Below, piece by piece: positions 1 to 64,000 of a DNA stretch of 64,000 nucleotides; the stretch's first letter is position 1, and every line of letters starts with the position of its first letter. A program made the position numbers and the translations under genes. The notes beneath the pieces are model-generated. The model was not told the origin of the DNA. It saw only the letters and a program-made list of their open reading frames with translations, and did no database searches. This DNA is from Silicimonas sp. (GTDB lineage: Bacteria > Pseudomonadota > Alphaproteobacteria > Rhodobacterales > Rhodobacteraceae). The stretch covers positions 1 to 64,000 of the forward strand of contig JAJDUZ010000027.1 of NCBI GenBank assembly GCA_022826385.1, read 5' to 3'.

Positions 1-460
1 CCCGCCTGAGTCGAAACGGCGGCTGGAAGCCTCCGCAATGCGCCAACGACAACCAGCCGGTGATGAAAATCGCGCTTGCGGCATGATTCGCGAAGAACAT
101 CAAAAATACAAAAAGTGAACCATACAAGAATCACGCCCGCGGGCAAAGCCGAAACGGGATCACGCAATCACTGCCGAAAAAGCCGAACCCGGTCCCGGAT
201 GACGTGCCGGCATGTCAAACACCGCGTCAAAACCCGCAGAGAAAAAATTAGCCGTGGCCGGATTTCCGACGAAAACCGGGGGATAAACTGTGAACAAAAG
301 GTTAACCGCACGAGCGCGGGTGTGGCAAGGTCTCTGTTTCCGTGCCTGTGAGGCGTGTGTTTTCTGCAAGGTGAACCAGCGCCAAGCGTGCTGCCGGCGC
401 CTACTTTTGCTGGTCTTCAGGCGCTGGCGCGCAGGGCCGGTTTGAGCCCAAAGTTACCAA
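1..460. other. Non-coding stretch, probable rpoB upstream region
   Basis: No convincing gene is visible here. The ORF at 76-351 is rich in Arg, Lys and Ser and looks like an out-of-frame reading. In alphaproteobacteria rpoB normally follows rplL on the same strand, so this stretch is inferred to be the leader or promoter region of an rpoB lying left of base 1. The minus strand carries an AT-richer patch around 290-320 that could hold a promoter, but I cannot assign -35 and -10 elements with confidence. Confidence 0.4.
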
Positions 461-805
461 CTATTGTTCCGAATAGATCGCAATCGCCAACCAAATCGGA
501 TAGGCGATGAATGCAGCCAAACATACTTTCCTTGACCCCACATTGTACTCTGCGGTGATCACTATCAGCGAGCAAAACGCCCAGATGAGAATAATGATAA
601 ATGGGAACTCGAAACTTCCCAACATGCCGAGGAAGCCAGCCACTGAGACTAGAATTCCCGAAAATGCGACTGTCCTTATGCTATTTCGCCAAACCGGATG
701 CTTGGGCCTGTCTTCTGTGCCGTAAATCCAAATAGCAAAATAACTCAGAATAAGTTCAAGAAGCTCTGCCACGAATGATGTCCATGCGACAATAAGGCGC
801 GCCAA
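461..805 (-). CDS. Orphan hypothetical membrane protein
   Basis: Predicted 114-aa protein with three or four hydrophobic segments (near residues 5-27, 45-66, 70-85 and 95-111), so an inner-membrane protein is likely. I do not recognise a family. The only start allowed after the upstream stop codon is TTG at 805, or an internal GTG about 11 codons later, and neither has a strong Shine-Dalgarno. Base composition is visibly more AT-rich than in rplJ-rplL next door, which suggests a late acquisition. It lies beyond the rplL terminator, so it would need its own promoter. Confidence 0.5.
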   Translation of the reverse strand: MARLIVAWTSFVAELLELILSYFAIWIYGTEDRPKHPVWRNSIRTVAFSGILVSVAGFLGMLGSFEFPFIIILIWAFCSLIVITAEYNVGSRKVCLAAFIAYPIWLAIAIYSEQ

Positions 806-881
806 CCACTAGTGAGCTAGTGCGACGGAATTGAGGCGAAGCCGAAAGACCACTTTGTCCCGCCTAGCGGACATCCAAACG

Positions 882-909
882 AAAAAGGCCGGAGCAATCG
901 CCCCGGCCC
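882..909 (-). terminator. Rho-independent terminator after rplL
   Basis: On the minus strand GGCCGGGGC-GATT-GCTCCGGCC forms a 9-bp stem with one G-T wobble, followed by TTTTT. It lies 24 nt past the rplL stop. A terminator here implies that rpoB to the left is transcribed partly or wholly from another promoter. Confidence 0.85.
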
Positions 910-932
910 TTCCTGACATCTGCGAAGGTCGA

Positions 933-1316
933 TTACTTGAGTTCGACTTCGGCGCCAGCTGCTTCCAGCTTGGCTTTGATTTCTTCGGCTTCTGCCTTCG
1001 GCGCGCCTTCCTTGACGGCCTTGCCACCGGCTTCGACCAGGTCCTTGGCTTCTTTCAGGCCAAGACCGGTGATGCCGCGCACTTCCTTGATCACGTTGAT
1101 CTTCTGAGCGCCAGCCGACTTGAGGATGACGTCGAACTCGTCCTTTTCCTCAGCCGCTGCACCGCCAGCGTCGCCGCCAGCCGGGCCAGCCATCATCACA
1201 GCGCCGCCAGCAGCGGGCTCGATGCCGTATTCATCCTTCAGGATGGTTTTCAGTTCCTGTGCTTCGAGAAGCGTGAGACCCACGATCTCTTCTGCAAGTT
1301 TCTTCAGATCAGCCAT
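933..1316 (-). CDS. rplL: 50S ribosomal protein L7/L12
   Basis: The 127-aa protein is full length for L7/L12. It has the N-terminal dimerisation segment (about residues 1-35), an Ala/Gly-rich flexible hinge (about 36-57) and the C-terminal factor-binding domain starting near DEFDVIL and containing the conserved [19 protein letters not shown] region (quoted in part as [14 protein letters not shown]). Multiple copies form the ribosomal stalk with L10 and recruit translation GTPases. The gene follows rplJ by 57 nt in the usual order and is closed by a strong terminator. Confidence 0.98.
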
Positions 1317-1373
1317 AGTTCTGTTCCGTTTCCAAATATGTGTTCCAACGCGTGAGCTTTACCCACACAGGTC

Positions 1374-1892
1374 TCAAGCGGCTTCCGCGCGCTCTTCGAC
1401 GGTCGAGAGAATGCTTGCGATGTTCGAAGCAGGGGCGCCAATCGCACCGGCGATGTTCGAACCAGGCGCACCAATGCAGCCCACGATCGAAGCAATAAGC
1501 TCCTCACGCGACGGCATCGAGGCGACGGCTTTCACACCGGCGGCATCAAGCGCCGTATCGCCCATCGAGCCACCAAGGATGACCAGCTTGTCATTGTCCT
1601 TGGCGTACTTGTCCATGACCCGCGCCGCAGCGGTCGGGTCTTCGGAATAGGCGAATACGGTCATACCCGACAGAAGGTCAGCCATATGTTCGTTCGGCTT
1701 CCCCTGAAGGGCGATCTTGGCGAGCCTGTTCTTGGCAACGCGGACGGAGCCTTCGGCTTCGCGCATCTGCGCCCGAAGGTCCTGCATCTCGGCAACCGTG
1801 AGACCTGCGTAATGGGCTACGACCACAACGCCAGAGCTTTCGAAGATCTGGCCGAGTTCCTCGACCACTTTTTCTTTCTGGGCTCTATCCAC
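1374..1892 (-). CDS. rplJ: 50S ribosomal protein L10
   Basis: L10 anchors L7/L12 dimers on the 23S rRNA. I place the start at GTG 1892 ([13 protein letters not shown]), giving 172 aa, because alphaproteobacterial L10 begins MDRAQKEK and a GGAG Shine-Dalgarno sits 8 nt upstream. The longer ATG at 1955 in the ORF track adds 21 unrelated residues that overlap the leader hairpin. The C-terminal helix that binds L7/L12 ([17 protein letters not shown]) is intact. The gene precedes rplL on the same strand and is probably autoregulated through its leader. Confidence 0.97.
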
Positions 1893-2205
1893 AGTTTCAC
1901 TCCAAGTATGGGAGGGGGACCCTCCCGGCTCATTCACGGAGGGCGACATGCCCACCGAAGAGTCCTTACGGGTCCGTCGTGAATAGCGCCGCCGGAACCC
2001 AGCGGCCCCGGAACGAATTCGTCTGTTCCCGTCTCGGGCAGGGATTATTCAAGCGCGTGCTCGAACCCACCGTCTCGGACGAAATATCCCGGGGTGAGCC
2101 GGGACGTGGCGCGTATAGAGCGAGTCGCAGCGTTTGGGAAGGGGGAATTTGAAACGGTCGCCTTTGGTACAGAGGGCCGCGCCCACCTTGTAAGCGGGCC
2201 GGGTG
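1893..2205 (-). promoter_or_regulatory. rplJ leader, probable L10 autoregulatory region
   Basis: A 313-nt non-coding region between the sulfotransferase stop and rplJ. Read on the minus strand it holds a stem-loop TTCGAGC-ACGC-GCTTGAA (2048-2065), a longer-range pairing ATTCACG/CGTGAAT (1978-1984 with 1932-1938), and a 7-bp hairpin GGGAGGG-TCC-CCCTCCC (1910-1926) about 8 nt before the GGAG Shine-Dalgarno. L10 leaders are known to bind L10(L12)4 and repress translation. This leader function is inferred from position and structure, not from a covariance match. Confidence 0.55.
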
Positions 2206-3714
2206 TCACCCGGTTTGTCTTGGCGGCTCGACGCCTTCCTGGCGGGATCGGTCGAGGGTCGTCCATTCGTCCAGCCACGCCCGGCCGCCCAGCGCCTCGA
2301 TGAACGGCTCAAGCTGAGCTTCGTAACGCGTCCATTTCCCAAGGCCCTTGGTATTCACCTTCTCGCGGACCTGTTCCATCGACGCGGTGGTGACAGCGTC
2401 GCTTCGCTGTTCCGGGTGCAGGCAGCGTTCGTCCCATTCAAGATCGAGAAACTCGAGAACCCGTCTGATGTTCGCTTCATGCGCCGTCACAAGCCCCTCG
2501 TACGACTGCCAACGAAACGCCGCTCCCAGCTTTTCCTCGTAATCCAGCGCAGAGTTCAAAGTCGCCCGAACCGCCACCGCCATTGATGCCCAGTCCCTTG
2601 TGAAGGGAAGTGGCGCGGAAAAATTGGTCTTCATGTTCGAAAGGCCGACATCCAAGGGATTGCGCGACATATAGACGAACTTGGCCTTGGGGAAGATGAC
2701 CGACGCAAACCCACAGTTAAGGAGGTTCATCGGTGTCTTGTCCAAAAGCATGGTGGAGCCTGCTGTTTCATCCGTCAGGTTGAAACGCCTCAGATACTCG
2801 GCCCGCACGGCGTTGATATCTTCAGGACCAATGGCATCGACCCAGTCCCAAGACTTTTGCAACTGCTTTGAGTGACAAAAGCCGTCAAGGCAGCGTTGCA
2901 GCGCGTTGGACTCGCCAAGCGTTTGAACCTTCTCGTGACAAACCAGAACGCTCTCCAGCAATGTCGTACCGGTTCGGGGCAACCCGACCACGAATACGAT
3001 ATTTGGACCTTCATCTTGCGCCAATTCCGGCCGTGCGCCCTGAAACGTCTCTTTCTGCCGGGTAACAATTTCTTCCAGTTTCCGCGCGTCGAGTTCCTGC
3101 TCTCCGAACTCTTTCGAGCGTTCGAACAACATCATCGCTTGATCAAGGTCGCCGGCCCTTTCTTCGATCTTGGCCAACAGATTGTACGCTTCCGCAAATT
3201 CGTCGTTCGTCATGCGGCCTGTCTCGGCACGTTTGCGCAAAGCGACGATCTCTTTGGCACCTCTCTTGAACGGCTTTACACGATCCAGCATCGTCAGTGC
3301 TTGCAAGTCGTTTGGATCGTATTTCAGGCACTTCATCGCGCATTTGCGAACGGCATCCCGGTCACCGAATGACAACCACATGCTGGCAAGTTTGCGCCAT
3401 GCCAGCGGGTTGGTCTTCAGCGATGTGGCGATCGAGGTCATCAGCTCAAGCGCTTTCTTCTGGTCGCCCAACTGCCAATAACAGGTCGCCATGTCGTTCA
3501 CCAAATCAGGATCAGGCCCGAGACGCTCGCGAAGACGCAACAAGACTTGCAACGCAACGCTGAAGCTGCGGTGATTGAACATACGCCCGATTTCAGGCCG
3601 CGCCTGGGCATAGGTGGCGACGTTCAAGATGGCGCCGCTGACTGTCTGTTGTTTTGCAAGCATTCTTGGACAACCCGCCTGATTGCGTTGGGCCAAGATA
3701 TACAAACTGACCAC
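2206..3714 (-). CDS. TPR-repeat sulfotransferase family protein
   Basis: The 502-aa protein has tetratricopeptide-like helices across about residues 50-215 and then a sulfotransferase domain. The PAPS 5'-phosphosulfate loop GLPRTGTTLLES is near residue 244, and a 3'-phosphate-binding segment YMSRNPLDVGLSN is near residue 345. The family transfers sulfate from PAPS to carbohydrate, peptide or small-molecule acceptors; the acceptor here is unknown. The ORF starts at a GTG. An in-frame ATG at 3663 (MLAKQQ) is a reasonable alternative, and neither has a clear ribosome site. It lies directly upstream of the rplJ leader, an unusual neighbour. Confidence 0.85.
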   Translation of the reverse strand: MVSLYILAQRNQAGCPRMLAKQQTVSGAILNVATYAQARPEIGRMFNHRSFSVALQVLLRLRERLGPDPDLVNDMATCYWQLGDQKKALELMTSIATSLKTNPLAWRKLASMWLSFGDRDAVRKCAMKCLKYDPNDLQALTMLDRVKPFKRGAKEIVALRKRAETGRMTNDEFAEAYNLLAKIEERAGDLDQAMMLFERSKEFGEQELDARKLEEIVTRQKETFQGARPELAQDEGPNIVFVVGLPRTGTTLLESVLVCHEKVQTLGESNALQRCLDGFCHSKQLQKSWDWVDAIGPEDINAVRAEYLRRFNLTDETAGSTMLLDKTPMNLLNCGFASVIFPKAKFVYMSRNPLDVGLSNMKTNFSAPLPFTRDWASMAVAVRATLNSALDYEEKLGAAFRWQSYEGLVTAHEANIRRVLEFLDLEWDERCLHPEQRSDAVTTASMEQVREKVNTKGLGKWTRYEAQLEPFIEALGGRAWLDEWTTLDRSRQEGVEPPRQTG

Positions 3715-3842
3715 ATAATTGTCCCGTGGTTTTCCGAATTGAGATGGGTCGCAAAATATCCGAAGAATTGACCGTCAATGTGTTTAAGAACCAACAAGTC
3801 AGTTCCTATCTACAAAGCCAGTCACACCAGGAAGGATCACCC

Positions 3843-4223
3843 ATGAAGACTGCCAAAGATTTCCTTGAAGAAGCAAACGCCGTCGTCCCCAAGATCTCGG
3901 CCGAGGACGGGATCGCCAAACATGCCGCCGGCAACACCGTGTTCGTCGATGTCCGCGACGCCACCAGCATTGCCGAAAGTGGAACGATTGCAGGCGCTCA
4001 GCGCGTTCCGCGCGGCATGATCGAGTTCATGGCCGACCCTGCTTTCGAAGCGTTCTATAACCCCGCATTGCAGAAAGACGCCGACCTCGTGCTGATCTGC
4101 GGTGCCGGTGGTCAGGCCGCGCTTGCCGGGAAAACGCTGAAAGAGATGGGCTATCAGAACGTCTCGAATGTCGGCGGGTTCAGCGCGTGGAAGGACGCGG
4201 GCGGACCGACCGAAGCGGGTTAA
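3843..4223 (+). CDS. Rhodanese-like sulfurtransferase, single domain
   Basis: The 126-aa cytoplasmic protein has one rhodanese domain. VFVDVRDATS is the conserved entry motif, and the active-site loop LICGAGGQAAL places the sulfur-accepting cysteine at residue 86. I start at ATG 3843, preceded by AGGAAGGAT; the ORF track adds 39 upstream residues with no domain content. Such proteins carry persulfide sulfur, but the partner is not shown. The gene is divergent from the sulfotransferase, and its TAA overlaps the moeA stop on the other strand by 4 nt. Confidence 0.9.
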   Translation: MKTAKDFLEEANAVVPKISAEDGIAKHAAGNTVFVDVRDATSIAESGTIAGAQRVPRGMIEFMADPAFEAFYNPALQKDADLVLICGAGGQAALAGKTLKEMGYQNVSNVGGFSAWKDAGGPTEAG

Positions 4224-5482
4224 CGGAAACTCGCGTAAGGAATGTACCTGACAGGAGTGCCGGGCGTGACATGCAGTGCCCCGTCCGGCAACTCCACCAC
4301 CCCATCCGCCCACGCGAGGCCAGAGATACGGCCCGATCCTTCCGAGTGAAAAACCTTAACAGAGCCATCACTTAGCATTCGGGCGCGCAGGTACTCCCGC
4401 CGCCCGGGCTTCTTCTGCTTCTCGAACGCCGCCGGCACCATGAACCCCTGCGGCACATGCCAGCCCTCGCCGCCGAGGACGCCGAAAGCGGGGCGGGCAA
4501 AGATTAACGTGCAGATCAGCGCCGCGACCGGGTTGCCGGGCAGGCCGAACACCGGCACGCCCTCCCAAACGCCCAGCGCCAACGGCCGCCCCGGTTTCAA
4601 AGCAATCCGCCAATCCCCCCGCACCCCTGCCTCACCAAGCAAGGCCGAGACATGGTCTTCATCCCCCGCCGAAGCGCCGCCCGAGGTCAGGATCACGTCG
4701 CAGTTTTCGACGCCCTTGTTCAAACGCGCGCGCAAGACATCACGGTCGTCCGGCACGTGGCCGAGGTCGACAGGGGTCATCCTCCAGTCCTCGACCAACG
4801 AGAGCAGCATCGGGCGGTTGGCGTCATAGGTGCGGGTCGGATCCGTGGTTTCTTCCGGCGCGGCAAGCTCGTCCCCGGTCGACAGCACACCGATCCTCAG
4901 CCGCTGGAACGCCGAGACATGTGTCACGCCAGTCGCGCTGAGCAGGGCCAACTCGGCGGGGCCAAGACGCGTCCCGGCGGCGAGAGCGACGTCGCCAGCC
5001 TCTACATCCTCCCCGGCCTTGCGCGCGTTCGCGCCCTGCCGGATCGGACCTTCAAACGCAATCCGTTCACCGTCCGACGTGACGTCTTCTTCAAGCACCA
5101 CCGTGTCCACACCGGCAGGCAGCACAGCGCCGGTCAGAATGCGGATGGCGTGACCAGCGGGAACCGTGCTGTCAAATGGCGCACCTGCCGCCGCTCGGCC
5201 GTCGACCAAGGGCAACTCCTGGTCTCCGTCACCCGTCGAGGCATGGGCGAAGCCGTACCCGTCGACAGCCGAGTTGGCGGCTGGCGGGTTTGAGCGAACG
5301 GCAACGGCCTCGGTCGCCAAGACCCGACCCAACGCGCCGTGCACATGCACGTTGTCTCGACCGACGACACAGGTCAGCCGTTCCTTCAGCCGCGCCAACG
5401 CGTCGTCCACCGGGGTCCAGTCGACGCCCGGCGGCAAGGCAAAACAGTCGTTCTTCAGGCGAGGCGGTTTCAAGTCCGACAT
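4220..5482 (-). CDS. moeA: Molybdopterin molybdenumtransferase MoeA
   Basis: Inserts molybdate into adenylylated molybdopterin, the last step of Mo-MPT synthesis. The 420-aa length fits the family. Visible motifs are AVDGYGFA near residue 65, LSTGDEL, the MPT-binding SGGASAGDEDHV, and LPGNPVAAL. I start at ATG 5482 (MSDLKPPRL), not the upstream ATG, because the latter lies deep in the preceding gene. It overlaps that gene by 13 nt, so it is the last member of an overlapped Moco operon running from fdhD. Confidence 0.95.
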   Translation of the reverse strand: MSDLKPPRLKNDCFALPPGVDWTPVDDALARLKERLTCVVGRDNVHVHGALGRVLATEAVAVRSNPPAANSAVDGYGFAHASTGDGDQELPLVDGRAAAGAPFDSTVPAGHAIRILTGAVLPAGVDTVVLEEDVTSDGERIAFEGPIRQGANARKAGEDVEAGDVALAAGTRLGPAELALLSATGVTHVSAFQRLRIGVLSTGDELAAPEETTDPTRTYDANRPMLLSLVEDWRMTPVDLGHVPDDRDVLRARLNKGVENCDVILTSGGASAGDEDHVSALLGEAGVRGDWRIALKPGRPLALGVWEGVPVFGLPGNPVAALICTLIFARPAFGVLGGEGWHVPQGFMVPAAFEKQKKPGRREYLRARMLSDGSVKVFHSEGSGRISGLAWADGVVELPDGALHVTPGTPVRYIPYASFR

Positions 5483-6321
5483 GCGGCGTCCTGCAATTCT
5501 TGCTCGTAACCCAGCCCGAAGATCCATCCTTCTTCGGGTGCGTCAACCGCAAGCATCGCTGCCAGACGGTCTTCAGGCAAGCCCGCAAGAGCCCGCGTCA
5601 GCAGCCGCACTTGCGCCCGATCCCGGATCTCATCCTTTTGGTCGCGGACGATCCCGTCGATCAGTGTGGGCCAGATTTCGACAAGCAGCACCGGCGCTTC
5701 GTTTTGTTGAAAAGGCCACACTGCTACATCCTGAGGAAACTCCAAACGCAACGACTGCAGCGCCGCTATCCCCGTCATCACCTGACCGCCGACGGCGCCT
5801 GCCCCGCCCATCTGCCAGCAAGTGAAGGCCCCTTGGGCCCTCTGCTCGGCAACACGCCTTTCGGATTGACCGTGGTCCCGGCGGTCGAGACCCTTTCTTG
5901 GCAAATGGGGAATGTCGTGCTTAAGCGCGTTGAACCAGAATGGCCCAACGCCGGGAAAAAGCGCATTGATCTCGCCGGCCAGGGCAAAGCGGTTGTTGCT
6001 GTTGGGCATATCGATCAGGTGCTCGTGCAGATAGGCCCAAACTTCGAATGGGTCATCTGTGCCTGTCAGGCCGCGGGCAAATCCGGTTGGATAACCGAAC
6101 GGGAAATCGAATGCCGCCAACAGCCGGCGACCGGCCAAAATCTCGGACGCGAAGAGCTTGCGGAGCCAATCTACGGCCAGCGGACGGTTGCGGAAGTAGA
6201 GCGGTTCCTGCTCGACGCCATCCAGCACGGCCCCGGCCCAAATGGCATCCTTGCGTGGTCTCGGTCCTGTATCGTTGCCGGAAGACCAGTCGACGACCAC
6301 AAAACTATCGAACGGCTTCAC
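5470..6321 (-). CDS. Conserved protein of Moco operon, RNase H-like fold suspected
   Basis: The 283-aa protein is not a standard Moco enzyme. Its N-terminus, FVVVDWSSGNDTGPRP, with a hydrophobic strand followed by an acidic residue, and the later AAFDFPFGYP resemble DUF429-type RNase H-like folds, but this is a visual impression. Homologues in Rhodobacterales are, to my recollection, annotated only as molybdopterin guanine dinucleotide synthesis-related because of their context. Its ATG overlaps the mobB stop (ATGA) and its end overlaps moeA by 13 nt, so it is surely co-translated with Moco genes. Function unknown. Confidence 0.75.
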   Translation of the reverse strand: MKPFDSFVVVDWSSGNDTGPRPRKDAIWAGAVLDGVEQEPLYFRNRPLAVDWLRKLFASEILAGRRLLAAFDFPFGYPTGFARGLTGTDDPFEVWAYLHEHLIDMPNSNNRFALAGEINALFPGVGPFWFNALKHDIPHLPRKGLDRRDHGQSERRVAEQRAQGAFTCWQMGGAGAVGGQVMTGIAALQSLRLEFPQDVAVWPFQQNEAPVLLVEIWPTLIDGIVRDQKDEIRDRAQVRLLTRALAGLPEDRLAAMLAVDAPEEGWIFGLGYEQELQDAACRT

Positions 6322-6812
6322 AGATTCAGCTCGCCCGCGATGAAATCAGCTATCGCCACAGTATCGTCCAAGTGAAACGTCGGCCTTCCCTCGACCGCAG
6401 CACCACTGTCCGAAGCGATTGCGCGAATGGATGTGTCATCCGGCGCAATCAACGGCGAGCCGGTTTCTGCCCGGTGTGCTTCGACTTTCGGATGGCGGTC
6501 CCGTTTGAAACCTTCGATCAGCACCAGGTCGACCGGCGCGAGTTTCGACAGCAATTCATCCAGTGTCGCCTCTTCGGTGTCGCGGTGCTCGTGCATCAGG
6601 GCCCACCGTTTGCGCGACGAAAGCAGTACCTGATGGGCGCCCGCTTCGCGGTGGCGATAGCTGTCCTTGCCCTTGTGATCGACGTCGAACACATGATGCG
6701 CGTGCTTGACGGTCGAGACGCGCAGACCCCGGGCCGTGAACTCGGCCACGAGCCGTTCCATCAGGCCAGTCTTGCCGGAGTTCTTCCAACCGGTGACACC
6801 CCAGACGTTCAT
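6318..6812 (-). CDS. mobB: Molybdopterin-guanine dinucleotide biosynthesis adaptor MobB
   Basis: GTP-binding accessory protein for the MobA reaction. The 164-aa form starts at ATG 6812 (MNVWGVTGWKNSGKT), which overlaps the mobA stop as ATGA. The ORF track start at 6929 lies inside mobA. The P-loop GWKNSGKTGLMERL spans residues 8-21, followed by the MobB-typical STVKHAHH and VDLVLIEGFKRD segments. It is co-translated with mobA and the 283-aa ORF. Confidence 0.95.
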   Translation of the reverse strand: MNVWGVTGWKNSGKTGLMERLVAEFTARGLRVSTVKHAHHVFDVDHKGKDSYRHREAGAHQVLLSSRKRWALMHEHRDTEEATLDELLSKLAPVDLVLIEGFKRDRHPKVEAHRAETGSPLIAPDDTSIRAIASDSGAAVEGRPTFHLDDTVAIADFIAGELNL

Positions 6813-7411
6813 GCCTGCTCCATCAGTCTTTGCGCCTCGGCCAGGTCTTCGGGCGTGTTCACGTTGAAGAACGGATCGAACCCCACAACCGGGAAGGACG
6901 CCATCGCCGTGCCATGGCTGTCGGTCCATTGCACGACTTTGCGCACACCATCGGTCAGCGCGTGGCGCAGATCACCGCGCAAGGCCGTCGGCCAAAGGCC
7001 GAAGGTCGGGTGCCGGCCATTCTCGGTTTTCGCCAAGGCGATTGGCTTGCCTTGGGTTTCAGCGGCGAGTTGCAGGCAGGGCACGAGGTCTGACGGGAAG
7101 AACGGCGTATCGGCAGCGGCCGTGACGATGTGCGATGCGCCTTGTTCCGCGGCCCAATCAAGACCGGCGAGGACACCGGCCAGTGGCCCTGCAAAGCCTT
7201 CAATGCTGTCAGCCAATACGGGCAGCCCTAGGGCATCAAAGCGCGCGGGGTCGCCATTGGCGTTCAGTGCCAAACCTTCGACCTGAGGCGACAAGCGGTC
7301 GATCACCAAATCAAGGAGTGTCCGATCCCCCAGCCGTAGCAAGCCCTTGTCGCCGCCGCCCATCCGGGTGGCCTGCCCGCCCGCAAGGATTACACCAAGA
7401 GGGGCCGTCAT
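6809..7411 (-). CDS. mobA: Molybdenum cofactor guanylyltransferase MobA
   Basis: Transfers GMP from GTP to Mo-molybdopterin to make the MGD form used by the DMSO reductase and formate dehydrogenase families. The 200-aa protein starts at ATG 7411 and has the nucleotide-binding signature LAGGQATRMGGGDKGLL at about residues 8-24 and the acidic TAAADTPFFP motif. The ATG overlaps the stop of a 48-codon ORF (ATGA), and its own stop overlaps mobB. The 27 extra N-terminal residues in the ORF track belong to the region of that small ORF in another frame. Confidence 0.95.
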   Translation of the reverse strand: MTAPLGVILAGGQATRMGGGDKGLLRLGDRTLLDLVIDRLSPQVEGLALNANGDPARFDALGLPVLADSIEGFAGPLAGVLAGLDWAAEQGASHIVTAAADTPFFPSDLVPCLQLAAETQGKPIALAKTENGRHPTFGLWPTALRGDLRHALTDGVRKVVQWTDSHGTAMASFPVVGFDPFFNVNTPEDLAEAQRLMEQA

Positions 7412-7554
7412 GCTGTCCACCGATATTTGGCTGCATCGCCGGTCCTGCCATCCGGGAAAACGGCATCCGGCGCGACCGCCACAACCCGGCACCCAAACGC
7501 ACAGTCATAGATGATGCCGACGCGAGTGGCCGAAAGTGCTCCGTCGTCTCTCAC
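7408..7554 (-). CDS. Candidate 48-aa small protein between fdhD and mobA
   Basis: Not in the ORF track. A GTG at 7554 overlaps the fdhD stop (GTGA), and the frame stays open for 48 codons to a TGA that overlaps the mobA ATG (ATGA). The translation starts VRDDGALSATRVGIIYDCAF and continues with GCRVVAVAPDAVFPDGRTGD, with a hydrophobic strand pair and two cysteines (C18, C22). I recognise no family. The exact 4-nt overlaps on both sides match the rest of this operon and are the main argument that it is translated. Alternatively it is a spacer kept open for translational coupling. Confidence 0.55.
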   Translation of the reverse strand: MRDDGALSATRVGIIYDCAFGCRVVAVAPDAVFPDGRTGDAAKYRWTA

Positions 7555-8432
7555 GCATCCGCCCCTTTGCGCCGATGCTTCCGGTCTTCGCTGGCGACAT
7601 GGGCGGGGTCGACGTCGCGCACCAACCTCTCTTCCCCGGCAAGGCAGGTGAAGCGCTGGCCGCGCATGCGCCCGATCACCGTCAGTCCAACCTCGCGCGC
7701 GATGTCAACGCCCCAAGCCGTGAAGCCCGAGCGGCTAGCAAGGACGGGGATGCCCATATGTGCACACTTGATCACCATCTCCGAGGTCAGCCGCCCCGTG
7801 GTGTAAAGGATCTTATCGTCGCCCGAGACCCCTTCCGACAGCATCCAACCCGCGATCTTGTCGACGGCGTTGTGACGCCCGACATCCTCCATGTAGACCA
7901 GTGGCCGGTCCTGATGGCACAGCACCGTTCCATGGATCGCACCAGCTTCCAGATAGAGCGAAGGCGTCTTGTTGATCGTTGCGGCCAGCGCATACAGCCA
8001 CGATGTGCGAACAGATGTCTGGGGCAGCGTCAGACCGTCCAACCCCTCCATCATGTCCCCGAACACTGTGCCGACGGCGCATCCACTGGTGCGCGTTTTC
8101 TTCTTCAGCTTCTCTTCGTAAACGGTTTCGCCATCGGTTCGGACCACAACTGTTTCAAGATCGTCGTCATAGTCGACGCCCTTGATTGTCTCGTCGTCCG
8201 ACAGCATCCCCTGATTCTTCAGGAACCCCAGCGCCAGATACTCGGGGTAATCGCCAATCGTCATTGCCGTGACAATTTCCTGGCCGTTCAGGAAAATCGT
8301 CAGCGGGCGTTCCTCGACCACCGAGATCGTCTGTTCGGCGCCGGTTTCGTCAAACCCCGTGACAGATCGCGTCAGTCGACCCGCCTTGGGGTCGGGTGCA
8401 ATCAGATAGTGATCGGTGTCATCACGCGACAT
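7551..8432 (-). CDS. fdhD: Formate dehydrogenase accessory sulfurtransferase FdhD
   Basis: Delivers sulfur to the Mo-bisMGD cofactor of formate dehydrogenase. I start at ATG 8432 (MSRDDTDHYL), with AGGGA 9 nt upstream, giving 293 aa. Family motifs include VVEERPLTIFLNG, YLALGFLKNQGML, the cysteine loop RTSGCAVGTVFG (Cys118) and VGRHNAVDKIAG. E. coli FdhD has a CxxC pair in this loop; here only the first cysteine is present. It heads the Moco operon and is divergent from azlC with a 57-nt gap. Confidence 0.95.
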   Translation of the reverse strand: MSRDDTDHYLIAPDPKAGRLTRSVTGFDETGAEQTISVVEERPLTIFLNGQEIVTAMTIGDYPEYLALGFLKNQGMLSDDETIKGVDYDDDLETVVVRTDGETVYEEKLKKKTRTSGCAVGTVFGDMMEGLDGLTLPQTSVRTSWLYALAATINKTPSLYLEAGAIHGTVLCHQDRPLVYMEDVGRHNAVDKIAGWMLSEGVSGDDKILYTTGRLTSEMVIKCAHMGIPVLASRSGFTAWGVDIAREVGLTVIGRMRGQRFTCLAGEERLVRDVDPAHVASEDRKHRRKGADA

Positions 8433-8489
8433 GATTTGTATCCCTGAACGGCCTGCGCTAGGCGTCACTCAAGAGACTAGGGCGAGCCA

Positions 8490-9188
8490 ATGGCCTCCAC
8501 CACCCGAAATTCCGCTTTTCGCCAGGGCGTTCTGGCGGGCCTGCCGTTCCTGCTGATCGGCGTGCCCTTCGCTGTTCTCTTTGGGGTGGTCGCGACAGAA
8601 GCCGGTTTGAACGTGGCACAGACCATCGGGTTCTCGCTGTTGGTCATCGCGGGCGCCTCGCAGTTCACGGCGATCCAGTTGATGACCGAGAACGCCCCGG
8701 TGCTGATCGTGATCACAGCGGCCTTGGCGGTGAACCTGCGTATGGCAATGTATTCGGCCAGCCTGCAGCCGCATCTGGGAGAAGCGAGCTTCGGGCAACG
8801 CGCTTTGGCGGCTTACCTGAATGTCGATGCCAGCTATGCGCTTGGCATCCAGAAGTTCGAAGAAGAACCGGATTGGCCCGTGATCGACAAGCTGATGTAT
8901 TTCTGCGGTACGATGCTGTTCATGTTCCCGCTTTGGGTCATCGGGACATGGGTCGGCGCACTGACCGGAGACGCTTTACCGGAAAGCCTGGACCTGGATT
9001 TTGCCATGCCGATCATGTTCCTTGCGCTGACCGCGCCCATGATCAAGACGCTGGCCCATCTAGCGGCCGCCATCACATCGGTGATCGGGGCGTTGCTGCT
9101 GTCGTTTCTGCCCTCGGGCATCGGCCTGTTGATCGCGGCGATGATCGCGATGGCCGTTGGCGCCGAGATCGAACGGAGGCGCGCGTGA
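8490..9188 (+). CDS. azlC: AzlC family branched-chain amino acid permease subunit
   Basis: The 232-aa polytopic membrane protein has the family N-terminal FRQGVLAGLPFLLIGVPFAVLFG-type helix, the GASQFTAIQLM motif and the NLRMAMYSASLQPHL loop. With AzlD it forms an inner-membrane exporter, classically for branched-chain amino acids and analogues. The substrate in this organism is inferred from family only. It overlaps azlD by GTGA and is divergent from fdhD, and no Lrp-type regulator is adjacent. Confidence 0.92.
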   Translation: MASTTRNSAFRQGVLAGLPFLLIGVPFAVLFGVVATEAGLNVAQTIGFSLLVIAGASQFTAIQLMTENAPVLIVITAALAVNLRMAMYSASLQPHLGEASFGQRALAAYLNVDASYALGIQKFEEEPDWPVIDKLMYFCGTMLFMFPLWVIGTWVGALTGDALPESLDLDFAMPIMFLALTAPMIKTLAHLAAAITSVIGALLLSFLPSGIGLLIAAMIAMAVGAEIERRRA

Positions 9189-9520
9189 CCTACTCTGCCA
9201 CGACACTCTGGACCATCGTGCTGATCCTTGGGGTCGGCACCTATTTGATCCGCTTTTCGTTCCTTGGCTTGGTCGGAAATCGAAAGATGCCCGATTGGGT
9301 CTTGCGACACCTGCGCTATACACCCGTGGCGATTCTGCCCGGTCTTGTCGCGCCGCTGGTCATGTGGCCGGAAGCAACGGGCGGAGAGCCGGATGCCATC
9401 CGTTTCGCAGCCGCAGCCGTTACCTTGATCGTTGCATGGTGGTGGAAGAACATGTTGGCCGGCGCCGGTGCGGGCGCCGTGACACTAACAATTCTTGTGT
9501 GGCTTGCCGGCGCAACGTGA
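9185..9520 (+). CDS. azlD: AzlD family branched-chain amino acid transport subunit
   Basis: The 111-aa protein has four hydrophobic helices, with the AzlD-type GVGTYLIRFSFL and LRYTPVAILPGLVAP segments. The start is GTG 9185, whose last bases form the azlC stop (GTGA). The ORF-track start at 8873 is an upstream read-through of azlC in another frame. It is the partner of AzlC. Confidence 0.92.
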   Translation: MTYSATTLWTIVLILGVGTYLIRFSFLGLVGNRKMPDWVLRHLRYTPVAILPGLVAPLVMWPEATGGEPDAIRFAAAAVTLIVAWWWKNMLAGAGAGAVTLTILVWLAGAT

Positions 9521-9543
9521 TGCGTCGAGGCCGTCCCGCGCTC

Positions 9544-9678
9544 TTACGAGTTGAAGATCGCGAGGAAGATCAGGATACCAATGCTGAAAATGGCCACGTT
9601 CTTGGACCAGGTCATAAAGCCCGCAAAGGTCTTTTCCTGAACCGAGATATCCATTTCGCCGTGCTTGTGATCGGACAT
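9544..9678 (-). CDS. aa3-type cytochrome c oxidase subunit IV (44 aa)
   Basis: Too short for the ORF track. The ATG at 9678 has GGAG 8 nt upstream and encodes 44 residues: a polar N-terminus MSDHKHGEMDISVQEKTF, then a single membrane helix (VAIFSIGILIFLAIF). This matches the bacterial aa3 oxidase subunit IV family (COX4_pro_2), a one-helix peptide seen in Rhodobacter and Paracoccus aa3 oxidases. It lies alone between azlD (convergent) and fadJ, far from any other oxidase gene in the window. Confidence 0.9.
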   Translation of the reverse strand: MSDHKHGEMDISVQEKTFAGFMTWSKNVAIFSIGILIFLAIFNS

Positions 9679-9765
9679 GTGAGCAACTCCGAATGCGTTT
9701 CGAAGGGTGATTAGCCGATCCGCGCGCCCATGTCACGAGGACAAAGGCGCGCGATCTGCCGCAGG

Positions 9766-11964
9766 TCAGGCTGCGTCGGCTTGGGCCGCGAAGCGTTGAT
9801 AGAAGCTGGCGTCGCCTGCCGCCATCTCGGCCAGCAGTTTCGGCGTTGCGAAACGGGGGCCGTGGGGCGCAAGGCCTTCGCAAATCTCGACCGCGCGACC
9901 TGCCCCGATCATGTCAAGCCACGAGAACGGGCCGCCGGACCACGGTGCAAAGCCCCAGCCAAGGATCGCGCCGACATCGCCTTCGCGGATGTCTTCCAGC
10001 ACGCCTTCTTCCAGCGCGCGCACGGCTTCCAGGACTTGCGCCATCATCAGGCGATTCTGTACCTCGCTGAGCTCGGGCTGGTCATCGGTGACCGGGTATT
10101 GATCCCCAAGACCGGCCCACAGACCGGTGCGCTTGCCCTTCTCGTCATAGTCATAGAAGCCGGCGCTGGCCTTGCGGCCCATGCGGCCTTGCTCGGCCAT
10201 CCAGAAGATCACGTCGTCCACGGCCCCATCCGGATAAGCCTCGCCCATCGCGGCCTTGGTGGCCTTGGCGATCTTCACACCCAGTTCAACGCTGGTCTCG
10301 TCAACCAGTTGAAGCGGTCCCACCGGGAAGCCCAGAAGCTGCGCCGCGTTTTCGATCAGTGCGGGGTTCACCCCCTCGCCGACCATGCGGATGCCTTCGT
10401 TGATGTAAGGGATGATACAGCGGTTGGCATAGAAGAAGCGCGCGTCGTTGACGACGATCGGCGTCTTCCGGATCTGGCGCACGAAATCCAGCGCCTTGGC
10501 AACGGCGCGGTCGCCCGTTTCCTTGCCTTTGATAATCTCGACCAGCAGCATCTTGTCGACCGGCGAGAAGAAGTGAATCCCGATGAATTGCTCGGGCCGG
10601 ACACTGGCCTTGGCCAGTTCTGTGATCGGCAGGGTCGAGGTGTTGGTGGCGAAGATGCAATCCTCGCCCACGATGGCTTCGACCTTCTGCGTCATCTCTG
10701 CCTTCACGCTGGGGTCTTCGAATACGGCTTCGACGATCAGATCACAGCCGTCCAGCGCGCTCAGATCGGTGGTCGCGTTGATCCGGCCAAGGACCGTCTC
10801 TTTCTTCTCGGGCGTGACTTTCTTCCGGCTGATCCCCTTGTCGAGGATACCTTCGGAATAGGCCTTGCCGCGATCCGCAGCCTCTTGCGCCTGATCGATC
10901 AGAACCACCTCGATCCCCGCATTGGCCGAGACATAGGCAATGCCTGCACCCATCATGCCAGCCCCCAGAATACCCACTTTCATGACTTTCTGATCGTCGA
11001 CGGCTGGCCGGTTGGCACCCTTTTCCAACGCTTCCTTGTTCAGGAAGAGCGAGCGGATCATCGCGGCGCTGGTCGGGTTGTTGAGGATTTGCGTGAAGTA
11101 CCGGGCCTCGACCTTGAGGGCCGTGTCAAACGGCACCAAAGCGCCTTCATAGGCCGCCGACAACAGAGCCTTGGCCGCCGGATAGACGCCCTTGGTCTTG
11201 CCGTTGATCATCGCGCTGGCGCCAACGAAGGTCATGAAACCTTGCGGGTGATAGGGCGCACCGCCTGGCATCTTCCAGCCCTTCTGGTCCCACGGCTTCA
11301 CGATATCGGCGTCGGTGGCATTCAACACCCATTCCTTGGCGCGCGCCATCAACTGTTCCGGCGCAACAACTTCGTTGACCAGCTGAGCGCCCTTGGCCTT
11401 GGCAGGCTCAAGCATCTTGCCTTCCAACAGAACTGGTGCCGAGGCCATCAGGCCGACCATACGCGAATACCGCGTGGTGCCGCCCGCACCCGGAAACATG
11501 CCCAACAGGATCTCGGGCAAGCCGATCCGGCCTTTCGGCGTATCGGCCATGACGCGATAGTGGCAGGCCAGAGCAATCTCTGTGCCGATTCCGGCGCAGA
11601 GGCCCGGAATGGCACACGCGATGGGCTTACCGCCCTTGTTGGTCTTGGGGTCCAAACCAGCCCGCTCGATCTTACGCAGGATGCGGTGCCCGTTCATGAT
11701 GAACTCGAACAAGGCGGGGGCGGGATTATCGCCTGACTGCGCACGGATGTTGCCTAGCACGTTCAGGTCCATTCCCCCGGCAAAGGTCTCTTTGCCCGAG
11801 GTGATGACCACGCCCTTCACGGCATCGTCGGCCAATGCCTGATCAATGAAACCTTCGACCAGTTCAAATGCTTCGCGGGTCAGCACGTTCATCGACTTGC
11901 CGGGAACATCCCAGGTGATGACGGCAACGCCGTCATCATGCAGCGCATAAGTGAAATCAGTCAT
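9766..11964 (-). CDS. fadJ: Multifunctional 3-hydroxyacyl-CoA dehydrogenase/enoyl-CoA hydratase
   Basis: The 732-aa fusion handles hydration and NAD-dependent dehydrogenation in beta-oxidation. The N-terminal crotonase domain (about 1-190) has FAGGMDLN and GLCAGIGTEIALACHY oxyanion-hole segments and the EILLGMFPGAGGT acidic region. The Rossmann domain begins at VGILGAGMMGAGIAY near residue 332, and HFFSPVDKM carries the catalytic histidine. AAGGA precedes the ATG. With the thiolase at 12587 it forms the trifunctional set. FadB and FadJ cannot be told apart from sequence alone. Confidence 0.93.
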   Translation of the reverse strand: MTDFTYALHDDGVAVITWDVPGKSMNVLTREAFELVEGFIDQALADDAVKGVVITSGKETFAGGMDLNVLGNIRAQSGDNPAPALFEFIMNGHRILRKIERAGLDPKTNKGGKPIACAIPGLCAGIGTEIALACHYRVMADTPKGRIGLPEILLGMFPGAGGTTRYSRMVGLMASAPVLLEGKMLEPAKAKGAQLVNEVVAPEQLMARAKEWVLNATDADIVKPWDQKGWKMPGGAPYHPQGFMTFVGASAMINGKTKGVYPAAKALLSAAYEGALVPFDTALKVEARYFTQILNNPTSAAMIRSLFLNKEALEKGANRPAVDDQKVMKVGILGAGMMGAGIAYVSANAGIEVVLIDQAQEAADRGKAYSEGILDKGISRKKVTPEKKETVLGRINATTDLSALDGCDLIVEAVFEDPSVKAEMTQKVEAIVGEDCIFATNTSTLPITELAKASVRPEQFIGIHFFSPVDKMLLVEIIKGKETGDRAVAKALDFVRQIRKTPIVVNDARFFYANRCIIPYINEGIRMVGEGVNPALIENAAQLLGFPVGPLQLVDETSVELGVKIAKATKAAMGEAYPDGAVDDVIFWMAEQGRMGRKASAGFYDYDEKGKRTGLWAGLGDQYPVTDDQPELSEVQNRLMMAQVLEAVRALEEGVLEDIREGDVGAILGWGFAPWSGGPFSWLDMIGAGRAVEICEGLAPHGPRFATPKLLAEMAAGDASFYQRFAAQADAA

Positions 11965-12069
11965 GACAGGATCCTTTCGCAGGGCGCGGATGTTTCAGCA
12001 CACATGTAGGGAAACCCGCGCCGGACGAGACCTCGCGGGCGAATGTTGGAAATCGGGCGGGGCGCGGCG

Positions 12070-12486
12070 TCAGTGAACGATGCGCACAACCTCTTCGATC
12101 GGCAACGGCATCTCGAGATACTCCAGCATCTCGATTTTGTAGCTTCCGTCCTTCTCGACAAGAAAATACCGGATCAGACTGCCGGTCACCGGTTGTCCGT
12201 CTTCCGCAAAATCGGTGAACCGCACCGTCGCCCGAAGCCGACGGTTGACAGGCAAGTCGCGATGCTCGACCTGAAACAAGGTCGAGGTCACCTCGAGCGC
12301 GCTGATGGCAGCACGGTACTGTTCGGTCATCGAAAGCAGTTGAACTTCGTCCCGAATGACAGCCACACCCGCAGCCGAATAGATCACCAACGGAAGCGAG
12401 AAAAACTTCGAAATCTCTTTTATTTGCACTTCCCGATAGGCGCCCTGAAGGGCTTCGAGAAATGCCGTTAAATTGTCGTCTGACAA
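12070..12486 (-). CDS. Conserved hypothetical protein, TTG start
   Basis: A 138-aa protein between the thiolase and fadJ. I choose TTG 12486 (LSDDNLTAFLEALQ) because AAGGAGG lies 4 nt upstream, the best ribosome site in the area. The ORF track starts 17 codons earlier with no such site. The alternation of short helices and strands (LQVEHRDLPVNRRL-like central part, ending in LEYLEMPLPIEEV) is compatible with an NTF2/SnoaL-like cone fold, but I cannot confirm it. The same strand and position suggest a role linked to the beta-oxidation block. Confidence 0.75.
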   Translation of the reverse strand: MSDDNLTAFLEALQGAYREVQIKEISKFFSLPLVIYSAAGVAVIRDEVQLLSMTEQYRAAISALEVTSTLFQVEHRDLPVNRRLRATVRFTDFAEDGQPVTGSLIRYFLVEKDGSYKIEMLEYLEMPLPIEEVVRIVH

Positions 12487-12586
12487 GCGGCCTCCTTCGC
12501 GACGAATAATGTCCGTCGCACTGGGCCCGCCGCTCAATGGGCCGAGAAAACAGTATCGCAGTTGTACCCATGGTCAACGAAATACT

Positions 12587-13798
12587 TCAGACGCGCTCGA
12601 TGATTGTCGCGGCGCCCATTCCGCTGGCGACGCAAAGCGTGGCAAGGCCGGTTTCCTTGTCCTGACGCTCCATCTCGTCCAGCAGGATGCCGATGATGAT
12701 TGCGCCGGACGCACCCAGCGGGTGGCCCATCGCGATTGCACCGCCATTCACATTGAGCTTGCCGTGATCGACATCGAACGCCTGCATGAAGCGCAGAACC
12801 ACCGACGAGAAGGCTTCGTTCACTTCGAACAGGTCGATGTCGTTGATCGACATGCCACTGTCGTCGAGGATCTTCTGCGTGGCCGGCACGGGCCCCGTCA
12901 GCATGATCGTCGGATCCGTACCGATCTTCGCCGTAGCGCGAATGCGCGCCCGGGGCTTGAGACCCGCCGCTTCACCGAACTCCTTCGAGCCGATCAGGAT
13001 CGCGGCAGAGCCGTCGACAATGCCCGACGAGTTGCCGGCATGGTGGATGTGATTGATCTTTTCGAGATGCGGATATTTCAGCATGGCCACCGCATCGAAG
13101 CCCGGCATGACCTCGCCCTGATCCTTGAAAGCTGGCTTCAAGGCGCCCAGCGCCTGCATGTCGGTTCCGGGGCGCATGTATTCATCGTTTGCCAAAATCG
13201 AGAGACCGTTCTGATCCTTGATCTCGACAACAGACTTCTCAAACCGGTTCTCCGACCAAGCCGCCGCCGCACGCGCCTGACTGGCCATGGCGAACGCGTC
13301 AGCGTCGTCGCGGGAAATGCCGTACTCGGTCGCGATGATGTCGGCCGAAATGCCTTGCGGCACGAAATAGGTCTTCATGGCAACCGATGGGTCGGCCGCA
13401 ATTGCCGCGCCATCCGACCCCATGGGCACCCGGCTCATGCATTCGACGCCACCGGCGATGTAAGCTTCACCGGCCCCACCCTTGACCTGGTTTGCGGCCA
13501 GGTTGACCGCTTCCATGCCACTGGCGCAGAACCGGTTGATCGAAAGACCCGGCACACGTTCGTTCAGATCCGAGGCAAGAACGGCTGTACGGGCAAGGCA
13601 CCCGCCCTGCTCTTTCACCTGGGTGGCGTTGCCCCAGATCACGTCTTCTATCTCGTCACCGGCCAGACCGTTCCGCGACTTGAGCGCGTTCAGCATATCT
13701 GCCGACAGCTTGACCGGCGTCACTTCGTGAAGCGAGCCGTCGCTCCGGCCCTTGCCGCGCGGGGAACGGACAGAGTCGTAAATGTAAGCGTCACGCAT
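12587..13798 (-). CDS. fadA: Acetyl-CoA C-acyltransferase (thiolase)
   Basis: The 403-aa thiolase II cleaves 3-ketoacyl-CoA with CoA. The nucleophilic cysteine is in NRFCASGMEAV (about residue 93), the active-site histidine is in GGAIAMGHPLGASGA, and the second acid-base cysteine is in LCVASGMGAAT. AAGGAG is 8 nt before the ATG. It sits 16 nt downstream of the GST gene and upstream of the 138-aa ORF and fadJ, all on the minus strand. Whether it prefers long or short chains is not clear from sequence. Confidence 0.95.
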   Translation of the reverse strand: MRDAYIYDSVRSPRGKGRSDGSLHEVTPVKLSADMLNALKSRNGLAGDEIEDVIWGNATQVKEQGGCLARTAVLASDLNERVPGLSINRFCASGMEAVNLAANQVKGGAGEAYIAGGVECMSRVPMGSDGAAIAADPSVAMKTYFVPQGISADIIATEYGISRDDADAFAMASQARAAAAWSENRFEKSVVEIKDQNGLSILANDEYMRPGTDMQALGALKPAFKDQGEVMPGFDAVAMLKYPHLEKINHIHHAGNSSGIVDGSAAILIGSKEFGEAAGLKPRARIRATAKIGTDPTIMLTGPVPATQKILDDSGMSINDIDLFEVNEAFSSVVLRFMQAFDVDHGKLNVNGGAIAMGHPLGASGAIIIGILLDEMERQDKETGLATLCVASGMGAATIIERV

Positions 13799-13814
13799 GG
13801 AAGGTCTCCTTGGC

Positions 13815-14453
13815 TCAGGCCTTGTCGGGATACGCCGGGCGCATCAGGTCGTATGGGTGCTTCCATCCGGGCAGGTCGGCGATCCGGTTCAACCAGCGAT
13901 CAATGGCTGGCCAATCGGCTCGCGTGAACCCGAACGGTTCTTCGTAGAAGAGGTAGCCACAGCAGGTCAGATCCGCATTCGTGACGCTGCGTCCGACCAT
14001 CCAGTCACGCTGCGTCAGATGGGTTTCGAGGATCTGAAGCGCGGCTTTCTGACGACCGGTGAGAAACGCGATGACGTCGTCCGAACGGTGCTGTGGCGAC
14101 AGGAAGTTCATCATGAACCGCAGGACGCCCGTATTGCTGGAGAGCTTGTGATTGTCCCAGAGAATCCAGCGCAGGATCTCGCGATCTTCTTCTGGCGTCT
14201 CGCCGCCGAACTTGCCGGTCTTCTCAGTCAGATAGGACTGGATCACACCCGACTGGCTGATATGTGTCTCGCCATCGACAAGAACAGGCGCTTCCCCCAT
14301 TTCGTTCACGCCGGATCGGAATTCAGCGCTGCGGGCAACACCATTGAAAAAGTCGACATGAACTGGCTCCCAGTCCAGCGGCCCGAGCTCCAAGGTAAGC
14401 GCGGCCTTGTAGCTGTGGCCGCTTTCGCCAAAGCAATGAAGTTTGAGTGTCAT
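13815..14453 (-). CDS. Glutathione S-transferase family protein
   Basis: A 212-aa cytosolic GST. The thioredoxin-like domain (1-80) has the cis-Pro motif GEAPVLVDG and the gamma-glutamyl-binding ISQSGVIQSYL. The C-terminal helical domain has a capping-type segment VTNADLTCCGYLF. The ATG at 14453 follows GGGAGG by 5 nt. Its place directly before the thiolase suggests a role with CoA or lipid-derived electrophiles, but this is contextual inference only. Confidence 0.9.
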   Translation of the reverse strand: MTLKLHCFGESGHSYKAALTLELGPLDWEPVHVDFFNGVARSAEFRSGVNEMGEAPVLVDGETHISQSGVIQSYLTEKTGKFGGETPEEDREILRWILWDNHKLSSNTGVLRFMMNFLSPQHRSDDVIAFLTGRQKAALQILETHLTQRDWMVGRSVTNADLTCCGYLFYEEPFGFTRADWPAIDRWLNRIADLPGWKHPYDLMRPAYPDKA

Positions 14454-14494
14454 CTTATCCTCCCGACGGTGCACGGCGTTGAGCCGTTGCGATT

Positions 14495-14516
14495 GCGTAT
14501 TTTTGAAGAGATGAAG
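14495..14516 (+). repeat. 22-bp intergenic repeat, copy 1
   Basis: GCGTATTTTTGAAGAGATGAAG. It pairs as an inverted repeat with the copy at 14638-14659 (20 of 22 positions identical after reverse complement) and has a third copy at 23431-23452. All copies are intergenic. Confidence 0.75.
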
Positions 14517-14583
14517 TTAGGGGCGCATTAACTTTGAACTGTCATCAAATTGGGGCGGTACAGGCTGGCGAGCCGATGACCGC

Positions 14584-14659
14584 AAGAGGTGAAGTCCTGC
14601 CCTGCACGTCACGTTTGAACCTCTGTGGGGCAGGCATCTTCATCTCTTTGAAAATACGC
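14584..14659. repeat. Inverted-repeat structure with second 22-bp repeat copy
   Basis: Positions 14638-14659 read GCGTATTTTCAAAGAGATGAAG on the minus strand. The adjacent sequence AAGAGGTGAAG (14584-14594) is a partial copy in the opposite sense, so AAGAGGTGAAG..CCTGCCC can pair with GGGCAGG..CTTCATCTCTT across a 25-nt loop, a near-perfect 18-bp stem. It lies between the 70-aa ORF and the GST gene. There is no T-tract, so this is not a classic terminator; an REP-like dispersed element is more likely. Confidence 0.6.
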
Positions 14660-14669
14660 TGACCCCACC

Positions 14670-14882
14670 TTACCGCTTCCGCGCATCCAGTTCGGAATTG
14701 AAGAGCCGAAGGCGCGTCGCGAGATTCTCGTGGTTCATGACCGAGTTGAAGTTCTCGAACAGGAACGAGAGCGCCTCGCCTTCATCCAGACCCGCCTCGG
14801 CCGCGAACGACTTCAGGCGGCGATAGCCATCTTCGGTCATGGCGACAGGAAAGCGGCGGGTCAGACGAAGGCGTTTCGGCAT
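14670..14882 (-). CDS. Small basic conserved protein
   Basis: 70 aa, starting at ATG 14882 with GGAG 6 nt upstream. The N-terminus MPKRLRLTRRFPVAMTEDGY is a short basic strand followed by helices (RRLKSFAAEAGLDEGEALSFLFEN), a layout similar to ribbon-helix-helix DNA-binding proteins or their truncated relatives. Function unknown. It follows the acyl-CoA dehydrogenase by 35 nt and is probably in the same transcript. Confidence 0.7.
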   Translation of the reverse strand: MPKRLRLTRRFPVAMTEDGYRRLKSFAAEAGLDEGEALSFLFENFNSVMNHENLATRLRLFNSELDARKR

Positions 14883-14917
14883 TCCAAGCTCCGTAAGGCG
14901 GGGATTTCCCCGCCACC

Positions 14918-16696
14918 TTAGAAGTTTGCCGCGTCCAGCGCCATCACGGGTTCGGCCCCGGATTGGATGCGAGCCAGATGCGTTCCGGTCATCGGCAATT
15001 GCCGCGCCATGTAATAGCGCCCGGTGGCGATCTTGGTCTCGTAGAACTTACGGTCCGACGCGCCGTTTTCCAGTGCTTCCATTGCGGCCTTGCCCATTTG
15101 GGCCCACATCAGGCCAACCACCGTGTGGCCGAAGAGATGCATGAAGTCATAGCTTCCGGACAGCGCGTTCAGGGGGTTCTTCATGCCTTCCTGCATGAAA
15201 TACATGCCTGCCGCCTGCAGGTCCTTCGACGCTGCCTTCAGCGGGTCAAGGAACCCGGCTTTCAGGTCTGCGTTGTCTTCGTTTTCCTTGATGAAGCTTT
15301 TCACCATGTCGAAGAAGGCCATGATCGCCTTGCCGCCATTGGCCGGCAGTTTGCGCCCCACAAGGTCAAGCGACTGGATGCCGTTGGTGCCTTCATAGAT
15401 CATCGCGATGCGGGCATCACGGACGAACTGTTCAAGGCCCCATTCCTTGGTGAAGCCCGAGCCGCCGAGGGTCTGCTGGGCCAAAACCGTGGTTTCAAAC
15501 CCCTTGTCGGTCAGGAAGCCTTTCATAACCGGGATGAGAAGCGAGATCATCGCGTCAGCCTCCGCATCGTTCATCCGGTGCGCCCGGTCGATCATCTGGG
15601 CGCCCCAGTAAACCAGCGCGCGCCCGCCTTCGGTCATCGATTTCTGGTCCATCAGGTTCCGGCGCACGTCAGGGTGCACGATGATCGGATCCGCAGGGCC
15701 GTCTGGGTTCTTGACGCCCGTGACGTCGCGACCCTGCAGGCGGTCGCGGGCAAACCCGAGGGCGTTTTGGTAGGCGATCTCACCTTGGGTATAGCCTTGC
15801 AGCGCCACCGAAAGGCGGGCTTCGTTCATCATGGTGAACATCGCGCGCATGCCCTTGTGGAGGTCGCCGACCAGCCAGCCGGTTGCGCCGTCATAGTTCA
15901 TCACGCAGGTCGCGTTGCCGTGGATGCCCATTTTCTCTTCAAGGCCGCCACAGGACAGGCTGTTGCGTTCCCCCAATGAACCATCCGCGTTCACAAGGAA
16001 CTTGGGCACGACGAAGAGGCTGACACCCTTGATGCCGTCCGGTGCGTCGGGCGTTTTGGCCAGAACGAGATGGACGATGTTCTCGACCAGATCGTTTTCG
16101 CCCCCCGAGATCCAGATTTTCTGACCGGTGATCTTGTAGCTGCCGTCGTCCTGCGGTTCCGCCTTGGTGCGCATCAGGCCCAGATCGGTGCCGCAATGCG
16201 GCTCGGTCAGGTTCATCGTGCCGGACCAGCGGCCTTCGTAGATCGGGGGAAGATAGGTCTGTTTCTGGTCATCCGTCCCGTGTGTGGCCAGTGCCGATGC
16301 AGCCCCGTGCGACAGGCCGACATACATCTGGAACGCCATGTTGGCCGACGAGAAAAGCTCGCCCGTTGCCGTGTTGACCAGATGCGGCATGCCCTGACCG
16401 CCATAGTCAGGCGATGCGTCCAGACCCATCCAACCGCCTTGAGCCATTTCGTCCCAAGCGCCTTTGAAACCGGTTGGCGTGCGAACGACCCCGTTTTCCA
16501 GCTTGCAGCCTTCCGTGTCGCCCACCGTGTTCAGCGGGTTCAACACGTTAGCCGCAATCTTGCCGGCCTCTTCCAGGATGGCGGCCGTGAAGTCGCGATC
16601 AAGCTCGTCGTAGCCGGGAATGTCGCTTTCGCTGATTTTCAGAACGTCATGCAGAAGGAACTGCTGGTCTTTTACGGGAGGCGTATAGGTGGGCAT
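14918..16696 (-). CDS. Acyl-CoA dehydrogenase with C-terminal extension
   Basis: FAD enzyme of 592 aa, starting at ATG 16696 ([10 protein letters not shown]) after AGGAGA. The ORF-track start at 16939 lies in the merR gene. [17 protein letters not shown] is the FAD-binding middle domain. The catalytic base glutamate is in [11 protein letters not shown], and [22 protein letters not shown] is typical of the C-terminal helical domain. The long size and C-terminal tail put it in the subgroup that holds long-chain FadE-like enzymes and the methylmercaptopropionyl-CoA dehydrogenase DmdC. Position in the beta-oxidation block favours a fatty acyl-CoA substrate. Confidence 0.9.
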
Positions 16697-16718
16697 CGGT
16701 GTCTCCTGTCGATCTTTT

Positions 16719-17114
16719 TTACTCGGCCGCCGTCTTCTGGGAATCGGCCAGCAATTTGGCGCCCCAGTCGAGATTGGCCTTGAGGTCGTTGATGATGTCT
16801 TCGAGTTCTTTGCGGCGGTCTTCGAGATCGGCGAGACGTTCCTTGCCAAGCGCGAAGGCCTTTTCCATTTGCGGGATGTTGTTCTGGTCCGGGTTATAGA
16901 GGTCCAGAAGCTGTCGGATATCTTCAAGACTGAAGCCAAAGCGCTTGCCGCGCAGGATCAGCTTCAGGCGGGCGCGGTCGCGCCGGGTGAACAAACGCTT
17001 TGTGCCACGCCGTTCCGGGAACAGCAGTTCTTTGGCTTCGTAAAAACGCAGAGTGCGTGGCGTCACGTCGAACGCATCGCACATCTCGCGGATCGTCATA
17101 TACGACTCGGTCAT
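16719..17114 (-). CDS. MerR family transcriptional regulator (proximal)
   Basis: 131 aa, starting at ATG 17114 ([11 protein letters not shown]) with GGAG 9 nt upstream. The N-terminal winged helix reads [29 protein letters not shown], the MerR signature. The C-terminal coiled coil (about 75-125) would dimerise the protein. There is no cysteine cluster, so it is not a metal sensor. It lies 22 nt upstream of the acyl-CoA dehydrogenase and likely controls it, in the manner of LiuR or PsrA-like lipid regulators. It is a clear paralogue of the next gene. Confidence 0.9.
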
Positions 17115-17187
17115 GTGAAATTGCTCCGTTTCATCAAGCGAGGGGTACATGTGAAGCCTTGTGGTTCTGTTCAATTGGCATTTACGT

Positions 17188-17201
17188 TTACGTTAACGTA
17201 A
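17188..17201. promoter_or_regulatory. Perfect 14-bp palindrome, candidate MerR/LiuR-type operator
   Basis: TTACGTTAACGTAA is a perfect palindrome inside TTTACGTTTACGTTAACGTAACG, 74 nt upstream of the proximal merR start. LiuR-type MerR regulators of acyl-CoA catabolism are known to use ACGT-rich palindromes of this kind. The assignment to the adjacent regulators is inference. Confidence 0.6.
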
Positions 17202-17283
17202 CGCGGCGTCAAAGTAGCTGTCCCGCAATATTCGACCTCGCAACGCGACGTCACAGGTCACATTTCGTCAGTCTGGCTGGGAT

Positions 17284-17658
17284 TCAGGCGCTGCCGAGGC
17301 CCTTCGCAACGCCATCCCGCATCTTCGAGAGATCCTCGATCGTCTCGTCGAGTTGGGCGCGTTCCTTGGCCAAGGCTTCCAATTGGCGGTCGGCAAGGCG
17401 CAAAAACTCGCGATATTGCGGTTCGGTGCCTTCTTTTTCGTAGATTTCCAACCATTGCCGAATTTCTTCGAGAGAGAACCCCCAACGCCTGCCGCGCAGG
17501 ATCAGCGTCATGCGTGCGATCTCGCTGGGTTTATAGAACCGCGAACGGCCGTCCTTCTCGGGAAAGAGAAGCTCGATATATTCGTAATATCGCAACGTCC
17601 GCGGGGTCACGTCGAACCGCGCGCACATTTCCTTGAATGTCAAACGCTCTTCAGACAT
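17284..17658 (-). CDS. MerR family transcriptional regulator (distal)
   Basis: 124 aa, starting at ATG 17658 (MSEERLTFKEM) with GGAGG 5 nt upstream. The winged helix [32 protein letters not shown] is near-identical in layout to its neighbour, and both share LILRGxRxGFSLEEIRQ. The C-terminal coiled coil (75-115) has no effector cysteines. A 169-nt gap with the palindrome separates it from the proximal copy. The pair probably arose by duplication and regulates fatty-acid genes; which genes each one controls is unknown. Confidence 0.9.
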   Translation of the reverse strand: MSEERLTFKEMCARFDVTPRTLRYYEYIELLFPEKDGRSRFYKPSEIARMTLILRGRRWGFSLEEIRQWLEIYEKEGTEPQYREFLRLADRQLEALAKERAQLDETIEDLSKMRDGVAKGLGSA

Positions 17659-17735
17659 CCCGGCCTCCCTGTCGTGAATCCTAGTCCTTGGCGCAGTGAG
17701 GATCAATCGCCTTGCGCGACGGTTGTGAGTAGGGA

Positions 17736-18185
17736 ATGAAGACAGCCATGAGCACCACATCACCCAGTCGCCGGGATCAGGCCCGCCAGTTCATTGAAGC
17801 TTTGCCGCATTGCCAAGCGCTGGCCATGACGGTTGATGCCGTGGGTGACGGCGAAGCCGTGATGTCGATGCCTTACAGCGAAAACCTGATCGGCGATCCG
17901 AAAACCGGGGTAATCCATGGTGGAGCGGTCTCGGCGTTGATGGACACCTGCGGCGGAACGGCTGTCATGGCGCATCCCAGCGGGCCGGCGATGACGGCAA
18001 CGCTTGATTTGCGCATCGACTATATGCGGGCGGCTAAGCCGGGAAATGCCGTGACCGCAAAGGCCGTCTGCTATCACATGACCCGCAGTGTCGCCTTTGT
18101 GCGTGCCGTGGCCCATGACGGCGATGAAACCGACCCTGTCGCCACGGCGACTGGCGCGTTCACGGTTCAGGGGGCACGCAAATGA
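17736..18185 (+). CDS. PaaI family acyl-CoA thioesterase (first)
   Basis: 149-aa hotdog-fold protein. The HGGAVSALMDTCGGTAVM segment is the PaaI-type catalytic helix, and DYMRAAKPGNAVTAKA the following strands. These enzymes hydrolyse CoA thioesters to free CoA. The start is either ATG 17736 or ATG 17748 (MSTTSPSRRD), and the ribosome site does not decide between them. Its stop overlaps the next start as ATGA, opening a three-gene coupled operon that diverges from the MerR pair. Confidence 0.88.
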   Translation: MKTAMSTTSPSRRDQARQFIEALPHCQALAMTVDAVGDGEAVMSMPYSENLIGDPKTGVIHGGAVSALMDTCGGTAVMAHPSGPAMTATLDLRIDYMRAAKPGNAVTAKAVCYHMTRSVAFVRAVAHDGDETDPVATATGAFTVQGARK

Positions 18186-18688
18186 ACCGCCAACGCCCCG
18201 AACCCGTTCAAGTGGTCAAGCACCGCCGCGATGCTGCTCTGAAGGCACTCGTCGAGGGCATCCCCTATGCCCGGTTTCTTGGGATCAGTTTCGAGCGTCA
18301 TGGCGACGAATTGACCTCGATCCTGAACTACCACGACGCGCTAATCGGCAACCCCGCCCTCCCCGCTCTGCATGGCGGTGTAACGGCTGCATTCCTTGAA
18401 ACGGCTGCACTGATCGAGTTGGAGTGGCAGCTTCTCTGGTCGGAAGTGGAAAGCGGGCGCATCGATGCCGACGCGCTTTCAACCGAAACAATGCCGCGCA
18501 TGCCGAAGACCATTGATTTCACGGTCGACTATCTGCGCACCGGCCTGCCGCGCGACGCCTATGCCCGGGCAAAGGTCAATCGGTCGGGACGCCGCTATGC
18601 CTCGGTCCACGTCGAAGCATGGCAGGACAATCGCAGTCGCCCCTTCGCGCAGGGCACCGGGCACTTCCTGATGCCCTCAACCGAGTGA
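18182..18688 (+). CDS. PaaI family thioesterase (second)
   Basis: 168-aa hotdog-fold protein related to the preceding gene: LHGGVTAAFLETAALIELEWQL corresponds to the catalytic helix, and DFTVDYLRTGLPRDAYARA to the second strand block. It has an extra insert (residues about 85-105) not present in the first copy, so the two may form a heteromer or act on different CoA esters. It is translated by ATGA overlap from the first and by GTGA overlap into the MATE gene. Confidence 0.88.
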   Translation: MNRQRPEPVQVVKHRRDAALKALVEGIPYARFLGISFERHGDELTSILNYHDALIGNPALPALHGGVTAAFLETAALIELEWQLLWSEVESGRIDADALSTETMPRMPKTIDFTVDYLRTGLPRDAYARAKVNRSGRRYASVHVEAWQDNRSRPFAQGTGHFLMPSTE

Positions 18689-19998
18689 ACCGCCCGCGCG
18701 AGATCACGCATAAACGTGTTCTGGGCATTGCCCTGCCCATCGTGCTGTCGAACGCAACCGTGCCGTTGCTGGGGTTGGTCGACACCGCCGTTGTCGGGCA
18801 ACTGGGGGATCCGGTGCCCATCGGCGCGGTGGCGATCGGCGCGATCATCCTTTCAGCGATCTACTGGCTCTTTGGTTTCCTTCGGATGGGCACGACGGGC
18901 CTGACCAGTCAGGCATTGGGAGCCGAGGATCAGGGCGAGGCGGATGCGCTTCTGTCTCGCGCCCTGATCATCGGCGTGACCGGCGGCGTGCTGATGGTCG
19001 CCTTGCAATGGGGGCTTTTCCCGCTGGCATTCGCCGTGTCGCCTGCCTCGCCCGAGGTCGAGGCGATGGCGCGCACGTATATGAGCATTCGCATCTGGTC
19101 TGCCCCGGCCGCCATAGCCCTGTTCGGAATAACCGGCTGGCTGATCGCGGCCGAGCGGACGCGTGCCGTTCTGGTTTTGCAGATCTGGATGAACGGTCTG
19201 AACATGGTGCTGGATGTCGTTTTCGTCCTTGGTCTGGGCTGGGGCGTGGCCGGTGTCGCCGTCGCCTCGTTCTTCGCCGAGTGGAGCGGTCTGGCGCTGG
19301 GTCTTTGGTTCTGCCGCGATGCCTTTGCCCGCCCCTTTTGGCGTGAACGCGCACGAATCCTGAACAAGGCGCGTCTCTGGCACATGGCGTCGGTCAACCG
19401 GGACATCCTGCTGCGATCCTTGTTTATCGAGGCCATGTTCGTGTCCTTCATGTTCTTCGGCGCCCGCGCGGGTGATGTGCCCTTGGCCGCCAACCAGGTG
19501 TTGCTGCAATTCTTGCATGTCACCGCTTACGCACTCGACGGCTTCGCCTTTGCCGCCGAAACACTGGTCGGCAATGCGATGGGCGCGCGGAATAGGGCCC
19601 GGCTAAGACGTGCTGCCATATTCTCAACCGTGTGGAGCGCTGGCGTCGTGGTTCTCTTTTCGCTCGGCATCGCACTGGCAGGCGGCGCAGTCATCGACCT
19701 GATGACTACGTCCGAGGAGGTGCGCGAGGCCGCACGCGCCTATTTGCCCTGGATGGTGTTGGCACCGCTGCTTGGCCTTGGTGCATGGATGCTTGACGGC
19801 ATTTTCATCGGCGCCACCCGCACCGCCGACATGCGCAACATGATGGCGCTGTCTTGTATCATCTATTTCATTGCGGTCTGGGCCCTGACGCCAAGCCTTG
19901 GCAATCATGGGCTTTGGGCGGCTCTGATGATCTCGTTCATTGCGCGCACCGTCACGCTTGGCGCGCGGTATCCCGCGTTGGAACGTGCGGCTGACTAA
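18685..19998 (+). CDS. MATE family efflux transporter (DinF-like)
   Basis: 437-aa membrane protein with about 12 helices. The start is GTG 18685 (VNRPREITHKRVLGIALPIV), whose bases form the GTGA overlap with the thioesterase stop. The ORF-track start lies in the previous gene. ATVPLLGLVDTAVVGQLG is the MATE helix-1 motif. It exports organic cations or drugs by Na+ or H+ antiport; the substrate is unknown. Coupling to two thioesterases is not a stock arrangement. Its TAA overlaps the arsC stop on the opposite strand. Confidence 0.92.
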   Translation: MNRPREITHKRVLGIALPIVLSNATVPLLGLVDTAVVGQLGDPVPIGAVAIGAIILSAIYWLFGFLRMGTTGLTSQALGAEDQGEADALLSRALIIGVTGGVLMVALQWGLFPLAFAVSPASPEVEAMARTYMSIRIWSAPAAIALFGITGWLIAAERTRAVLVLQIWMNGLNMVLDVVFVLGLGWGVAGVAVASFFAEWSGLALGLWFCRDAFARPFWRERARILNKARLWHMASVNRDILLRSLFIEAMFVSFMFFGARAGDVPLAANQVLLQFLHVTAYALDGFAFAAETLVGNAMGARNRARLRRAAIFSTVWSAGVVVLFSLGIALAGGAVIDLMTTSEEVREAARAYLPWMVLAPLLGLGAWMLDGIFIGATRTADMRNMMALSCIIYFIAVWALTPSLGNHGLWAALMISFIARTVTLGARYPALERAAD

Positions 19999-20339
19999 AG
20001 GATGTCTAGCACGGCCTCCGGAGGCCGACCGATCCGGGCAGAGCCATTGGCAAAAACAATCGGGCGCTCGATCAGTTTGGGATGCGCGACCATGGCCTTC
20101 AGCACGTTGGCCTCGCTGCTGTCGCGCGTCAGGCCGAACGCCTTAAACTCGGCTTCGCCGCGACGGACGAGGTCTTGTGCCGATATGCCAAGCATCCCAA
20201 GCACAGCCTCCAACTCGTCTTTGGTCGGCGCGTCCTGAAGATAAAGACGGATGTCCGGCGAAAGACCACGTTCTTCCAGCAGCGCCAAGGTCGCCCGCGA
20301 TTTCGAGCATCTCGGATTGTGCCAGATCGTGACGGTCAC
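19995..20339 (-). CDS. arsC: Arsenate reductase ArsC family protein (glutaredoxin-linked)
   Basis: Thioredoxin-fold reductase of 114 aa. The best start is GTG 20339 ([15 protein letters not shown]): GGAGG lies 7 nt upstream and the codon overlaps the pyrD stop as GTGA. The ORF-track start is a TTG two codons earlier that sits too close to the Shine-Dalgarno. Cys12 in NPRCSKSR is the catalytic residue, and the [16 protein letters not shown] tail is family typical. No ars operon is nearby, so it may be a housekeeping copy or act on another substrate. Confidence 0.9.
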
Positions 20340-21370
20340 AGCCAATCCTCCACACCCGTTCCGACAGCTTCGCTGACATTGGCAAACCCGTCATGCGAGA
20401 GCATTTCATCCAGACCACGGGCAATGCGATAGGCCAGCGAAAGACCATTGAAGACCATTGCCGTGTAAAGTTGAACAACCGAGGCACCCGCCTTGATCTT
20501 GGTATAGGCGTCGGCTGCCGACGCGACCCCGCCCACACCGATCAGCGGCAGGTCGCCCCCAGTTTCCCGATAGAGCCGGGCCAGAACACGGGTCGACGGC
20601 ACGAACAGGGGTCGGCCAGACAGACCACCCGTCTCGCCCCTTGCGCGACTGGTCAGGCCATCCCGGCTGAGCGTCGTGTTGGTGGCGATGATCCCCGCAA
20701 CACCGGTTTCCTTGGCAACACCCGCGATTTCGGCAATCTCGGCGTCCGACAGATCAGGCGCGATCTTGAGGAATACGGGCACTTTGCCGCTTTCCGCCAG
20801 AACCCCTGTCAGCAGCGCCCGCAACGCGTCGGCCCCCTGCAGGTCCCGCAGTTTTTCCGTGTTGGGCGACGACACGTTGACCGTAGCAAAGTCAACCAAG
20901 GTGCGCGACACCTGCATGACCTTGGCAAAGTCGGCGGCGCGGTCGGCACTGTCCTTGTTGGCGCCAATATTCAGACCAACGGGAACGCCCTCGGGCCGGT
21001 TGGCCAGACGGTCGGCAATGGCCTCGATCCCGTCATTGTTGAACCCGAAACGATTGATTGCGGCCCGGTCACGGACCAGCCGGAACAGTCTTGGCTTGGG
21101 ATTGCCGGGTTGCGGCAGGGGCGTCGCCGCACCGACCTCGAGGAAGCCGAAGCCCGCTTGCATCAACGGGGAAAGGGCCGTGGCGTTCTTGTCGAAGCCC
21201 GCGGCCAAACCCACCGGGTTTGGCATCTCGATGCCCGCAAGATTGGTCGCAAGCCGGGGCGATTGAACCGGACCGGGCAAAGGGGCAAACGGCAAGGCGC
21301 GCAGGGCCAGGCCGTGGGCGCGCTCGGGGTCGAGGACACGAAGTCCTGTCAGCGCGAGACGTTCGATCAC
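20336..21370 (-). CDS. pyrD: Dihydroorotate dehydrogenase (quinone), class 2
   Basis: 344-aa membrane-associated flavoenzyme that oxidises dihydroorotate to orotate with ubiquinone, the fourth step of UMP synthesis. The N-terminal amphipathic extension, [14 protein letters not shown], the FMN-binding [15 protein letters not shown] and the [21 protein letters not shown] loop identify class 2. The ATG overlaps the DUF952 stop (ATGA) and the stop overlaps arsC (GTGA). Confidence 0.97.
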
Positions 21371-21708
21371 GTCAGAAGCCCCTCAAAGTCGTGTGCGCCT
21401 TCCTTCAACGGCAAGTCATGCGCAATAGCGACATCTTCGCTGCGCAACACGCGATAGAGATGCGGAAAGAGCGCACCGCCACGGGACACTTCCCACTTGA
21501 GCGCGTCCCCCAGATCGTCGGCTTCCAGCCCAAGCAGCATCAGACCCGTTTCGCCTGCGAAATGCTTGGCAGCCGTCTCTTGCACCTGTTCGCGGCTTGA
21601 GAGGTGGATATAGCCGTCCGACAGATCAATCGGCGCGCCACGCGTTTCACCAGCGCTTACGAATTCAGCGTATTCCGCGGCGCGGAAGATCTTATAGATG
21701 ATCGCCAT
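21367..21708 (-). CDS. DUF952 family protein
   Basis: 113 aa. [25 protein letters not shown], and the [19 protein letters not shown] segment are the DUF952 signature. The fold is probably ADP-ribosyltransferase-like, with a conserved His near the N-terminus, but a biochemical role is not established. It is the first gene of the DUF952-pyrD-arsC unit. Confidence 0.9.
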
Positions 21709-21800
21709 TGAGTTGTCCGAGCGGTTCCTTCGACCCTTTTGACACCTCCCACGGATAGGGGCAATCTGAACTCAGAGAATCCGACAGGGGGATCACGAAG

Positions 21801-23363
21801 ATGATCAAAAAACTGCTTCTAAGCGGCGCAGCGCTGGCCATATCGGCACCAATGGCACTGGCCGACTATTCCATTACAATTCTTCACACAAATGACTTCC
21901 ACGATCGCTTCGAGCCCATCAACCGCTTCGATTCCGGGTGTTCGGAGGAGGACAATACCGAGGGCAAATGCTTCGGCGGTATGGCCCGGATCGTGACGGC
22001 TGTGGAAGCCGCCAAGGCCCGCCATGACAACTATCTGCTGCTGGACGCCGGCGACATGTTCCAGGGCACGCTGTTCTATCAATTCTATCGCGGCGATATC
22101 GCGGCCGAGATGATGAACAAGCTGGGTTATGACGCCATGGCCGTTGGCAACCACGAGTTCAACCACGGGCCCGAAAGCCTTGCCTCTTTCGTCGAGAAGG
22201 CCGAGTTCCCGGTTCTGATGTCGAACGCCGACCTCTCGTCCGAGCCTGCCTTGAAGGACCTTGTTCTGAAATCGACCGTGATCGAGAAAGCTGGAGAGAA
22301 GATCGGCCTTGTCGGTGTGACGCCTCGAAATAATGACGAATTGTCCTCGCCGGGTGCAAACATCGTGTTCACCGACCCGTCGCCCGCCATCCAGGCCGAG
22401 GTCGACGCGATGACGGCAGACGGCATCAACAAGATCATTGTCCTCAGCCACTCGGGCTATCCGACGGACCTTGCGATTGCCATGAACACTTCGAATGTCG
22501 ACCTGATCGTGGGCGGTCACTCGAACACGTTCCTGTCGAACACGGACGAGGACGCGGATGGTCCTTACCCGGATGTCGCGAACGGCGTGCCGATTGTTCA
22601 GGCCTATGCCTATGGCAAGTATCTGGGCGAATTGGAGATGGTGTTCGACGACGCAGGCAATCTGGTTTCGGCCGAAGGCGAGCCGATCCTGCTGGACGCA
22701 AGCGTTGCCGAGGACGAAGCGACCAAGGCGCGTATTGCCGAACTGGCAGGTCCGCTGGACGAGATCCGGAACGAGGTTGTGGCGGAAGCCGCCGATGCGA
22801 TCGAAGGTGACCGCAGCGTCTGCCGCGCAATGGAATGCCCGATGGGCAACATCATCGCGGACGCCATGCTGGACCGGGTGAAGGATCAGGGTATCGAGAT
22901 CGCACTTCAGAATGGCGGCGGCATTCGCGCGTCAATCGATGCGGGACCGATCACCAAGGGTGAAGTGCTGACGGTGCTGCCGTTTCAGAACACCCTGTCG
23001 ACCTTCCAGGTCAGTGGCGCAACCATCGTCGAGGCCCTCGAGAATGGCGTGAGCCAGCTTGAAGATGGCGCGGGCCGGTTCCCGCAAGTGGCGGGCATGA
23101 GCTATGCCTTCGACCCGAAAGCCGAACCCGGCAGCCGGATCAGCGACGTCATGGTCGGCGGCGCCCCGATTGATGCCGCAAAGATGTATGGTGTCGTGTC
23201 GAACAACTACATCCGGAACGGCGGCGACGGCTATTCGATGTTTGTCGATGCCGAGAACGCTTATGACTTCGGACCGGACCTGGCAGACGTGACAGCCGAG
23301 TACATGGCGGCGCAAGGGCCGGTCGAACCCTTCACCGACGGCCGGATCATGATGAAGGAGTGA
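21801..23363 (+). CDS. Periplasmic 5'-nucleotidase / cyclic phosphodiesterase (UshA family)
   Basis: 520 aa with a signal peptide (MIKKLLLSGAALAISAPMALA, cleavage before D22), so periplasmic. The metallophosphatase domain has LHTNDFHDR, DAGDMFQGT, VGNHEFNHG and VGGHSNTF, which supply the dinuclear metal ligands. The C-terminal nucleotidase domain has LQNGGGIRASID and the substrate-stacking GDGYSMF. It salvages phosphate and nucleosides from external nucleotides. It is a single gene with its own terminator, and I see no clear Pho box upstream. Confidence 0.93.
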   Translation: MIKKLLLSGAALAISAPMALADYSITILHTNDFHDRFEPINRFDSGCSEEDNTEGKCFGGMARIVTAVEAAKARHDNYLLLDAGDMFQGTLFYQFYRGDIAAEMMNKLGYDAMAVGNHEFNHGPESLASFVEKAEFPVLMSNADLSSEPALKDLVLKSTVIEKAGEKIGLVGVTPRNNDELSSPGANIVFTDPSPAIQAEVDAMTADGINKIIVLSHSGYPTDLAIAMNTSNVDLIVGGHSNTFLSNTDEDADGPYPDVANGVPIVQAYAYGKYLGELEMVFDDAGNLVSAEGEPILLDASVAEDEATKARIAELAGPLDEIRNEVVAEAADAIEGDRSVCRAMECPMGNIIADAMLDRVKDQGIEIALQNGGGIRASIDAGPITKGEVLTVLPFQNTLSTFQVSGATIVEALENGVSQLEDGAGRFPQVAGMSYAFDPKAEPGSRISDVMVGGAPIDAAKMYGVVSNNYIRNGGDGYSMFVDAENAYDFGPDLADVTAEYMAAQGPVEPFTDGRIMMKE

Positions 23364-23402
23364 TCCCGTAAAGGTTTTGCGCCGGGCTTCGCCCGTCGCG
23401 AG

Positions 23403-23430
23403 GGGCCGCTGCTGACGCAGCGGCCCTTTT
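23403..23430 (+). terminator. Rho-independent terminator after the 5'-nucleotidase
   Basis: GGGCCGCTGC-TGAC-GCAGCGGCCC is a perfect 10-bp stem followed by TTTT, 40 nt past the stop. The 22-bp repeat begins directly after the T-run. Confidence 0.9.
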
Positions 23431-23452
23431 GCGTATTTAGAAAGAGATGAAG
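23431..23452 (+). repeat. 22-bp intergenic repeat, copy 3
   Basis: GCGTATTTAGAAAGAGATGAAG, matching the copies at 14495 and 14638 in all but about three central positions. It is wedged between the terminator T-run and the yqgE stop codon at 23454. Confidence 0.75.
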
Positions 23453-23453
23453 G

Positions 23454-24023
23454 TCAGGCGCGTCCAGCCGTCGAGGAAAGTGTCAGCGGATCGACCCCGA
23501 GCGTGCGCAGGGCAGCTTCCCACTTGCTCTCGTCATCTCCGCCGAAGACCAGCGCTTCGTCGGCATCGCAGGTCAGCCAGCCGTTCTGGAGGATCTCGTC
23601 CTCCAGCTGTCCCGGTCCCCAGCCCGAATAGCCCAGCGCCAGAAGCGCGGAGGACGGTCCGTCTCCCTTAGCGATGTCTTCCAGAACGTCCAGCGTCGCG
23701 GTCATGGCAAACCGATCACTGACCTGCAGGGTCGCGGCCTCGGAGTTGTAATCTCCGCTGTGAAGGACGAAGCCGCGTTCGTTCTCGACAGGTCCGCCAA
23801 AATGCACACGGATGTCTCTTTTGGGCGATCCCAAGTCCAGATCGAGCTGCTCCAGCAGGTTTCCGAACCGAATCTCTCGCGACGGTTTGTTGACGATCAG
23901 CCCAAGTGCGCCGTCCTCGGAATGCGCGCACAAGAAAACAACGCTTCTCTCGAAGCGCGGATCGCCCATGCCCGGCATGGCAATCAGCAGTTTTCCGTCA
24001 AGTGAGGTGCTTGTTTCGTCCAT
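23454..24023 (-). CDS. YqgE/AlgH family protein
   Basis: 189-aa cytosolic protein. LDGKLLIAMPGMGDPRFERSVVFL, LGLIVNKPSREI and the C-terminal GYSGWGPGQLEDEI are the family signature. The family is widespread in proteobacteria with no settled biochemical role, although links to alginate regulation and transcription have been proposed. It is divergent from the DsbD-N gene across a 114-nt region with two small inverted repeats, and convergent with the 5'-nucleotidase. Confidence 0.93.
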   Translation of the reverse strand: MDETSTSLDGKLLIAMPGMGDPRFERSVVFLCAHSEDGALGLIVNKPSREIRFGNLLEQLDLDLGSPKRDIRVHFGGPVENERGFVLHSGDYNSEAATLQVSDRFAMTATLDVLEDIAKGDGPSSALLALGYSGWGPGQLEDEILQNGWLTCDADEALVFGGDDESKWEAALRTLGVDPLTLSSTAGRA

Positions 24024-24034
24024 GTTTTATCAGA

Positions 24035-24099
24035 TTGGGCCAATCCGCGACGACATCAAGGGAGATCCTGCCACAATCACGAACCATTACCGGATTGTG
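24035..24099. promoter_or_regulatory. Two inverted repeats in the yqgE/dsbD-N divergent region
   Basis: GATTGG-G-CCAATC (24035-24047) and CACAATC-N14-GATTGTG (24072-24099). Both use AATC/GATT half-sites. They may be regulator sites or promoter-region hairpins; no regulator can be named. Confidence 0.35.
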
Positions 24100-24137
24100 A
24101 TTTCCATGAGAGCCCGAACCAAGGATACTTGGGCGCT

Positions 24138-24911
24138 ATGTTCAGATCGCTGATATCCTCCGCTTTTGTGGCCTTTGCCTCGCTTGCCCATGCGCAATCC
24201 TCGGGATTGCCGGTCGAGGGTGAGATTCTCCCCGGTTGGCGCGAAGCCGATGGGCGTCACATGGCTGGTCTGTCTTTGGACATGGCGCCCGGTTGGAAAA
24301 CGTACTGGCGCACGCCGGGCGCGGGTGGCATCCCCCCGCGCTTCAATTGGTCGGGATCGAAGAACGTTGCCGCGATTGACGTGCGCTATCCGGTGCCGAA
24401 GGTCATGTGGCAGAACGGCTTGCAATCGATCGGGTATGATCAAGACGTCGTCTTCCCACTGATTGTGACCGCAAAGAACCCGAACCAGACCGTCGAATTG
24501 CAGGCCGAGGTCGAGATCGGCGTGTGCGAGGAAGTTTGCATCCCGATGACCTTGCGGCTTGAGGGCACCCTTCCGCCCGCCGGGACCTATGACCGGAACA
24601 TCGGAGACAGTCTGGACAATCAGCCCACAGTGGCTGGCGGGTTCGATTGCCAGATCAACCCGATTTCTGACGGATTGGCCTTGCGCGCCTCAACGGGCCA
24701 AGCGCGGTTCGAGGCAGAGATCGTGGTGATCGAGGTGACGACACCGGGTGTATGGGTGTCGCCTTCATCGACCGTACAGAACGGCGCAACCGTCGTGGCA
24801 GATGTTGAAATGGTCCCGCCCAACGCCAAACCTTTCGCGCTGGCGCGAAGCGAGGTGCGCATGACGATGATCGGCGGGGGTCGAGCGTTGGAGATGCGCG
24901 GCTGCCGCTAG
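24138..24911 (+). CDS. Secreted DsbD N-terminal-domain protein
   Basis: 257 aa starting at ATG 24138; the ORF track uses a TTG three codons earlier. The signal peptide is MFRSLISSAFVAFASLAHA. The mature part matches the DsbD alpha/DsbC-like domain (PF11412 type), with the redox motif VCEEVCIP near residue 137. It has no membrane segment, so the electron-shuttling domain exists alone here, where E. coli DsbD fuses it to a transporter. It would act in the periplasm in cytochrome or disulfide maturation. Its TAG overlaps the RND stop on the other strand (CTAG). Confidence 0.85.
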   Translation: MFRSLISSAFVAFASLAHAQSSGLPVEGEILPGWREADGRHMAGLSLDMAPGWKTYWRTPGAGGIPPRFNWSGSKNVAAIDVRYPVPKVMWQNGLQSIGYDQDVVFPLIVTAKNPNQTVELQAEVEIGVCEEVCIPMTLRLEGTLPPAGTYDRNIGDSLDNQPTVAGGFDCQINPISDGLALRASTGQARFEAEIVVIEVTTPGVWVSPSSTVQNGATVVADVEMVPPNAKPFALARSEVRMTMIGGGRALEMRGCR

Positions 24912-27900
24912 GCGCGCGATGCAATCGCAAAGCGCAAGCTGGCCAGCATCCACAAGAGCAACGTCCAAACCGCCGCACCTGAGACGAACAGGCCAAGCGC
25001 CATCGGCAGCGACGTACCAGCCCCCAAGACTGCAGGCATGGCGCCGGTGAACATGACGGACCCCAGCGTCGCGGCGAACAAGCCGACCAAACCGATGACC
25101 CCGAAACTCAGCAGGGCTGGAAGACCCACCGCCCGTCCGCCGGGTGCCAGGCCACGGCGGAAGGCACGGGCATTGCGCCCGATATCGTGTCCGATCGCCA
25201 ACAAGGCGGGCACGACAAGCAGAACAAGGACAAGGCCGAAGCCAAGACCATAGGTCAGTGTGATGACGGTCGGACGCAGGAACTGCGCTTGCTGCGACGT
25301 TTCATATAGCAGCGGCGCCAAGCCCAGAACGGTTGTTGCGGTCGTCAGGAATACTGGGCGCAGTCGGTCGGCCGCGCCGTCGATGATGGCGGGGAACAGG
25401 CCTCGCTCTTCGGCGTATTCGTCGACGGTTGTCACCAGAACGATGCTGTCATTGATGATGATGCCCACCATACCAATCAGGCCAACGACCGAGAACATCG
25501 AAAGCGGAACGTCCCAGATATAGTGGCCCCAGATCGCGCCCACCAAACCAAACGGGATGATGGCCATGACGACGAAGGGTCGGGCCCAGCTTGCGAAAAC
25601 CCAGGAGAGCGTCAGATAGATGCCCGCAAGGCAGAGAACCAGTCCGGTCATGGCGTCCGACAGGAAGTCACGCTCCTGCTCGGCCAAGCCGGCTGTATAG
25701 GTCGAAATGCCGAAATCTTCTTCAAGCAGCGGCAGAATCGTTGTGGTGAGTTCTTCCTGTATCGCGGTCGCACGATCTGCGTTGTCTTCCGAGATGTCGC
25801 CAGTGACGGAAATCACCTGCACCCCGTTCTCGCGCCGGATCACCGAGAAGCCCGTTTGCCGTTCGACCGTCACGATGTCGGCAAGCGGCACGAATGTGCC
25901 CTCGCCGGTGGCCGAGGGGCCGGTGCGGATCAGCAGCCGGTCAAGGAAGTCTGCTGTTAGTTCGCTCGACGGAAGCTCGACCCGGATCGAGGCCGTGCGC
26001 GGCCCGTCGGGATAGGTGGCCGCTTCGATCCCGTTCAGGCGCGAGCGCAGCGTGCTGCCGAGATCATCGATGGTCAGTCCAAGCGCCTTGCCTTGCGGGG
26101 TCAACTGCAGAATCAGCTCTTCCTTGTCATACGAGAGCGAGTCCTCAATCGCCGAGATCTCGCTATAGCGGGCAAGTTGCGCTTTCAGGTTTTCCGCCGC
26201 CTCTTTCAACGTTTCAGCTGAGGCACCGGACAGTTCGACATCGATCGCATCACCACCCGGCCCCGAGCGCCAGCCACGGAAACTGACGGTTTCCAGCAAC
26301 GGGTGTCTTGGCACGGCATCCTGCAGTTCCGCCACGAAGGCGAAGCTGGAATAGGGGCGCAGATCGGCATCGATCAATTCGATCGCAATCGACCCCAGTT
26401 GATAGCTTTCCTTGGTTTCCTGCCCCGACAGACCGCGCCCGGACGTGCCGCCGATCTCGGCCAAAGCGAACTTGATCGGGTTGGTGCCGTGTTCGTCTTC
26501 GTACTTGGTGCCAAGGTCTTCAACCGTTTTCTGCAGTGTCCGCATGAAGGCATAGGTGTCTTCGCGCGTGGCCCCCGGCACCATTGCGAAGTTGCCGGTG
26601 ACCGAACTGCGCTCGGGCGCATTGAAGAACCGCCATTGCACGTCGCCCCGGATGAACAGCGACACCTGGCTGGCCAGCACGACAAAGACCAGCGCAATCA
26701 CGGGGTAACGCGCCCAGATCACGCCAGCGATAAACGGGCGGAACAGGGTCTCGCGCACCCAGCGGAAGCCCTTGTTGACCTGTCGCGACGGCCAGTCATA
26801 CCAATGCTCTTTCGCGGTATGGGTCAGCGCGTGCTTCATGTGATGCGGTAGGATCAGGAAGCACTCGACCAGCGAAGCGATCAGCACGACGATCACGGTG
26901 AAGGGGATATCGACGATCAGGTCGCCGAAACGGCCCCCGATGGCGACCAGACCGAAGAACGCGATGATCGTGGTGATCGTCGCCGAGAAGACCGGGGTGA
27001 ACATCCGCCGTGCCGCGTTTTCGGCGGCAGTCGCCGGGTCTTCGCCCAACCGTCGCGCGCGGAAATCGGCATGTTCGCCCACGACGATGGCGTCATCGAC
27101 CACGATGCCAAGCGTGATGATCAGCGCGAAAAGCGAGATCATGTTGATCGTCAGACCGGCCAGAAACATCATCGCGATGGCCGCTGTCATCGCGACGGGA
27201 ATACCGGCGGCAACCCAGAACGCAGTGCGGGCGTTCAGGAACAGGAACAGCAGGATCACCACAAGGCCAAGGCCCATGGCGCCGTTGTCCAGAAGGATGT
27301 TCAAACGGCTGGTGATGGATTCCGCCAGCGTCCGGATCAGCGCAATCTCGACCCCTTGCGGCAGGCTGAGCTCCATCTCTGCTGCCACTTCTTCCACGAC
27401 CCGTTGCATCCGGATCGCGTCACCACTGGCCGAGCGATCAACCCGAATGGAAATCGCCGGGTCCGGGCCAACGAAATAGGCGCGGTCGCGGTCGACACCC
27501 TCGACGCGCACGCGGGCGACGTCCCCGATCCGAAGCTGGGTGCCGGCATCGGTTGTGCGCAGAACGATATCCGCAATCTGGTCGGCCGAGCGTTTGGCCA
27601 CGCCCGTGCGCACCCGCTGCGCGCCCGAGACATCACCAGCGGGGCTCGCTTCGGCCTCGCCTGCGATGGCGCTGGCGATCTGTTGCATGGTCAAATCGTG
27701 GCGGATCAGGTCAAGCGACGTGACTTCGACAATCGTCTCGGGTGCCGCCAAACCACGAATTGTGGTCCGCGTGATCCCTTCTGCGAAGAGCCGCGAGACG
27801 AACTCGTCCGAGAAATTGGCCAGTTGATCGACCCCCACCGGCCCGCGGATCACGACATCGGTCACCCGGTCCGACCAGCGTCCGCGTTCAATCTCGGGGT

Positions 27901-28297
27901 CTTCCGCATCGGTCGGCAGATTGTTCACGGCATCTAGGGCCGCCTGCACATCTTCCTGCGCCTGCGCCATGTCCCAGCCGGGCTCGAACTCCAGCGTGAC
28001 ATAGGCCGTTCCTTCGCGCGACGTCGCCGAGGTTTCGGTCACGCCATCGACACTTTGCAGTTCGGGCTCCAGCACCTGAATGATCGAGGCATCGACATCC
28101 TCGGCCCCGGCTCCGTCCCACTTCACCACGACGTCGATGTCGTCGACGATCACGTCCGGGAAGAACTGCGCCCGCATCTGCGGCGCGGCATAGAGACCAG
28201 CCAGAACCAGCAGCAACAACAAGAGGTTGGCTGCTGTCGCGTGGCGTACGAAATAGGAAAGGACGCCGCCTGCTGCCTTGCTCAGATCACGTGCCAT
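24908..28297 (-). CDS. RND efflux transporter permease (AcrB/MexF-like)
   Basis: 1129-aa inner-membrane proton antiporter. The first helix is NLLLLLLVLAGLYAA, followed by a periplasmic porter loop, helices 2-6 near residues 335-480 with the proton-relay GIVVDDAIVVGEHADF motif, a second porter loop, and helices 8-12 after residue 880. GGGAG is 6 nt from the ATG. It pairs with the membrane fusion protein upstream in the same unit; an outer-membrane TolC partner is not in the window. The relatively divergent porter loop gives no substrate. Confidence 0.93.
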   Translation of the reverse strand: MARDLSKAAGGVLSYFVRHATAANLLLLLLVLAGLYAAPQMRAQFFPDVIVDDIDVVVKWDGAGAEDVDASIIQVLEPELQSVDGVTETSATSREGTAYVTLEFEPGWDMAQAQEDVQAALDAVNNLPTDAEDPEIERGRWSDRVTDVVIRGPVGVDQLANFSDEFVSRLFAEGITRTTIRGLAAPETIVEVTSLDLIRHDLTMQQIASAIAGEAEASPAGDVSGAQRVRTGVAKRSADQIADIVLRTTDAGTQLRIGDVARVRVEGVDRDRAYFVGPDPAISIRVDRSASGDAIRMQRVVEEVAAEMELSLPQGVEIALIRTLAESITSRLNILLDNGAMGLGLVVILLFLFLNARTAFWVAAGIPVAMTAAIAMMFLAGLTINMISLFALIITLGIVVDDAIVVGEHADFRARRLGEDPATAAENAARRMFTPVFSATITTIIAFFGLVAIGGRFGDLIVDIPFTVIVVLIASLVECFLILPHHMKHALTHTAKEHWYDWPSRQVNKGFRWVRETLFRPFIAGVIWARYPVIALVFVVLASQVSLFIRGDVQWRFFNAPERSSVTGNFAMVPGATREDTYAFMRTLQKTVEDLGTKYEDEHGTNPIKFALAEIGGTSGRGLSGQETKESYQLGSIAIELIDADLRPYSSFAFVAELQDAVPRHPLLETVSFRGWRSGPGGDAIDVELSGASAETLKEAAENLKAQLARYSEISAIEDSLSYDKEELILQLTPQGKALGLTIDDLGSTLRSRLNGIEAATYPDGPRTASIRVELPSSELTADFLDRLLIRTGPSATGEGTFVPLADIVTVERQTGFSVIRRENGVQVISVTGDISEDNADRATAIQEELTTTILPLLEEDFGISTYTAGLAEQERDFLSDAMTGLVLCLAGIYLTLSWVFASWARPFVVMAIIPFGLVGAIWGHYIWDVPLSMFSVVGLIGMVGIIINDSIVLVTTVDEYAEERGLFPAIIDGAADRLRPVFLTTATTVLGLAPLLYETSQQAQFLRPTVITLTYGLGFGLVLVLLVVPALLAIGHDIGRNARAFRRGLAPGGRAVGLPALLSFGVIGLVGLFAATLGSVMFTGAMPAVLGAGTSLPMALGLFVSGAAVWTLLLWMLASLRFAIASRA

Positions 28298-28321
28298 GGG
28301 TCACTCCCGATCCGGGTTGGG

Positions 28322-29776
28322 TCAATTCATCCGGCTTTCGATGCGCTCGATCATGCGCGCCGGAACCTTGTCTTCCTTGAGCTGCGCCAAAACCCGGGCC
28401 TTGGCTTCGGCTGGCATGAACTGGTTGCCTTCAATGAACGAAACCAGACGCGCGCGGCGCTCGGGGTCGAGTTCCACGAACTCTTCCTGTACGGGTTCGC
28501 TCGCCTGATCCGGGCGAACCGGACGCACGCGGATACCTGCGCCCAGAAGCGGTGACCGCTCGGCAATGATCTCGCGGCCGGCAAGGCCACGCGCGCGGAT
28601 CAGCACGTCGTCGGCTTCCCGGCGCAGCACTTGCACCTCGGCGACCTCCAGGCGGTCCTCTTCGCCAACAACCAGAACCGTGCCAGCGGCATCAACGGCG
28701 CTGGCGGGCACGCGGGCCACACGTTCCAGCGGCGGCTCGCTGATCTTGACGGTCACGAAGTCACCCGGACGAAAGCCTGGGGCCGCGTCGAGACGCGCAA
28801 ACAACAGACGCCCGGTCTGACCTTCTGCGACGGCTGCGCTTTCGCGACTGATCCGACCTTTTGCTTCAAGGTTCACGCCAAGAATGTCGATTGTCGCAGT
28901 GACATCCGCACCGACCAGCTTGCCGCTGTCCGACACGAAACGCGCGTATTGCGGGGTCGACAGGCGGAAGGAAACTTCCAAGGCCGCTGGATCGATCAAC
29001 TCGGCCAACGTTTCATTGGCACTGACAAGCCCGCCTTCGACGATCCCGACATTGTTCAGAACACCGGAAAACTCGGCATGCACTTCGGTTTCGGCCAAGC
29101 GACGCTCGGCCTCGCCCAAGGCGATCTCGCGGCGTTGAAGGGCCGTCTTGGCCTGATCGATGCGAGCCTCGGTCGCCGCGGCGGCGCGGCGTTGCGAGAG
29201 AAGCGCCTGGTTGGCGGAGGACAGAGCCAATTCAGCAGTTTCGACCGCGGCCTGCGAGCCGACACCACGGGCCAGCAGATCCTGCTGTCGTGTCAAAGCG
29301 CTCGCACGGAGGCGCGCCTGATCTTCGGCTGCGAGGATCTCGTCTTGCGTCAGCGCCAAGGTCCGTTCGGCATCGCGCAGATCCGCTTCGGCCTCGGCCT
29401 TGTCGGCACGCGCGGTATCCAGCGCGGACTGAGCCTCGGCGGGATCGATGCGCAACAACAGATCGCCCGAAGTGACCGTCCCGCCCTCTTCGAAGTCTTC
29501 CGACAGCCAAACCACCTCGCCACCGCTGGCGGCCCGCAATTGCAGGGAACGGCGCGAGCGAACTTCACCAAATGTCGTCAGAACGGGGGCAATCGTTTCG
29601 GGTGCAATTGTCGTCACGTTGGCGGCAAAGACTCGTTCGCGCGCAGGTCGGCTTCGTGTTTCCTCGTTCCACTGGCTTTGCAGCGCCTGCCAGACCGAAT
29701 TGCCGGCATAGCTCATCAGACCGAAGGTCACGGCCAACAGGAAAAGGCCTATCAGGGATCGACGAATGAAACGCAC
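28322..29776 (-). CDS. RND efflux periplasmic adaptor (membrane fusion protein)
   Basis: 484 aa with an N-terminal membrane anchor (SLIGLFLLAVTFGLMSYAG), a lipoyl half-domain near 60-115, a long coiled coil at about 120-230 rich in Ala/Glu/Arg, a second lipoyl and beta-barrel region, and a C-terminal extension of 100 residues. The C-terminal EEFVELDPERRARLVSFIEG region is helical and unlike the core family. It connects the RND pump to TolC, and its gene precedes the pump by 24 nt. Confidence 0.92.
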   Translation of the reverse strand: MRFIRRSLIGLFLLAVTFGLMSYAGNSVWQALQSQWNEETRSRPARERVFAANVTTIAPETIAPVLTTFGEVRSRRSLQLRAASGGEVVWLSEDFEEGGTVTSGDLLLRIDPAEAQSALDTARADKAEAEADLRDAERTLALTQDEILAAEDQARLRASALTRQQDLLARGVGSQAAVETAELALSSANQALLSQRRAAAATEARIDQAKTALQRREIALGEAERRLAETEVHAEFSGVLNNVGIVEGGLVSANETLAELIDPAALEVSFRLSTPQYARFVSDSGKLVGADVTATIDILGVNLEAKGRISRESAAVAEGQTGRLLFARLDAAPGFRPGDFVTVKISEPPLERVARVPASAVDAAGTVLVVGEEDRLEVAEVQVLRREADDVLIRARGLAGREIIAERSPLLGAGIRVRPVRPDQASEPVQEEFVELDPERRARLVSFIEGNQFMPAEAKARVLAQLKEDKVPARMIERIESRMN

Positions 29777-29816
29777 CGGCAGGGATCCTTGCTTGAAACG
29801 ACCACACAGAATGTAA

Positions 29817-29841
29817 GGCTTTGCCGCGTCTTGGCAAAGCC
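29817..29841. promoter_or_regulatory. Perfect 9-bp inverted repeat between moaB and the RND operon
   Basis: GGCTTTGCC-N7-GGCAAAGCC, with no mismatch. On the minus strand it follows the moaB stop by 25 nt and precedes the fusion-protein ATG by 41 nt. It lacks a long T-tract, so it may be a weak terminator of the moaB transcript or an operator for the RND operon. Confidence 0.55.
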
Positions 29842-29866
29842 ATCACAGTTCAAACGCGCGTGGGTG

Positions 29867-30409
29867 TTACTTCCGTCGCAAATGTTCGTCGAGACGGGGC
29901 ATTATCTCGACAAAATTGCAGGGGCGGTGCCTATAGTCGAATTGAAGCGACAAAATCTCATCCCATGCGTCCTTGCAGGCGCCCGGAGATCCCGGCAGCG
30001 CAAAGAGAAACGTGCCATTGGCAACCCCGCCACAGGCGCGCGATTGCACTGCCGACGTGCCGATCTTGGCCATGGAAACATGGGTGAAAACTGTGCCGAA
30101 CGCGTCGATTTCCTTCTCGTAGACGTCCCGGTGCGCCTCGACGGTGACATCTCGACCCGTCAGGCCGGTTCCCCCGGTCGACAAAACCACGTCGATCTCG
30201 GGATCGGCGCACCACGTGCGCAACCGATCTGCGATCAAATCACGTTCGTCCGGCAAAAGGTCGCGGTCTGCCAGATCGTGCCCGGCAGCCTTGATCCGAT
30301 CACACAGGGTGTCACCTGATTTGTCTTCCTCGACAGAACGGGTGTCGCTGACCGTCAGGACCGCAAAGCGGACCGGCACGAATTCCTTGCTTTCATCGAT
30401 ACGGCTCAT
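29867..30409 (-). CDS. moaB: Molybdenum cofactor biosynthesis protein MoaB
   Basis: 180-aa MogA/MoaB-type MPT adenylyltransferase. VLTVSDTRSVEEDKSGD, the MPT-binding STGGTGLTGRDVT, and FALPGSPGAC are diagnostic. It activates MPT for metal insertion by MoeA, encoded 25 kb away in this window. The ATG overlaps the uracil-DNA glycosylase stop (ATGA), so it is translated from that transcript. Confidence 0.95.
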   Translation of the reverse strand: MSRIDESKEFVPVRFAVLTVSDTRSVEEDKSGDTLCDRIKAAGHDLADRDLLPDERDLIADRLRTWCADPEIDVVLSTGGTGLTGRDVTVEAHRDVYEKEIDAFGTVFTHVSMAKIGTSAVQSRACGGVANGTFLFALPGSPGACKDAWDEILSLQFDYRHRPCNFVEIMPRLDEHLRRK

Positions 30410-31200
30410 GTCCCCTGCCCCAGCTTCGACTTCAGTGACAAAAGATCAGCCCAGGCCTCGCGCTTCGCTTCGGGCGTTCGCAGCAGATAGGCCGGGTGGA
30501 ACATGGGCAAAACCGGTCGACCCATCGCCTCTGCCCAGTTGCCGCGCAGCCGGGTGATCCCGCGTTTGCCCAGCAAGGCCTGGCAGGCGTGGTTTCCCAT
30601 CGCCACGATGATATCCGGATCAATTAGCTCGATGTGACGCCGCAGAAACGGAAGCATCATGGCCATCTCTTCGGGCTTGGGATCGCGGTTCTGCGGCGGG
30701 CGCCATGGCAACACGTTCGTGATGTAGAGCGCGGCACCCGGATCAGGCGTCTCGCGCGACAGGCCGATATGACTGAACATCAGGTCCAGAAGCTGACCCG
30801 CACGTCCGACGAATGGCTTGCCCTGCATATCCTCGTCACGCCCGGGCGCTTCACCCACGATCATCACGCGCGCGCCGGGCTGCCCGTCTGCGAAGACCAA
30901 TTGCTTGGCACCCAGCTTCAACTCGCAGAGGTCATAGCCTTCCATCGCCGCGCGCAACGCGTCCAAACTCGCCGCCGCGGCAGCAAGGCCTTCGGCAACA
31001 GCCACACCGTCAACACTTGGTTCCAGAGCCGGTTCAGCCGGAGCGATAACCGGGTCAGGGGTTTTTTCAGGCACGATTGTCCGGTCGATGGGCGCATCAA
31101 GGATCGCCTCGTCGACGCCCATGTCCACCTGCCACGCCAAGGCGGCTTGCATCTCCCAATACCCCATGGAGGCAAGGCTAGCCGCGACGTCGGAGGACAT
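30406..31200 (-). CDS. Uracil-DNA glycosylase superfamily (family 4-like) without Fe-S cysteines
   Basis: 264 aa, starting at ATG 31200, which overlaps the upstream stop as TGATG; the ORF-track start is a TTG one codon before. A loosely conserved N-terminal tail of about 85 aa precedes the glycosylase fold: motif A is GEAPGRDED (about residue 117), [12 protein letters not shown] is the family 4 core, and motif B is MFHPAYLLR. It would remove uracil from DNA. Only two cysteines exist (C92, C206), so the four-Cys Fe-S cluster of classical family 4 enzymes cannot form. Confidence 0.9.
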
Positions 31201-31466
31201 CAATCCGCGACCACGTTCAAAACAAAGTGTATCACTTTCTCGGCTGGCATCTCGCAGGGCTTGAGCAGGCTCTCACCGCTTGCGAGGCGATAGAGGTTGA
31301 AACTGATATAGTCATTGCCGCCCAGTTCTTCGGCCTCCAGCTTTTGCGACCGCCCCGTGGCCATAACGGTCTTGGTGATCCGGTACCGTTTGCCGTCATA
31401 GCTTCCACCATAGCCGCCCTCGGGCAGAAGATCGAACGCGGCGACAAAGGTGTCGATGTCACTCAT
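31200..31466 (-). CDS. Conserved hypothetical protein, 88 aa
   Basis: Starts at ATG 31466 (MSDIDTFVAAFDLL), overlapping the plsY stop (ATGA), and ends TGATG into the glycosylase gene. The ORF-track start 72 codons earlier lies inside plsY. The mid-section GSYDGKRYRITKTVMATGRSQKL looks like beta strands. I recognise no domain. Tight overlaps on both sides argue for a real gene in the plsY-glycosylase-moaB unit. Confidence 0.8.
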   Translation of the reverse strand: MSDIDTFVAAFDLLPEGGYGGSYDGKRYRITKTVMATGRSQKLEAEELGGNDYISFNLYRLASGESLLKPCEMPAEKVIHFVLNVVAD

Positions 31467-32074
31467 CCGCTTTTCGCCCCAACCTTGCTTTCTGTTCCAG
31501 CCCGCAGCCGCCCAATGTTCTCGCGGTGACGCCAGATCAGCACCGCGGTCATCAAGACAAGGGTCAGAACCATTGCCGACTTGTCCATCAAAAGCGCCAC
31601 CACGGGCGTCGCGGCCGCCGCGACAAGTGCGGACAGCGACGAGTAGCGTGTGACCACGCAGGTGACCAACCAAATGAGACAAGCGGCGGCGCCCAGCACA
31701 AACGCCAGACCGAAAAGTGCGCCAAGGAATGTTGCGACCCCCTTGCCACCTTTCAGGCCCAGAAACACCGAGTAACAGTGCCCAAGAAAGGCGAACAGCG
31801 CGGCCACCTGTGCGGCGTCTTCGCCCACCAGCGCGCGGGCAAGCAGCACCGCGACCAATCCCTTGGCGCCATCCAACAGAACAGTGGCCAATGCAGCCGC
31901 CTTGGATCCCGTGCGCAGAACGTTGGTTGCCCCGATATTCCCCGACCCGATCGTTCGTGGATCCGGAAGACCCAGAACCCGTGCAACGACCAGCCCGAAT
32001 GGCACAGATCCCAAAAGGAACGCCGCGATCGCAACGATGAGAAGTATGGCAATCGAAGCCTCGAATGCAGGCAT
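31463..32074 (-). CDS. plsY: Glycerol-3-phosphate acyltransferase PlsY
   Basis: 203-aa inner-membrane enzyme that moves the acyl group from acyl-phosphate to glycerol-3-phosphate, the first step of phospholipid synthesis. The start is ATG 32074 (MPAFEASIA). The active-site loops are GSGNIGATNVLRT and GHCYSVFLGLKGGKGVAT, with five to seven membrane helices. The downstream 88-aa ORF overlaps its stop. The gene is 78 nt downstream of the dihydroorotase-like gene. Confidence 0.96.
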   Translation of the reverse strand: MPAFEASIAILLIVAIAAFLLGSVPFGLVVARVLGLPDPRTIGSGNIGATNVLRTGSKAAALATVLLDGAKGLVAVLLARALVGEDAAQVAALFAFLGHCYSVFLGLKGGKGVATFLGALFGLAFVLGAAACLIWLVTCVVTRYSSLSALVAAAATPVVALLMDKSAMVLTLVLMTAVLIWRHRENIGRLRAGTESKVGAKSG

Positions 32075-32151
32075 GTCCCGGTTCCCTGTCTGGGCGTCTC
32101 GGGTTGTCTTAGCGCGATTTCCAGCGGTCGGGAATCGTGAAGTGGCTGCCG

Positions 32152-33420
32152 TCAGTGTGCGCCGTGAACGCGCTGACCCGAAACCCACGTTCCCAAGACT
32201 CGCCCTTGCATTCGCGCTTCGTCGAAGGGCGTGTTCTTCGATTTCGACGCCAGTGTGAAACGGTCCAGCACGAACGGTGCGTCAGGATCGAACAGCACAA
32301 GGTCCGCGGGCGCACCGGGGTTGAGACGGCCCGCCTCCAACCCCAGACGTTTCGCAGGGTTCAGGGACAGAGCCCGCCAAAGTGTCGGCAAGTCGAGATG
32401 TTCGGCATGCACCAACCGCATCAGCGCAGGCAGCATGGTTTCCAATCCGATGGCACCTGACGCCGCTTCTTCGAAGGGCAGACGTTTCGATTCCTCATCT
32501 TGCGGTGTGTGCATCGACGAAATCACATCGATTAGCCCGGACGCGACCGCTTCGACGGTCGACAGCCGGTCATCCTCGGACCGAAGTGGCGGCTTGACCT
32601 TGAAAAAGGTCCGGTAGTCGCCAACGTCGAGTTCGTTCAGCGTCAGGTGATGGATCGAGACACCGGCGGTCAGATCAAGGTCCATTTCCTTGGCGCGTTC
32701 CAGCCGCCGCAGGGCGCGCGCGGTTGTGATCTGATCGGCGTGATAGCGTGCGCCGGTCATCTCGACGACGGCAATGTCGCGGTCCAAACCCATACGCTCG
32801 GCCATCGGAGACACCGCTGGCAATCCCTTGAGCGCGGCAAACTTGCCGCTGGTGGCGGCGGCGCCTTGCGAAAGAACTGGCTCTTGCGGATGTGCGACGA
32901 CGAGAGCGCCAAGTGACGCAGCATAGGTCAGACAACGGCTGAACACCTTGGTGTTTGACACCACGTTGTCGCAATCCGTGAAGGCCACCGCGCCCGCGTC
33001 CAAAAGGAACCCGATCTCGGCCATCTCGCGGCCTTCGCGGCCACGGGTCAGTGCCGCCATCGGCAACACGTTGACCGGCGCGGCTTCATTGGCGCGACGG
33101 CGCACGAACTCCAGCACTTCCGGCGTGTCGATCGCGGGCAAAGTATCGGGACGGGTCACAATCGTGGTCACACCGCCACGCGCCGCGGCTTCGCCAGCGC
33201 TTCGGAAGCTTTCCTTGTGACGTTCACCGGGTTCCGACACCTTCACGCCGATATCAACGATCCCGGGCGCCAGACACTTGCCCGCGCAGTCGATGACCGT
33301 GGCCCCGTCAAGGCCCATGGCCCCGGCGATCCGACCCTCGGCCACGGCAAGCGTGCCAACCGTGTCGGTCCCCTTCTCGGGGTCGATCAGGCGGGCGTTC
33401 TTGAAGAGAAGCGGCGTCAT
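32152..33420 (-). CDS. pyrC: Dihydroorotase-like protein, probably inactive (PyrX type)
   Basis: 422 aa of amidohydrolase fold. The canonical metal motif DxHxHxREPG is replaced by VDIGVKVSEPG (residues 55-65), so both metal-binding histidines are lost, and the MPNT substrate motif reads TRPDTLP. Such degenerate copies next to pyrB are known in Pseudomonas as PyrC' and stabilise aspartate carbamoyltransferase. A functional dihydroorotase should be encoded elsewhere. It is co-directional with pyrB and a small membrane ORF, so a pyrB assembly role is the best guess. Confidence 0.88.
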   Translation of the reverse strand: MTPLLFKNARLIDPEKGTDTVGTLAVAEGRIAGAMGLDGATVIDCAGKCLAPGIVDIGVKVSEPGERHKESFRSAGEAAARGGVTTIVTRPDTLPAIDTPEVLEFVRRRANEAAPVNVLPMAALTRGREGREMAEIGFLLDAGAVAFTDCDNVVSNTKVFSRCLTYAASLGALVVAHPQEPVLSQGAAATSGKFAALKGLPAVSPMAERMGLDRDIAVVEMTGARYHADQITTARALRRLERAKEMDLDLTAGVSIHHLTLNELDVGDYRTFFKVKPPLRSEDDRLSTVEAVASGLIDVISSMHTPQDEESKRLPFEEAASGAIGLETMLPALMRLVHAEHLDLPTLWRALSLNPAKRLGLEAGRLNPGAPADLVLFDPDAPFVLDRFTLASKSKNTPFDEARMQGRVLGTWVSGQRVHGAH

Positions 33421-33432
33421 GGGCTTGAGGTG

Positions 33433-33963
33433 TCAGAGTACGAGGAAAAGCACAAGGCCCGCCGCAACCAGCAGCGCAAGCAACGCCAAAGGCCAGGTGT
33501 TGCCGGACTTCGTATGAAGCGGTGCAGATTGGCCCTGTGGGCTCAGCGTCCCTTCCGAGGTTTCGGGGACGGCCATTGTGGTTGGCGGGGCGGCGGACGG
33601 TTCAGCAAATGCGCCGACGAACCGAAGTCCGGGTTTGGGATCAAGTGTCGCGGATTGGCCCTGAAACGCGGATGACGCGACCAGAATGACAAGGCCTTTC
33701 ATGGCATCCAGCGCCGCTGCCTGCCCGCTGAGATCCTCCTTGGGGATGCCGTAGCCTTCCTGAAGGTAGGCACTGAGGCCCATCGCCTCGAGAACAGTGG
33801 ATGGAAAGACTTCGACACGGCTGACATCAAGGGTCAGCTCGTCGCCCAGCAACTTGTGAACATTCTCGGGCGTGATGGCCGCGCTGCCTTCCGCATCGAC
33901 ATCCGTCGTGAAGACACGAACAACCCCACGTTCGGATGCTTTTACTGTGAACGGGTCTGTCAT
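33433..33963 (-). CDS. Hypothetical protein with C-terminal membrane anchor
   Basis: 176 aa. An N-terminal soluble alpha/beta region (EVFPSTVLEAMGLSAYLQEGYGIP) is followed by a Pro/Ala/Ser-rich linker (about 118-155) and a single C-terminal helix (WPLALLALLVAAGLVLFLVL). This tail-anchored layout is consistent with a cytoplasmic domain tethered to the membrane. It begins 1 nt after the pyrB stop and ends 12 nt before the dihydroorotase-like start, so it is co-transcribed with both. No function recognised. Confidence 0.82.
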   Translation of the reverse strand: MTDPFTVKASERGVVRVFTTDVDAEGSAAITPENVHKLLGDELTLDVSRVEVFPSTVLEAMGLSAYLQEGYGIPKEDLSGQAAALDAMKGLVILVASSAFQGQSATLDPKPGLRFVGAFAEPSAAPPTTMAVPETSEGTLSPQGQSAPLHTKSGNTWPLALLALLVAAGLVLFLVL

Positions 33964-33964
33964 T

Positions 33965-34921
33965 TCAGACGAGAACTCCCTCCTCGGCCTTGGCAGCCTT
34001 CAGATTGCGCGCCAGCAAATCCATTGCCGCCATGCGCACGGCCACCCCCATCTCGACCTGATCCTGAATCACCGAGCGATTGATGTCATCGGCAATGGTT
34101 CCGTCGATTTCTACACCGCGATTCATCGGGCCGGGATGCATGACGATCGCGTCGGGTTTGGCATGGCCCAGCTTCTCGGCATCAAGGCCGAAGCGGTGGA
34201 AATATTCACGCTCGGACGGAATAAAGGCCCCGTCCATGCGCTCTTTCTGAAGGCGGAGCATCATGACGACATCCGCGTCCTTTAGCCCTTCAACCATGTC
34301 GGTATAGACCTCGACACCCCATTCGGCCGCTTGCGACGGCAGAAGGGTCGGCGGCCCGACAAGGCGCACGCGGTTTTCCATCTTGCCCAGAAGGTGGATG
34401 TTCGACCGCGCCACGCGGCTGTGGGCGATGTCGCCGCAAATTGCGACGGTCAGCCGGTGCAGCCGACCTTTTGCACGGCGTATGGTCAGCGCGTCCAGAA
34501 GCGCCTGCGTCGGATGTTCGTGCCGACCGTCGCCCGCGTTCAACACGGCGCAATTCACTTTCTGGGACAACAGGCTGACGGCACCGGAGTGCGGGTGACG
34601 CACCACAAGCAAATCGGGATGCATGGCGTTCAGGGTCAGCGCTGTATCGATCAGCGTTTCACCCTTTTTGAGCGATGTCGCCTGCATATGCATGTTCATC
34701 ACGTCGGCGCCCAGCCTTTTGCCGGCCAATTCGAAACTGGCCTGCGTGCGGGTCGAAGCCTCGAAGAACATGTTGATCTGCGTCAGGCCCGCCAAGGCAT
34801 CACTGTGCTTGCTGTCACTTCGGTTCAGTGCAGCATAGCTGTCGGCAAGATCGAGAAGCGTGGTGATTTCATCGGGGGCAAGATGTTCGATGCCCAAGAG
34901 ATGACGTGCGCGAAAACTCAT
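33965..34921 (-). CDS. pyrB: Aspartate carbamoyltransferase catalytic subunit
   Basis: 318 aa, starting at ATG 34921 ([10 protein letters not shown]); the ORF-track start is 27 codons upstream and lacks family residues. The carbamoyl-phosphate loop is [14 protein letters not shown], followed by [25 protein letters not shown], and MHPGPMNRG. It makes carbamoyl aspartate, the committed step of pyrimidine synthesis. No pyrI regulatory subunit is present, so the class that pairs with a degenerate PyrC is likely. Confidence 0.96.
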
Positions 34922-35206
34922 GCCCGCTCTATAATCAACGGAAGCCGGTCTTGGAATAGCCCAACGGTCACCAAGTGCGCACAACCGGGGACGCCCACCC
35001 AATAACTTTCACCCAAAAACACACTCGAGAAGACGTCACACTCACACCGACATCCCCAGTTGCAGCACCCTCACAATGCTGCACATGCGAAACGACCGCA
35101 ATCGGGCCAAACAACAATATCAGGCGTGTTGCGTGCCAATCACAACCATATGATGTGTGAGTGTTTCCAAGGGTTTCTGCGGCTGCGCGCAAAGGAGATT
35201 GCAAGT
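34922..35206. other. Intergenic region between pyrB and gshA
   Basis: 285 nt without a convincing gene. It is the 5' region of pyrB on the minus strand and follows the gshA stop. The plus-strand ORF at 34975-35160 is rich in Thr, Pro and Gln and does not look coding. An AC-rich plus-strand stretch around 35010-35070 is composition-biased. No clear terminator or operator could be assigned. Confidence 0.5.
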
Positions 35207-36577
35207 TCAGTAGCTGTATTCGCCGAAAACCCGCGTAACGTCGCCGCCCCAATCGTCGTGGTACCGCCGGATCAGTTCATCGGCCGGGGACTCGCCGGTC
35301 TCAAGCGTTTCCTTCAGGGCGTTCAGGAAATGCGTCTCGTCCGGCAACATGCCGCCGGCACCCTCGCGCGCGCGTGCAGCGAGGCCCGCTTCGGCAATGT
35401 CGACAACCCGCTTTGAAAGGTCGGCCATCGAAAGGCCGTTCACATTTGCCGCCAACCCATCGACTGACGCCGCAACACGCAGCGCATCGCGGGTCTCGGC
35501 ATCCCAGTCCTTTACAAGATCCCAGGCAGCATCCAAGGCCGTCTGGTCATACATCAGCCCGACCCAGAACGCCGGCAAAGCGCAGAGCCGCCGCCAAGGG
35601 CCACCATCCGCGCCCCGCATCTCGATGAACTTCTTGATCCGCGCTTCGGGAAACAGGGTTGTCAGGTGATCGGCCCAGTCCGAAATCATCGGCTTCTCGC
35701 CGGGCAATGCCGGAAGCTCGCCCTTGAGGAAATCGCGGAAGGACATGCCCAGCGCATCGATATAGACCCCGTCGCGATAGACAAAATACATAGGCACATC
35801 GAGCGCGTACTGCACCCAGGCCTCGAAGCCGAAGCCGTCCTCGAAGACGAATGGCAGCATGCCGGTGCGGTCCGGATCGAGATCGCGCCAGATGCGCGAC
35901 CGCCAGCTTTTGTGACCATTCAGTTTGCCTTCGGTAAAGGGCGAATTCGAGAACAGGGCCGTCGCAACAGGTTGCAAGGCCAGCGAGACGCGCAGCTTCT
36001 GAACCATGTCGGCTTCCGACGCGAAATCCAGATTGACCTGCACGGTGCAAGTCCGCCGCATCATCGACGTACCCAGCGTGCCGACCTTTTCCATATAGCC
36101 GTTCATCAATTTATAACGGCCCTTGGGCATTAGCGGCATGTCGTCATGCGTCCAATGCGGGGCGGACCCAAGGCCAATGAAACGAGCACCGATCTTGTCG
36201 GCCACCGTTTGAACTTCGCGCAGGTGCTCGTTCACCTCGTCGCAGGTCTGATGGATGGTCTCCAGCGGCGCACCGGACAGCTCCAGTTGCCCGCCCGGTT
36301 CCAGAGACACATTGGCCCCGTCCTTGACGAGACCAATGATGTTGCCGCCTTCCTCGAGTGGCGACCAGCCAAAGCCGTCGCGCAATCCTTCCAGCACCGC
36401 CCTGATCGACCGTTCTCCGTCATAGGGCAGAGGCTTCAGCGTATCCTTGCAATAGCCGAACTTCTCGTGCTCGGTTCCGATCCGCCAGTCTTCCTTGGGC
36501 TTGCAGCCCGAGGCGAGATATTCAGCCAATTGCTCATGCCGTTCTATCGGGCCGCCGCCGGACTGGGGAATGGACAT
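35207..36577 (-). CDS. gshA: Glutamate--cysteine ligase (plant/alphaproteobacterial type)
   Basis: 456 aa, the class 2-type enzyme found in alphaproteobacteria and plants, not the E. coli class. IGTEHEKFGYC is the N-terminal nucleotide and substrate segment, followed by EPGGQLELSGAPL, MRRTCTVQVNLDF, and ARIKKFIEMRGADGGPWR near residue 315. It makes gamma-glutamylcysteine, the first step of glutathione synthesis. The GST elsewhere in this window needs this product. A single-gene unit, separate from gshB. Confidence 0.96.
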   Translation of the reverse strand: MSIPQSGGGPIERHEQLAEYLASGCKPKEDWRIGTEHEKFGYCKDTLKPLPYDGERSIRAVLEGLRDGFGWSPLEEGGNIIGLVKDGANVSLEPGGQLELSGAPLETIHQTCDEVNEHLREVQTVADKIGARFIGLGSAPHWTHDDMPLMPKGRYKLMNGYMEKVGTLGTSMMRRTCTVQVNLDFASEADMVQKLRVSLALQPVATALFSNSPFTEGKLNGHKSWRSRIWRDLDPDRTGMLPFVFEDGFGFEAWVQYALDVPMYFVYRDGVYIDALGMSFRDFLKGELPALPGEKPMISDWADHLTTLFPEARIKKFIEMRGADGGPWRRLCALPAFWVGLMYDQTALDAAWDLVKDWDAETRDALRVAASVDGLAANVNGLSMADLSKRVVDIAEAGLAARAREGAGGMLPDETHFLNALKETLETGESPADELIRRYHDDWGGDVTRVFGEYSY

Positions 36578-36628
36578 GGGCTTGCTCGTTTCTGCTGGTA
36601 CGGAGTTGTCTGAGTTGCGCGAATTGGC

Positions 36629-37162
36629 TCAGGTGTCAATGCGAGGGGTCTCTGTGCGTTCCCACACAAGAAAATCCTCGATATCCGTCGACCCTGATGC
36701 CTTTATGACCGCTTCGTAGTCTGCGCCGGGCAAAGCGGTCAAAGCATCGAAGAGCGCAGGCGCGTTTTCGGCGTCGCCCGGTATGGTCAGGCGCTGGCCT
36801 TCGCGGTCAGTGAACTCCCAGTAGAAATCCGAGGCGGCGGGGCCAAGGTCTGTCGTCCGCACCTTGACCCGCGCCAGTTCGTTGATCGACAGCGCGCCAC
36901 CGCCATGCGGACCCAGATAGGTGATCCGTCGTTCGTCGACCTCGACGACCCCGACACCCCCCGATTTGTCGGGCAATCGCGCCCGCCTGACGCCTTCAAT
37001 GAAAAGCGCGGCCCCGATCAACGCCGTGACCCACGCCAAGCCATTGACCAACCCGGTCGTGGCAGACGCCGCTTGCAGAGACCCCATGAGGATGACGCCT
37101 GCAATTATGGCTTCGCGCCATCGTTTGAGCGCGGCGGCTGCCTCGGGGCGTATGAAGCTCAT
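36629..37162 (-). CDS. Hypothetical membrane protein
   Basis: 177 aa with two N-terminal helices (IIAGVILMGSLQAASAT and GLAWVTALIGAALFIEGV) and a soluble C-terminal beta domain (VVEVDERRITYLGPHGGGALSINEL). The first helix is preceded by a basic stretch, so the C-terminus is likely cytoplasmic. The ATG overlaps the GNAT stop (ATGA). Function unknown. Confidence 0.85.
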   Translation of the reverse strand: MSFIRPEAAAALKRWREAIIAGVILMGSLQAASATTGLVNGLAWVTALIGAALFIEGVRRARLPDKSGGVGVVEVDERRITYLGPHGGGALSINELARVKVRTTDLGPAASDFYWEFTDREGQRLTIPGDAENAPALFDALTALPGADYEAVIKASGSTDIEDFLVWERTETPRIDT

Positions 37163-38022
37163 GAGGGGCCTCCCACAAGATACGGTTCGGTCAAAAGCGC
37201 CAGACGATACGTGCCGACCGGTCGAAAGCCAATGGCGAGATAGGCCTGTTCGGCCGCGGGACTGGCCGCGAAGAGCAGCGCCTGAGACGCGCCCGTTTCG
37301 CGCGCTTCGTAAAGCAAGGCGGCGGTGACCTGTCGGCCGAACCCCCGCCGTCTGAGGGAACGTGGCACAAAGACGCTGCCAACCTGTACGACATCCGACA
37401 CCGACGCGTTTATGCCGGCCATCGCGACGGGTCGGCCTTGGTCGTCCAGGGCAAGTCGCAGCGTGGTGTCTGAAGAAAGCGCCACTGACAGTCTGTTTTC
37501 AATCTGCGCATGCGCCTGCGCTTCCGTTTCGGACAACCCGGTGTCGAGCTCATAGTGCGTCATCCACTCGGACAGAAGCGAACGATCCGACGCACCGGGC
37601 CGCCTCAACTTGAGCTTGGGTGCGGGCAACATCGCCAAATCAAGGTGCAGAAGTGGCTCGTCGCGAAACAGCCGATAGGACGCATTCTCCAGACCAAGCG
37701 CGCTTAACGTACCGGCAACCGAATGCCTTTCACCTGTCATGCCCAGAATGGTTTGGCCGGAAAGACAGTTCGCGAAAGCCCGGAACGCGTCACGACCGGC
37801 CCCAGACGCCTCGGCCATGAGGAAGCCGGATCTGGCTATTCCGAAGACCGCCACCACGTCGCCATTCTCTTCAAAGACGAAGTACCTTGTCGAATGCGCG
37901 GTATCGCTCCAACCGACGCCGTGTTTTGCTAGGTTGCTGCGCAGGAACATTGTCGTTGCCGAGTGTTGCGAGAGATAGGCCTCGAGCATCGCTGCATCGC
38001 CCGACACCGCCTCGCGGATCAT
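37159..38022 (-). CDS. GNAT family N-acetyltransferase
   Basis: 287 aa from ATG 38022 (MIREAVSGDAAM), which overlaps the rsmE stop. The C-terminal half has the acetyl-CoA pyrophosphate-binding pattern VGSVFVPRSLRRRGFGRQVTAALL, the R-x-x-G-x-G/A signature near residue 215. The N-terminal half has a second, degenerate GNAT-like fold. The acceptor is unknown. It is co-transcribed with rsmE and the membrane ORF. Confidence 0.88.
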   Translation of the reverse strand: MIREAVSGDAAMLEAYLSQHSATTMFLRSNLAKHGVGWSDTAHSTRYFVFEENGDVVAVFGIARSGFLMAEASGAGRDAFRAFANCLSGQTILGMTGERHSVAGTLSALGLENASYRLFRDEPLLHLDLAMLPAPKLKLRRPGASDRSLLSEWMTHYELDTGLSETEAQAHAQIENRLSVALSSDTTLRLALDDQGRPVAMAGINASVSDVVQVGSVFVPRSLRRRGFGRQVTAALLYEARETGASQALLFAASPAAEQAYLAIGFRPVGTYRLALLTEPYLVGGPS

Positions 38023-38756
38023 GCCCAGTCTCCGAACCGGCTCTGCCACAGGGTCAGCGCCGCCACGGCTGCCGTGTCGGCCCGCAGAATGCGGGGACCG
38101 AGCGAGATGGTTTTTGCGATGTCGCGCAGTCGCGCCCGCTCCGCCTCGGAGAACCCGCCTTCGGGTCCGATCAGCAACGCCGCTTTTTGTGGCAACGTTC
38201 GGTTTGCGGATTTTTCAAGCGATGAAGCTGCGGGGTCGTCGACAGTAGCCTCGTCGCAGAAGAACAACTCGCGGTCGTTCGGCCAGTCCTCAAGCAACTC
38301 GGGCAGCTTCCGAATGTCGGCGACCGGAGGCACAAACGTGCCACCGCATTGCTCGGCCGCTTCGACGGCATGGGCTTGCAACCGGTCGCGGCGGATCCGT
38401 TCGGAGTTGGTGAACTCGGTCTGAACCGGTTGGATGCGGGATGCGCCCAGTTCCGTGGCCTTTTCCACAATGAAGTCGGTTCGGGCTTTCTTGATTGGCG
38501 CGAACAGAAGCCAGAGATCGGGCGGATTTTGCTGAGGTGCGGTTTGCTTGGTGCAGATCAGAGTGCCACCACGCTTGCCCGCCTCGGCAGTCTCGGCCCG
38601 CCATTCGCCTTGGGTTCCATTGAACAGCAGAACGGCATCGCCAATGCGCAGCCGCATGACCCCAAAGAGATAATGCGCCTGCTCCCGCGACAGAGCGACG
38701 GATTGCCCCTGCCCCAGCGGGTGATCTACATAGAGCCTGACTTTTGCGCCTTTCAT
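38019..38756 (-). CDS. rsmE: 16S rRNA m3U1498 methyltransferase RsmE
   Basis: 245-aa SPOUT methyltransferase. The C-terminal knot motif is LIGPEGGFSEAE, and the central FVPPVADIRKLPEL and N-terminal PUA-like HYLFGVMRLRIGDAVLLFNG support the family. It methylates U1498 of 16S rRNA. It starts 10 bp from the divergent ubiA start, so at least one promoter must lie inside the neighbour. Confidence 0.95.
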   Translation of the reverse strand: MKGAKVRLYVDHPLGQGQSVALSREQAHYLFGVMRLRIGDAVLLFNGTQGEWRAETAEAGKRGGTLICTKQTAPQQNPPDLWLLFAPIKKARTDFIVEKATELGASRIQPVQTEFTNSERIRRDRLQAHAVEAAEQCGGTFVPPVADIRKLPELLEDWPNDRELFFCDEATVDDPAASSLEKSANRTLPQKAALLIGPEGGFSEAERARLRDIAKTISLGPRILRADTAAVAALTLWQSRFGDWA

Positions 38757-38766
38757 GGGAGGTCAT

Positions 38767-39723
38767 ATGACCGACGCCGAGACCCAAGGACAAGTGGCGG
38801 ATGCCGTCGCGGGCAACTGGGTTGATCGTTATGCCCCGGATTGGTCGCGGCCTTATCTGCGTCTGAGCCGGGCGGATCGGCCCATTGGGACATGGTTGCT
38901 GTTGATCCCCTGCTGGTGGGGATTGGGGGCCGCAGCGCTGTCAGACGGCGTCTTCACGCTTCACCATCTTTGGATTGCCATAGGGTGCGCGCTTGGCGCA
39001 TGGCTGATGCGCGGCGCCGGGTGCACGTGGAACGACATCACCGACCGCGACTTCGACGGGGCCGTCGAACGCACGCGGTCGCGGCCCATCCCGTCGGGAC
39101 AGGTCACTGTGCGGAACGCGGTGATCTGGATGGTCCTGCAGTCGCTGATCGCATTTTGCATCCTTCTGACATTCAACATGAATGCCATTGCCTTGGGCGT
39201 CGCGTCTCTGGCCATCGTGTGTGTCTATCCGTTTGCCAAACGCTTCACGTGGTGGCCTCAGGTCTTTCTTGGACTTGCGTTCAACTGGGGCGCACTGCTG
39301 GCGTGGACTGCCGCGACGGGAACACTTGGGTGGCCTCCGGTGCTTCTCTATGCCGCCGGGATCGCGTGGACGCTGTTTTATGACACGATCTATGCGCATC
39401 AGGACAAGGAAGACGATGCCTTGATCGGGGTGCGGTCCACTGCACGGCTCTTTGGCGAGGACACGCCGCGCTGGTTGAAGTGGTTTCTGATCGCAACCGT
39501 CACGCTGATGTTGGCCGGCCTTGTTGCCGCCGTGGCGCCCTCCTCAAATCCGCTACAATTGACGATCGCGCTCTGCGGTGTTTGGGCCTTTGGCTGGCAT
39601 CTTGCTTGGCAGTTGCGGCGGTTGGATATCGACGACGCAGAACGCTGCCTTTCATTGTTCCGATCGAACCGAGACGCTGGTATGATCACTGTGCTGTTTC
39701 TCGCCATCGCCCTGTTCCTGTGA
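38767..39723 (+). CDS. ubiA: 4-hydroxybenzoate polyprenyltransferase UbiA
   Basis: 318-aa membrane prenyltransferase of ubiquinone synthesis. The start is ATG 38767 (MTDAETQGQ) with GGGAGG 4 nt upstream; the in-frame ATG 38755 overlaps rsmE and has no site. The two aspartate-rich motifs are NDITDRDFDGAVERTRSRP (residues about 86-104) and YDTIYAHQDKEDD (about 205-217), with eight helices. It attaches the polyprenyl tail to 4-hydroxybenzoate, upstream of the quinone pool used by PyrD. Confidence 0.96.
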   Translation: MTDAETQGQVADAVAGNWVDRYAPDWSRPYLRLSRADRPIGTWLLLIPCWWGLGAAALSDGVFTLHHLWIAIGCALGAWLMRGAGCTWNDITDRDFDGAVERTRSRPIPSGQVTVRNAVIWMVLQSLIAFCILLTFNMNAIALGVASLAIVCVYPFAKRFTWWPQVFLGLAFNWGALLAWTAATGTLGWPPVLLYAAGIAWTLFYDTIYAHQDKEDDALIGVRSTARLFGEDTPRWLKWFLIATVTLMLAGLVAAVAPSSNPLQLTIALCGVWAFGWHLAWQLRRLDIDDAERCLSLFRSNRDAGMITVLFLAIALFL

Positions 39724-39759
39724 TTGCGTGCATTGACGAGGACGACTAACTAGAGCGCC

Positions 39760-41667
39760 ATGAGTTCGACCCGTTTGTCTCTTCTGACCGGTTTCCTTCC
39801 ACACCTCCTTGCGATTGCCGTCGCGGCGGCTGGGTGCTTTGGGGCTGCCTTTTGGGCGAAGGACCAAATTGAAACGGCAGCGCTAACCGATCTGGATCTT
39901 GCCCTTGGACAGTCGGGGCATGGCTGGACGGATGTGACAGTCGACGGTCTGCTTGTCGAGCTTACCGGAATCGCGCCGGACGAAGCGACACGGTTTGCCG
40001 CCTTGTCGGCCGCCGGGTCAGTCGTAGACGCCTCGCGGATTGTGGACCGAATGGACGTTGTCGCGGCTGCCGCGATCGAAGCGCCTGATTTTGCAATTGA
40101 AATCCTGAAAAACGAGGACGGCGTTTCCCTGATCGGTTTGGTGCCTTTGGTGTCGGACCCTGAAACGATCGTCGCCAGCGTCCAAGCCGTTTCCGGCGAC
40201 GCGCAGGTCTCGGATCTTCTGGAGGTGGCAGATTTCCCGCTGCCCGAAGGCTGGGAGCCAGCATTGGCCTATGGCATCGAAGTGCTGGATTCTCTACCAC
40301 GGTCGAAACTGACGGTTAATCCGGGGGCTCTGGCCATCAAGGCCGCTGCGGAAAGCGCCGATGACAAGCAACGGCTTGAACGGAGATTGCGCCGCGGGGC
40401 TCCGAAAGGGGTGACGTTGTCGCTAACGATTACCGCGCCGCGTCCCGTTGTGACACCTTTCATGTTGCGCGCTGTCCTTGATGAGAATGGCGGACGTTTC
40501 GACGCATGCACTGCCGACAGCGAACTGGCCATGGAGCGTATTCTGGACGCGGCCGAGGCGGCTGGAATTCGTGGCGGTGCGACCTGTATCCTTGGGCTCG
40601 GCACGCCGTCCACCAATTGGGCGCAGGCCGCTGTATCGGTGATCGAGGCGCTGCAGAAAGTCGGTGGTGGCACGGCGACGATCTCGAACGCAGATGTTTC
40701 GCTGGTGGCGCTGGAAGGCACAGCGCGCGGCCTGTTCGATCAAACGGCGGGCGAGTTGGAATCTGCGTTGCCGCCGGTGTTTTCGCTTTCCACCTTCCTG
40801 CCGGTTGCCGAGGAAGAGCCGGTCGATGGCGCCAAGCCGCCAGCCGAGTTCATCGCGACGCGCTCGCCCGAGGGACAAGTGCAGTTGCGGGGCCGTCTCA
40901 GTGACGAGACCATGCGCGATGCAGTGGTCAGTTTTGCCGCCGCACAGTTTGGCGTCGATAACATCTCGCCGGCCACACGGCTTGACCCTGATGTCCCGGC
41001 TGGTTGGCCTAAACGCGTCATGGCGGCTCTTTCGGCACTTGGTAAGCTGCACAACGGTATGGCCTCGGTGACCGAGGATCAGATCGAGGTGCGCGGCGTG
41101 ACGGGCGATCAGAACGCGCAAGGCGAGATCGCGGGGTTGTTGTCTGCCGCCCTGGGTGGCGCTGCAGCATATAATCTGGATGTAACGTATCGGGAAACAC
41201 TGGATCCGCTGGCCAACATTCCGACACCCGAGGAGTGCATTGCGCAGCTGAACGCAACGGTGGCAGCCCGAAAGATCACCTTTGCGCCATCGTCTTCGGA
41301 CATCGATGACGACGCCCAAACGACAATCGACAACATCGCAGATATCCTGAAACTTTGTCAGAGCGCCCGGATCGAGATTGGCGGGCACACCGACAGTCAG
41401 GGGCGCGAGATCATGAACGAGCAACTCAGTCAGGCTCGCGCAGACGCTGTTCTGAACGCGATTATGGGACGACGTGTTCTGGTCTCGAACTTGTCGGCGA
41501 AAGGATATGGCGAGAGCCAGCCGGTCGCCGACAACGAGACGGAAGAGGGCCGAGAGGCGAACCGTCGCATCGAGTTTCGCTTGGTATCAAGTGGCGGGGC
41601 GCCAGAGGAAGGCGCCGAGGACGATGGCGGGGACACGACTGAAGACGGCGAGGAGACGACCGAATGA
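39760..41667 (+). CDS. OmpA family protein with N-terminal membrane anchor
   Basis: 635 aa. Helix LLAIAVAAAGCFGAAFWA near residue 15 is a signal or anchor; there is no clear cleavage site. A tandem of BON-like repeats fills the middle (about 60-330), followed by a C-terminal OmpA peptidoglycan-binding domain (about 500-610) with IGGHTDSQGREIMNEQLSQARADAV and KGYGESQPVADN. A Glu/Asp-rich tail closes it. It likely tethers the envelope to peptidoglycan. Its stop overlaps the next start by ATGA. Confidence 0.9.
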   Translation: MSSTRLSLLTGFLPHLLAIAVAAAGCFGAAFWAKDQIETAALTDLDLALGQSGHGWTDVTVDGLLVELTGIAPDEATRFAALSAAGSVVDASRIVDRMDVVAAAAIEAPDFAIEILKNEDGVSLIGLVPLVSDPETIVASVQAVSGDAQVSDLLEVADFPLPEGWEPALAYGIEVLDSLPRSKLTVNPGALAIKAAAESADDKQRLERRLRRGAPKGVTLSLTITAPRPVVTPFMLRAVLDENGGRFDACTADSELAMERILDAAEAAGIRGGATCILGLGTPSTNWAQAAVSVIEALQKVGGGTATISNADVSLVALEGTARGLFDQTAGELESALPPVFSLSTFLPVAEEEPVDGAKPPAEFIATRSPEGQVQLRGRLSDETMRDAVVSFAAAQFGVDNISPATRLDPDVPAGWPKRVMAALSALGKLHNGMASVTEDQIEVRGVTGDQNAQGEIAGLLSAALGGAAAYNLDVTYRETLDPLANIPTPEECIAQLNATVAARKITFAPSSSDIDDDAQTTIDNIADILKLCQSARIEIGGHTDSQGREIMNEQLSQARADAVLNAIMGRRVLVSNLSAKGYGESQPVADNETEEGREANRRIEFRLVSSGGAPEEGAEDDGGDTTEDGEETTE

Positions 41668-41993
41668 ACGGAGCCGAGTTTATCGCAGCAACAGCGGCGA
41701 TCCTGTTTATGGCCTTCCTCGCAGGGTGGTTCACGCATTGGCTCATTTCAAGGATCACGCGTGTCACCCGTTCGGATATGGATGACCTCGACAAGATGGC
41801 CCAGGAATTGAACCAGGCAGAAGAGGCGCACGAAGAAGCCACGGCGTATTTCCAGCAACGAGAAGCCGAGCTGACCAACAAACTTCGCGAGACCGAGGCC
41901 GAGCTTGACGCCGCCATGGACGGCCTTAGGACGGCGCGAACCGAAGCGGAAGAGCTTCGCTCGTATGTCGAGCGATCAAAGCAGATGCCGTGA
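41664..41993 (+). CDS. Membrane-anchored coiled-coil protein
   Basis: 109 aa. One N-terminal helix (FIAATAAILFMAFLAGWFTHWLI) precedes a charged heptad-repeat coiled coil (about 40-107, rich in E, A and Q). This layout is typical of small envelope or division-associated scaffolds. It is translationally coupled to the OmpA protein (ATGA) and probably acts with it. No family name recognised. Confidence 0.8.
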   Translation: MNGAEFIAATAAILFMAFLAGWFTHWLISRITRVTRSDMDDLDKMAQELNQAEEAHEEATAYFQQREAELTNKLRETEAELDAAMDGLRTARTEAEELRSYVERSKQMP

Positions 41994-42042
41994 CGCGGCA
42001 TTCCTAATTTACCATTACTTTTAGATACTTCCTGCCCTTTCG

Positions 42043-42063
42043 CGCTCAGCTGTGAGCTAAGCG
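42043..42063. promoter_or_regulatory. 9-bp inverted repeat upstream of the 156-aa ORF
   Basis: CGCTCAGCT-GTG-AGCTAAGCG with one mismatch, 60 nt before the ATG at 42124. It is preceded by an AT-rich patch (TAATTTACCATTACTTTTAGATAC) that could hold a promoter, so a regulator site is possible. Confidence 0.4.
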
Positions 42064-42123
42064 TTAAGGCTTTGCTTGTACTTACCGCCCAGCACATGCG
42101 CGACTTCGAAGGAGGGTTCGACA

Positions 42124-42594
42124 ATGATGGGTATTCAAGGGGCCATGCCGCCGGTTGGGTTCGGCGCGACAGGGTCCCAAAGCTTGAATGACACCGAGAA
42201 GCAGAAACTTTCGGACCTGCTTGCCAACTATGACACCGAAGACCTGTCTGATGAGCAGGCAAAGGAAATTGTCGACGGAATCAAGGAACTGGACATCGCA
42301 CCGGGTCGCGGTTTGGCCGAAGCCTTGGGAACCGCCGGAATCGATGCACGCGCCTTGGCTGAACAGGCCGGTCTTGGGGCTCCGGGCGGCCGGGGTGGGC
42401 CCGGCGGCCCGAGTGGTGGCGGACCAAAAGGGCCAGACAGTTCGGCCGTCGAAACACTTCGATCCGTTGTCGAAGAGTTGCTGGAAGCAACATCCGACGA
42501 GGAAGACAGTTCAACCTTCAGCACGCTTCTAAGTGAAGCCCTTGAAGCTGCCGGCGTTGATACATCTTCCCCTGTGCTTGACTACAAAGCGTGA
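42124..42594 (+). CDS. Hypothetical Gly/Pro-rich linker protein
   Basis: 156 aa from ATG 42124; GGAGGG is 7 nt upstream and decides against the ORF-track start at 42076. Residues 20-85 form short helices (EKQKLSDLLANYDTEDLSDEQ) with a spacing that looks like a paired-helix domain. Then comes a Gly/Pro linker (GAPGGRGGPGGPSGGGPKGP) and a C-terminal helix. No signal peptide. The family is not recognised. Confidence 0.75.
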   Translation: MMGIQGAMPPVGFGATGSQSLNDTEKQKLSDLLANYDTEDLSDEQAKEIVDGIKELDIAPGRGLAEALGTAGIDARALAEQAGLGAPGGRGGPGGPSGGGPKGPDSSAVETLRSVVEELLEATSDEEDSSTFSTLLSEALEAAGVDTSSPVLDYKA

Positions 42595-42636
42595 CCGCTT
42601 TTCGCGGCAGGCCATAACTACACAACGGACGCAACG

Positions 42637-45228
<2,592 letters not shown>

Positions 45229-45230
45229 TC

Positions 45231-45581
45231 ATGAGACACGCTTTCCTGACACTTCTCTTTTTCCCCTGCACCGCTTTTGCAGATGATGCGGTGATCGAAG
45301 CGGCCGAAGCCCGCGCGACCGGATCTGGGTGGTCGTTCTCGGTTACGCTGTCACACGGTGATACCGGTTGGGACGACTATGCCGATGGCTGGAGGGTCGT
45401 GGACGCGGACGGCGCTGAACTTGGGCTGCGCGTTTTGTACCACCCCCATGTGGACGAACAGCCCTTCACCCGGTCTCTTGGCGGCGTCTCGATCCCTGAG
45501 GGAACCGAAACCGTGTTCATCGAAGCCCGGACCAATACCGATGGGTGGGGCGCAGCCCGGTTTCCTGTCTCGCTGAAATAG
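45231..45581 (+). CDS. Secreted hypothetical protein
   Basis: 116 aa with a signal peptide (MRHAFLTLLFFPCTAFA, cleavage before D18). The mature part is beta-rich, with FSVTLSHGDTGWDDYADGWRV and IFIEARTNTDG-type strands, suggesting a small periplasmic beta-sandwich. No family recognised. It is divergent from gyrB and co-directional with aroQ. Confidence 0.8.
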   Translation: MRHAFLTLLFFPCTAFADDAVIEAAEARATGSGWSFSVTLSHGDTGWDDYADGWRVVDADGAELGLRVLYHPHVDEQPFTRSLGGVSIPEGTETVFIEARTNTDGWGAARFPVSLK

Positions 45582-45647
45582 CACATCCGGCACGAAATCA
45601 GCGACAGGGCTCTGGGCAGAGAGCGCCCTGTGGTCTAGTCAGACTGC

Positions 45648-46085
45648 ATGAGCAAGACGATCCTCATCCTGAATGGCCCGAACCTGAACCTTCTGGGCAA
45701 ACGCCAGCCTGAAATTTATGGCGCGGCGACCCTGAACGACGTTGCCAAGCTGTGCGCAACGGCCGCCAGCGCCTTTGATGCAGGTGTGCTGATGCGACAG
45801 TCCAATCACGAAGGTGAGCTTGTCGACTGGATTCACGAGGCCCGTGAAAGTGCGGACGGAGTTGTCATCAATCCGGGCGCCTATTCGCACACATCGATTG
45901 CAATTCTCGACGCGTTGAACACCTATGACGGGCCAGTGATCGAGGTGCATATCTCGAACATCCATGCGCGCGAGGCGTTCCGGCACCATTCCTATGTGTC
46001 GCACAGGGCCAACGGCGTGATCGCGGGATGTGGCATTGACGGCTATGTCTTCGCCGTACAGCGCCTGGGCACTTTGCTGGGTTGA
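45648..46085 (+). CDS. aroQ: 3-dehydroquinate dehydratase, type II
   Basis: 145-aa dodecameric enzyme converting 3-dehydroquinate to 3-dehydroshikimate. [18 protein letters not shown] holds the catalytic Tyr and Arg, [13 protein letters not shown] and NPGAYSHTS are active-site loops, and [17 protein letters not shown] carries the His. Its TGA overlaps a TTG that can start the next ORF. Confidence 0.97.
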
Positions 46086-46657
46086 ACCGCGTGCGGATCG
46101 CAATCACTGACTTTGCGCTCAGGAACTGGCAGGACGGCGCCAGCACGAAAATCGAAGGGCTGAGCCCGGACGATCTGGTCGATCTTTGCAATGCCTCGGG
46201 TGGCCCATTAGTCGACGGTTACGCCCCTTTTTGCAAACACCTCTTCCTACGCAACGCCAGTCCGACATGTGCCGCGTTCGCGCCAATCACGGACGAAACC
46301 CGTCCCTATCTTCGCTCGGGCTATCAGGCCCGACGCGAGGGCGAGCGCGCGGTACTGGAGCGCTGGTTCGAAGGCATGGAGGCCCCGCACGCCAATTGGC
46401 TGGACGTCATCCTTTATAGCCACGAACAACTGCTGGCCGAGGCACGCGATTATCCAGACGAACAGCCCGTCCCGGATTGCGACTGGGGCATTGTCTCGAT
46501 CATTGGTGTGCTTGAACCGGTCGAGCCCCCGATGCCACCGATCACCCAGATGCGGAATGCGCTCGGGCGTGCAGAAGGTGGCTCGGGCGTTCCGATTGAC
46601 ATAGACGCCTATGACCGGGCCGTCGCGTTTTGGGACGCTCACGCCGCGGTCCGCTGA
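46082..46657 (+). CDS. DUF3228 family protein
   Basis: 191 aa. [25 protein letters not shown] and the later [28 protein letters not shown] segments match the DUF3228 family, with no known activity. The TTG at 46082 overlaps the aroQ stop; a GTG at 46091 ([10 protein letters not shown]) is an equally plausible start. Convergent with trhO. Confidence 0.85.
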
Positions 46658-46690
46658 GGCAAGCCAGACATCGGGGGAAACGGTTGTGGG

Positions 46691-47593
46691 CTATCCCCCC
46701 AGATGCGCCTCGCCGCGCGCTTTGGCCAAGCCAATTTGCTTCTGACGTTCGCGGAACCGCGCGCGGTCGTCGTCTGAGAACTCGGTGATGCAGCGGTGGC
46801 ACGAGACGCCTTCTTCAAAGTCAGAACTTTTCCGGTCTTCCTCCGAGATAGGGCGGCGGCAGGCATAGCAGAGACCATAGGGGCCTTCCTCCAGCCCGTG
46901 CCCGACCGACACGCGGCCATCGAAAACAAAGCACTCGCCGTGCCATTGGCTGTCTTCTTGCGGAACATCCTCCAGATACTTCAGGATTCCACCCTTCAAG
47001 TGGAAGACGTCTTCGACCCCCTGCCCCAACAGATAGTTTGACGCTTTCTCGCACCGAATGCCGCCGGTGCAGAACATGGCCACCTTCTTGCCCGCAAACC
47101 TTTCGGCATTCTCGGACCACCATTCCGGGAATTCCCCGAAGCTCTTGGTCTGAGGATCAATCGCGCCGTCGAAAGTCCCGATCTCGACCTCGTAGTCGTT
47201 GCGGGTGTCGATCGTGACCACGTCGTCGCGCGCAATCAGCGCGTTCCAGTCCGCGGGCGCGACATAAGTTCCAACCGAGCGTGTCGGGTCGACGTCCGGT
47301 TGACCCATCGTCACGATCTCGCGCTTCAGGCGCACCTTGAGCCGTTGAAACGGCATCTCGGAGGCAGTGCTTTCCTTCCACTCCAGATCTGCACATCCCG
47401 GCAAAGTCCGAATATGCGCAATCACGGCATCAATCCCGTCGCGCGGTCCGGCGATGGTTCCGTTGATCCCTTCCCGTGCCAGCAGCAGCGTGCCTTTCAC
47501 ACCACCGGAACACGCAACTTTTGCAAGCCCGGGTTTCAATGCCTCGGGCGCGTCGAATGCGGTGAACTTATAGAGGGCGGCGACGGTAAACAT
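46691..47593 (-). CDS. trhO: tRNA uridine(34) hydroxylase, rhodanese-type
   Basis: 300 aa. The N-terminal region (VACSGGVKGTLLLAREGING) is the TrhO/YceA domain, the rhodanese domain has the active site MFCTGGIRCEKA near residue 178, and a C-terminal zinc-like segment (CYACRRPISEED, SCHRCI) follows. It makes 5-hydroxyuridine at the tRNA wobble position, the precursor of cmo5U and mo5U. AGGAA precedes the ATG. Confidence 0.95.
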   Translation of the reverse strand: MFTVAALYKFTAFDAPEALKPGLAKVACSGGVKGTLLLAREGINGTIAGPRDGIDAVIAHIRTLPGCADLEWKESTASEMPFQRLKVRLKREIVTMGQPDVDPTRSVGTYVAPADWNALIARDDVVTIDTRNDYEVEIGTFDGAIDPQTKSFGEFPEWWSENAERFAGKKVAMFCTGGIRCEKASNYLLGQGVEDVFHLKGGILKYLEDVPQEDSQWHGECFVFDGRVSVGHGLEEGPYGLCYACRRPISEEDRKSSDFEEGVSCHRCITEFSDDDRARFRERQKQIGLAKARGEAHLGG

Positions 47594-47690
47594 GCGCGTT
47601 CCTACAAAGCGGACCGGGCCAGTTGCAAGAGGGCGCGACTTCTGCGCAAAAATTCAGGCAAGCCATATTCTCTGCGCCCGGAGGCCCATG

Positions 47691-48293
47691 ATGCGACCCG
47701 CGAACGAAGCTATCCTTGTCATCGATGTCCAGAACGACTTTTGCCCCGGCGGAGCGCTGGCCGTGTCAGGCGGCGACGAGATCGTGGCGCCAATCAATGC
47801 CATATTGCCCGAATTTCCCGTTCGCGTCCTGACGCAAGACTGGCACCCGTCGGACCATCTGAGTTTTGCCTCGCAGCACGACGCCGCCCCGATGACAACG
47901 ACCGAGATGCCGTATGGCACGCAAGTCCTGTGGCCAGATCACTGCATCATCGGGTCGGACGGCGCGGCATTTCACCCGAAACTGGATACCCGCCCGGCTG
48001 ATCTGGTCATTCGAAAGGGCTTCCGTCGTGAGATCGACAGCTATTCGGCCTTCTTCGAGAACGACCGGACAACGCCCACGGGTCTTGATGGCTATTTGAA
48101 GAACAGGGGGGTCGATACTGTCACCTTGGTCGGCCTGGCGACGGACTTCTGCGTCAATTACTCGGCCGTGGATGCGGCGCGGCTTGGCTTCAAGGTGACT
48201 GTTATCGAAAGCCTGTGCAGGGCAATCGACTTCGACGGGTCACTCGCGGCCGCGAAGGCCGCGATGACCGAGGCTGGCGTCACGCTGAGCTAG
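47691..48293 (+). CDS. pncA: Nicotinamidase / pyrazinamidase
   Basis: 200-aa cysteine hydrolase of NAD salvage (nicotinamide to nicotinate). The catalytic Asp is in VIDVQNDFCPGGAL, Lys in VIRKGF and Cys in LATDFCVNYSAVDA; the metal residues are in QDWHPSDHLSF. Two adjacent ATGs (47688, 47691) follow GGAGG; 47691 has the better spacing. The ORF-track start at 47592 lies in the trhO promoter region. Convergent with a hypothetical gene, 3 nt apart. Confidence 0.95.
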   Translation: MRPANEAILVIDVQNDFCPGGALAVSGGDEIVAPINAILPEFPVRVLTQDWHPSDHLSFASQHDAAPMTTTEMPYGTQVLWPDHCIIGSDGAAFHPKLDTRPADLVIRKGFRREIDSYSAFFENDRTTPTGLDGYLKNRGVDTVTLVGLATDFCVNYSAVDAARLGFKVTVIESLCRAIDFDGSLAAAKAAMTEAGVTLS

Positions 48294-48296
48294 GGG

Positions 48297-48797
48297 TCAG
48301 TAGCTCGGCGCAGGTGTCGAGACCGGTCGAGACGTCGCGCGCGTGCGCACCCGATCGCTGGGGGCCAGCCGCATGGGTGGCAAGACCGCGTGGCGGACCT
48401 CGTCAAAACGGCGGCGGCGCGGATCGGCGACCGTTGCAATACCGGCTGCGTCGAAGAAGGCCTCGATGTCGAAGCCGTTCCATTGCGCGTCGGCAGGCAC
48501 TGAAGCCAGATTCGCCTGCAGGCGTTCAAGAACCTCGGTACGCTCGTCTTCGTCAGCCGCATGAAACCGACCGTTGCCAATGCCGGAATCAAAGCCGTTC
48601 AGCGCAAAACCACTTGCCACAAAGCAATCGCGAACCGCTTCGGACGCTCCGGCGAGGGCGCGAACTGTATTGGGATCCCGGAACATCGCGAGTTTCTGCC
48701 GCGCCATGTCCGTCATCCCGAAACGGGTGAGGGTTTGAGCATATTTGGTCTGGATGTCCTTCGGTGTGACCGAAAGCATGTCGAAATCGTAATTCAC
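48297..48797 (-). CDS. Conserved hypothetical protein
   Basis: 166 aa. Helical start (TPKDIQTKYAQTLTRFGM) and a middle with FVASGFALNGFDSGIGNGRF and a Glu-rich helix (DEDERTEVLERLQANLASV). The C-terminal 35 residues are Arg/Pro/Ser-rich and probably disordered. No family recognised. It lies between pncA and icd and is divergent from icd. Confidence 0.78.
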   Translation of the reverse strand: MNYDFDMLSVTPKDIQTKYAQTLTRFGMTDMARQKLAMFRDPNTVRALAGASEAVRDCFVASGFALNGFDSGIGNGRFHAADEDERTEVLERLQANLASVPADAQWNGFDIEAFFDAAGIATVADPRRRRFDEVRHAVLPPMRLAPSDRVRTRATSRPVSTPAPSY

Positions 48798-48889
48798 CGT
48801 TCAAATCCTAGAAATAATTGCACTTTGAACCGAATACCCAATGTTGTGGTCAATTTTGGGGCGACAGTGGGGCTTTGGCACATCAGATT

Positions 48890-48907
48890 GGTATACTGTT
48901 GCATACC
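48890..48907. promoter_or_regulatory. Inverted repeat overlapping an extended -10 upstream of icd
   Basis: GGTAT-N8-ATACC. The plus strand reads TTGGTATACTGTTG, a TGnTATACT extended -10, 72 nt before the icd ATG. The repeat overlaps the -10, so a repressor there would block icd transcription. The regulator is unknown. Confidence 0.45.
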
Positions 48908-48969
48908 TTCTTTCTTTGTTAACGAAGCTGCGCTATCAGTCGCCCCGCGCATCATCAGGAGTTGCCCAG

Positions 48970-50181
48970 ATGTCGAAGATCAAAGTCGAGAATCCCATTG
49001 TAGATATGGACGGGGACGAGATGACCCGGATCATCTGGGACTTCATCAAGGAGAAGTTGATTCTCCCGTATCTGGACGTTGACCTGCTCTATTACGACCT
49101 TGGGATCGAAGAACGCGATCGGACCGAGGATCAGATCACGATCGATGCGGCCGAGAAGACCAAGGAAGTCGGCGTCGCGGTTAAATACGCGACGATCACA
49201 CCGGACGAAGCCCGGGTCGAGGAGTTTGGCCTGAAGAAGATGTGGCGCAGCCCCAATGGCACAATCCGCAACATTCTTGGGGGCGTCATCTTCCGGCAAC
49301 CGATTATCTGCAAGAACGTACCGCGTCTTGTGCCCGGCTGGACCCAACCGATCGTCGTCGGCCGTCACGCCTACGGCGACCAGTATCGCGCGACCGACTT
49401 CACGTTCCCGGGCCCCGGCAAGCTGACGCTCAAGTTCGAAGGCGCAGATGGCAAGGTGATCGAACGCGAAGTCTTTGATGCCCCCGACGCCGGCGTGGCC
49501 ATGGCGATGTATAACCTCGACAAGTCGATTTACGACTTCGCGCGCGCCTCGTTCAACTATGGCCTGAACCTTGGCTGGCCGGTTTACCTGTCGACCAAGA
49601 ACACGATCCTCAAGGTTTATGACGGGCGCTTCAAGGACATCTTCGCCGAGGTGTACGAGACCGAGTTCAAGGACCAGTTCGAAGAGAAGAAGATCTGGTA
49701 CGAGCATCGGTTGATCGACGACATGGTTGCATCGTCCCTGAAATGGTCCGGTGGCTATGTCTGGGCCTGCAAGAACTATGACGGTGACGTCCAGTCAGAC
49801 ACGGTCGCTCAAGGCTTTGGCTCGCTTGGCCTGATGGCCTCGCAGCTGATGACGCCCGACGGCAAGATCGTGGAATCCGAGGCCGCACATGGCACGGTCA
49901 CGCGCCACTATCGCCAGCACCAGAAAGGCGAGGCCACGTCGACCAACTCGACGGCTTCGATCTTTGCATGGACGGGCGGACTGCGTCACCGGGCAAAGCT
50001 TGACGACAACCAGGCGCTGATGGGCTTTGCCGAGACCTTGGAAAAGGTCGTCGTCGACACGATTGAAAGCGGCCACATGACCAAGGACCTTGCGCTGCTG
50101 GTGGGACCGGATCAGGGCTGGCTGACGACCACTGGTTTCCTCGACAAAATCGACGAGAATCTGGCGAAGGCGCTGTCCTAG
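48970..50181 (+). CDS. icd: Isocitrate dehydrogenase, NADP-dependent (type II)
   Basis: 403 aa from ATG 48970 ([15 protein letters not shown]) with AGGAG 8 nt upstream. The ORF-track start 43 codons earlier is not supported. [11 protein letters not shown], the substrate phosphate loop [40 protein letters not shown] and [12 protein letters not shown] define the eukaryote-like NADP class used by many alphaproteobacteria. It produces 2-oxoglutarate and NADPH in the TCA cycle. Its TAG overlaps the LysR stop on the other strand (CTAG). Confidence 0.97.
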
Positions 50182-51035
50182 GCGGCGCCCGACGACAAGA
50201 GAGACGACAAGCCAGGATGCGGGATGTCTCGCTTCTTGGTGACGGCATAGAACGGCTCGGAAATGTCCAGCGGGAACGGCGCGGTTGCCAGGCGTCCGCT
50301 GGCAATTTCGTCGGCAAAGACAACAGCGGGTGCAACGGCGACACCCGCATTCTCGCGCGCCAAAAGCCGGATCATCGCCATATCGTCAACCTCGGCAGCG
50401 ATTGACGGGGTTACATTCAAGCGCGCCAGAAGCCCGTCGAACATTGGACGAATGGCACGGTCGGTTGGGACGATCAACGGCTCGGACGACAACAATTCCT
50501 TGAGTGTGTCATGTCGCAATCGGTCGGGGACCGCATGCAGCCCGACACTTTGAGTCGCGATCGGGTGCGCATTGAACGCAGCCGGAGGCAGTTCGGTCGA
50601 AAGCACGACATCAAGTGACAGGTCCTCAAGCGCGGACAGAAGCTTTTCAATATCGCCAGACCGAAGCGTCACATTGCGACCTTCCGCCAGTACTGGCTTG
50701 AGAAAGGACAATTGGAAGTTCCTCGACAAGGTGGACAAGGCCCCAACACGCAGCGGCGCATCTGGGTCGCCTGCCCGTGCTAATGTGGCCTGTAGCTCGG
50801 CCCCGGCCCCAAAGATCCGTGCGGCGTAACCGTAGGCGATCCGACCAACTTCTGTGGGTTCAAGCTGTCGACCGCTTCGGTCGAACAACTGGTGGCCAAT
50901 TCGATCTTCCAAGGTGCGAATCTGAATCGACAGCGCAGATTGAGAGACGTTCAACCGCTCGGCCGTGCGCCCCAAATGCCCTTCGCGGGCAACTTCGTAA
51001 AAGTAACGCAAGTGCCGATAGTTGAGATCATTCAT
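50178..51035 (-). CDS. LysR family transcriptional regulator (NhaR-like)
   Basis: 285 aa with an N-terminal winged helix ([35 protein letters not shown]) and a two-lobed effector domain. The HTH subtype resembles NhaR, a Na+-responsive regulator, which suits its neighbour. It is divergent from the SbtA-like bicarbonate/Na+ permease across a 95-nt AT-rich gap, so it very likely regulates it. Confidence 0.9.
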
Positions 51036-51130
51036 ATTCTATTCTTTAGAACATAATAGCGTATAAAGATATATTTTATTATCACATCTCGCTCCGTTAG
51101 GTCGCCTTCAAAGATCAACGGAGGCCAGAG
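51036..51130. promoter_or_regulatory. LysR/sbtA divergent promoter region
   Basis: Strongly AT-rich gap (CTTTAGAACATAATAGCG, ATAAAGATATATTTTATTATC) compared with its flanks. TTCT-TT-AGAA (51042-51051) is a small inverted repeat near the LysR start. GGAGG is 7 nt before the sbtA ATG. It probably contains both promoters and the LysR sites, though the exact T-N11-A box cannot be fixed. Confidence 0.6.
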
Positions 51131-52186
51131 ATGGACCAGATTTTCGGAATTGCCGCGACGATCGCAGCGCAGTTTCAATCACCGACGCTTGCCTTCCTGA
51201 TCGGCGGCATGGCTCTGGGTGCGCTAGGCAGTAAATTCTCGGTGCCCGATCAGGTCTACAAGTTCATCGTGCTGGTCCTGCTTCTGAAAGTCGGGCTTGG
51301 CGCCGGGATGTCCGTCCGGGAAGCGGATCTCGCGGATCTCGCCATTCCTGCCGCAGGTGCTGTGGTTCTGGGCGTTCTGATCGTGCTGGGCGGCAGTTGG
51401 GGCCTGAGACAATTCCGAGGCATCTCGATGATCGATGCCTATGCCACTGCGGGGCTCTTCGGCGCGGTGTCGGCCTCGACCCTTGCTGCTGGCATGGCCA
51501 TGCTGAACGAACATGCCATCGCATATGAAGGCTTCATAGGCGCGCTCTATCCGTTCATGGATATCGCGGCGCTGGTCACGGCAATCTCGCTGGCCAAACT
51601 CGCGGAAGCCAAGCGCCAGGTTCACGCTCAGGTCAGTGGCAATGCGGCGATTGCGGGCGGCCCATCCATTCGGAACAGCCTGCCAGAGGGGCTTTTTGCA
51701 ACGATCCTGACCGACACATTGAGAAGCCCAGCGATATCGGCGCTTTTGCTGGGGCTGTCGCTGGGCATCCTTGCCGAGCCAAAGTCCGTCTATGAGAGCT
51801 TCTATGAACCGCTTTTCCGGGGGCTTCTGTCCATCCTCATGCTTGTCATGGGCCTTGAAGCCTGGGCGCGGCTCTCAGAAATGCGGAAGGTGGCACACGC
51901 CTACTTGCTGTTTGGCCTGACCGCACCACTGCTGAACGGGGCACTGGGCTTCGCCATCGGACTGCTCGCGCATGAACTGACCGGGTTCTCAGCAGGCGGC
52001 GTCATTCTTCTGGCGGTTCTGGCGTCCTCAAGCTCGGACATCTCGGGACCACCAACGATGCGGGCGGCGTTGCCCGAGGCCAACCCGTCGGCCTATGTCG
52101 GCACGTCCACCGGTATCGGAACCCCGATTGCCATTCTCTCGATCCCGCTGTGGATCCTGCTGGCTGACCGGTTCATCGGGCTCTGA
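51131..52186 (+). CDS. Sodium-dependent bicarbonate transport family permease (SbtA-like)
   Basis: 351 aa with about ten membrane helices in two inverted halves. FKVGLGAG-type LLLKVGLGAGMSVREADL and the later VLASSSSDISGPPTMRAALPEANPS loop, where Na+ and substrate bind in SbtA, are conserved. It would import bicarbonate or a related anion with Na+. A soluble PII-like SbtB partner is not adjacent. Expressed under the divergent LysR regulator. Confidence 0.92.
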   Translation: MDQIFGIAATIAAQFQSPTLAFLIGGMALGALGSKFSVPDQVYKFIVLVLLLKVGLGAGMSVREADLADLAIPAAGAVVLGVLIVLGGSWGLRQFRGISMIDAYATAGLFGAVSASTLAAGMAMLNEHAIAYEGFIGALYPFMDIAALVTAISLAKLAEAKRQVHAQVSGNAAIAGGPSIRNSLPEGLFATILTDTLRSPAISALLLGLSLGILAEPKSVYESFYEPLFRGLLSILMLVMGLEAWARLSEMRKVAHAYLLFGLTAPLLNGALGFAIGLLAHELTGFSAGGVILLAVLASSSSDISGPPTMRAALPEANPSAYVGTSTGIGTPIAILSIPLWILLADRFIGL

Positions 52187-52293
52187 CCAACGTTTCGCTT
52201 TCGTCACAAAGTGCAAGTTCATGTGACCACGGCGTGACTTCTCTTGTTCTTAAAGCGTTCCATGGCAATCTTGGAGGCGAAAGGAATCCCTCG

Positions 52294-53508
52294 ATGTCCA
52301 TTGAACGCTTCACATTCCCGGGCCACGCGGGCGACGATCTGGCCGCACGGCTGGATATGCCCGATGGCCCGCACCTTGCGACGGCGCTGTTCGCGCATTG
52401 CTTTACATGCGGCAAGGACATCACGGCAGCCCGGCGCATCGCGGCGCGACTGTCGGCCATGGGCATCGCTGTTTTGCGGTTTGACTTCACCGGCCTTGGC
52501 CATTCGGGCGGCGAGTTCGGCAACACGACATTCACGTCGAATGTCGACGATCTGGTGCAAGCCGTTGCACATCTCGCCGACCGCGGGATGGCGCCCAGTT
52601 TGATGATCGGCCACTCGCTTGGCGGGGCTGCCGTTCTGAAAGCGGCGGGCCAGATTGACAGTGTGAAGGCCGTGGTCACGATCGGTGCGCCGTTCGACCC
52701 CGAGCATGTGACGCACAACTTTGGCGACGCACTGGATCAGATTGCGGCCGAGGGCAAGGCCAGCGTCGATCTTGCAGGTCGCCCGTTCACCATTGGAAAG
52801 GCCTTCGTTGATGACGTGGCTGCTGCCGCATTGGAGCCGGCAATCGGGAAATTGCACAAGGCGCTTCTGGTCATGCACGCGCCCCGCGACACGACCGTGG
52901 GCGTCGAGAATGCGACGCGCATTTTCCTGGCGGCCAAGCACCCGAAGAGCTTTGTGACCCTTGATGACGCAGACCACCTTGTCTCGCGCCCCGAAGATGC
53001 CGAATACGCGGCCGAGGTGATTTCGGCCTGGGCGGGTCGTTATCTTGACCTGCGCCCCCCGGCGCCCCCACCCGGTGCGCCCGAGGGGATCGTGCGGGTC
53101 AGCGAGGCGGATGCGAACGGCTTTCTGCAGGATGTGAACGCGGGTCCCTTCCACCACACGGTTGCGGATGAACCCTTGGCCTATGGTGGCACCAATCAAG
53201 GCATGTCGCCCTATGGCTTCCTGTCCGCTGGTCTAGGCGCCTGCACCTCGATGACGATCCGCATGTATGCCCGCCGCAAGGGATGGCCGCTGGACCACGT
53301 GTCTGTCGATGTGAGCCATGACAAGGTTCACGCGCAGGACGCGGAAACGTCAAAGGCCGTTCGGATCGACAGTTTCCGGCGGGAAATCCGGCTTGAGGGG
53401 TCGCTTGACGCCGAGCAGCGGCAACGCCTGCTGGAGATTGCCGATAAGTGCCCGGTGCACCGGACGTTGGAAACCGGCGCCCGCGTCGAGACCATTCTGG
53501 TGGATTGA
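52294..53508 (+). CDS. Alpha/beta hydrolase-OsmC fusion protein
   Basis: 404 aa from ATG 52294 (MSIERFTFPG) with AAGGAA upstream. The N-terminal hydrolase (1-255) has the nucleophile elbow GHSLGG near residue 108, an acid and DADHLVSRP with the histidine. The C-terminal OsmC domain (about 265-400) has YGFLSAGLGACTSMTIRMYARRKGW with the peroxidatic Cys and KCPVHRTLETG with the second Cys. It pairs peroxide/hydroperoxide defence with an ester hydrolase; the substrate is unknown. Confidence 0.93.
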   Translation: MSIERFTFPGHAGDDLAARLDMPDGPHLATALFAHCFTCGKDITAARRIAARLSAMGIAVLRFDFTGLGHSGGEFGNTTFTSNVDDLVQAVAHLADRGMAPSLMIGHSLGGAAVLKAAGQIDSVKAVVTIGAPFDPEHVTHNFGDALDQIAAEGKASVDLAGRPFTIGKAFVDDVAAAALEPAIGKLHKALLVMHAPRDTTVGVENATRIFLAAKHPKSFVTLDDADHLVSRPEDAEYAAEVISAWAGRYLDLRPPAPPPGAPEGIVRVSEADANGFLQDVNAGPFHHTVADEPLAYGGTNQGMSPYGFLSAGLGACTSMTIRMYARRKGWPLDHVSVDVSHDKVHAQDAETSKAVRIDSFRREIRLEGSLDAEQRQRLLEIADKCPVHRTLETGARVETILVD

Positions 53509-53540
53509 AGTGGCGTGCCTGTCGTGCGAGTTTCGCCGGC

Positions 53541-54533
53541 ATGGAGAAAACCGCAGAAACCCTGAGGACCGCGCAGCTGCCGCAGGTGCAGGAACCGCGT
53601 AACGCGGGCATGCCGCTGGACCTTGATCTGGTGCGTGCCTTGCAGGCCAACACCAGCGCGATCGAACGGCGTGCCGCCACGTTGCCGGGCCGTCGGTCCG
53701 TGAAGAAAGCCTATCAAGCGGCGTGGTTGGCGCGGGCGGTCACCATGATCGACCTGACGACCTTGTCGGGCGACGACACAGCCGGTCGCGTGCGTCGGCT
53801 GTGTGCGAAGGCCCGCCAACCGGTTCGGGCCGACCTGTTGGAAGCCATCGGTTTGCCCGGACTGACTGTCGGGGCGGTCTGCGTTTACCACGATATGATC
53901 GAAACTGCCGTCGATGCTCTGGCTGGCACGGGCATCCCAGTGGCTGCCGTCTCGACCGGTTTTCCGGCGGGGCTCTCGCCGTTTCATCTGCGAGTCACCG
54001 AAATTGGGGAAAGCGTGTCGGCCGGCGCGAAGGAGATCGACATCGTGATCTCGCGCCGTCACGTGCTGACGGGCAATTGGCAAGCCCTTTACGACGAGAT
54101 GAGGACCTTCCGCGAGGCCTGTGGCGATGCGCATGTGAAGGCCATTCTCGCGACCGGCGAACTGGGGTCGCTGCGCAACGTGGCGCGCGCAAGCTGGGTT
54201 TGCATGATGGCAGGCGCGGATTTCATCAAGACCTCGACCGGGAAGGAAAGCGTGAACGCCACTTTGCCGGTGTCGCTGGTGATGATGCGAGCCATCCGCG
54301 GCTATCACGAATTGACGGGCTACCGGGTCGGTTACAAACCGGCTGGCGGCATCTCGAAGGCCAAGGATGCCGTCACCTATCTGACGCTGGTGAAGGACGA
54401 GCTTGGAGACCGCTGGCTGCAAAACGATCTATTCCGCTTCGGGGCCTCATCGCTTTTGGGTGACATTGAACGCCAATTGGAACATCACGTGACGGGCCGC
54501 TATTCCGCCGGTCACCGGCACCCGCTGGGCTAG
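53541..54533 (+). CDS. deoC: Deoxyribose-phosphate aldolase
   Basis: 330 aa from ATG 53541 (MEKTAETLRT); earlier frames are in the previous gene. MIDLTTLSGDDT, the Schiff-base lysine in GADFIKTSTGKESVNAT, and KPAGGISKAKDA mark the class. It splits deoxyribose 5-phosphate into acetaldehyde and glyceraldehyde 3-phosphate. The next gene, 13 nt away, is an aldehyde dehydrogenase that could take up the acetaldehyde. Confidence 0.95.
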   Translation: MEKTAETLRTAQLPQVQEPRNAGMPLDLDLVRALQANTSAIERRAATLPGRRSVKKAYQAAWLARAVTMIDLTTLSGDDTAGRVRRLCAKARQPVRADLLEAIGLPGLTVGAVCVYHDMIETAVDALAGTGIPVAAVSTGFPAGLSPFHLRVTEIGESVSAGAKEIDIVISRRHVLTGNWQALYDEMRTFREACGDAHVKAILATGELGSLRNVARASWVCMMAGADFIKTSTGKESVNATLPVSLVMMRAIRGYHELTGYRVGYKPAGGISKAKDAVTYLTLVKDELGDRWLQNDLFRFGASSLLGDIERQLEHHVTGRYSAGHRHPLG

Positions 54534-54546
54534 GGAGATATTGGGA

Positions 54547-56880
54547 ATGAACGTATCCGAGATCTTCGAAAGCATGGACTATGGCCCGGCGCCCGAGGAC
54601 GCGTCCGAGGCCAAGGCGTGGTTGGCCGAGCACAAGTCGCTTGGTCTGTTCATCAATGGCCGCTTTACCAAGCCGGGCACGACCTTCGCATCGAAAAACC
54701 CGGCCACGGGAAAGACGCTTGCCAAGGTCAGCCAAGCGACCCAGCGCGATGTCAACGCAGCGGTCAAGGCGGCCCGCGCGGCGCAAGCGGCATGGGCGGC
54801 GGATGCCAAGGCACGGGCGCGGGTGCTCTATGCATTGGCGCGGCTGGTGCAGAAGCAATCCCGGCTCTTTGCCGTGCTCGAGACGCTGGACAACGGTAAA
54901 CCGATCCGCGAAAGCCGCGACATCGACGTGCCGCTGGTGGCCCGGCATTTCTACTATCACGCGGGCATGGCCCAGTTGATGGACGACGAGTTGCCTGGGC
55001 GCGAACCGCTAGGCGTCTGCGGGCAGATCATTCCTTGGAACTTCCCCTTGCTGATGCTGGCGTGGAAGGTCGCGCCTGCCCTGGCCATGGGAAACACCGT
55101 TGTTCTGAAGCCCGCTGAATATACCTCGCTGACCGCACTTCTGTTCGCGGAACTGTCTTTGGAGGCCGGGGTGCCGCCCGGTGTCTTGAACATCGTGACA
55201 GGTGACGGCGCAGTGGGCGAGATGATCGTCGGCCACAAGGACATCGACAAGATCGCCTTTACAGGCTCGACCGAGGTCGGACGCCGCATCCGCCGTGCTA
55301 CCGCAGGCACCGGCAAAGCGCTGACCTTGGAGCTTGGCGGCAAGTCGCCTTACATCGTGTTTGACGACGCTGACATCGACAGTGCGATTGAAGGGCTGGT
55401 CGACGCGATCTGGTTTAATCAGGGTCAAGTGTGCTGCGCCGGTTCGCGCCTGTTGGTGCAGGAAGGCATTGCCGGCGATTTCACCCGGCGACTGAAAGCG
55501 CGGATGGACAAGCTGCGGATCGGGGATCCGCTGGACAAGTGCATTGATGTCGGTGCCGTTGTTGATCCAGCACAGCTGAAGACAATCCGGGCGCTGGTCG
55601 ATGGCTCGGCCGGAGAGGTTTATCACGCGTCTGCGGACCTTCCCGAGAAAGGGTGTTTCTATCCGCCGACGCTGATCTCGAACCTGTCGGTTGCGGACCC
55701 GCTGATGCAGGAAGAGATCTTTGGGCCGGTTCTGGTCTCGACCACGTTCCGCACACCGGCCGAGGCGGTGGAACTGGCGAACAACACACGTTACGGGCTG
55801 GCCGCGACCGTCTGGACCGAGAACGTGAACCTTGCGCTGGACATTGCGCCTAAGCTGGCCGCCGGGGTGGTCTGGGTGAACGCGACCAACCTGTTCGATG
55901 CAGCCGCAGGTTTTGGCGGTGTCCGCGAAAGCGGGTTCGGGCGCGAAGGCGGTTGGGAAGGTTTGCGGGCCTATACGAAACCCACATCTGACGCGCCTGC
56001 GCTATCGCCTGTGAAAGCTATTGCCCCGCCGAAGGTTCCATCGACCGACGGCATCGATCGCACTGCCAAACTTTACATTGGCGGCAAGCAGGCAAGACCG
56101 GATGGCGGGTATTCGAACGCCGTGTGGTCGCCCGACGGCACGTTGCTGGGCCATGTCGGGCTTGCGAACCGGAAAGACCTGCGCAACGCGGTCGAAGCGA
56201 TGAACACCGCCAAAAGCTGGTCGAAAACCACCGGGCATTTGCGTGCGCAGATCCTCTACTTCTTGGCCGAGAACCTCTCGGCTCGCGCGGAAGAGTTTGC
56301 CAATCGGATCGACGCAATGACCGGCCGGAAGGATGGCGCCACGGAAGTCGAGCGTTCGATTGACCGGTTGTTCAGCTGGGCCGCATGGGCCGACAAGTTC
56401 GACGGTCGCGCCAAGGGTGTGCCGATGCGCGGCGTGGCGCTGGCGATGAATGAACCCGTCGGTCGCATTGGCGCCTTCGCGCCGGACAACGCGGCCTTTC
56501 TTGGCTTGGTGTCAATTGTCGGCGCGTCGATGGCGATGGGGAACCGTTTGACCATCGTGGCCTCGGAACCGTTTCCGCTGGCGGCAACGGATTTCTATCA
56601 GGTGCTTGAGACTTCGGATGTGCCGGCCGGTGTCGTCAACATCCTGACGGGGTCGCACACCGAACTCGCCGCGCAGATGGCGGGGCATATGGACCTTGAC
56701 GCGGTTTGGTCCTTCTCGTCGTCAGACATCTCGGCCACCATCGAGGAAGAAGCAGCTGGCAACCTTAAGCGGACCTGGGTCAATCATGGCAAGGATCGCG
56801 ACTGGTGCAGGACGGACGCCGATGCATTCCTGGATGCCGCAACCGAGACCAAAACCGTCTGGGTGCCCTACGGCGAGTGA
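54547..56880 (+). CDS. Two-domain aldehyde dehydrogenase
   Basis: 777 aa from ATG 54547, with GGGAG upstream. The first ALDH unit (about 1-490) is complete: PWNFPLLMLAWKVAPALA, FTGSTEVGRRI, the general base Glu262 in LELGGKSP and catalytic Cys296/297 in NQGQVCCAGSR. The second unit (about 505-777) resembles an ALDH N-terminal and cofactor domain (EPVGRIGAFAPDNAAF) but has no catalytic Cys or ELGGK. It probably oxidises acetaldehyde from DeoC to acetate. Confidence 0.92.
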   Translation: MNVSEIFESMDYGPAPEDASEAKAWLAEHKSLGLFINGRFTKPGTTFASKNPATGKTLAKVSQATQRDVNAAVKAARAAQAAWAADAKARARVLYALARLVQKQSRLFAVLETLDNGKPIRESRDIDVPLVARHFYYHAGMAQLMDDELPGREPLGVCGQIIPWNFPLLMLAWKVAPALAMGNTVVLKPAEYTSLTALLFAELSLEAGVPPGVLNIVTGDGAVGEMIVGHKDIDKIAFTGSTEVGRRIRRATAGTGKALTLELGGKSPYIVFDDADIDSAIEGLVDAIWFNQGQVCCAGSRLLVQEGIAGDFTRRLKARMDKLRIGDPLDKCIDVGAVVDPAQLKTIRALVDGSAGEVYHASADLPEKGCFYPPTLISNLSVADPLMQEEIFGPVLVSTTFRTPAEAVELANNTRYGLAATVWTENVNLALDIAPKLAAGVVWVNATNLFDAAAGFGGVRESGFGREGGWEGLRAYTKPTSDAPALSPVKAIAPPKVPSTDGIDRTAKLYIGGKQARPDGGYSNAVWSPDGTLLGHVGLANRKDLRNAVEAMNTAKSWSKTTGHLRAQILYFLAENLSARAEEFANRIDAMTGRKDGATEVERSIDRLFSWAAWADKFDGRAKGVPMRGVALAMNEPVGRIGAFAPDNAAFLGLVSIVGASMAMGNRLTIVASEPFPLAATDFYQVLETSDVPAGVVNILTGSHTELAAQMAGHMDLDAVWSFSSSDISATIEEEAAGNLKRTWVNHGKDRDWCRTDADAFLDAATETKTVWVPYGE

Positions 56881-57369
56881 CTATTGGTCATCCGGAGTTT
56901 CGTCCGAGGTGAACCAGCCTTTGGCGGTTTGCACCCATCCGCTGGTCGTCACTTTAGTGGCTTCAGTCGCACTTTCCGTCATGGCAACCGCGCGTTCGGT
57001 CAGAGTTGGCTTGGCTGCCGCTTCGCGCAGCTTTTCGGTGCTGATATAGCCAAGCCCGCCTATAACCGCTGCCGCACCCGCGACGCTCATGACCACGCGG
57101 GCGATGACGGAACTGCGCCAGAGATAGCGCAAAGTGTATCCCAGAACGCTGCTCTTTCTGAGGCTCAGCGGTCCGACATCCGTATAGGTTTCGGCGCTGA
57201 ACCAAAGCATGAAGACAGCCCAGATGACGGGCAGAACAAGCAACACGATCCCAAGGATGGGCGACTGCGCCAGTACCACAAGCGAGATCGCCAGATAGAT
57301 CAGGAACGCGATCAGGCGAACCTTCATTCCGCCGGTCATGCCGGACCAGTAGCCTTGCGTTTGGCTCAT
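56881..57369 (-). CDS. Hypothetical membrane protein
   Basis: 162 aa from ATG 57369 (MSQTQGYWSG); the ORF track adds ten residues without a site. Two helices (LIAFLIYLAISLVVLAQ and LGIVLLVLPVIWAVFMLWF) are followed by one near residue 95 and a Thr/Ser-rich tail. No family recognised. It ends 1 nt from the aldehyde dehydrogenase stop on the other strand. Confidence 0.82.
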   Translation of the reverse strand: MSQTQGYWSGMTGGMKVRLIAFLIYLAISLVVLAQSPILGIVLLVLPVIWAVFMLWFSAETYTDVGPLSLRKSSVLGYTLRYLWRSSVIARVVMSVAGAAAVIGGLGYISTEKLREAAAKPTLTERAVAMTESATEATKVTTSGWVQTAKGWFTSDETPDDQ

Positions 57370-57460
57370 CGTCACTCCTCGCCCCAAGGAAGAGGTCATG
57401 ACTCAAACGGCCTAATTCAAGGCGAGGTCGCAAGATCAGCAAACGCCGTTGCAAAAACGC

Positions 57461-57490
57461 AAAAAACCCGCGCAGCGGCAGCTACGCGGG
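57461..57490 (-). terminator. Rho-independent terminator after hsp20
   Basis: On the minus strand CCCGCGTAGC-TGCC-GCTGCGCGGG is a 10-bp stem with one wobble, followed by TTTTTT. It lies 23 nt past the hsp20 stop. Confidence 0.9.
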
Positions 57491-57513
57491 CTTCGAACTG
57501 GATCGAGCGCCGA

Positions 57514-57972
57514 TCAGGAGGCTTCGACAGCCTTTGCGTCGACCGTCTCGCCGTTCAAAATCTCGATGCGGCGGGGCTTCAGCGCTTCGGGCACTTCGCG
57601 CAGCAGATCGACATGCAGCATGCCGTTCACGTGGCTGGCGCCGGTCACACGAACATGGTCGGCAAGCGTGAAGCGACGTTCGAAGGCGCGGTTGGCGATC
57701 CCGCGATGAAGATACGTCCGCTCGTCAGTGTCCTCGGACTTCCGGGCAGACACGACAAGGGCGTTCTCGCGAACTTCAACCGACAGGTCTTCTTCGCCAA
57801 AACCGGCCACGGCGATGGAAATACGCCAGGCGTCGTCAGCGGTTTTTTCGATGTTATAGGGCGGATAGGACGGGGTCTGGGCCGTGTCGGCCAGAATGCG
57901 GTCCATCATGTCGGCGATTTGATCGAAACCGACGGTTGCACGATGCAAAGGTGCAAGGTCAAACCTTCTCAT
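57514..57972 (-). CDS. Small heat-shock protein Hsp20 (IbpA-like)
   Basis: 152 aa from ATG 57972 (MRRFDLAPLHR); GGAGGA is 7 nt upstream. The alpha-crystallin core spans about 40-130, with DAWRISIAVAGFGEEDLSV and the FERRFTLADHVRVTGASHVNGML segment; the C-terminal IEILNGE carries an IXI-type anchor. It is an ATP-independent holdase. The leader carries a ROSE-like thermometer and an RpoH-type promoter, so heat induction is predicted at two levels. Confidence 0.95.
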   Translation of the reverse strand: MRRFDLAPLHRATVGFDQIADMMDRILADTAQTPSYPPYNIEKTADDAWRISIAVAGFGEEDLSVEVRENALVVSARKSEDTDERTYLHRGIANRAFERRFTLADHVRVTGASHVNGMLHVDLLREVPEALKPRRIEILNGETVDAKAVEAS

Positions 57973-57974
57973 AA

Positions 57975-57998
57975 GGTCATCCTCCATTGAGCGATACC
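57975..57998 (-). ncRNA. ROSE-type RNA thermometer hairpin in the hsp20 leader
   Basis: The transcript reads GGUAUCGCUC-AAUG-GAGGAUGACC. GGU pairs with ACC, AUC with GAU and CUC with GAG, with bulged G in the U(C)GCU arm and on the 3' side. It buries the GGAGGA Shine-Dalgarno. The UYGCU motif opposite the Shine-Dalgarno is the hallmark of ROSE elements, which melt on heat shock. The structure is deduced by hand. Confidence 0.8.
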
Positions 57999-58065
57999 AG
58001 ATCAGCCTTCCCATTGGGCAAGGCACTTTTCAGTCGCCGGACCCGTCATTGGCGCCCGACAAAAT

Positions 58066-58096
58066 CGAGATAGGAACATCGAATTCGGGGTTCAAG
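58066..58096 (-). promoter_or_regulatory. RpoH-type promoter of hsp20
   Basis: On the minus strand CTTGAA (-35) is followed, after 18 nt from TTG, by CCTATCTCGA (-10), which fits the alphaproteobacterial RpoH form TTG-N17/18-CYTATNTNNG except at the last base. The -35 overlaps the stop of the upstream protease gene. It would give a leader of about 85-90 nt that contains the ROSE hairpin. Confidence 0.75.
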
Positions 58097-58748
58097 AGGG
58101 GTCGTTCAACATGTCGAGCAGCGGCTGTATCCGCGAGCGCGCATTCGCGGCCACCGCGACGGACCGGCCGCCCTGTTGTGCCCTGCTGTTGATGACGGCG
58201 ACCAGTTCGACGCCGTCCTCTTTCAAACGCAGGACGGGTCCGCCGCTTTCGCCACCTTGGACGATGCAGCCCAGCGTCACGACAACTGGTATCGCACCGT
58301 CGATCACAACGCATCTACGGGTTCTCGGTCGCGTGCGCGACATGCCGCGCCAACTGGCCAGAAAAAGCCCTTCACCCGCCTCAGCTTCCGGACCGATGTC
58401 GAACGGCACGGCGGTGGCTGGATCAACTGGTGTCGCAAGTTGCGCAACGGCTATGTCGAACCGCAGCCGCAGCAGGCGCTGATTTTGGAAGCTGGTGTAA
58501 TGGGGATGAACCACCACGCGTTGCACCCGTATCGGATCGGCATCTACATCGCTGCCAAGTCGGAATGTGTATCCAACCCCGTCATCTTCCTTGACGCAGT
58601 GCGCAGCCGTCACGATGACGTCGGGCCGCACGAGCGACGCAGAACAGCCGCCGCCGCTTTCGTTTTCAATCCTGCCTGCGGCCTTGAACGGATCTGCAGT
58701 GGCAGGAACGGCAAGGCAGCAAAAGAACCAGGCAAGAGCGAAGCGCAT
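58092..58748 (-). CDS. Secreted trypsin-like serine protease (S1), copy 1
   Basis: 218 aa from ATG 58748 (MRFALAWFF) with AGGA upstream. The signal peptide ends near residue 19 (LAVPATA). The triad is His in VTAAHCVKE, Asp in FDIAVAQLA and Ser in GGESGGPVL. A disulfide pair is possible between GGGC and AAHC. It acts outside the cytoplasm; the substrate is unknown. It lies 35 nt downstream of a second related protease. Confidence 0.9.
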   Translation of the reverse strand: MRFALAWFFCCLAVPATADPFKAAGRIENESGGGCSASLVRPDVIVTAAHCVKEDDGVGYTFRLGSDVDADPIRVQRVVVHPHYTSFQNQRLLRLRFDIAVAQLATPVDPATAVPFDIGPEAEAGEGLFLASWRGMSRTRPRTRRCVVIDGAIPVVVTLGCIVQGGESGGPVLRLKEDGVELVAVINSRAQQGGRSVAVAANARSRIQPLLDMLNDPS

Positions 58749-58783
58749 TCTTGCATCCTGCAAGTCGTTCAGACCGGGTCAAG

Positions 58784-59611
58784 TCACGGTCGCAGGAATT
58801 TGGCCCCATCCCGGCCAGACAAGCGGCGCTTCTCATCGGGACGAATGATGTTGACCTTGGGTGCGGCCGCAACGGCACCGGTCCCGCTGTTCAAGAGGGC
58901 CATCATCTCGGACAGTGGCTTTTCGAGGTTTGTTCCAAGCGCCACCTTGCGCCCGCGCACCTCGGCTTTGGCGGAGACGACCGAAACGATCCGTGGTTGT
59001 CCGTTCTCTTCCGCAAAAATGGGTGCTCCAGACGACCCGAAGTCGACATTGCAAGAAAGAACAAGCGATCCGCGCTGGCGGGCCAGCACGTGGCACACTT
59101 CCTGGATCGAAGGTGAATCCGCGCGATCATGTGCATATGAGACAACGCCCACCTGCTGCCCCTTGCGCGGACGTTTGGCCGTCTGGAAGGGCGCAACGCT
59201 GGGCAAACGGATGTCGCTGACCAGCTCGAACAAGGCCAGATCATTGGCCACGTTGCCTGCAGCTTCGGTGCCCGTGAACACGTAGTCCGGGTGGATGACG
59301 ATGCGACCGACCTTGCGCGAGGCAGTGGCGTGCCCATTGCGGAAGCCCGCGTGGAACACGATGTCTCTTGCTTCGATCAGATCGCCGGAATGAGCATCGA
59401 ATGCGCAATGCGCTGCAGTGAGAACGATGCGAGGCGAGATCATGGCGCCGGTGCACATGCCGCCCCAACCGATGTTCAAACGGCCAACGGCCTCCCAGCC
59501 GCGCGCGTCATAGGCTGTCATGATCTTCATCAGCTCCGACGGCTGATTGTCCTGACTGGCGGCCGTGGTGGCGCAAAATGCCGCGAAAACTGCGGCAAGC
59601 ACACGTCGCAT
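58784..59611 (-). CDS. Secreted trypsin-like serine protease (S1), copy 2
   Basis: 275 aa from ATG 59611 (MRRVLAAVFAAF), after a signal peptide that ends near ATTAAS. The triad is His in LTAAHCAFD, Asp in NDLALFELV and Ser in FGSSGAPIF, where the usual GDSGGP is changed to GSSGAP. A C-terminal extension of about 35 residues ends in a basic cluster. Paralogous to the next gene and probably co-transcribed with it. Confidence 0.88.
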   Translation of the reverse strand: MRRVLAAVFAAFCATTAASQDNQPSELMKIMTAYDARGWEAVGRLNIGWGGMCTGAMISPRIVLTAAHCAFDAHSGDLIEARDIVFHAGFRNGHATASRKVGRIVIHPDYVFTGTEAAGNVANDLALFELVSDIRLPSVAPFQTAKRPRKGQQVGVVSYAHDRADSPSIQEVCHVLARQRGSLVLSCNVDFGSSGAPIFAEENGQPRIVSVVSAKAEVRGRKVALGTNLEKPLSEMMALLNSGTGAVAAAPKVNIIRPDEKRRLSGRDGAKFLRP

Positions 59612-59683
59612 ACCGAACCTCTTCCCTCTTCGGGGTCCGACGTTACTGATGCCTTGCGGCAAGAATATGTCGACCCGGAAGAA

Positions 59684-60955
59684 TTACCCCAATGCGCGCG
59701 GGCGAGGACCGCCCGTAGCCCAGTCCAGAAGTTCGACCGTATGCACAATCGGGACGCCGGAGGCCGAGCCGATTTGCATCATGCATCCAATATTGCCGGC
59801 AGCAATAACATCCGGATCTTTTGCTTCAAGCGTTGCGACTTTTCTGGCCTTCAGTTGCGCAGAAATCTCCGGCTGCATCAGGTTATAAGTGCCCGCCGAT
59901 CCACAGCAAAGATGCGGATCTTTCGGCTCGACCACTTCAAAACCTGCGTTTTTCAGCAGTGTTTTCGGTGCGGCCTTGATCTGCTGACCATGCTGCAGCG
60001 AACAGGCGGCATGATAGGCAATTCTCAGGTCTTCAGGCGCTTCGGCTTGAAGATCGAGCTTCTCGAGCAACTCCGAGATATCCATGGTTTTGGCGCTGAT
60101 ATCGGCAGCGGAATCGGCCAAAGGATCATTGCGGAACATGTGCCCGTAATCCTTCACCGTGGTGCCGCAACCGCTGGTGTTGATGACAATCGCGTCGACC
60201 TCGCTGGCGGACCACGCTTTGATATTGGTCTCGGCGAAGCGGTGGCTTTCGTCCTCGCGCCCCATATGGTGCACAAGTGCGCCACAGCATCCAGCACCAT
60301 CGGCCACGACGACCTCGCAGCCGAGGCGAGTCAGCAGCCGGATCGTTGCGTCGTTGATGTCCGTATTAAGCGCCTTTTGCGCGCAGCCCGTCATCAAGGC
60401 GACCCGCATCTTGGCCTGACCTTTTGGTGCGAAGGTCTGGGGGTCATCATTGCGGCTCACCGGCGGTATCCGCTTCGGTGCCATCTCCAGCATAGCGCGC
60501 AAGCGGGCATCGGGCATCAGCGATTTGAACGGACGTCCGATCTTGGCCGCCAGAAGCGCAAGTCGGAACCGACCGGGGTAAGGCAGGATCCGGGCCAATG
60601 TGTTGCGCAGAATGCGCTCGAACAGCGGGCGCTTATACGTCTTTTCGATATGCGCGCGCGCGTGATCGACAAGATGCATATAGTGAACGCCCGAGGGGCA
60701 TGTGGACATGCAGGCAAGGCAGGACAGACACCGATCGATATGCTTGACCGTCTTTGCATCCGCCGGACGATCATTTTCCAGCATGTCCTTCATCAGATAG
60801 ATGCGCCCGCGTGGGCTGTCCAACTCGTCACCCAGCACCTGGTACGTCGGACACGTCGCCGTGCAGAACCCGCAATGCACGCACGAACGCAGAATCTCGT
60901 TTGCCCGCTTGGTGCCGGGGTCTTTCAACTGTTCTTCGGTGAAGTTCGTCTGCAT
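59684..60955 (-). CDS. glcF: Glycolate oxidase Fe-S subunit GlcF
   Basis: 423 aa from ATG 60955 (MQTNFTEEQ), which overlaps the glcE stop (TGATG); the ORF-track start is inside glcE. Two 4Fe-4S motifs, CVHCGFCTATCPTY and CLSCLACMSTCPSG, lie in the first 100 residues. CCG-type motifs (CCGALVHHMG, CCGSAGTYN) lie in the C-terminal half. It passes electrons from the flavin subunits to the quinone pool. Confidence 0.95.
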   Translation of the reverse strand: MQTNFTEEQLKDPGTKRANEILRSCVHCGFCTATCPTYQVLGDELDSPRGRIYLMKDMLENDRPADAKTVKHIDRCLSCLACMSTCPSGVHYMHLVDHARAHIEKTYKRPLFERILRNTLARILPYPGRFRLALLAAKIGRPFKSLMPDARLRAMLEMAPKRIPPVSRNDDPQTFAPKGQAKMRVALMTGCAQKALNTDINDATIRLLTRLGCEVVVADGAGCCGALVHHMGREDESHRFAETNIKAWSASEVDAIVINTSGCGTTVKDYGHMFRNDPLADSAADISAKTMDISELLEKLDLQAEAPEDLRIAYHAACSLQHGQQIKAAPKTLLKNAGFEVVEPKDPHLCCGSAGTYNLMQPEISAQLKARKVATLEAKDPDVIAAGNIGCMMQIGSASGVPIVHTVELLDWATGGPRPRALG

Positions 60956-62082
60956 CAGCCCATCAGTCCCGGATTGAGAATGCCTTTCGGATCGTACCTG
61001 GCCCGCAAGGCTTTCGCCATTTGCGCCAGCGGCACTGGTTCCGGATGGAAGCGCGGCACGTCTGCAGACCCACGCACCAGCGTCGCGTGACCTTCGAAAG
61101 CGCCCAGCGTCGCGCGGACATCCGTGCCTGGTGCGACGGCAGCCCATGCCAAACCGCCGGCCCAATCAAGCACGATCTCGTCTTCCGCGCCCAGAGCGGA
61201 CAGAATGGAGAGGTCTGTCAATTTCAGCGAAATGCGCCAGATGTCCTTGGTGGGGTCTGCAAGCGCATGAACATCCCGCACAGATGTCCAAATCTCGGTG
61301 TTTCTGGTGTTGTTCGATGCCACGACCTCGGTCGGTCCCGCGACGACGCCTTCCAAACGTTTGGCCAACTGGTCCGTTCGATACGCAACCGAGGCTTCGA
61401 AGCCGCTCAACCTGATAAGCGCCGCGTTTGCGTCGTCAAAAAACGCACCAGCAGGAAGTCTCGCCGCACCAGAGACTTCGAACGGCGACGACATCGCCGA
61501 GGCAAAGAGCGCCGCGGTTTGCTGCCAATCGAGATCGCGATAGACCAAGGTCGCCGTGGCTTCGGGTGCAGGCAGCACTTTGAACCCGACCTCACTCAGA
61601 ACACCCAACGTGCCATGCGCCCCGCACATCATGCGGGCAAGATCATAGCCGGTGACGTTCTTCATCACACGGCCCCCGTTTTTGGTGATCGTGCCGGTTC
61701 CATCGACGAACCGGACACCCAGCAGATAATCCCGGCAGGCCCCGGCCTGAACACGGCGCGGCCCTGATGTGTTTGTCGCCACGACCCCGCCAATGGTCGG
61801 CGTGCCATCCGTTCCCAACAATACGCGGTGGTCCATCGGTTCGAAGGCCAGCATCTGGTTTTCTGCGGCGAGCGCGTCTTCGATCTCGGCGAGCGGTGTG
61901 CCAGCCTTGGCGAGCAGCGTCAGCGCCCCGGGTTCATAAAGCGTGATCCCGGACAGTTCCGCCGTCGAAAGGACGGTTCCTTCCCGAGCGACACCACGCG
62001 TTCCCCCACCACGAAGGCTCAGCGGTCCGTCGGCCGAAGCAATGGCGTCTGAAAGTTCTTCTTCAGATCTTGGCGTCAGCAT
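60955..62082 (-). CDS. glcE: Glycolate oxidase FAD-binding subunit GlcE
   Basis: 375 aa. ATG 62082 (MLTPRSEEEL) lies 5 nt after the glcD stop; a GTG at 62091 that overlaps it (GTGA) is possible. FAD-binding region: GTPTIGGVVATNTSGPRR and GGRVMKNVTGYDLARMMCGAHGTLGVL. It is shorter than GlcD and lacks its full C-terminal domain, as usual for this subunit. It forms a complex with GlcD and GlcF. Confidence 0.94.
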   Translation of the reverse strand: MLTPRSEEELSDAIASADGPLSLRGGGTRGVAREGTVLSTAELSGITLYEPGALTLLAKAGTPLAEIEDALAAENQMLAFEPMDHRVLLGTDGTPTIGGVVATNTSGPRRVQAGACRDYLLGVRFVDGTGTITKNGGRVMKNVTGYDLARMMCGAHGTLGVLSEVGFKVLPAPEATATLVYRDLDWQQTAALFASAMSSPFEVSGAARLPAGAFFDDANAALIRLSGFEASVAYRTDQLAKRLEGVVAGPTEVVASNNTRNTEIWTSVRDVHALADPTKDIWRISLKLTDLSILSALGAEDEIVLDWAGGLAWAAVAPGTDVRATLGAFEGHATLVRGSADVPRFHPEPVPLAQMAKALRARYDPKGILNPGLMG

Positions 62083-62087
62083 CCCGG

Positions 62088-63536
62088 TCACGCAGCCGTT
62101 TCGATTGCCGCGCGCCGCGCGGCAGACGCGTCCAGCGGAAAGACCTTGGCGGGGTTCAGAAGCCACGCCGGATCAAAAACATCCTTCACACGCATCTGGG
62201 CTTCCATATCCTCAGGCGTGAACTGCACGTTCATCAAGTCGCGCTTCTCGATCCCGACACCGTGTTCTCCGGTCAGGCAGCCTCCGACCTCGACACAAAG
62301 CTTAAGGATCTCGGCCCCAAGTGCTTCGCAGGTCTCAAGGTCGCCTGGCTTGTTGGCATCGAACAGGATCAACGGGTGCATGTTGCCGTCGCCCGCATGG
62401 AACACATTGCCCACGCCCAGTCCGTACTCCTTCGACAGCTCGCCAATGCGCTTCAGAACGAACGGCAGCTCCGAGACCGGGATCGTCCCATCCAGGCACA
62501 TGTAATCGTTGATTTGGCCCATGGCACCGAAGGCGCTTTTGCGGCCCAGCCAAATCCGCGCCGCTTCGTCGGCATCGCCGGCTTCGCGCAGTTCCACCGG
62601 GTCGTGTCGTCGGGCGATTTGCTTGATGATGCCAAGTTGTTCGTCAATCTCGGCCGGGGAGCCTTCAACTTCGACGATCAGCAGCGCTTCACAGTCCGGA
62701 TAACCAGCCTTGGCGTGATCCTCGACAACCTCGATGACCTTCTTGTCCATATATTCGATGGCCACCGGCAACACGCCCGCCTTGATGATGTCCGAGACAC
62801 AAGCGCCGGCCACTTCGGCGGAGCGATAGCCAATCAGCACCGGACGCGCGCCTTCGGGTTTCGGAAGAATGCGCAGCGTGGCCTCGGTCACGACCCCCAA
62901 CTGGCCTTCCGAGCCGCAAATGAGGCCCAGCCAGTCATAGCCTGCGGCATCCATATGCGCGCCGCCGATGTCGACGATGGTGCCGTCCATCAGAACCATC
63001 TTCACGCCCAGAAGGTTGTTGGTTGTCACACCGTATTTCAGGCAATGCGCGCCGCCCGAATTCATGGCGATGTTCCCTGCAATCGCACAAGCCAATTGCG
63101 ACGACGGGTCCGGCGCATAGAAGAACCCGTCATCTTCGATCGCACCGGTCACCGAAAGGTTTGTGCGGCCGGTCTGCACACGGATCACGCGGTCTTCATA
63201 GCTGACATCCAGAACGTCGTTCATGCGCGCCACGCCAAGGATCACCGAATCCGCAGTGGGCAATGCCCCGCCAGCCAGCGAAGTACCAGAACCGCGCGGG
63301 ACCACCGGCACCCCCTCGGCATGGCAAATCTTCAGGACATCCGAGACTTCCTGCGTCGTCGATGGAAGAACAACGCAAAGCGGCGGGCACGTGTAAGCCG
63401 TCAATCCATCACATTCATACGCACGGGTTTCAGCTTCGTGTGAAATGACAGCATCTGCCGGCAGCGCATCCGATAGGCGCGCCACGATCCGCGACTTTCG
63501 CGCGATAATGTCGGGCGATGGTGTTGGCATTTCCAT
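62088..63536 (-). CDS. glcD: Glycolate oxidase catalytic subunit GlcD
   Basis: 482 aa from ATG 63536 (MEMPTPSPD) with GGGAG 8 nt upstream; the ORF-track start is a TTG five codons earlier. FAD-linked oxidase with PRGSGTSLAGGALP, DPSSQLACAIAGNIAMNSGGAH and GEHGVGIEKRDLM. It oxidises glycolate (from phytoplankton or photorespiration-like sources) to glyoxylate. First gene of glcDEF. Confidence 0.96.
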   Translation of the reverse strand: MEMPTPSPDIIARKSRIVARLSDALPADAVISHEAETRAYECDGLTAYTCPPLCVVLPSTTQEVSDVLKICHAEGVPVVPRGSGTSLAGGALPTADSVILGVARMNDVLDVSYEDRVIRVQTGRTNLSVTGAIEDDGFFYAPDPSSQLACAIAGNIAMNSGGAHCLKYGVTTNNLLGVKMVLMDGTIVDIGGAHMDAAGYDWLGLICGSEGQLGVVTEATLRILPKPEGARPVLIGYRSAEVAGACVSDIIKAGVLPVAIEYMDKKVIEVVEDHAKAGYPDCEALLIVEVEGSPAEIDEQLGIIKQIARRHDPVELREAGDADEAARIWLGRKSAFGAMGQINDYMCLDGTIPVSELPFVLKRIGELSKEYGLGVGNVFHAGDGNMHPLILFDANKPGDLETCEALGAEILKLCVEVGGCLTGEHGVGIEKRDLMNVQFTPEDMEAQMRVKDVFDPAWLLNPAKVFPLDASAARRAAIETAA

Positions 63537-63549
63537 TTCAGAATCTCCC

Positions 63550-63574
63550 AATTGGTAAGATCAAGTGACCAATT
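63550..63574. promoter_or_regulatory. Inverted repeat before glcD, possible GntR/GlcC operator
   Basis: AATTGGT-N11-ACCAATT, with perfect 7-bp arms, 14 nt before the glcD ATG and abutting the GGGAG Shine-Dalgarno. TGGT/ACCA half-sites are typical of FadR-group GntR proteins such as GlcC. As RNA it could also form a hairpin that affects translation. The regulator gene is not in view. Confidence 0.5.
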
Positions 63575-63589
63575 CTGAACTACATAGCG

Positions 63590-64000
63590 CTAAGTGAACG
63601 GTATGACCAGCCCGACAACGATCAGCAGCACCCCTGCCACGAAGTTGGTGCGGGACAAGGCACGTTGTGACTTTATCAGACGTCGGGCGCGATCGACAAA
63701 AACCGAAAGGATCAGGTTCCCAATCAGAGGGACGATCATGGACAGGAAACAAATCGCCGCAATGTCATTCCACGTCAGTTGGTCCAGATCAAAGAAACCC
63801 GGCAACACGCCCATATAGAACAGGATGGCCTTGGGGTTGCCAAGGATGACGGCCAGACCAGCCAAGAAACCGGCCCACATGCCCGGACGCGTCAGCCGAC
63901 TGTCCGATGCAATCGTCTTGTCGCGGTGCTTGATCACCAGCCAGCCCATGACAAGGAACGTGATGCAGGCGACCCACCTTAGAACCAACATGAAGTCAGA
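63590..64000 (-). CDS. LysE family translocator (partial, 5' end beyond window)
   Basis: The ORF is open at the window edge, so only the C-terminal part, about 137 residues, is seen. It has four hydrophobic segments, with GFLAGLAVILGNPKAILFYMGVLPGFF (quoted short: ILGNPKAILFYMGVLPGFF), the LysE/RhtB motif, and a C-terminal helix. Family members export amino acids or derivatives. It is on the same strand upstream of glcD, 53 nt away. Confidence 0.88.
   Translation of the reverse strand, partial: SDFMLVLRWVACITFLVMGWLVIKHRDKTIASDSRLTRPGMWAGFLAGLAVILGNPKAILFYMGVLPGFFDLDQLTWNDIAAICFLSMIVPLIGNLILSVFVDRARRLIKSQRALSRTNFVAGVLLIVVGLVIPFT

Follow-up and report, generated by a model that had tools for sequence, protein, structure and literature searches.

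Predicted two-stage heat control of hsp20 in a Silicimonas genome: an RpoH-type promoter and a ROSE-like leader conserved in Rhodobacteraceae

The small heat shock gene hsp20 of a Silicimonas genome is preceded by a short leader in which the motif UCGCU faces the Shine-Dalgarno sequence GGAGGA, an arrangement that raises the question of whether the gene responds to heat twice, at transcription through RpoH and at translation through an RNA thermometer. Elements of the ROSE type were reportedly described in rhizobia by Nocker et al. in 2001. An earlier reading made from the sequence alone had proposed both levels of control for the present locus, which lies within a stretch of 64,000 nucleotides referred to here as the window. 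Its promoter, leader fold and relationship to known ROSE elements were analyzed by comparison with homologous loci across Rhodobacteraceae and other alphaproteobacteria.

The hsp20 gene and its RpoH-type promoter

The gene occupies positions 57514..57972 on the minus strand and encodes an IbpA-like small heat shock protein of 152 amino acids (PF00011, E 1.2e-18). Its ATG start codon (57972-57970, minus strand) is found in the same position in 110 homologues. Close relatives of the protein occur across Rhodobacteraceae, with named neighbors in Silicimonas, Kangsaoukella, Boseongicola, Roseovarius and Ruegeria; the closest named relatives of the genome are Silicimonas, in agreement with the sequence-only assignment to Rhodobacterales. 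Immediately upstream, on the same strand, lies a tandem pair of trypsin-family (PF00089) serine protease genes (58092-59662), the nearer of which (58763-58092, minus strand) terminates with a TGA stop codon located inside the -35 element described below.

All components named in the sequence-only reading, namely CTTGAA, a spacer, a leader, UCGCU and GGAGGA, were found where it had placed them on the minus strand upstream of hsp20. The -35 element CTTGAA (58096-58091, minus strand) and the -10 element CCTATCT (58074-58068, minus strand) are separated by a 16-nt spacer, and the strict pattern CTTGAM-N15-18-CHYATNT matches only this promoter when both strands of the 64 kb are searched. Of 104 distinct sequences upstream of hsp20, 102 contain the same pattern, lying between -90 and -111 relative to the ATG and having a spacer of 16 in 78 of the 102, versus a single occurrence among 109 control regions taken at -300 to -170 of hsp20 loci. 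Across the 102 homologues, the consensus reads CTTGAA-N16-CC[C/T]AnnT. The genome itself encodes RpoH (368 bits, above the cut-off) together with a second RpoH-like factor. In Rhodobacter sphaeroides, RSP_1016 and RSP_1572 are the genes that we take to be its two hsp20 genes. Both are listed under protein folding in the RpoHI regulon of that species (PMC3441632). The hsp20 promoter fits the RpoH (sigma32)-type pattern CTTGAA-N13-18-C[C/T][C/T]ATnT upstream of a heat shock gene, in a genome that encodes the sigma factor; the Escherichia coli consensus is quoted in PMC3669281. From these sequence features, we infer that hsp20 is transcribed by RpoH from a start near 58061.

Leader fold and its comparative support

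The leader spans approximately 95 nt and is predicted to fold into three hairpins, each of which, in the window's own leader, carries a bulged G in its 5' strand. Hairpin 1 (58037..58059, minus strand; UCGGGC-G-CC / GG-GUCCGG, with a bulged G) begins at about the expected transcription start, as does the Rfam ROSE match considered below, which starts at 58059. Changes on both sides of the pair were observed in six of its eight pairs among 88 relatives, and in six of the seven pairs of hairpin 2 (58005..58024, minus strand; GCCUU-G-CCC / GGGAAGGC, with a bulged G). Hairpin 3 (57976..57998, minus strand), the putative thermosensor, pairs UCGCU (57994-57990) with the Shine-Dalgarno sequence GGAGGA (57985-57980, minus strand, 7 nt upstream of the hsp20 ATG), leaving G57992 bulged; RNA folding gives its stem as AUC-(G bulge)-CUC / GAG-GAU. 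The claim that UCGCU faces GGAGGA with a bulged G is upheld both by this fold and by the presence of UYGCU..AGGA in 104 of 105 hsp20 relatives. Extended to the start codon, UYGCU..AGGA..ATG occurs twice in the 64 kb, once at 34079 and once at hsp20, and only the latter occurrence precedes an identified gene.

The fold was evaluated in an alignment of 88 hsp20 leaders sharing less than 85% mutual identity. Paired cells account for 92.4% of the three-hairpin fold, compared with 86.0 +/- 0.4 in shuffles (0/500), and double-change cells number 122 against 40 expected. Both-side changes occur in 13 of the 21 leader pairs, and pairing falls to 40-60% when partners are slid by one to three columns. 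Within hairpin 3, 99.1% of cells are paired and a compensatory change is seen in one of six pairs (C-G to U-A, in eight sequences); such changes are few because the Shine-Dalgarno sequence and UYGCU are nearly fixed. Alignment positions T74, G76, C77 and T78 are invariant in the 88 leaders, and the bulged G of the UYGCU strand is also present in the fold. Covariation support is thus uneven, being strong in hairpins 1 and 2 and modest in the thermosensor.

The support for the promoter and the leader fold is comparative in nature; the single-sequence folding energy of the leader is ordinary (z = -1.41). Nearest-neighbor folding keeps the Shine-Dalgarno sequence at least 86% paired up to 52 °C, with parameters that omit non-canonical ROSE pairs. 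The slight predicted melting is not decisive because ROSE elements rely on just such heat-labile, non-canonical pairs (PMC4166951).

Relation to known ROSE elements and distribution

At its gathering score of 45 bits, the Rfam ROSE model RF00435 produced no match in the window, in the genome or in 20 relatives. Under relaxed limits, the model aligned over its full length (1-94) to 57966..58059 on the minus strand, with 28.5 bits and an E-value of 0.024. The sequence-only reading had named the absence of an above-threshold ROSE hit as a refutation and, taken literally, that outcome was obtained. The cut-off is unsound as a refutation because it is missed by all 40 Rhodobacteraceae genomes searched (E up to 10), while the best sub-threshold matches are hsp20 leaders, which make up 18 of the 28 such matches and include the top 14. 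It follows that the Rfam model recognizes the element and is thresholded for a narrower group.

A covariance model built from hsp20 leaders plus 12 coding bases (R1) scored 80.5 bits in the genome, without a credible second match. Across 289 alphaproteobacterial genomes from 224 genera, it found the element in 91 genomes and 75 genera, versus one genome for Rfam at its curated cut-off. At an E-value of 0.001, RF00435 yielded eight matches across the alphaproteobacteria, five of which coincide with R1 matches. At each of the 33 class-wide loci checked from the R1 and Rfam searches, an hsp20 gene starts in the register expected. Since R1 contained coding bases, two further models were built using only the leaders, one including structure (R2) and one limited to sequence (R3). 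The R2 match at 57973..58067 (minus strand, 77.4 bits) is the best in the whole genome, the next best reaching 16.4 bits. When applied to held-out loci from other families, R2 recovered 33 of 33 (two weakly, at E 0.008 and 0.035) and R3 28 of 33; R2 also recovers the loci that Rfam detected. Within Rhodobacteraceae, R2 detects it in 138 of the 150 genomes searched, and several of the 12 genomes without a match also lack an hsp20 orthologue. Two weak R1 matches elsewhere in the genome (L112 and L113), considered as a second three-hairpin copy, disappear under the leader-only R2 and were rejected; they adjoin a solute-receptor gene and a UspA-like gene, as named by eye, and probably reflect the coding start included in R1.

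Judged by reciprocal sequence matches in the same register, the hsp20 leader is homologous to the element modeled by RF00435. It shares with rhizobial ROSE its location downstream of a promoter and within the mRNA leader of a small heat shock gene, a first hairpin with a bulged G, a terminal hairpin in which U(U/C)GCU lies opposite the Shine-Dalgarno sequence with a bulged G, and a full-length, same-register covariance match; it differs in that this match falls below the Rfam cut-off. Members of the ROSE class have two to four stem-loops (PMC4166951), a range that accommodates the three hairpins found here, of which the two 5' hairpins show strong covariation. By its sequence, the leader is accordingly assigned to the ROSE-like thermometer class, and it is not a member of RF00435 as thresholded.

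Over 40 ROSE elements had already been described from a range of alpha- and gammaproteobacteria (PMC4166951). The suggestion that the present example extends ROSE to a new order does not hold, as a 2011 paper had noted ROSE-like motifs preceding ibpA and hspD in the roseobacter Nautella sp. R11 (PMC3230580), likewise a member of Rhodobacterales and likewise with such elements at two small heat shock genes. That report is a one-sentence prediction whose main text gives no sequences, promoter or comparative analysis (PMC3230580). An experimental parallel is Pseudomonas ibpA, which also combines a sigma32-type promoter with a ROSE leader in which U(U/C)GCU opposes the Shine-Dalgarno sequence (PMC3669281), although that element comprises two hairpins in approximately 62 nt rather than three in approximately 95 nt. 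The combination of sigma32 and ROSE has been demonstrated for P. putida (PMC3669281) and proposed for M. loti (PMC3989490). The RpoH promoter and ROSE leader of hsp20 are therefore ordinary in kind, and ROSE in Rhodobacterales was already known. What is new, as far as the surveyed literature shows, is the family-wide conservation with covariation, together with the observation that almost all of these elements escape Rfam. Sequence models indicate that nearly all Rhodobacteraceae carry ROSE-like thermometers, which are also widespread elsewhere among alphaproteobacteria; because Rfam misses the element, a likely regulator of heat tolerance is absent from the genome annotations of this abundant marine group. 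The leader alignment made here could serve to widen the Rfam family.

Predicted control of hsp20 and alternative explanations

We consider two-stage heat control by an RpoH-type promoter and a ROSE-like leader, as the sequence-only reading had proposed, to be the best reading of the locus, with a probability of about 0.92; the comparative fold and the covariance models favor it, and the effect of temperature is assigned by analogy with the class. In the first stage, RpoH would start transcription approximately 7 nt downstream of the -10 element, so that the mRNA would begin with hairpin 1. In the second stage, the three-hairpin leader would act as a ROSE-like thermometer, with a heat effect expected from its class. 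Hairpins 1 and 2 would serve as stable scaffolds, and the conserved UCGCU would hold GGAGGA in the imperfect, G-bulged helix of hairpin 3, so that ribosomes would be unable to bind at normal temperature. Warming would then open hairpin 3 and permit translation of hsp20.

The genome contains a second hsp20 gene (at about 1300-1389 of locus L152, G000:C72). It has its own promoter of the sigma32 type, CTTG..CATAT, and its short ROSE-like leader carries UCGCU..AGGA and comprises two hairpins, a layout shared with Pseudomonas ibpA. All 30 second-hsp20 loci compared, one from this genome and the others from 29 relatives, carry the leader motif, and 27 of the 30 carry the promoter pattern. Rfam searched at an E-value of 1 gave no match on the second leader.

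A further layer of control, which would supplement the RpoH and thermometer explanation without replacing it, would be autorepression, with the Hsp20 protein binding the leader and blocking translation of its own mRNA in the manner of E. coli IbpA; by analogy, we regard this as possible and advance it tentatively. Unfolded protein would titrate Hsp20 away, and the block would be released at constant temperature. In E. coli, self-repression dependent on the 5'UTR requires R93, R97, K98 and Y34 of IbpA, of which R93 and Y34 are also conserved in the alphaproteobacterial proteins (PMC10474464). All 110 hsp20 loci retain GIAxRAFERR/K (FDRR in one) and YPPYN, which match the R-3-R-(K/R) spacing. 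The equivalence of these residues to the E. coli numbering is one that we infer, leader binding is predicted from the motif, and the motif could be retained for chaperone function. In D. shibae, oxidants raise Hsp20 while RpoH is not induced (PMC8007024), an observation that a third layer would also fit. The second Hsp20 lacks a basic residue at the site corresponding to K98; hence the first protein (Hsp20-A), which keeps the leader-binding residues, would repress itself and the second (Hsp20-B) would not. The composite picture for typical Rhodobacteraceae genomes, in which hsp20-A has a three-hairpin ROSE leader, hsp20-B has a two-hairpin one and temperature-independent self-repression forms a third layer in A only, is somewhat more doubtful still.

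Alternatively, the leader might only stabilize the mRNA or set a constant low level of translation, leaving heat control to RpoH alone. The slight predicted melting and the concentration of covariation in hairpins 1 and 2 would suit such a leader, but a nearly universal UYGCU opposite the Shine-Dalgarno sequence with a bulged G is the signature of thermoregulated elements, and those carrying it in P. putida and P. aeruginosa have been shown to be thermoregulated (PMC3669281). Together with the homology to Rfam ROSE, this makes a non-switching leader very improbable. The notion of a chance hairpin beside a chance promoter, or of conservation imposed by an overlapping gene or DNA-binding site, finds some encouragement in the unremarkable folding energy and the short UCGCU/GGAGGA complementarity, but it is already refuted, with next to no probability left, by covariation exceeding the shuffled and slid controls, by the element's occurrence in nearly all Rhodobacteraceae genomes and by the single strict promoter match in the 64 kb. 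An additional start-codon hairpin, ACCUU-AUG-AAGGU (57961-57978), predicted when the window's own sequence is folded, was considered as a general feature of the leader and set aside, as it is missing in most Rhodobacteraceae and restricted to Silicimonas-like leaders.
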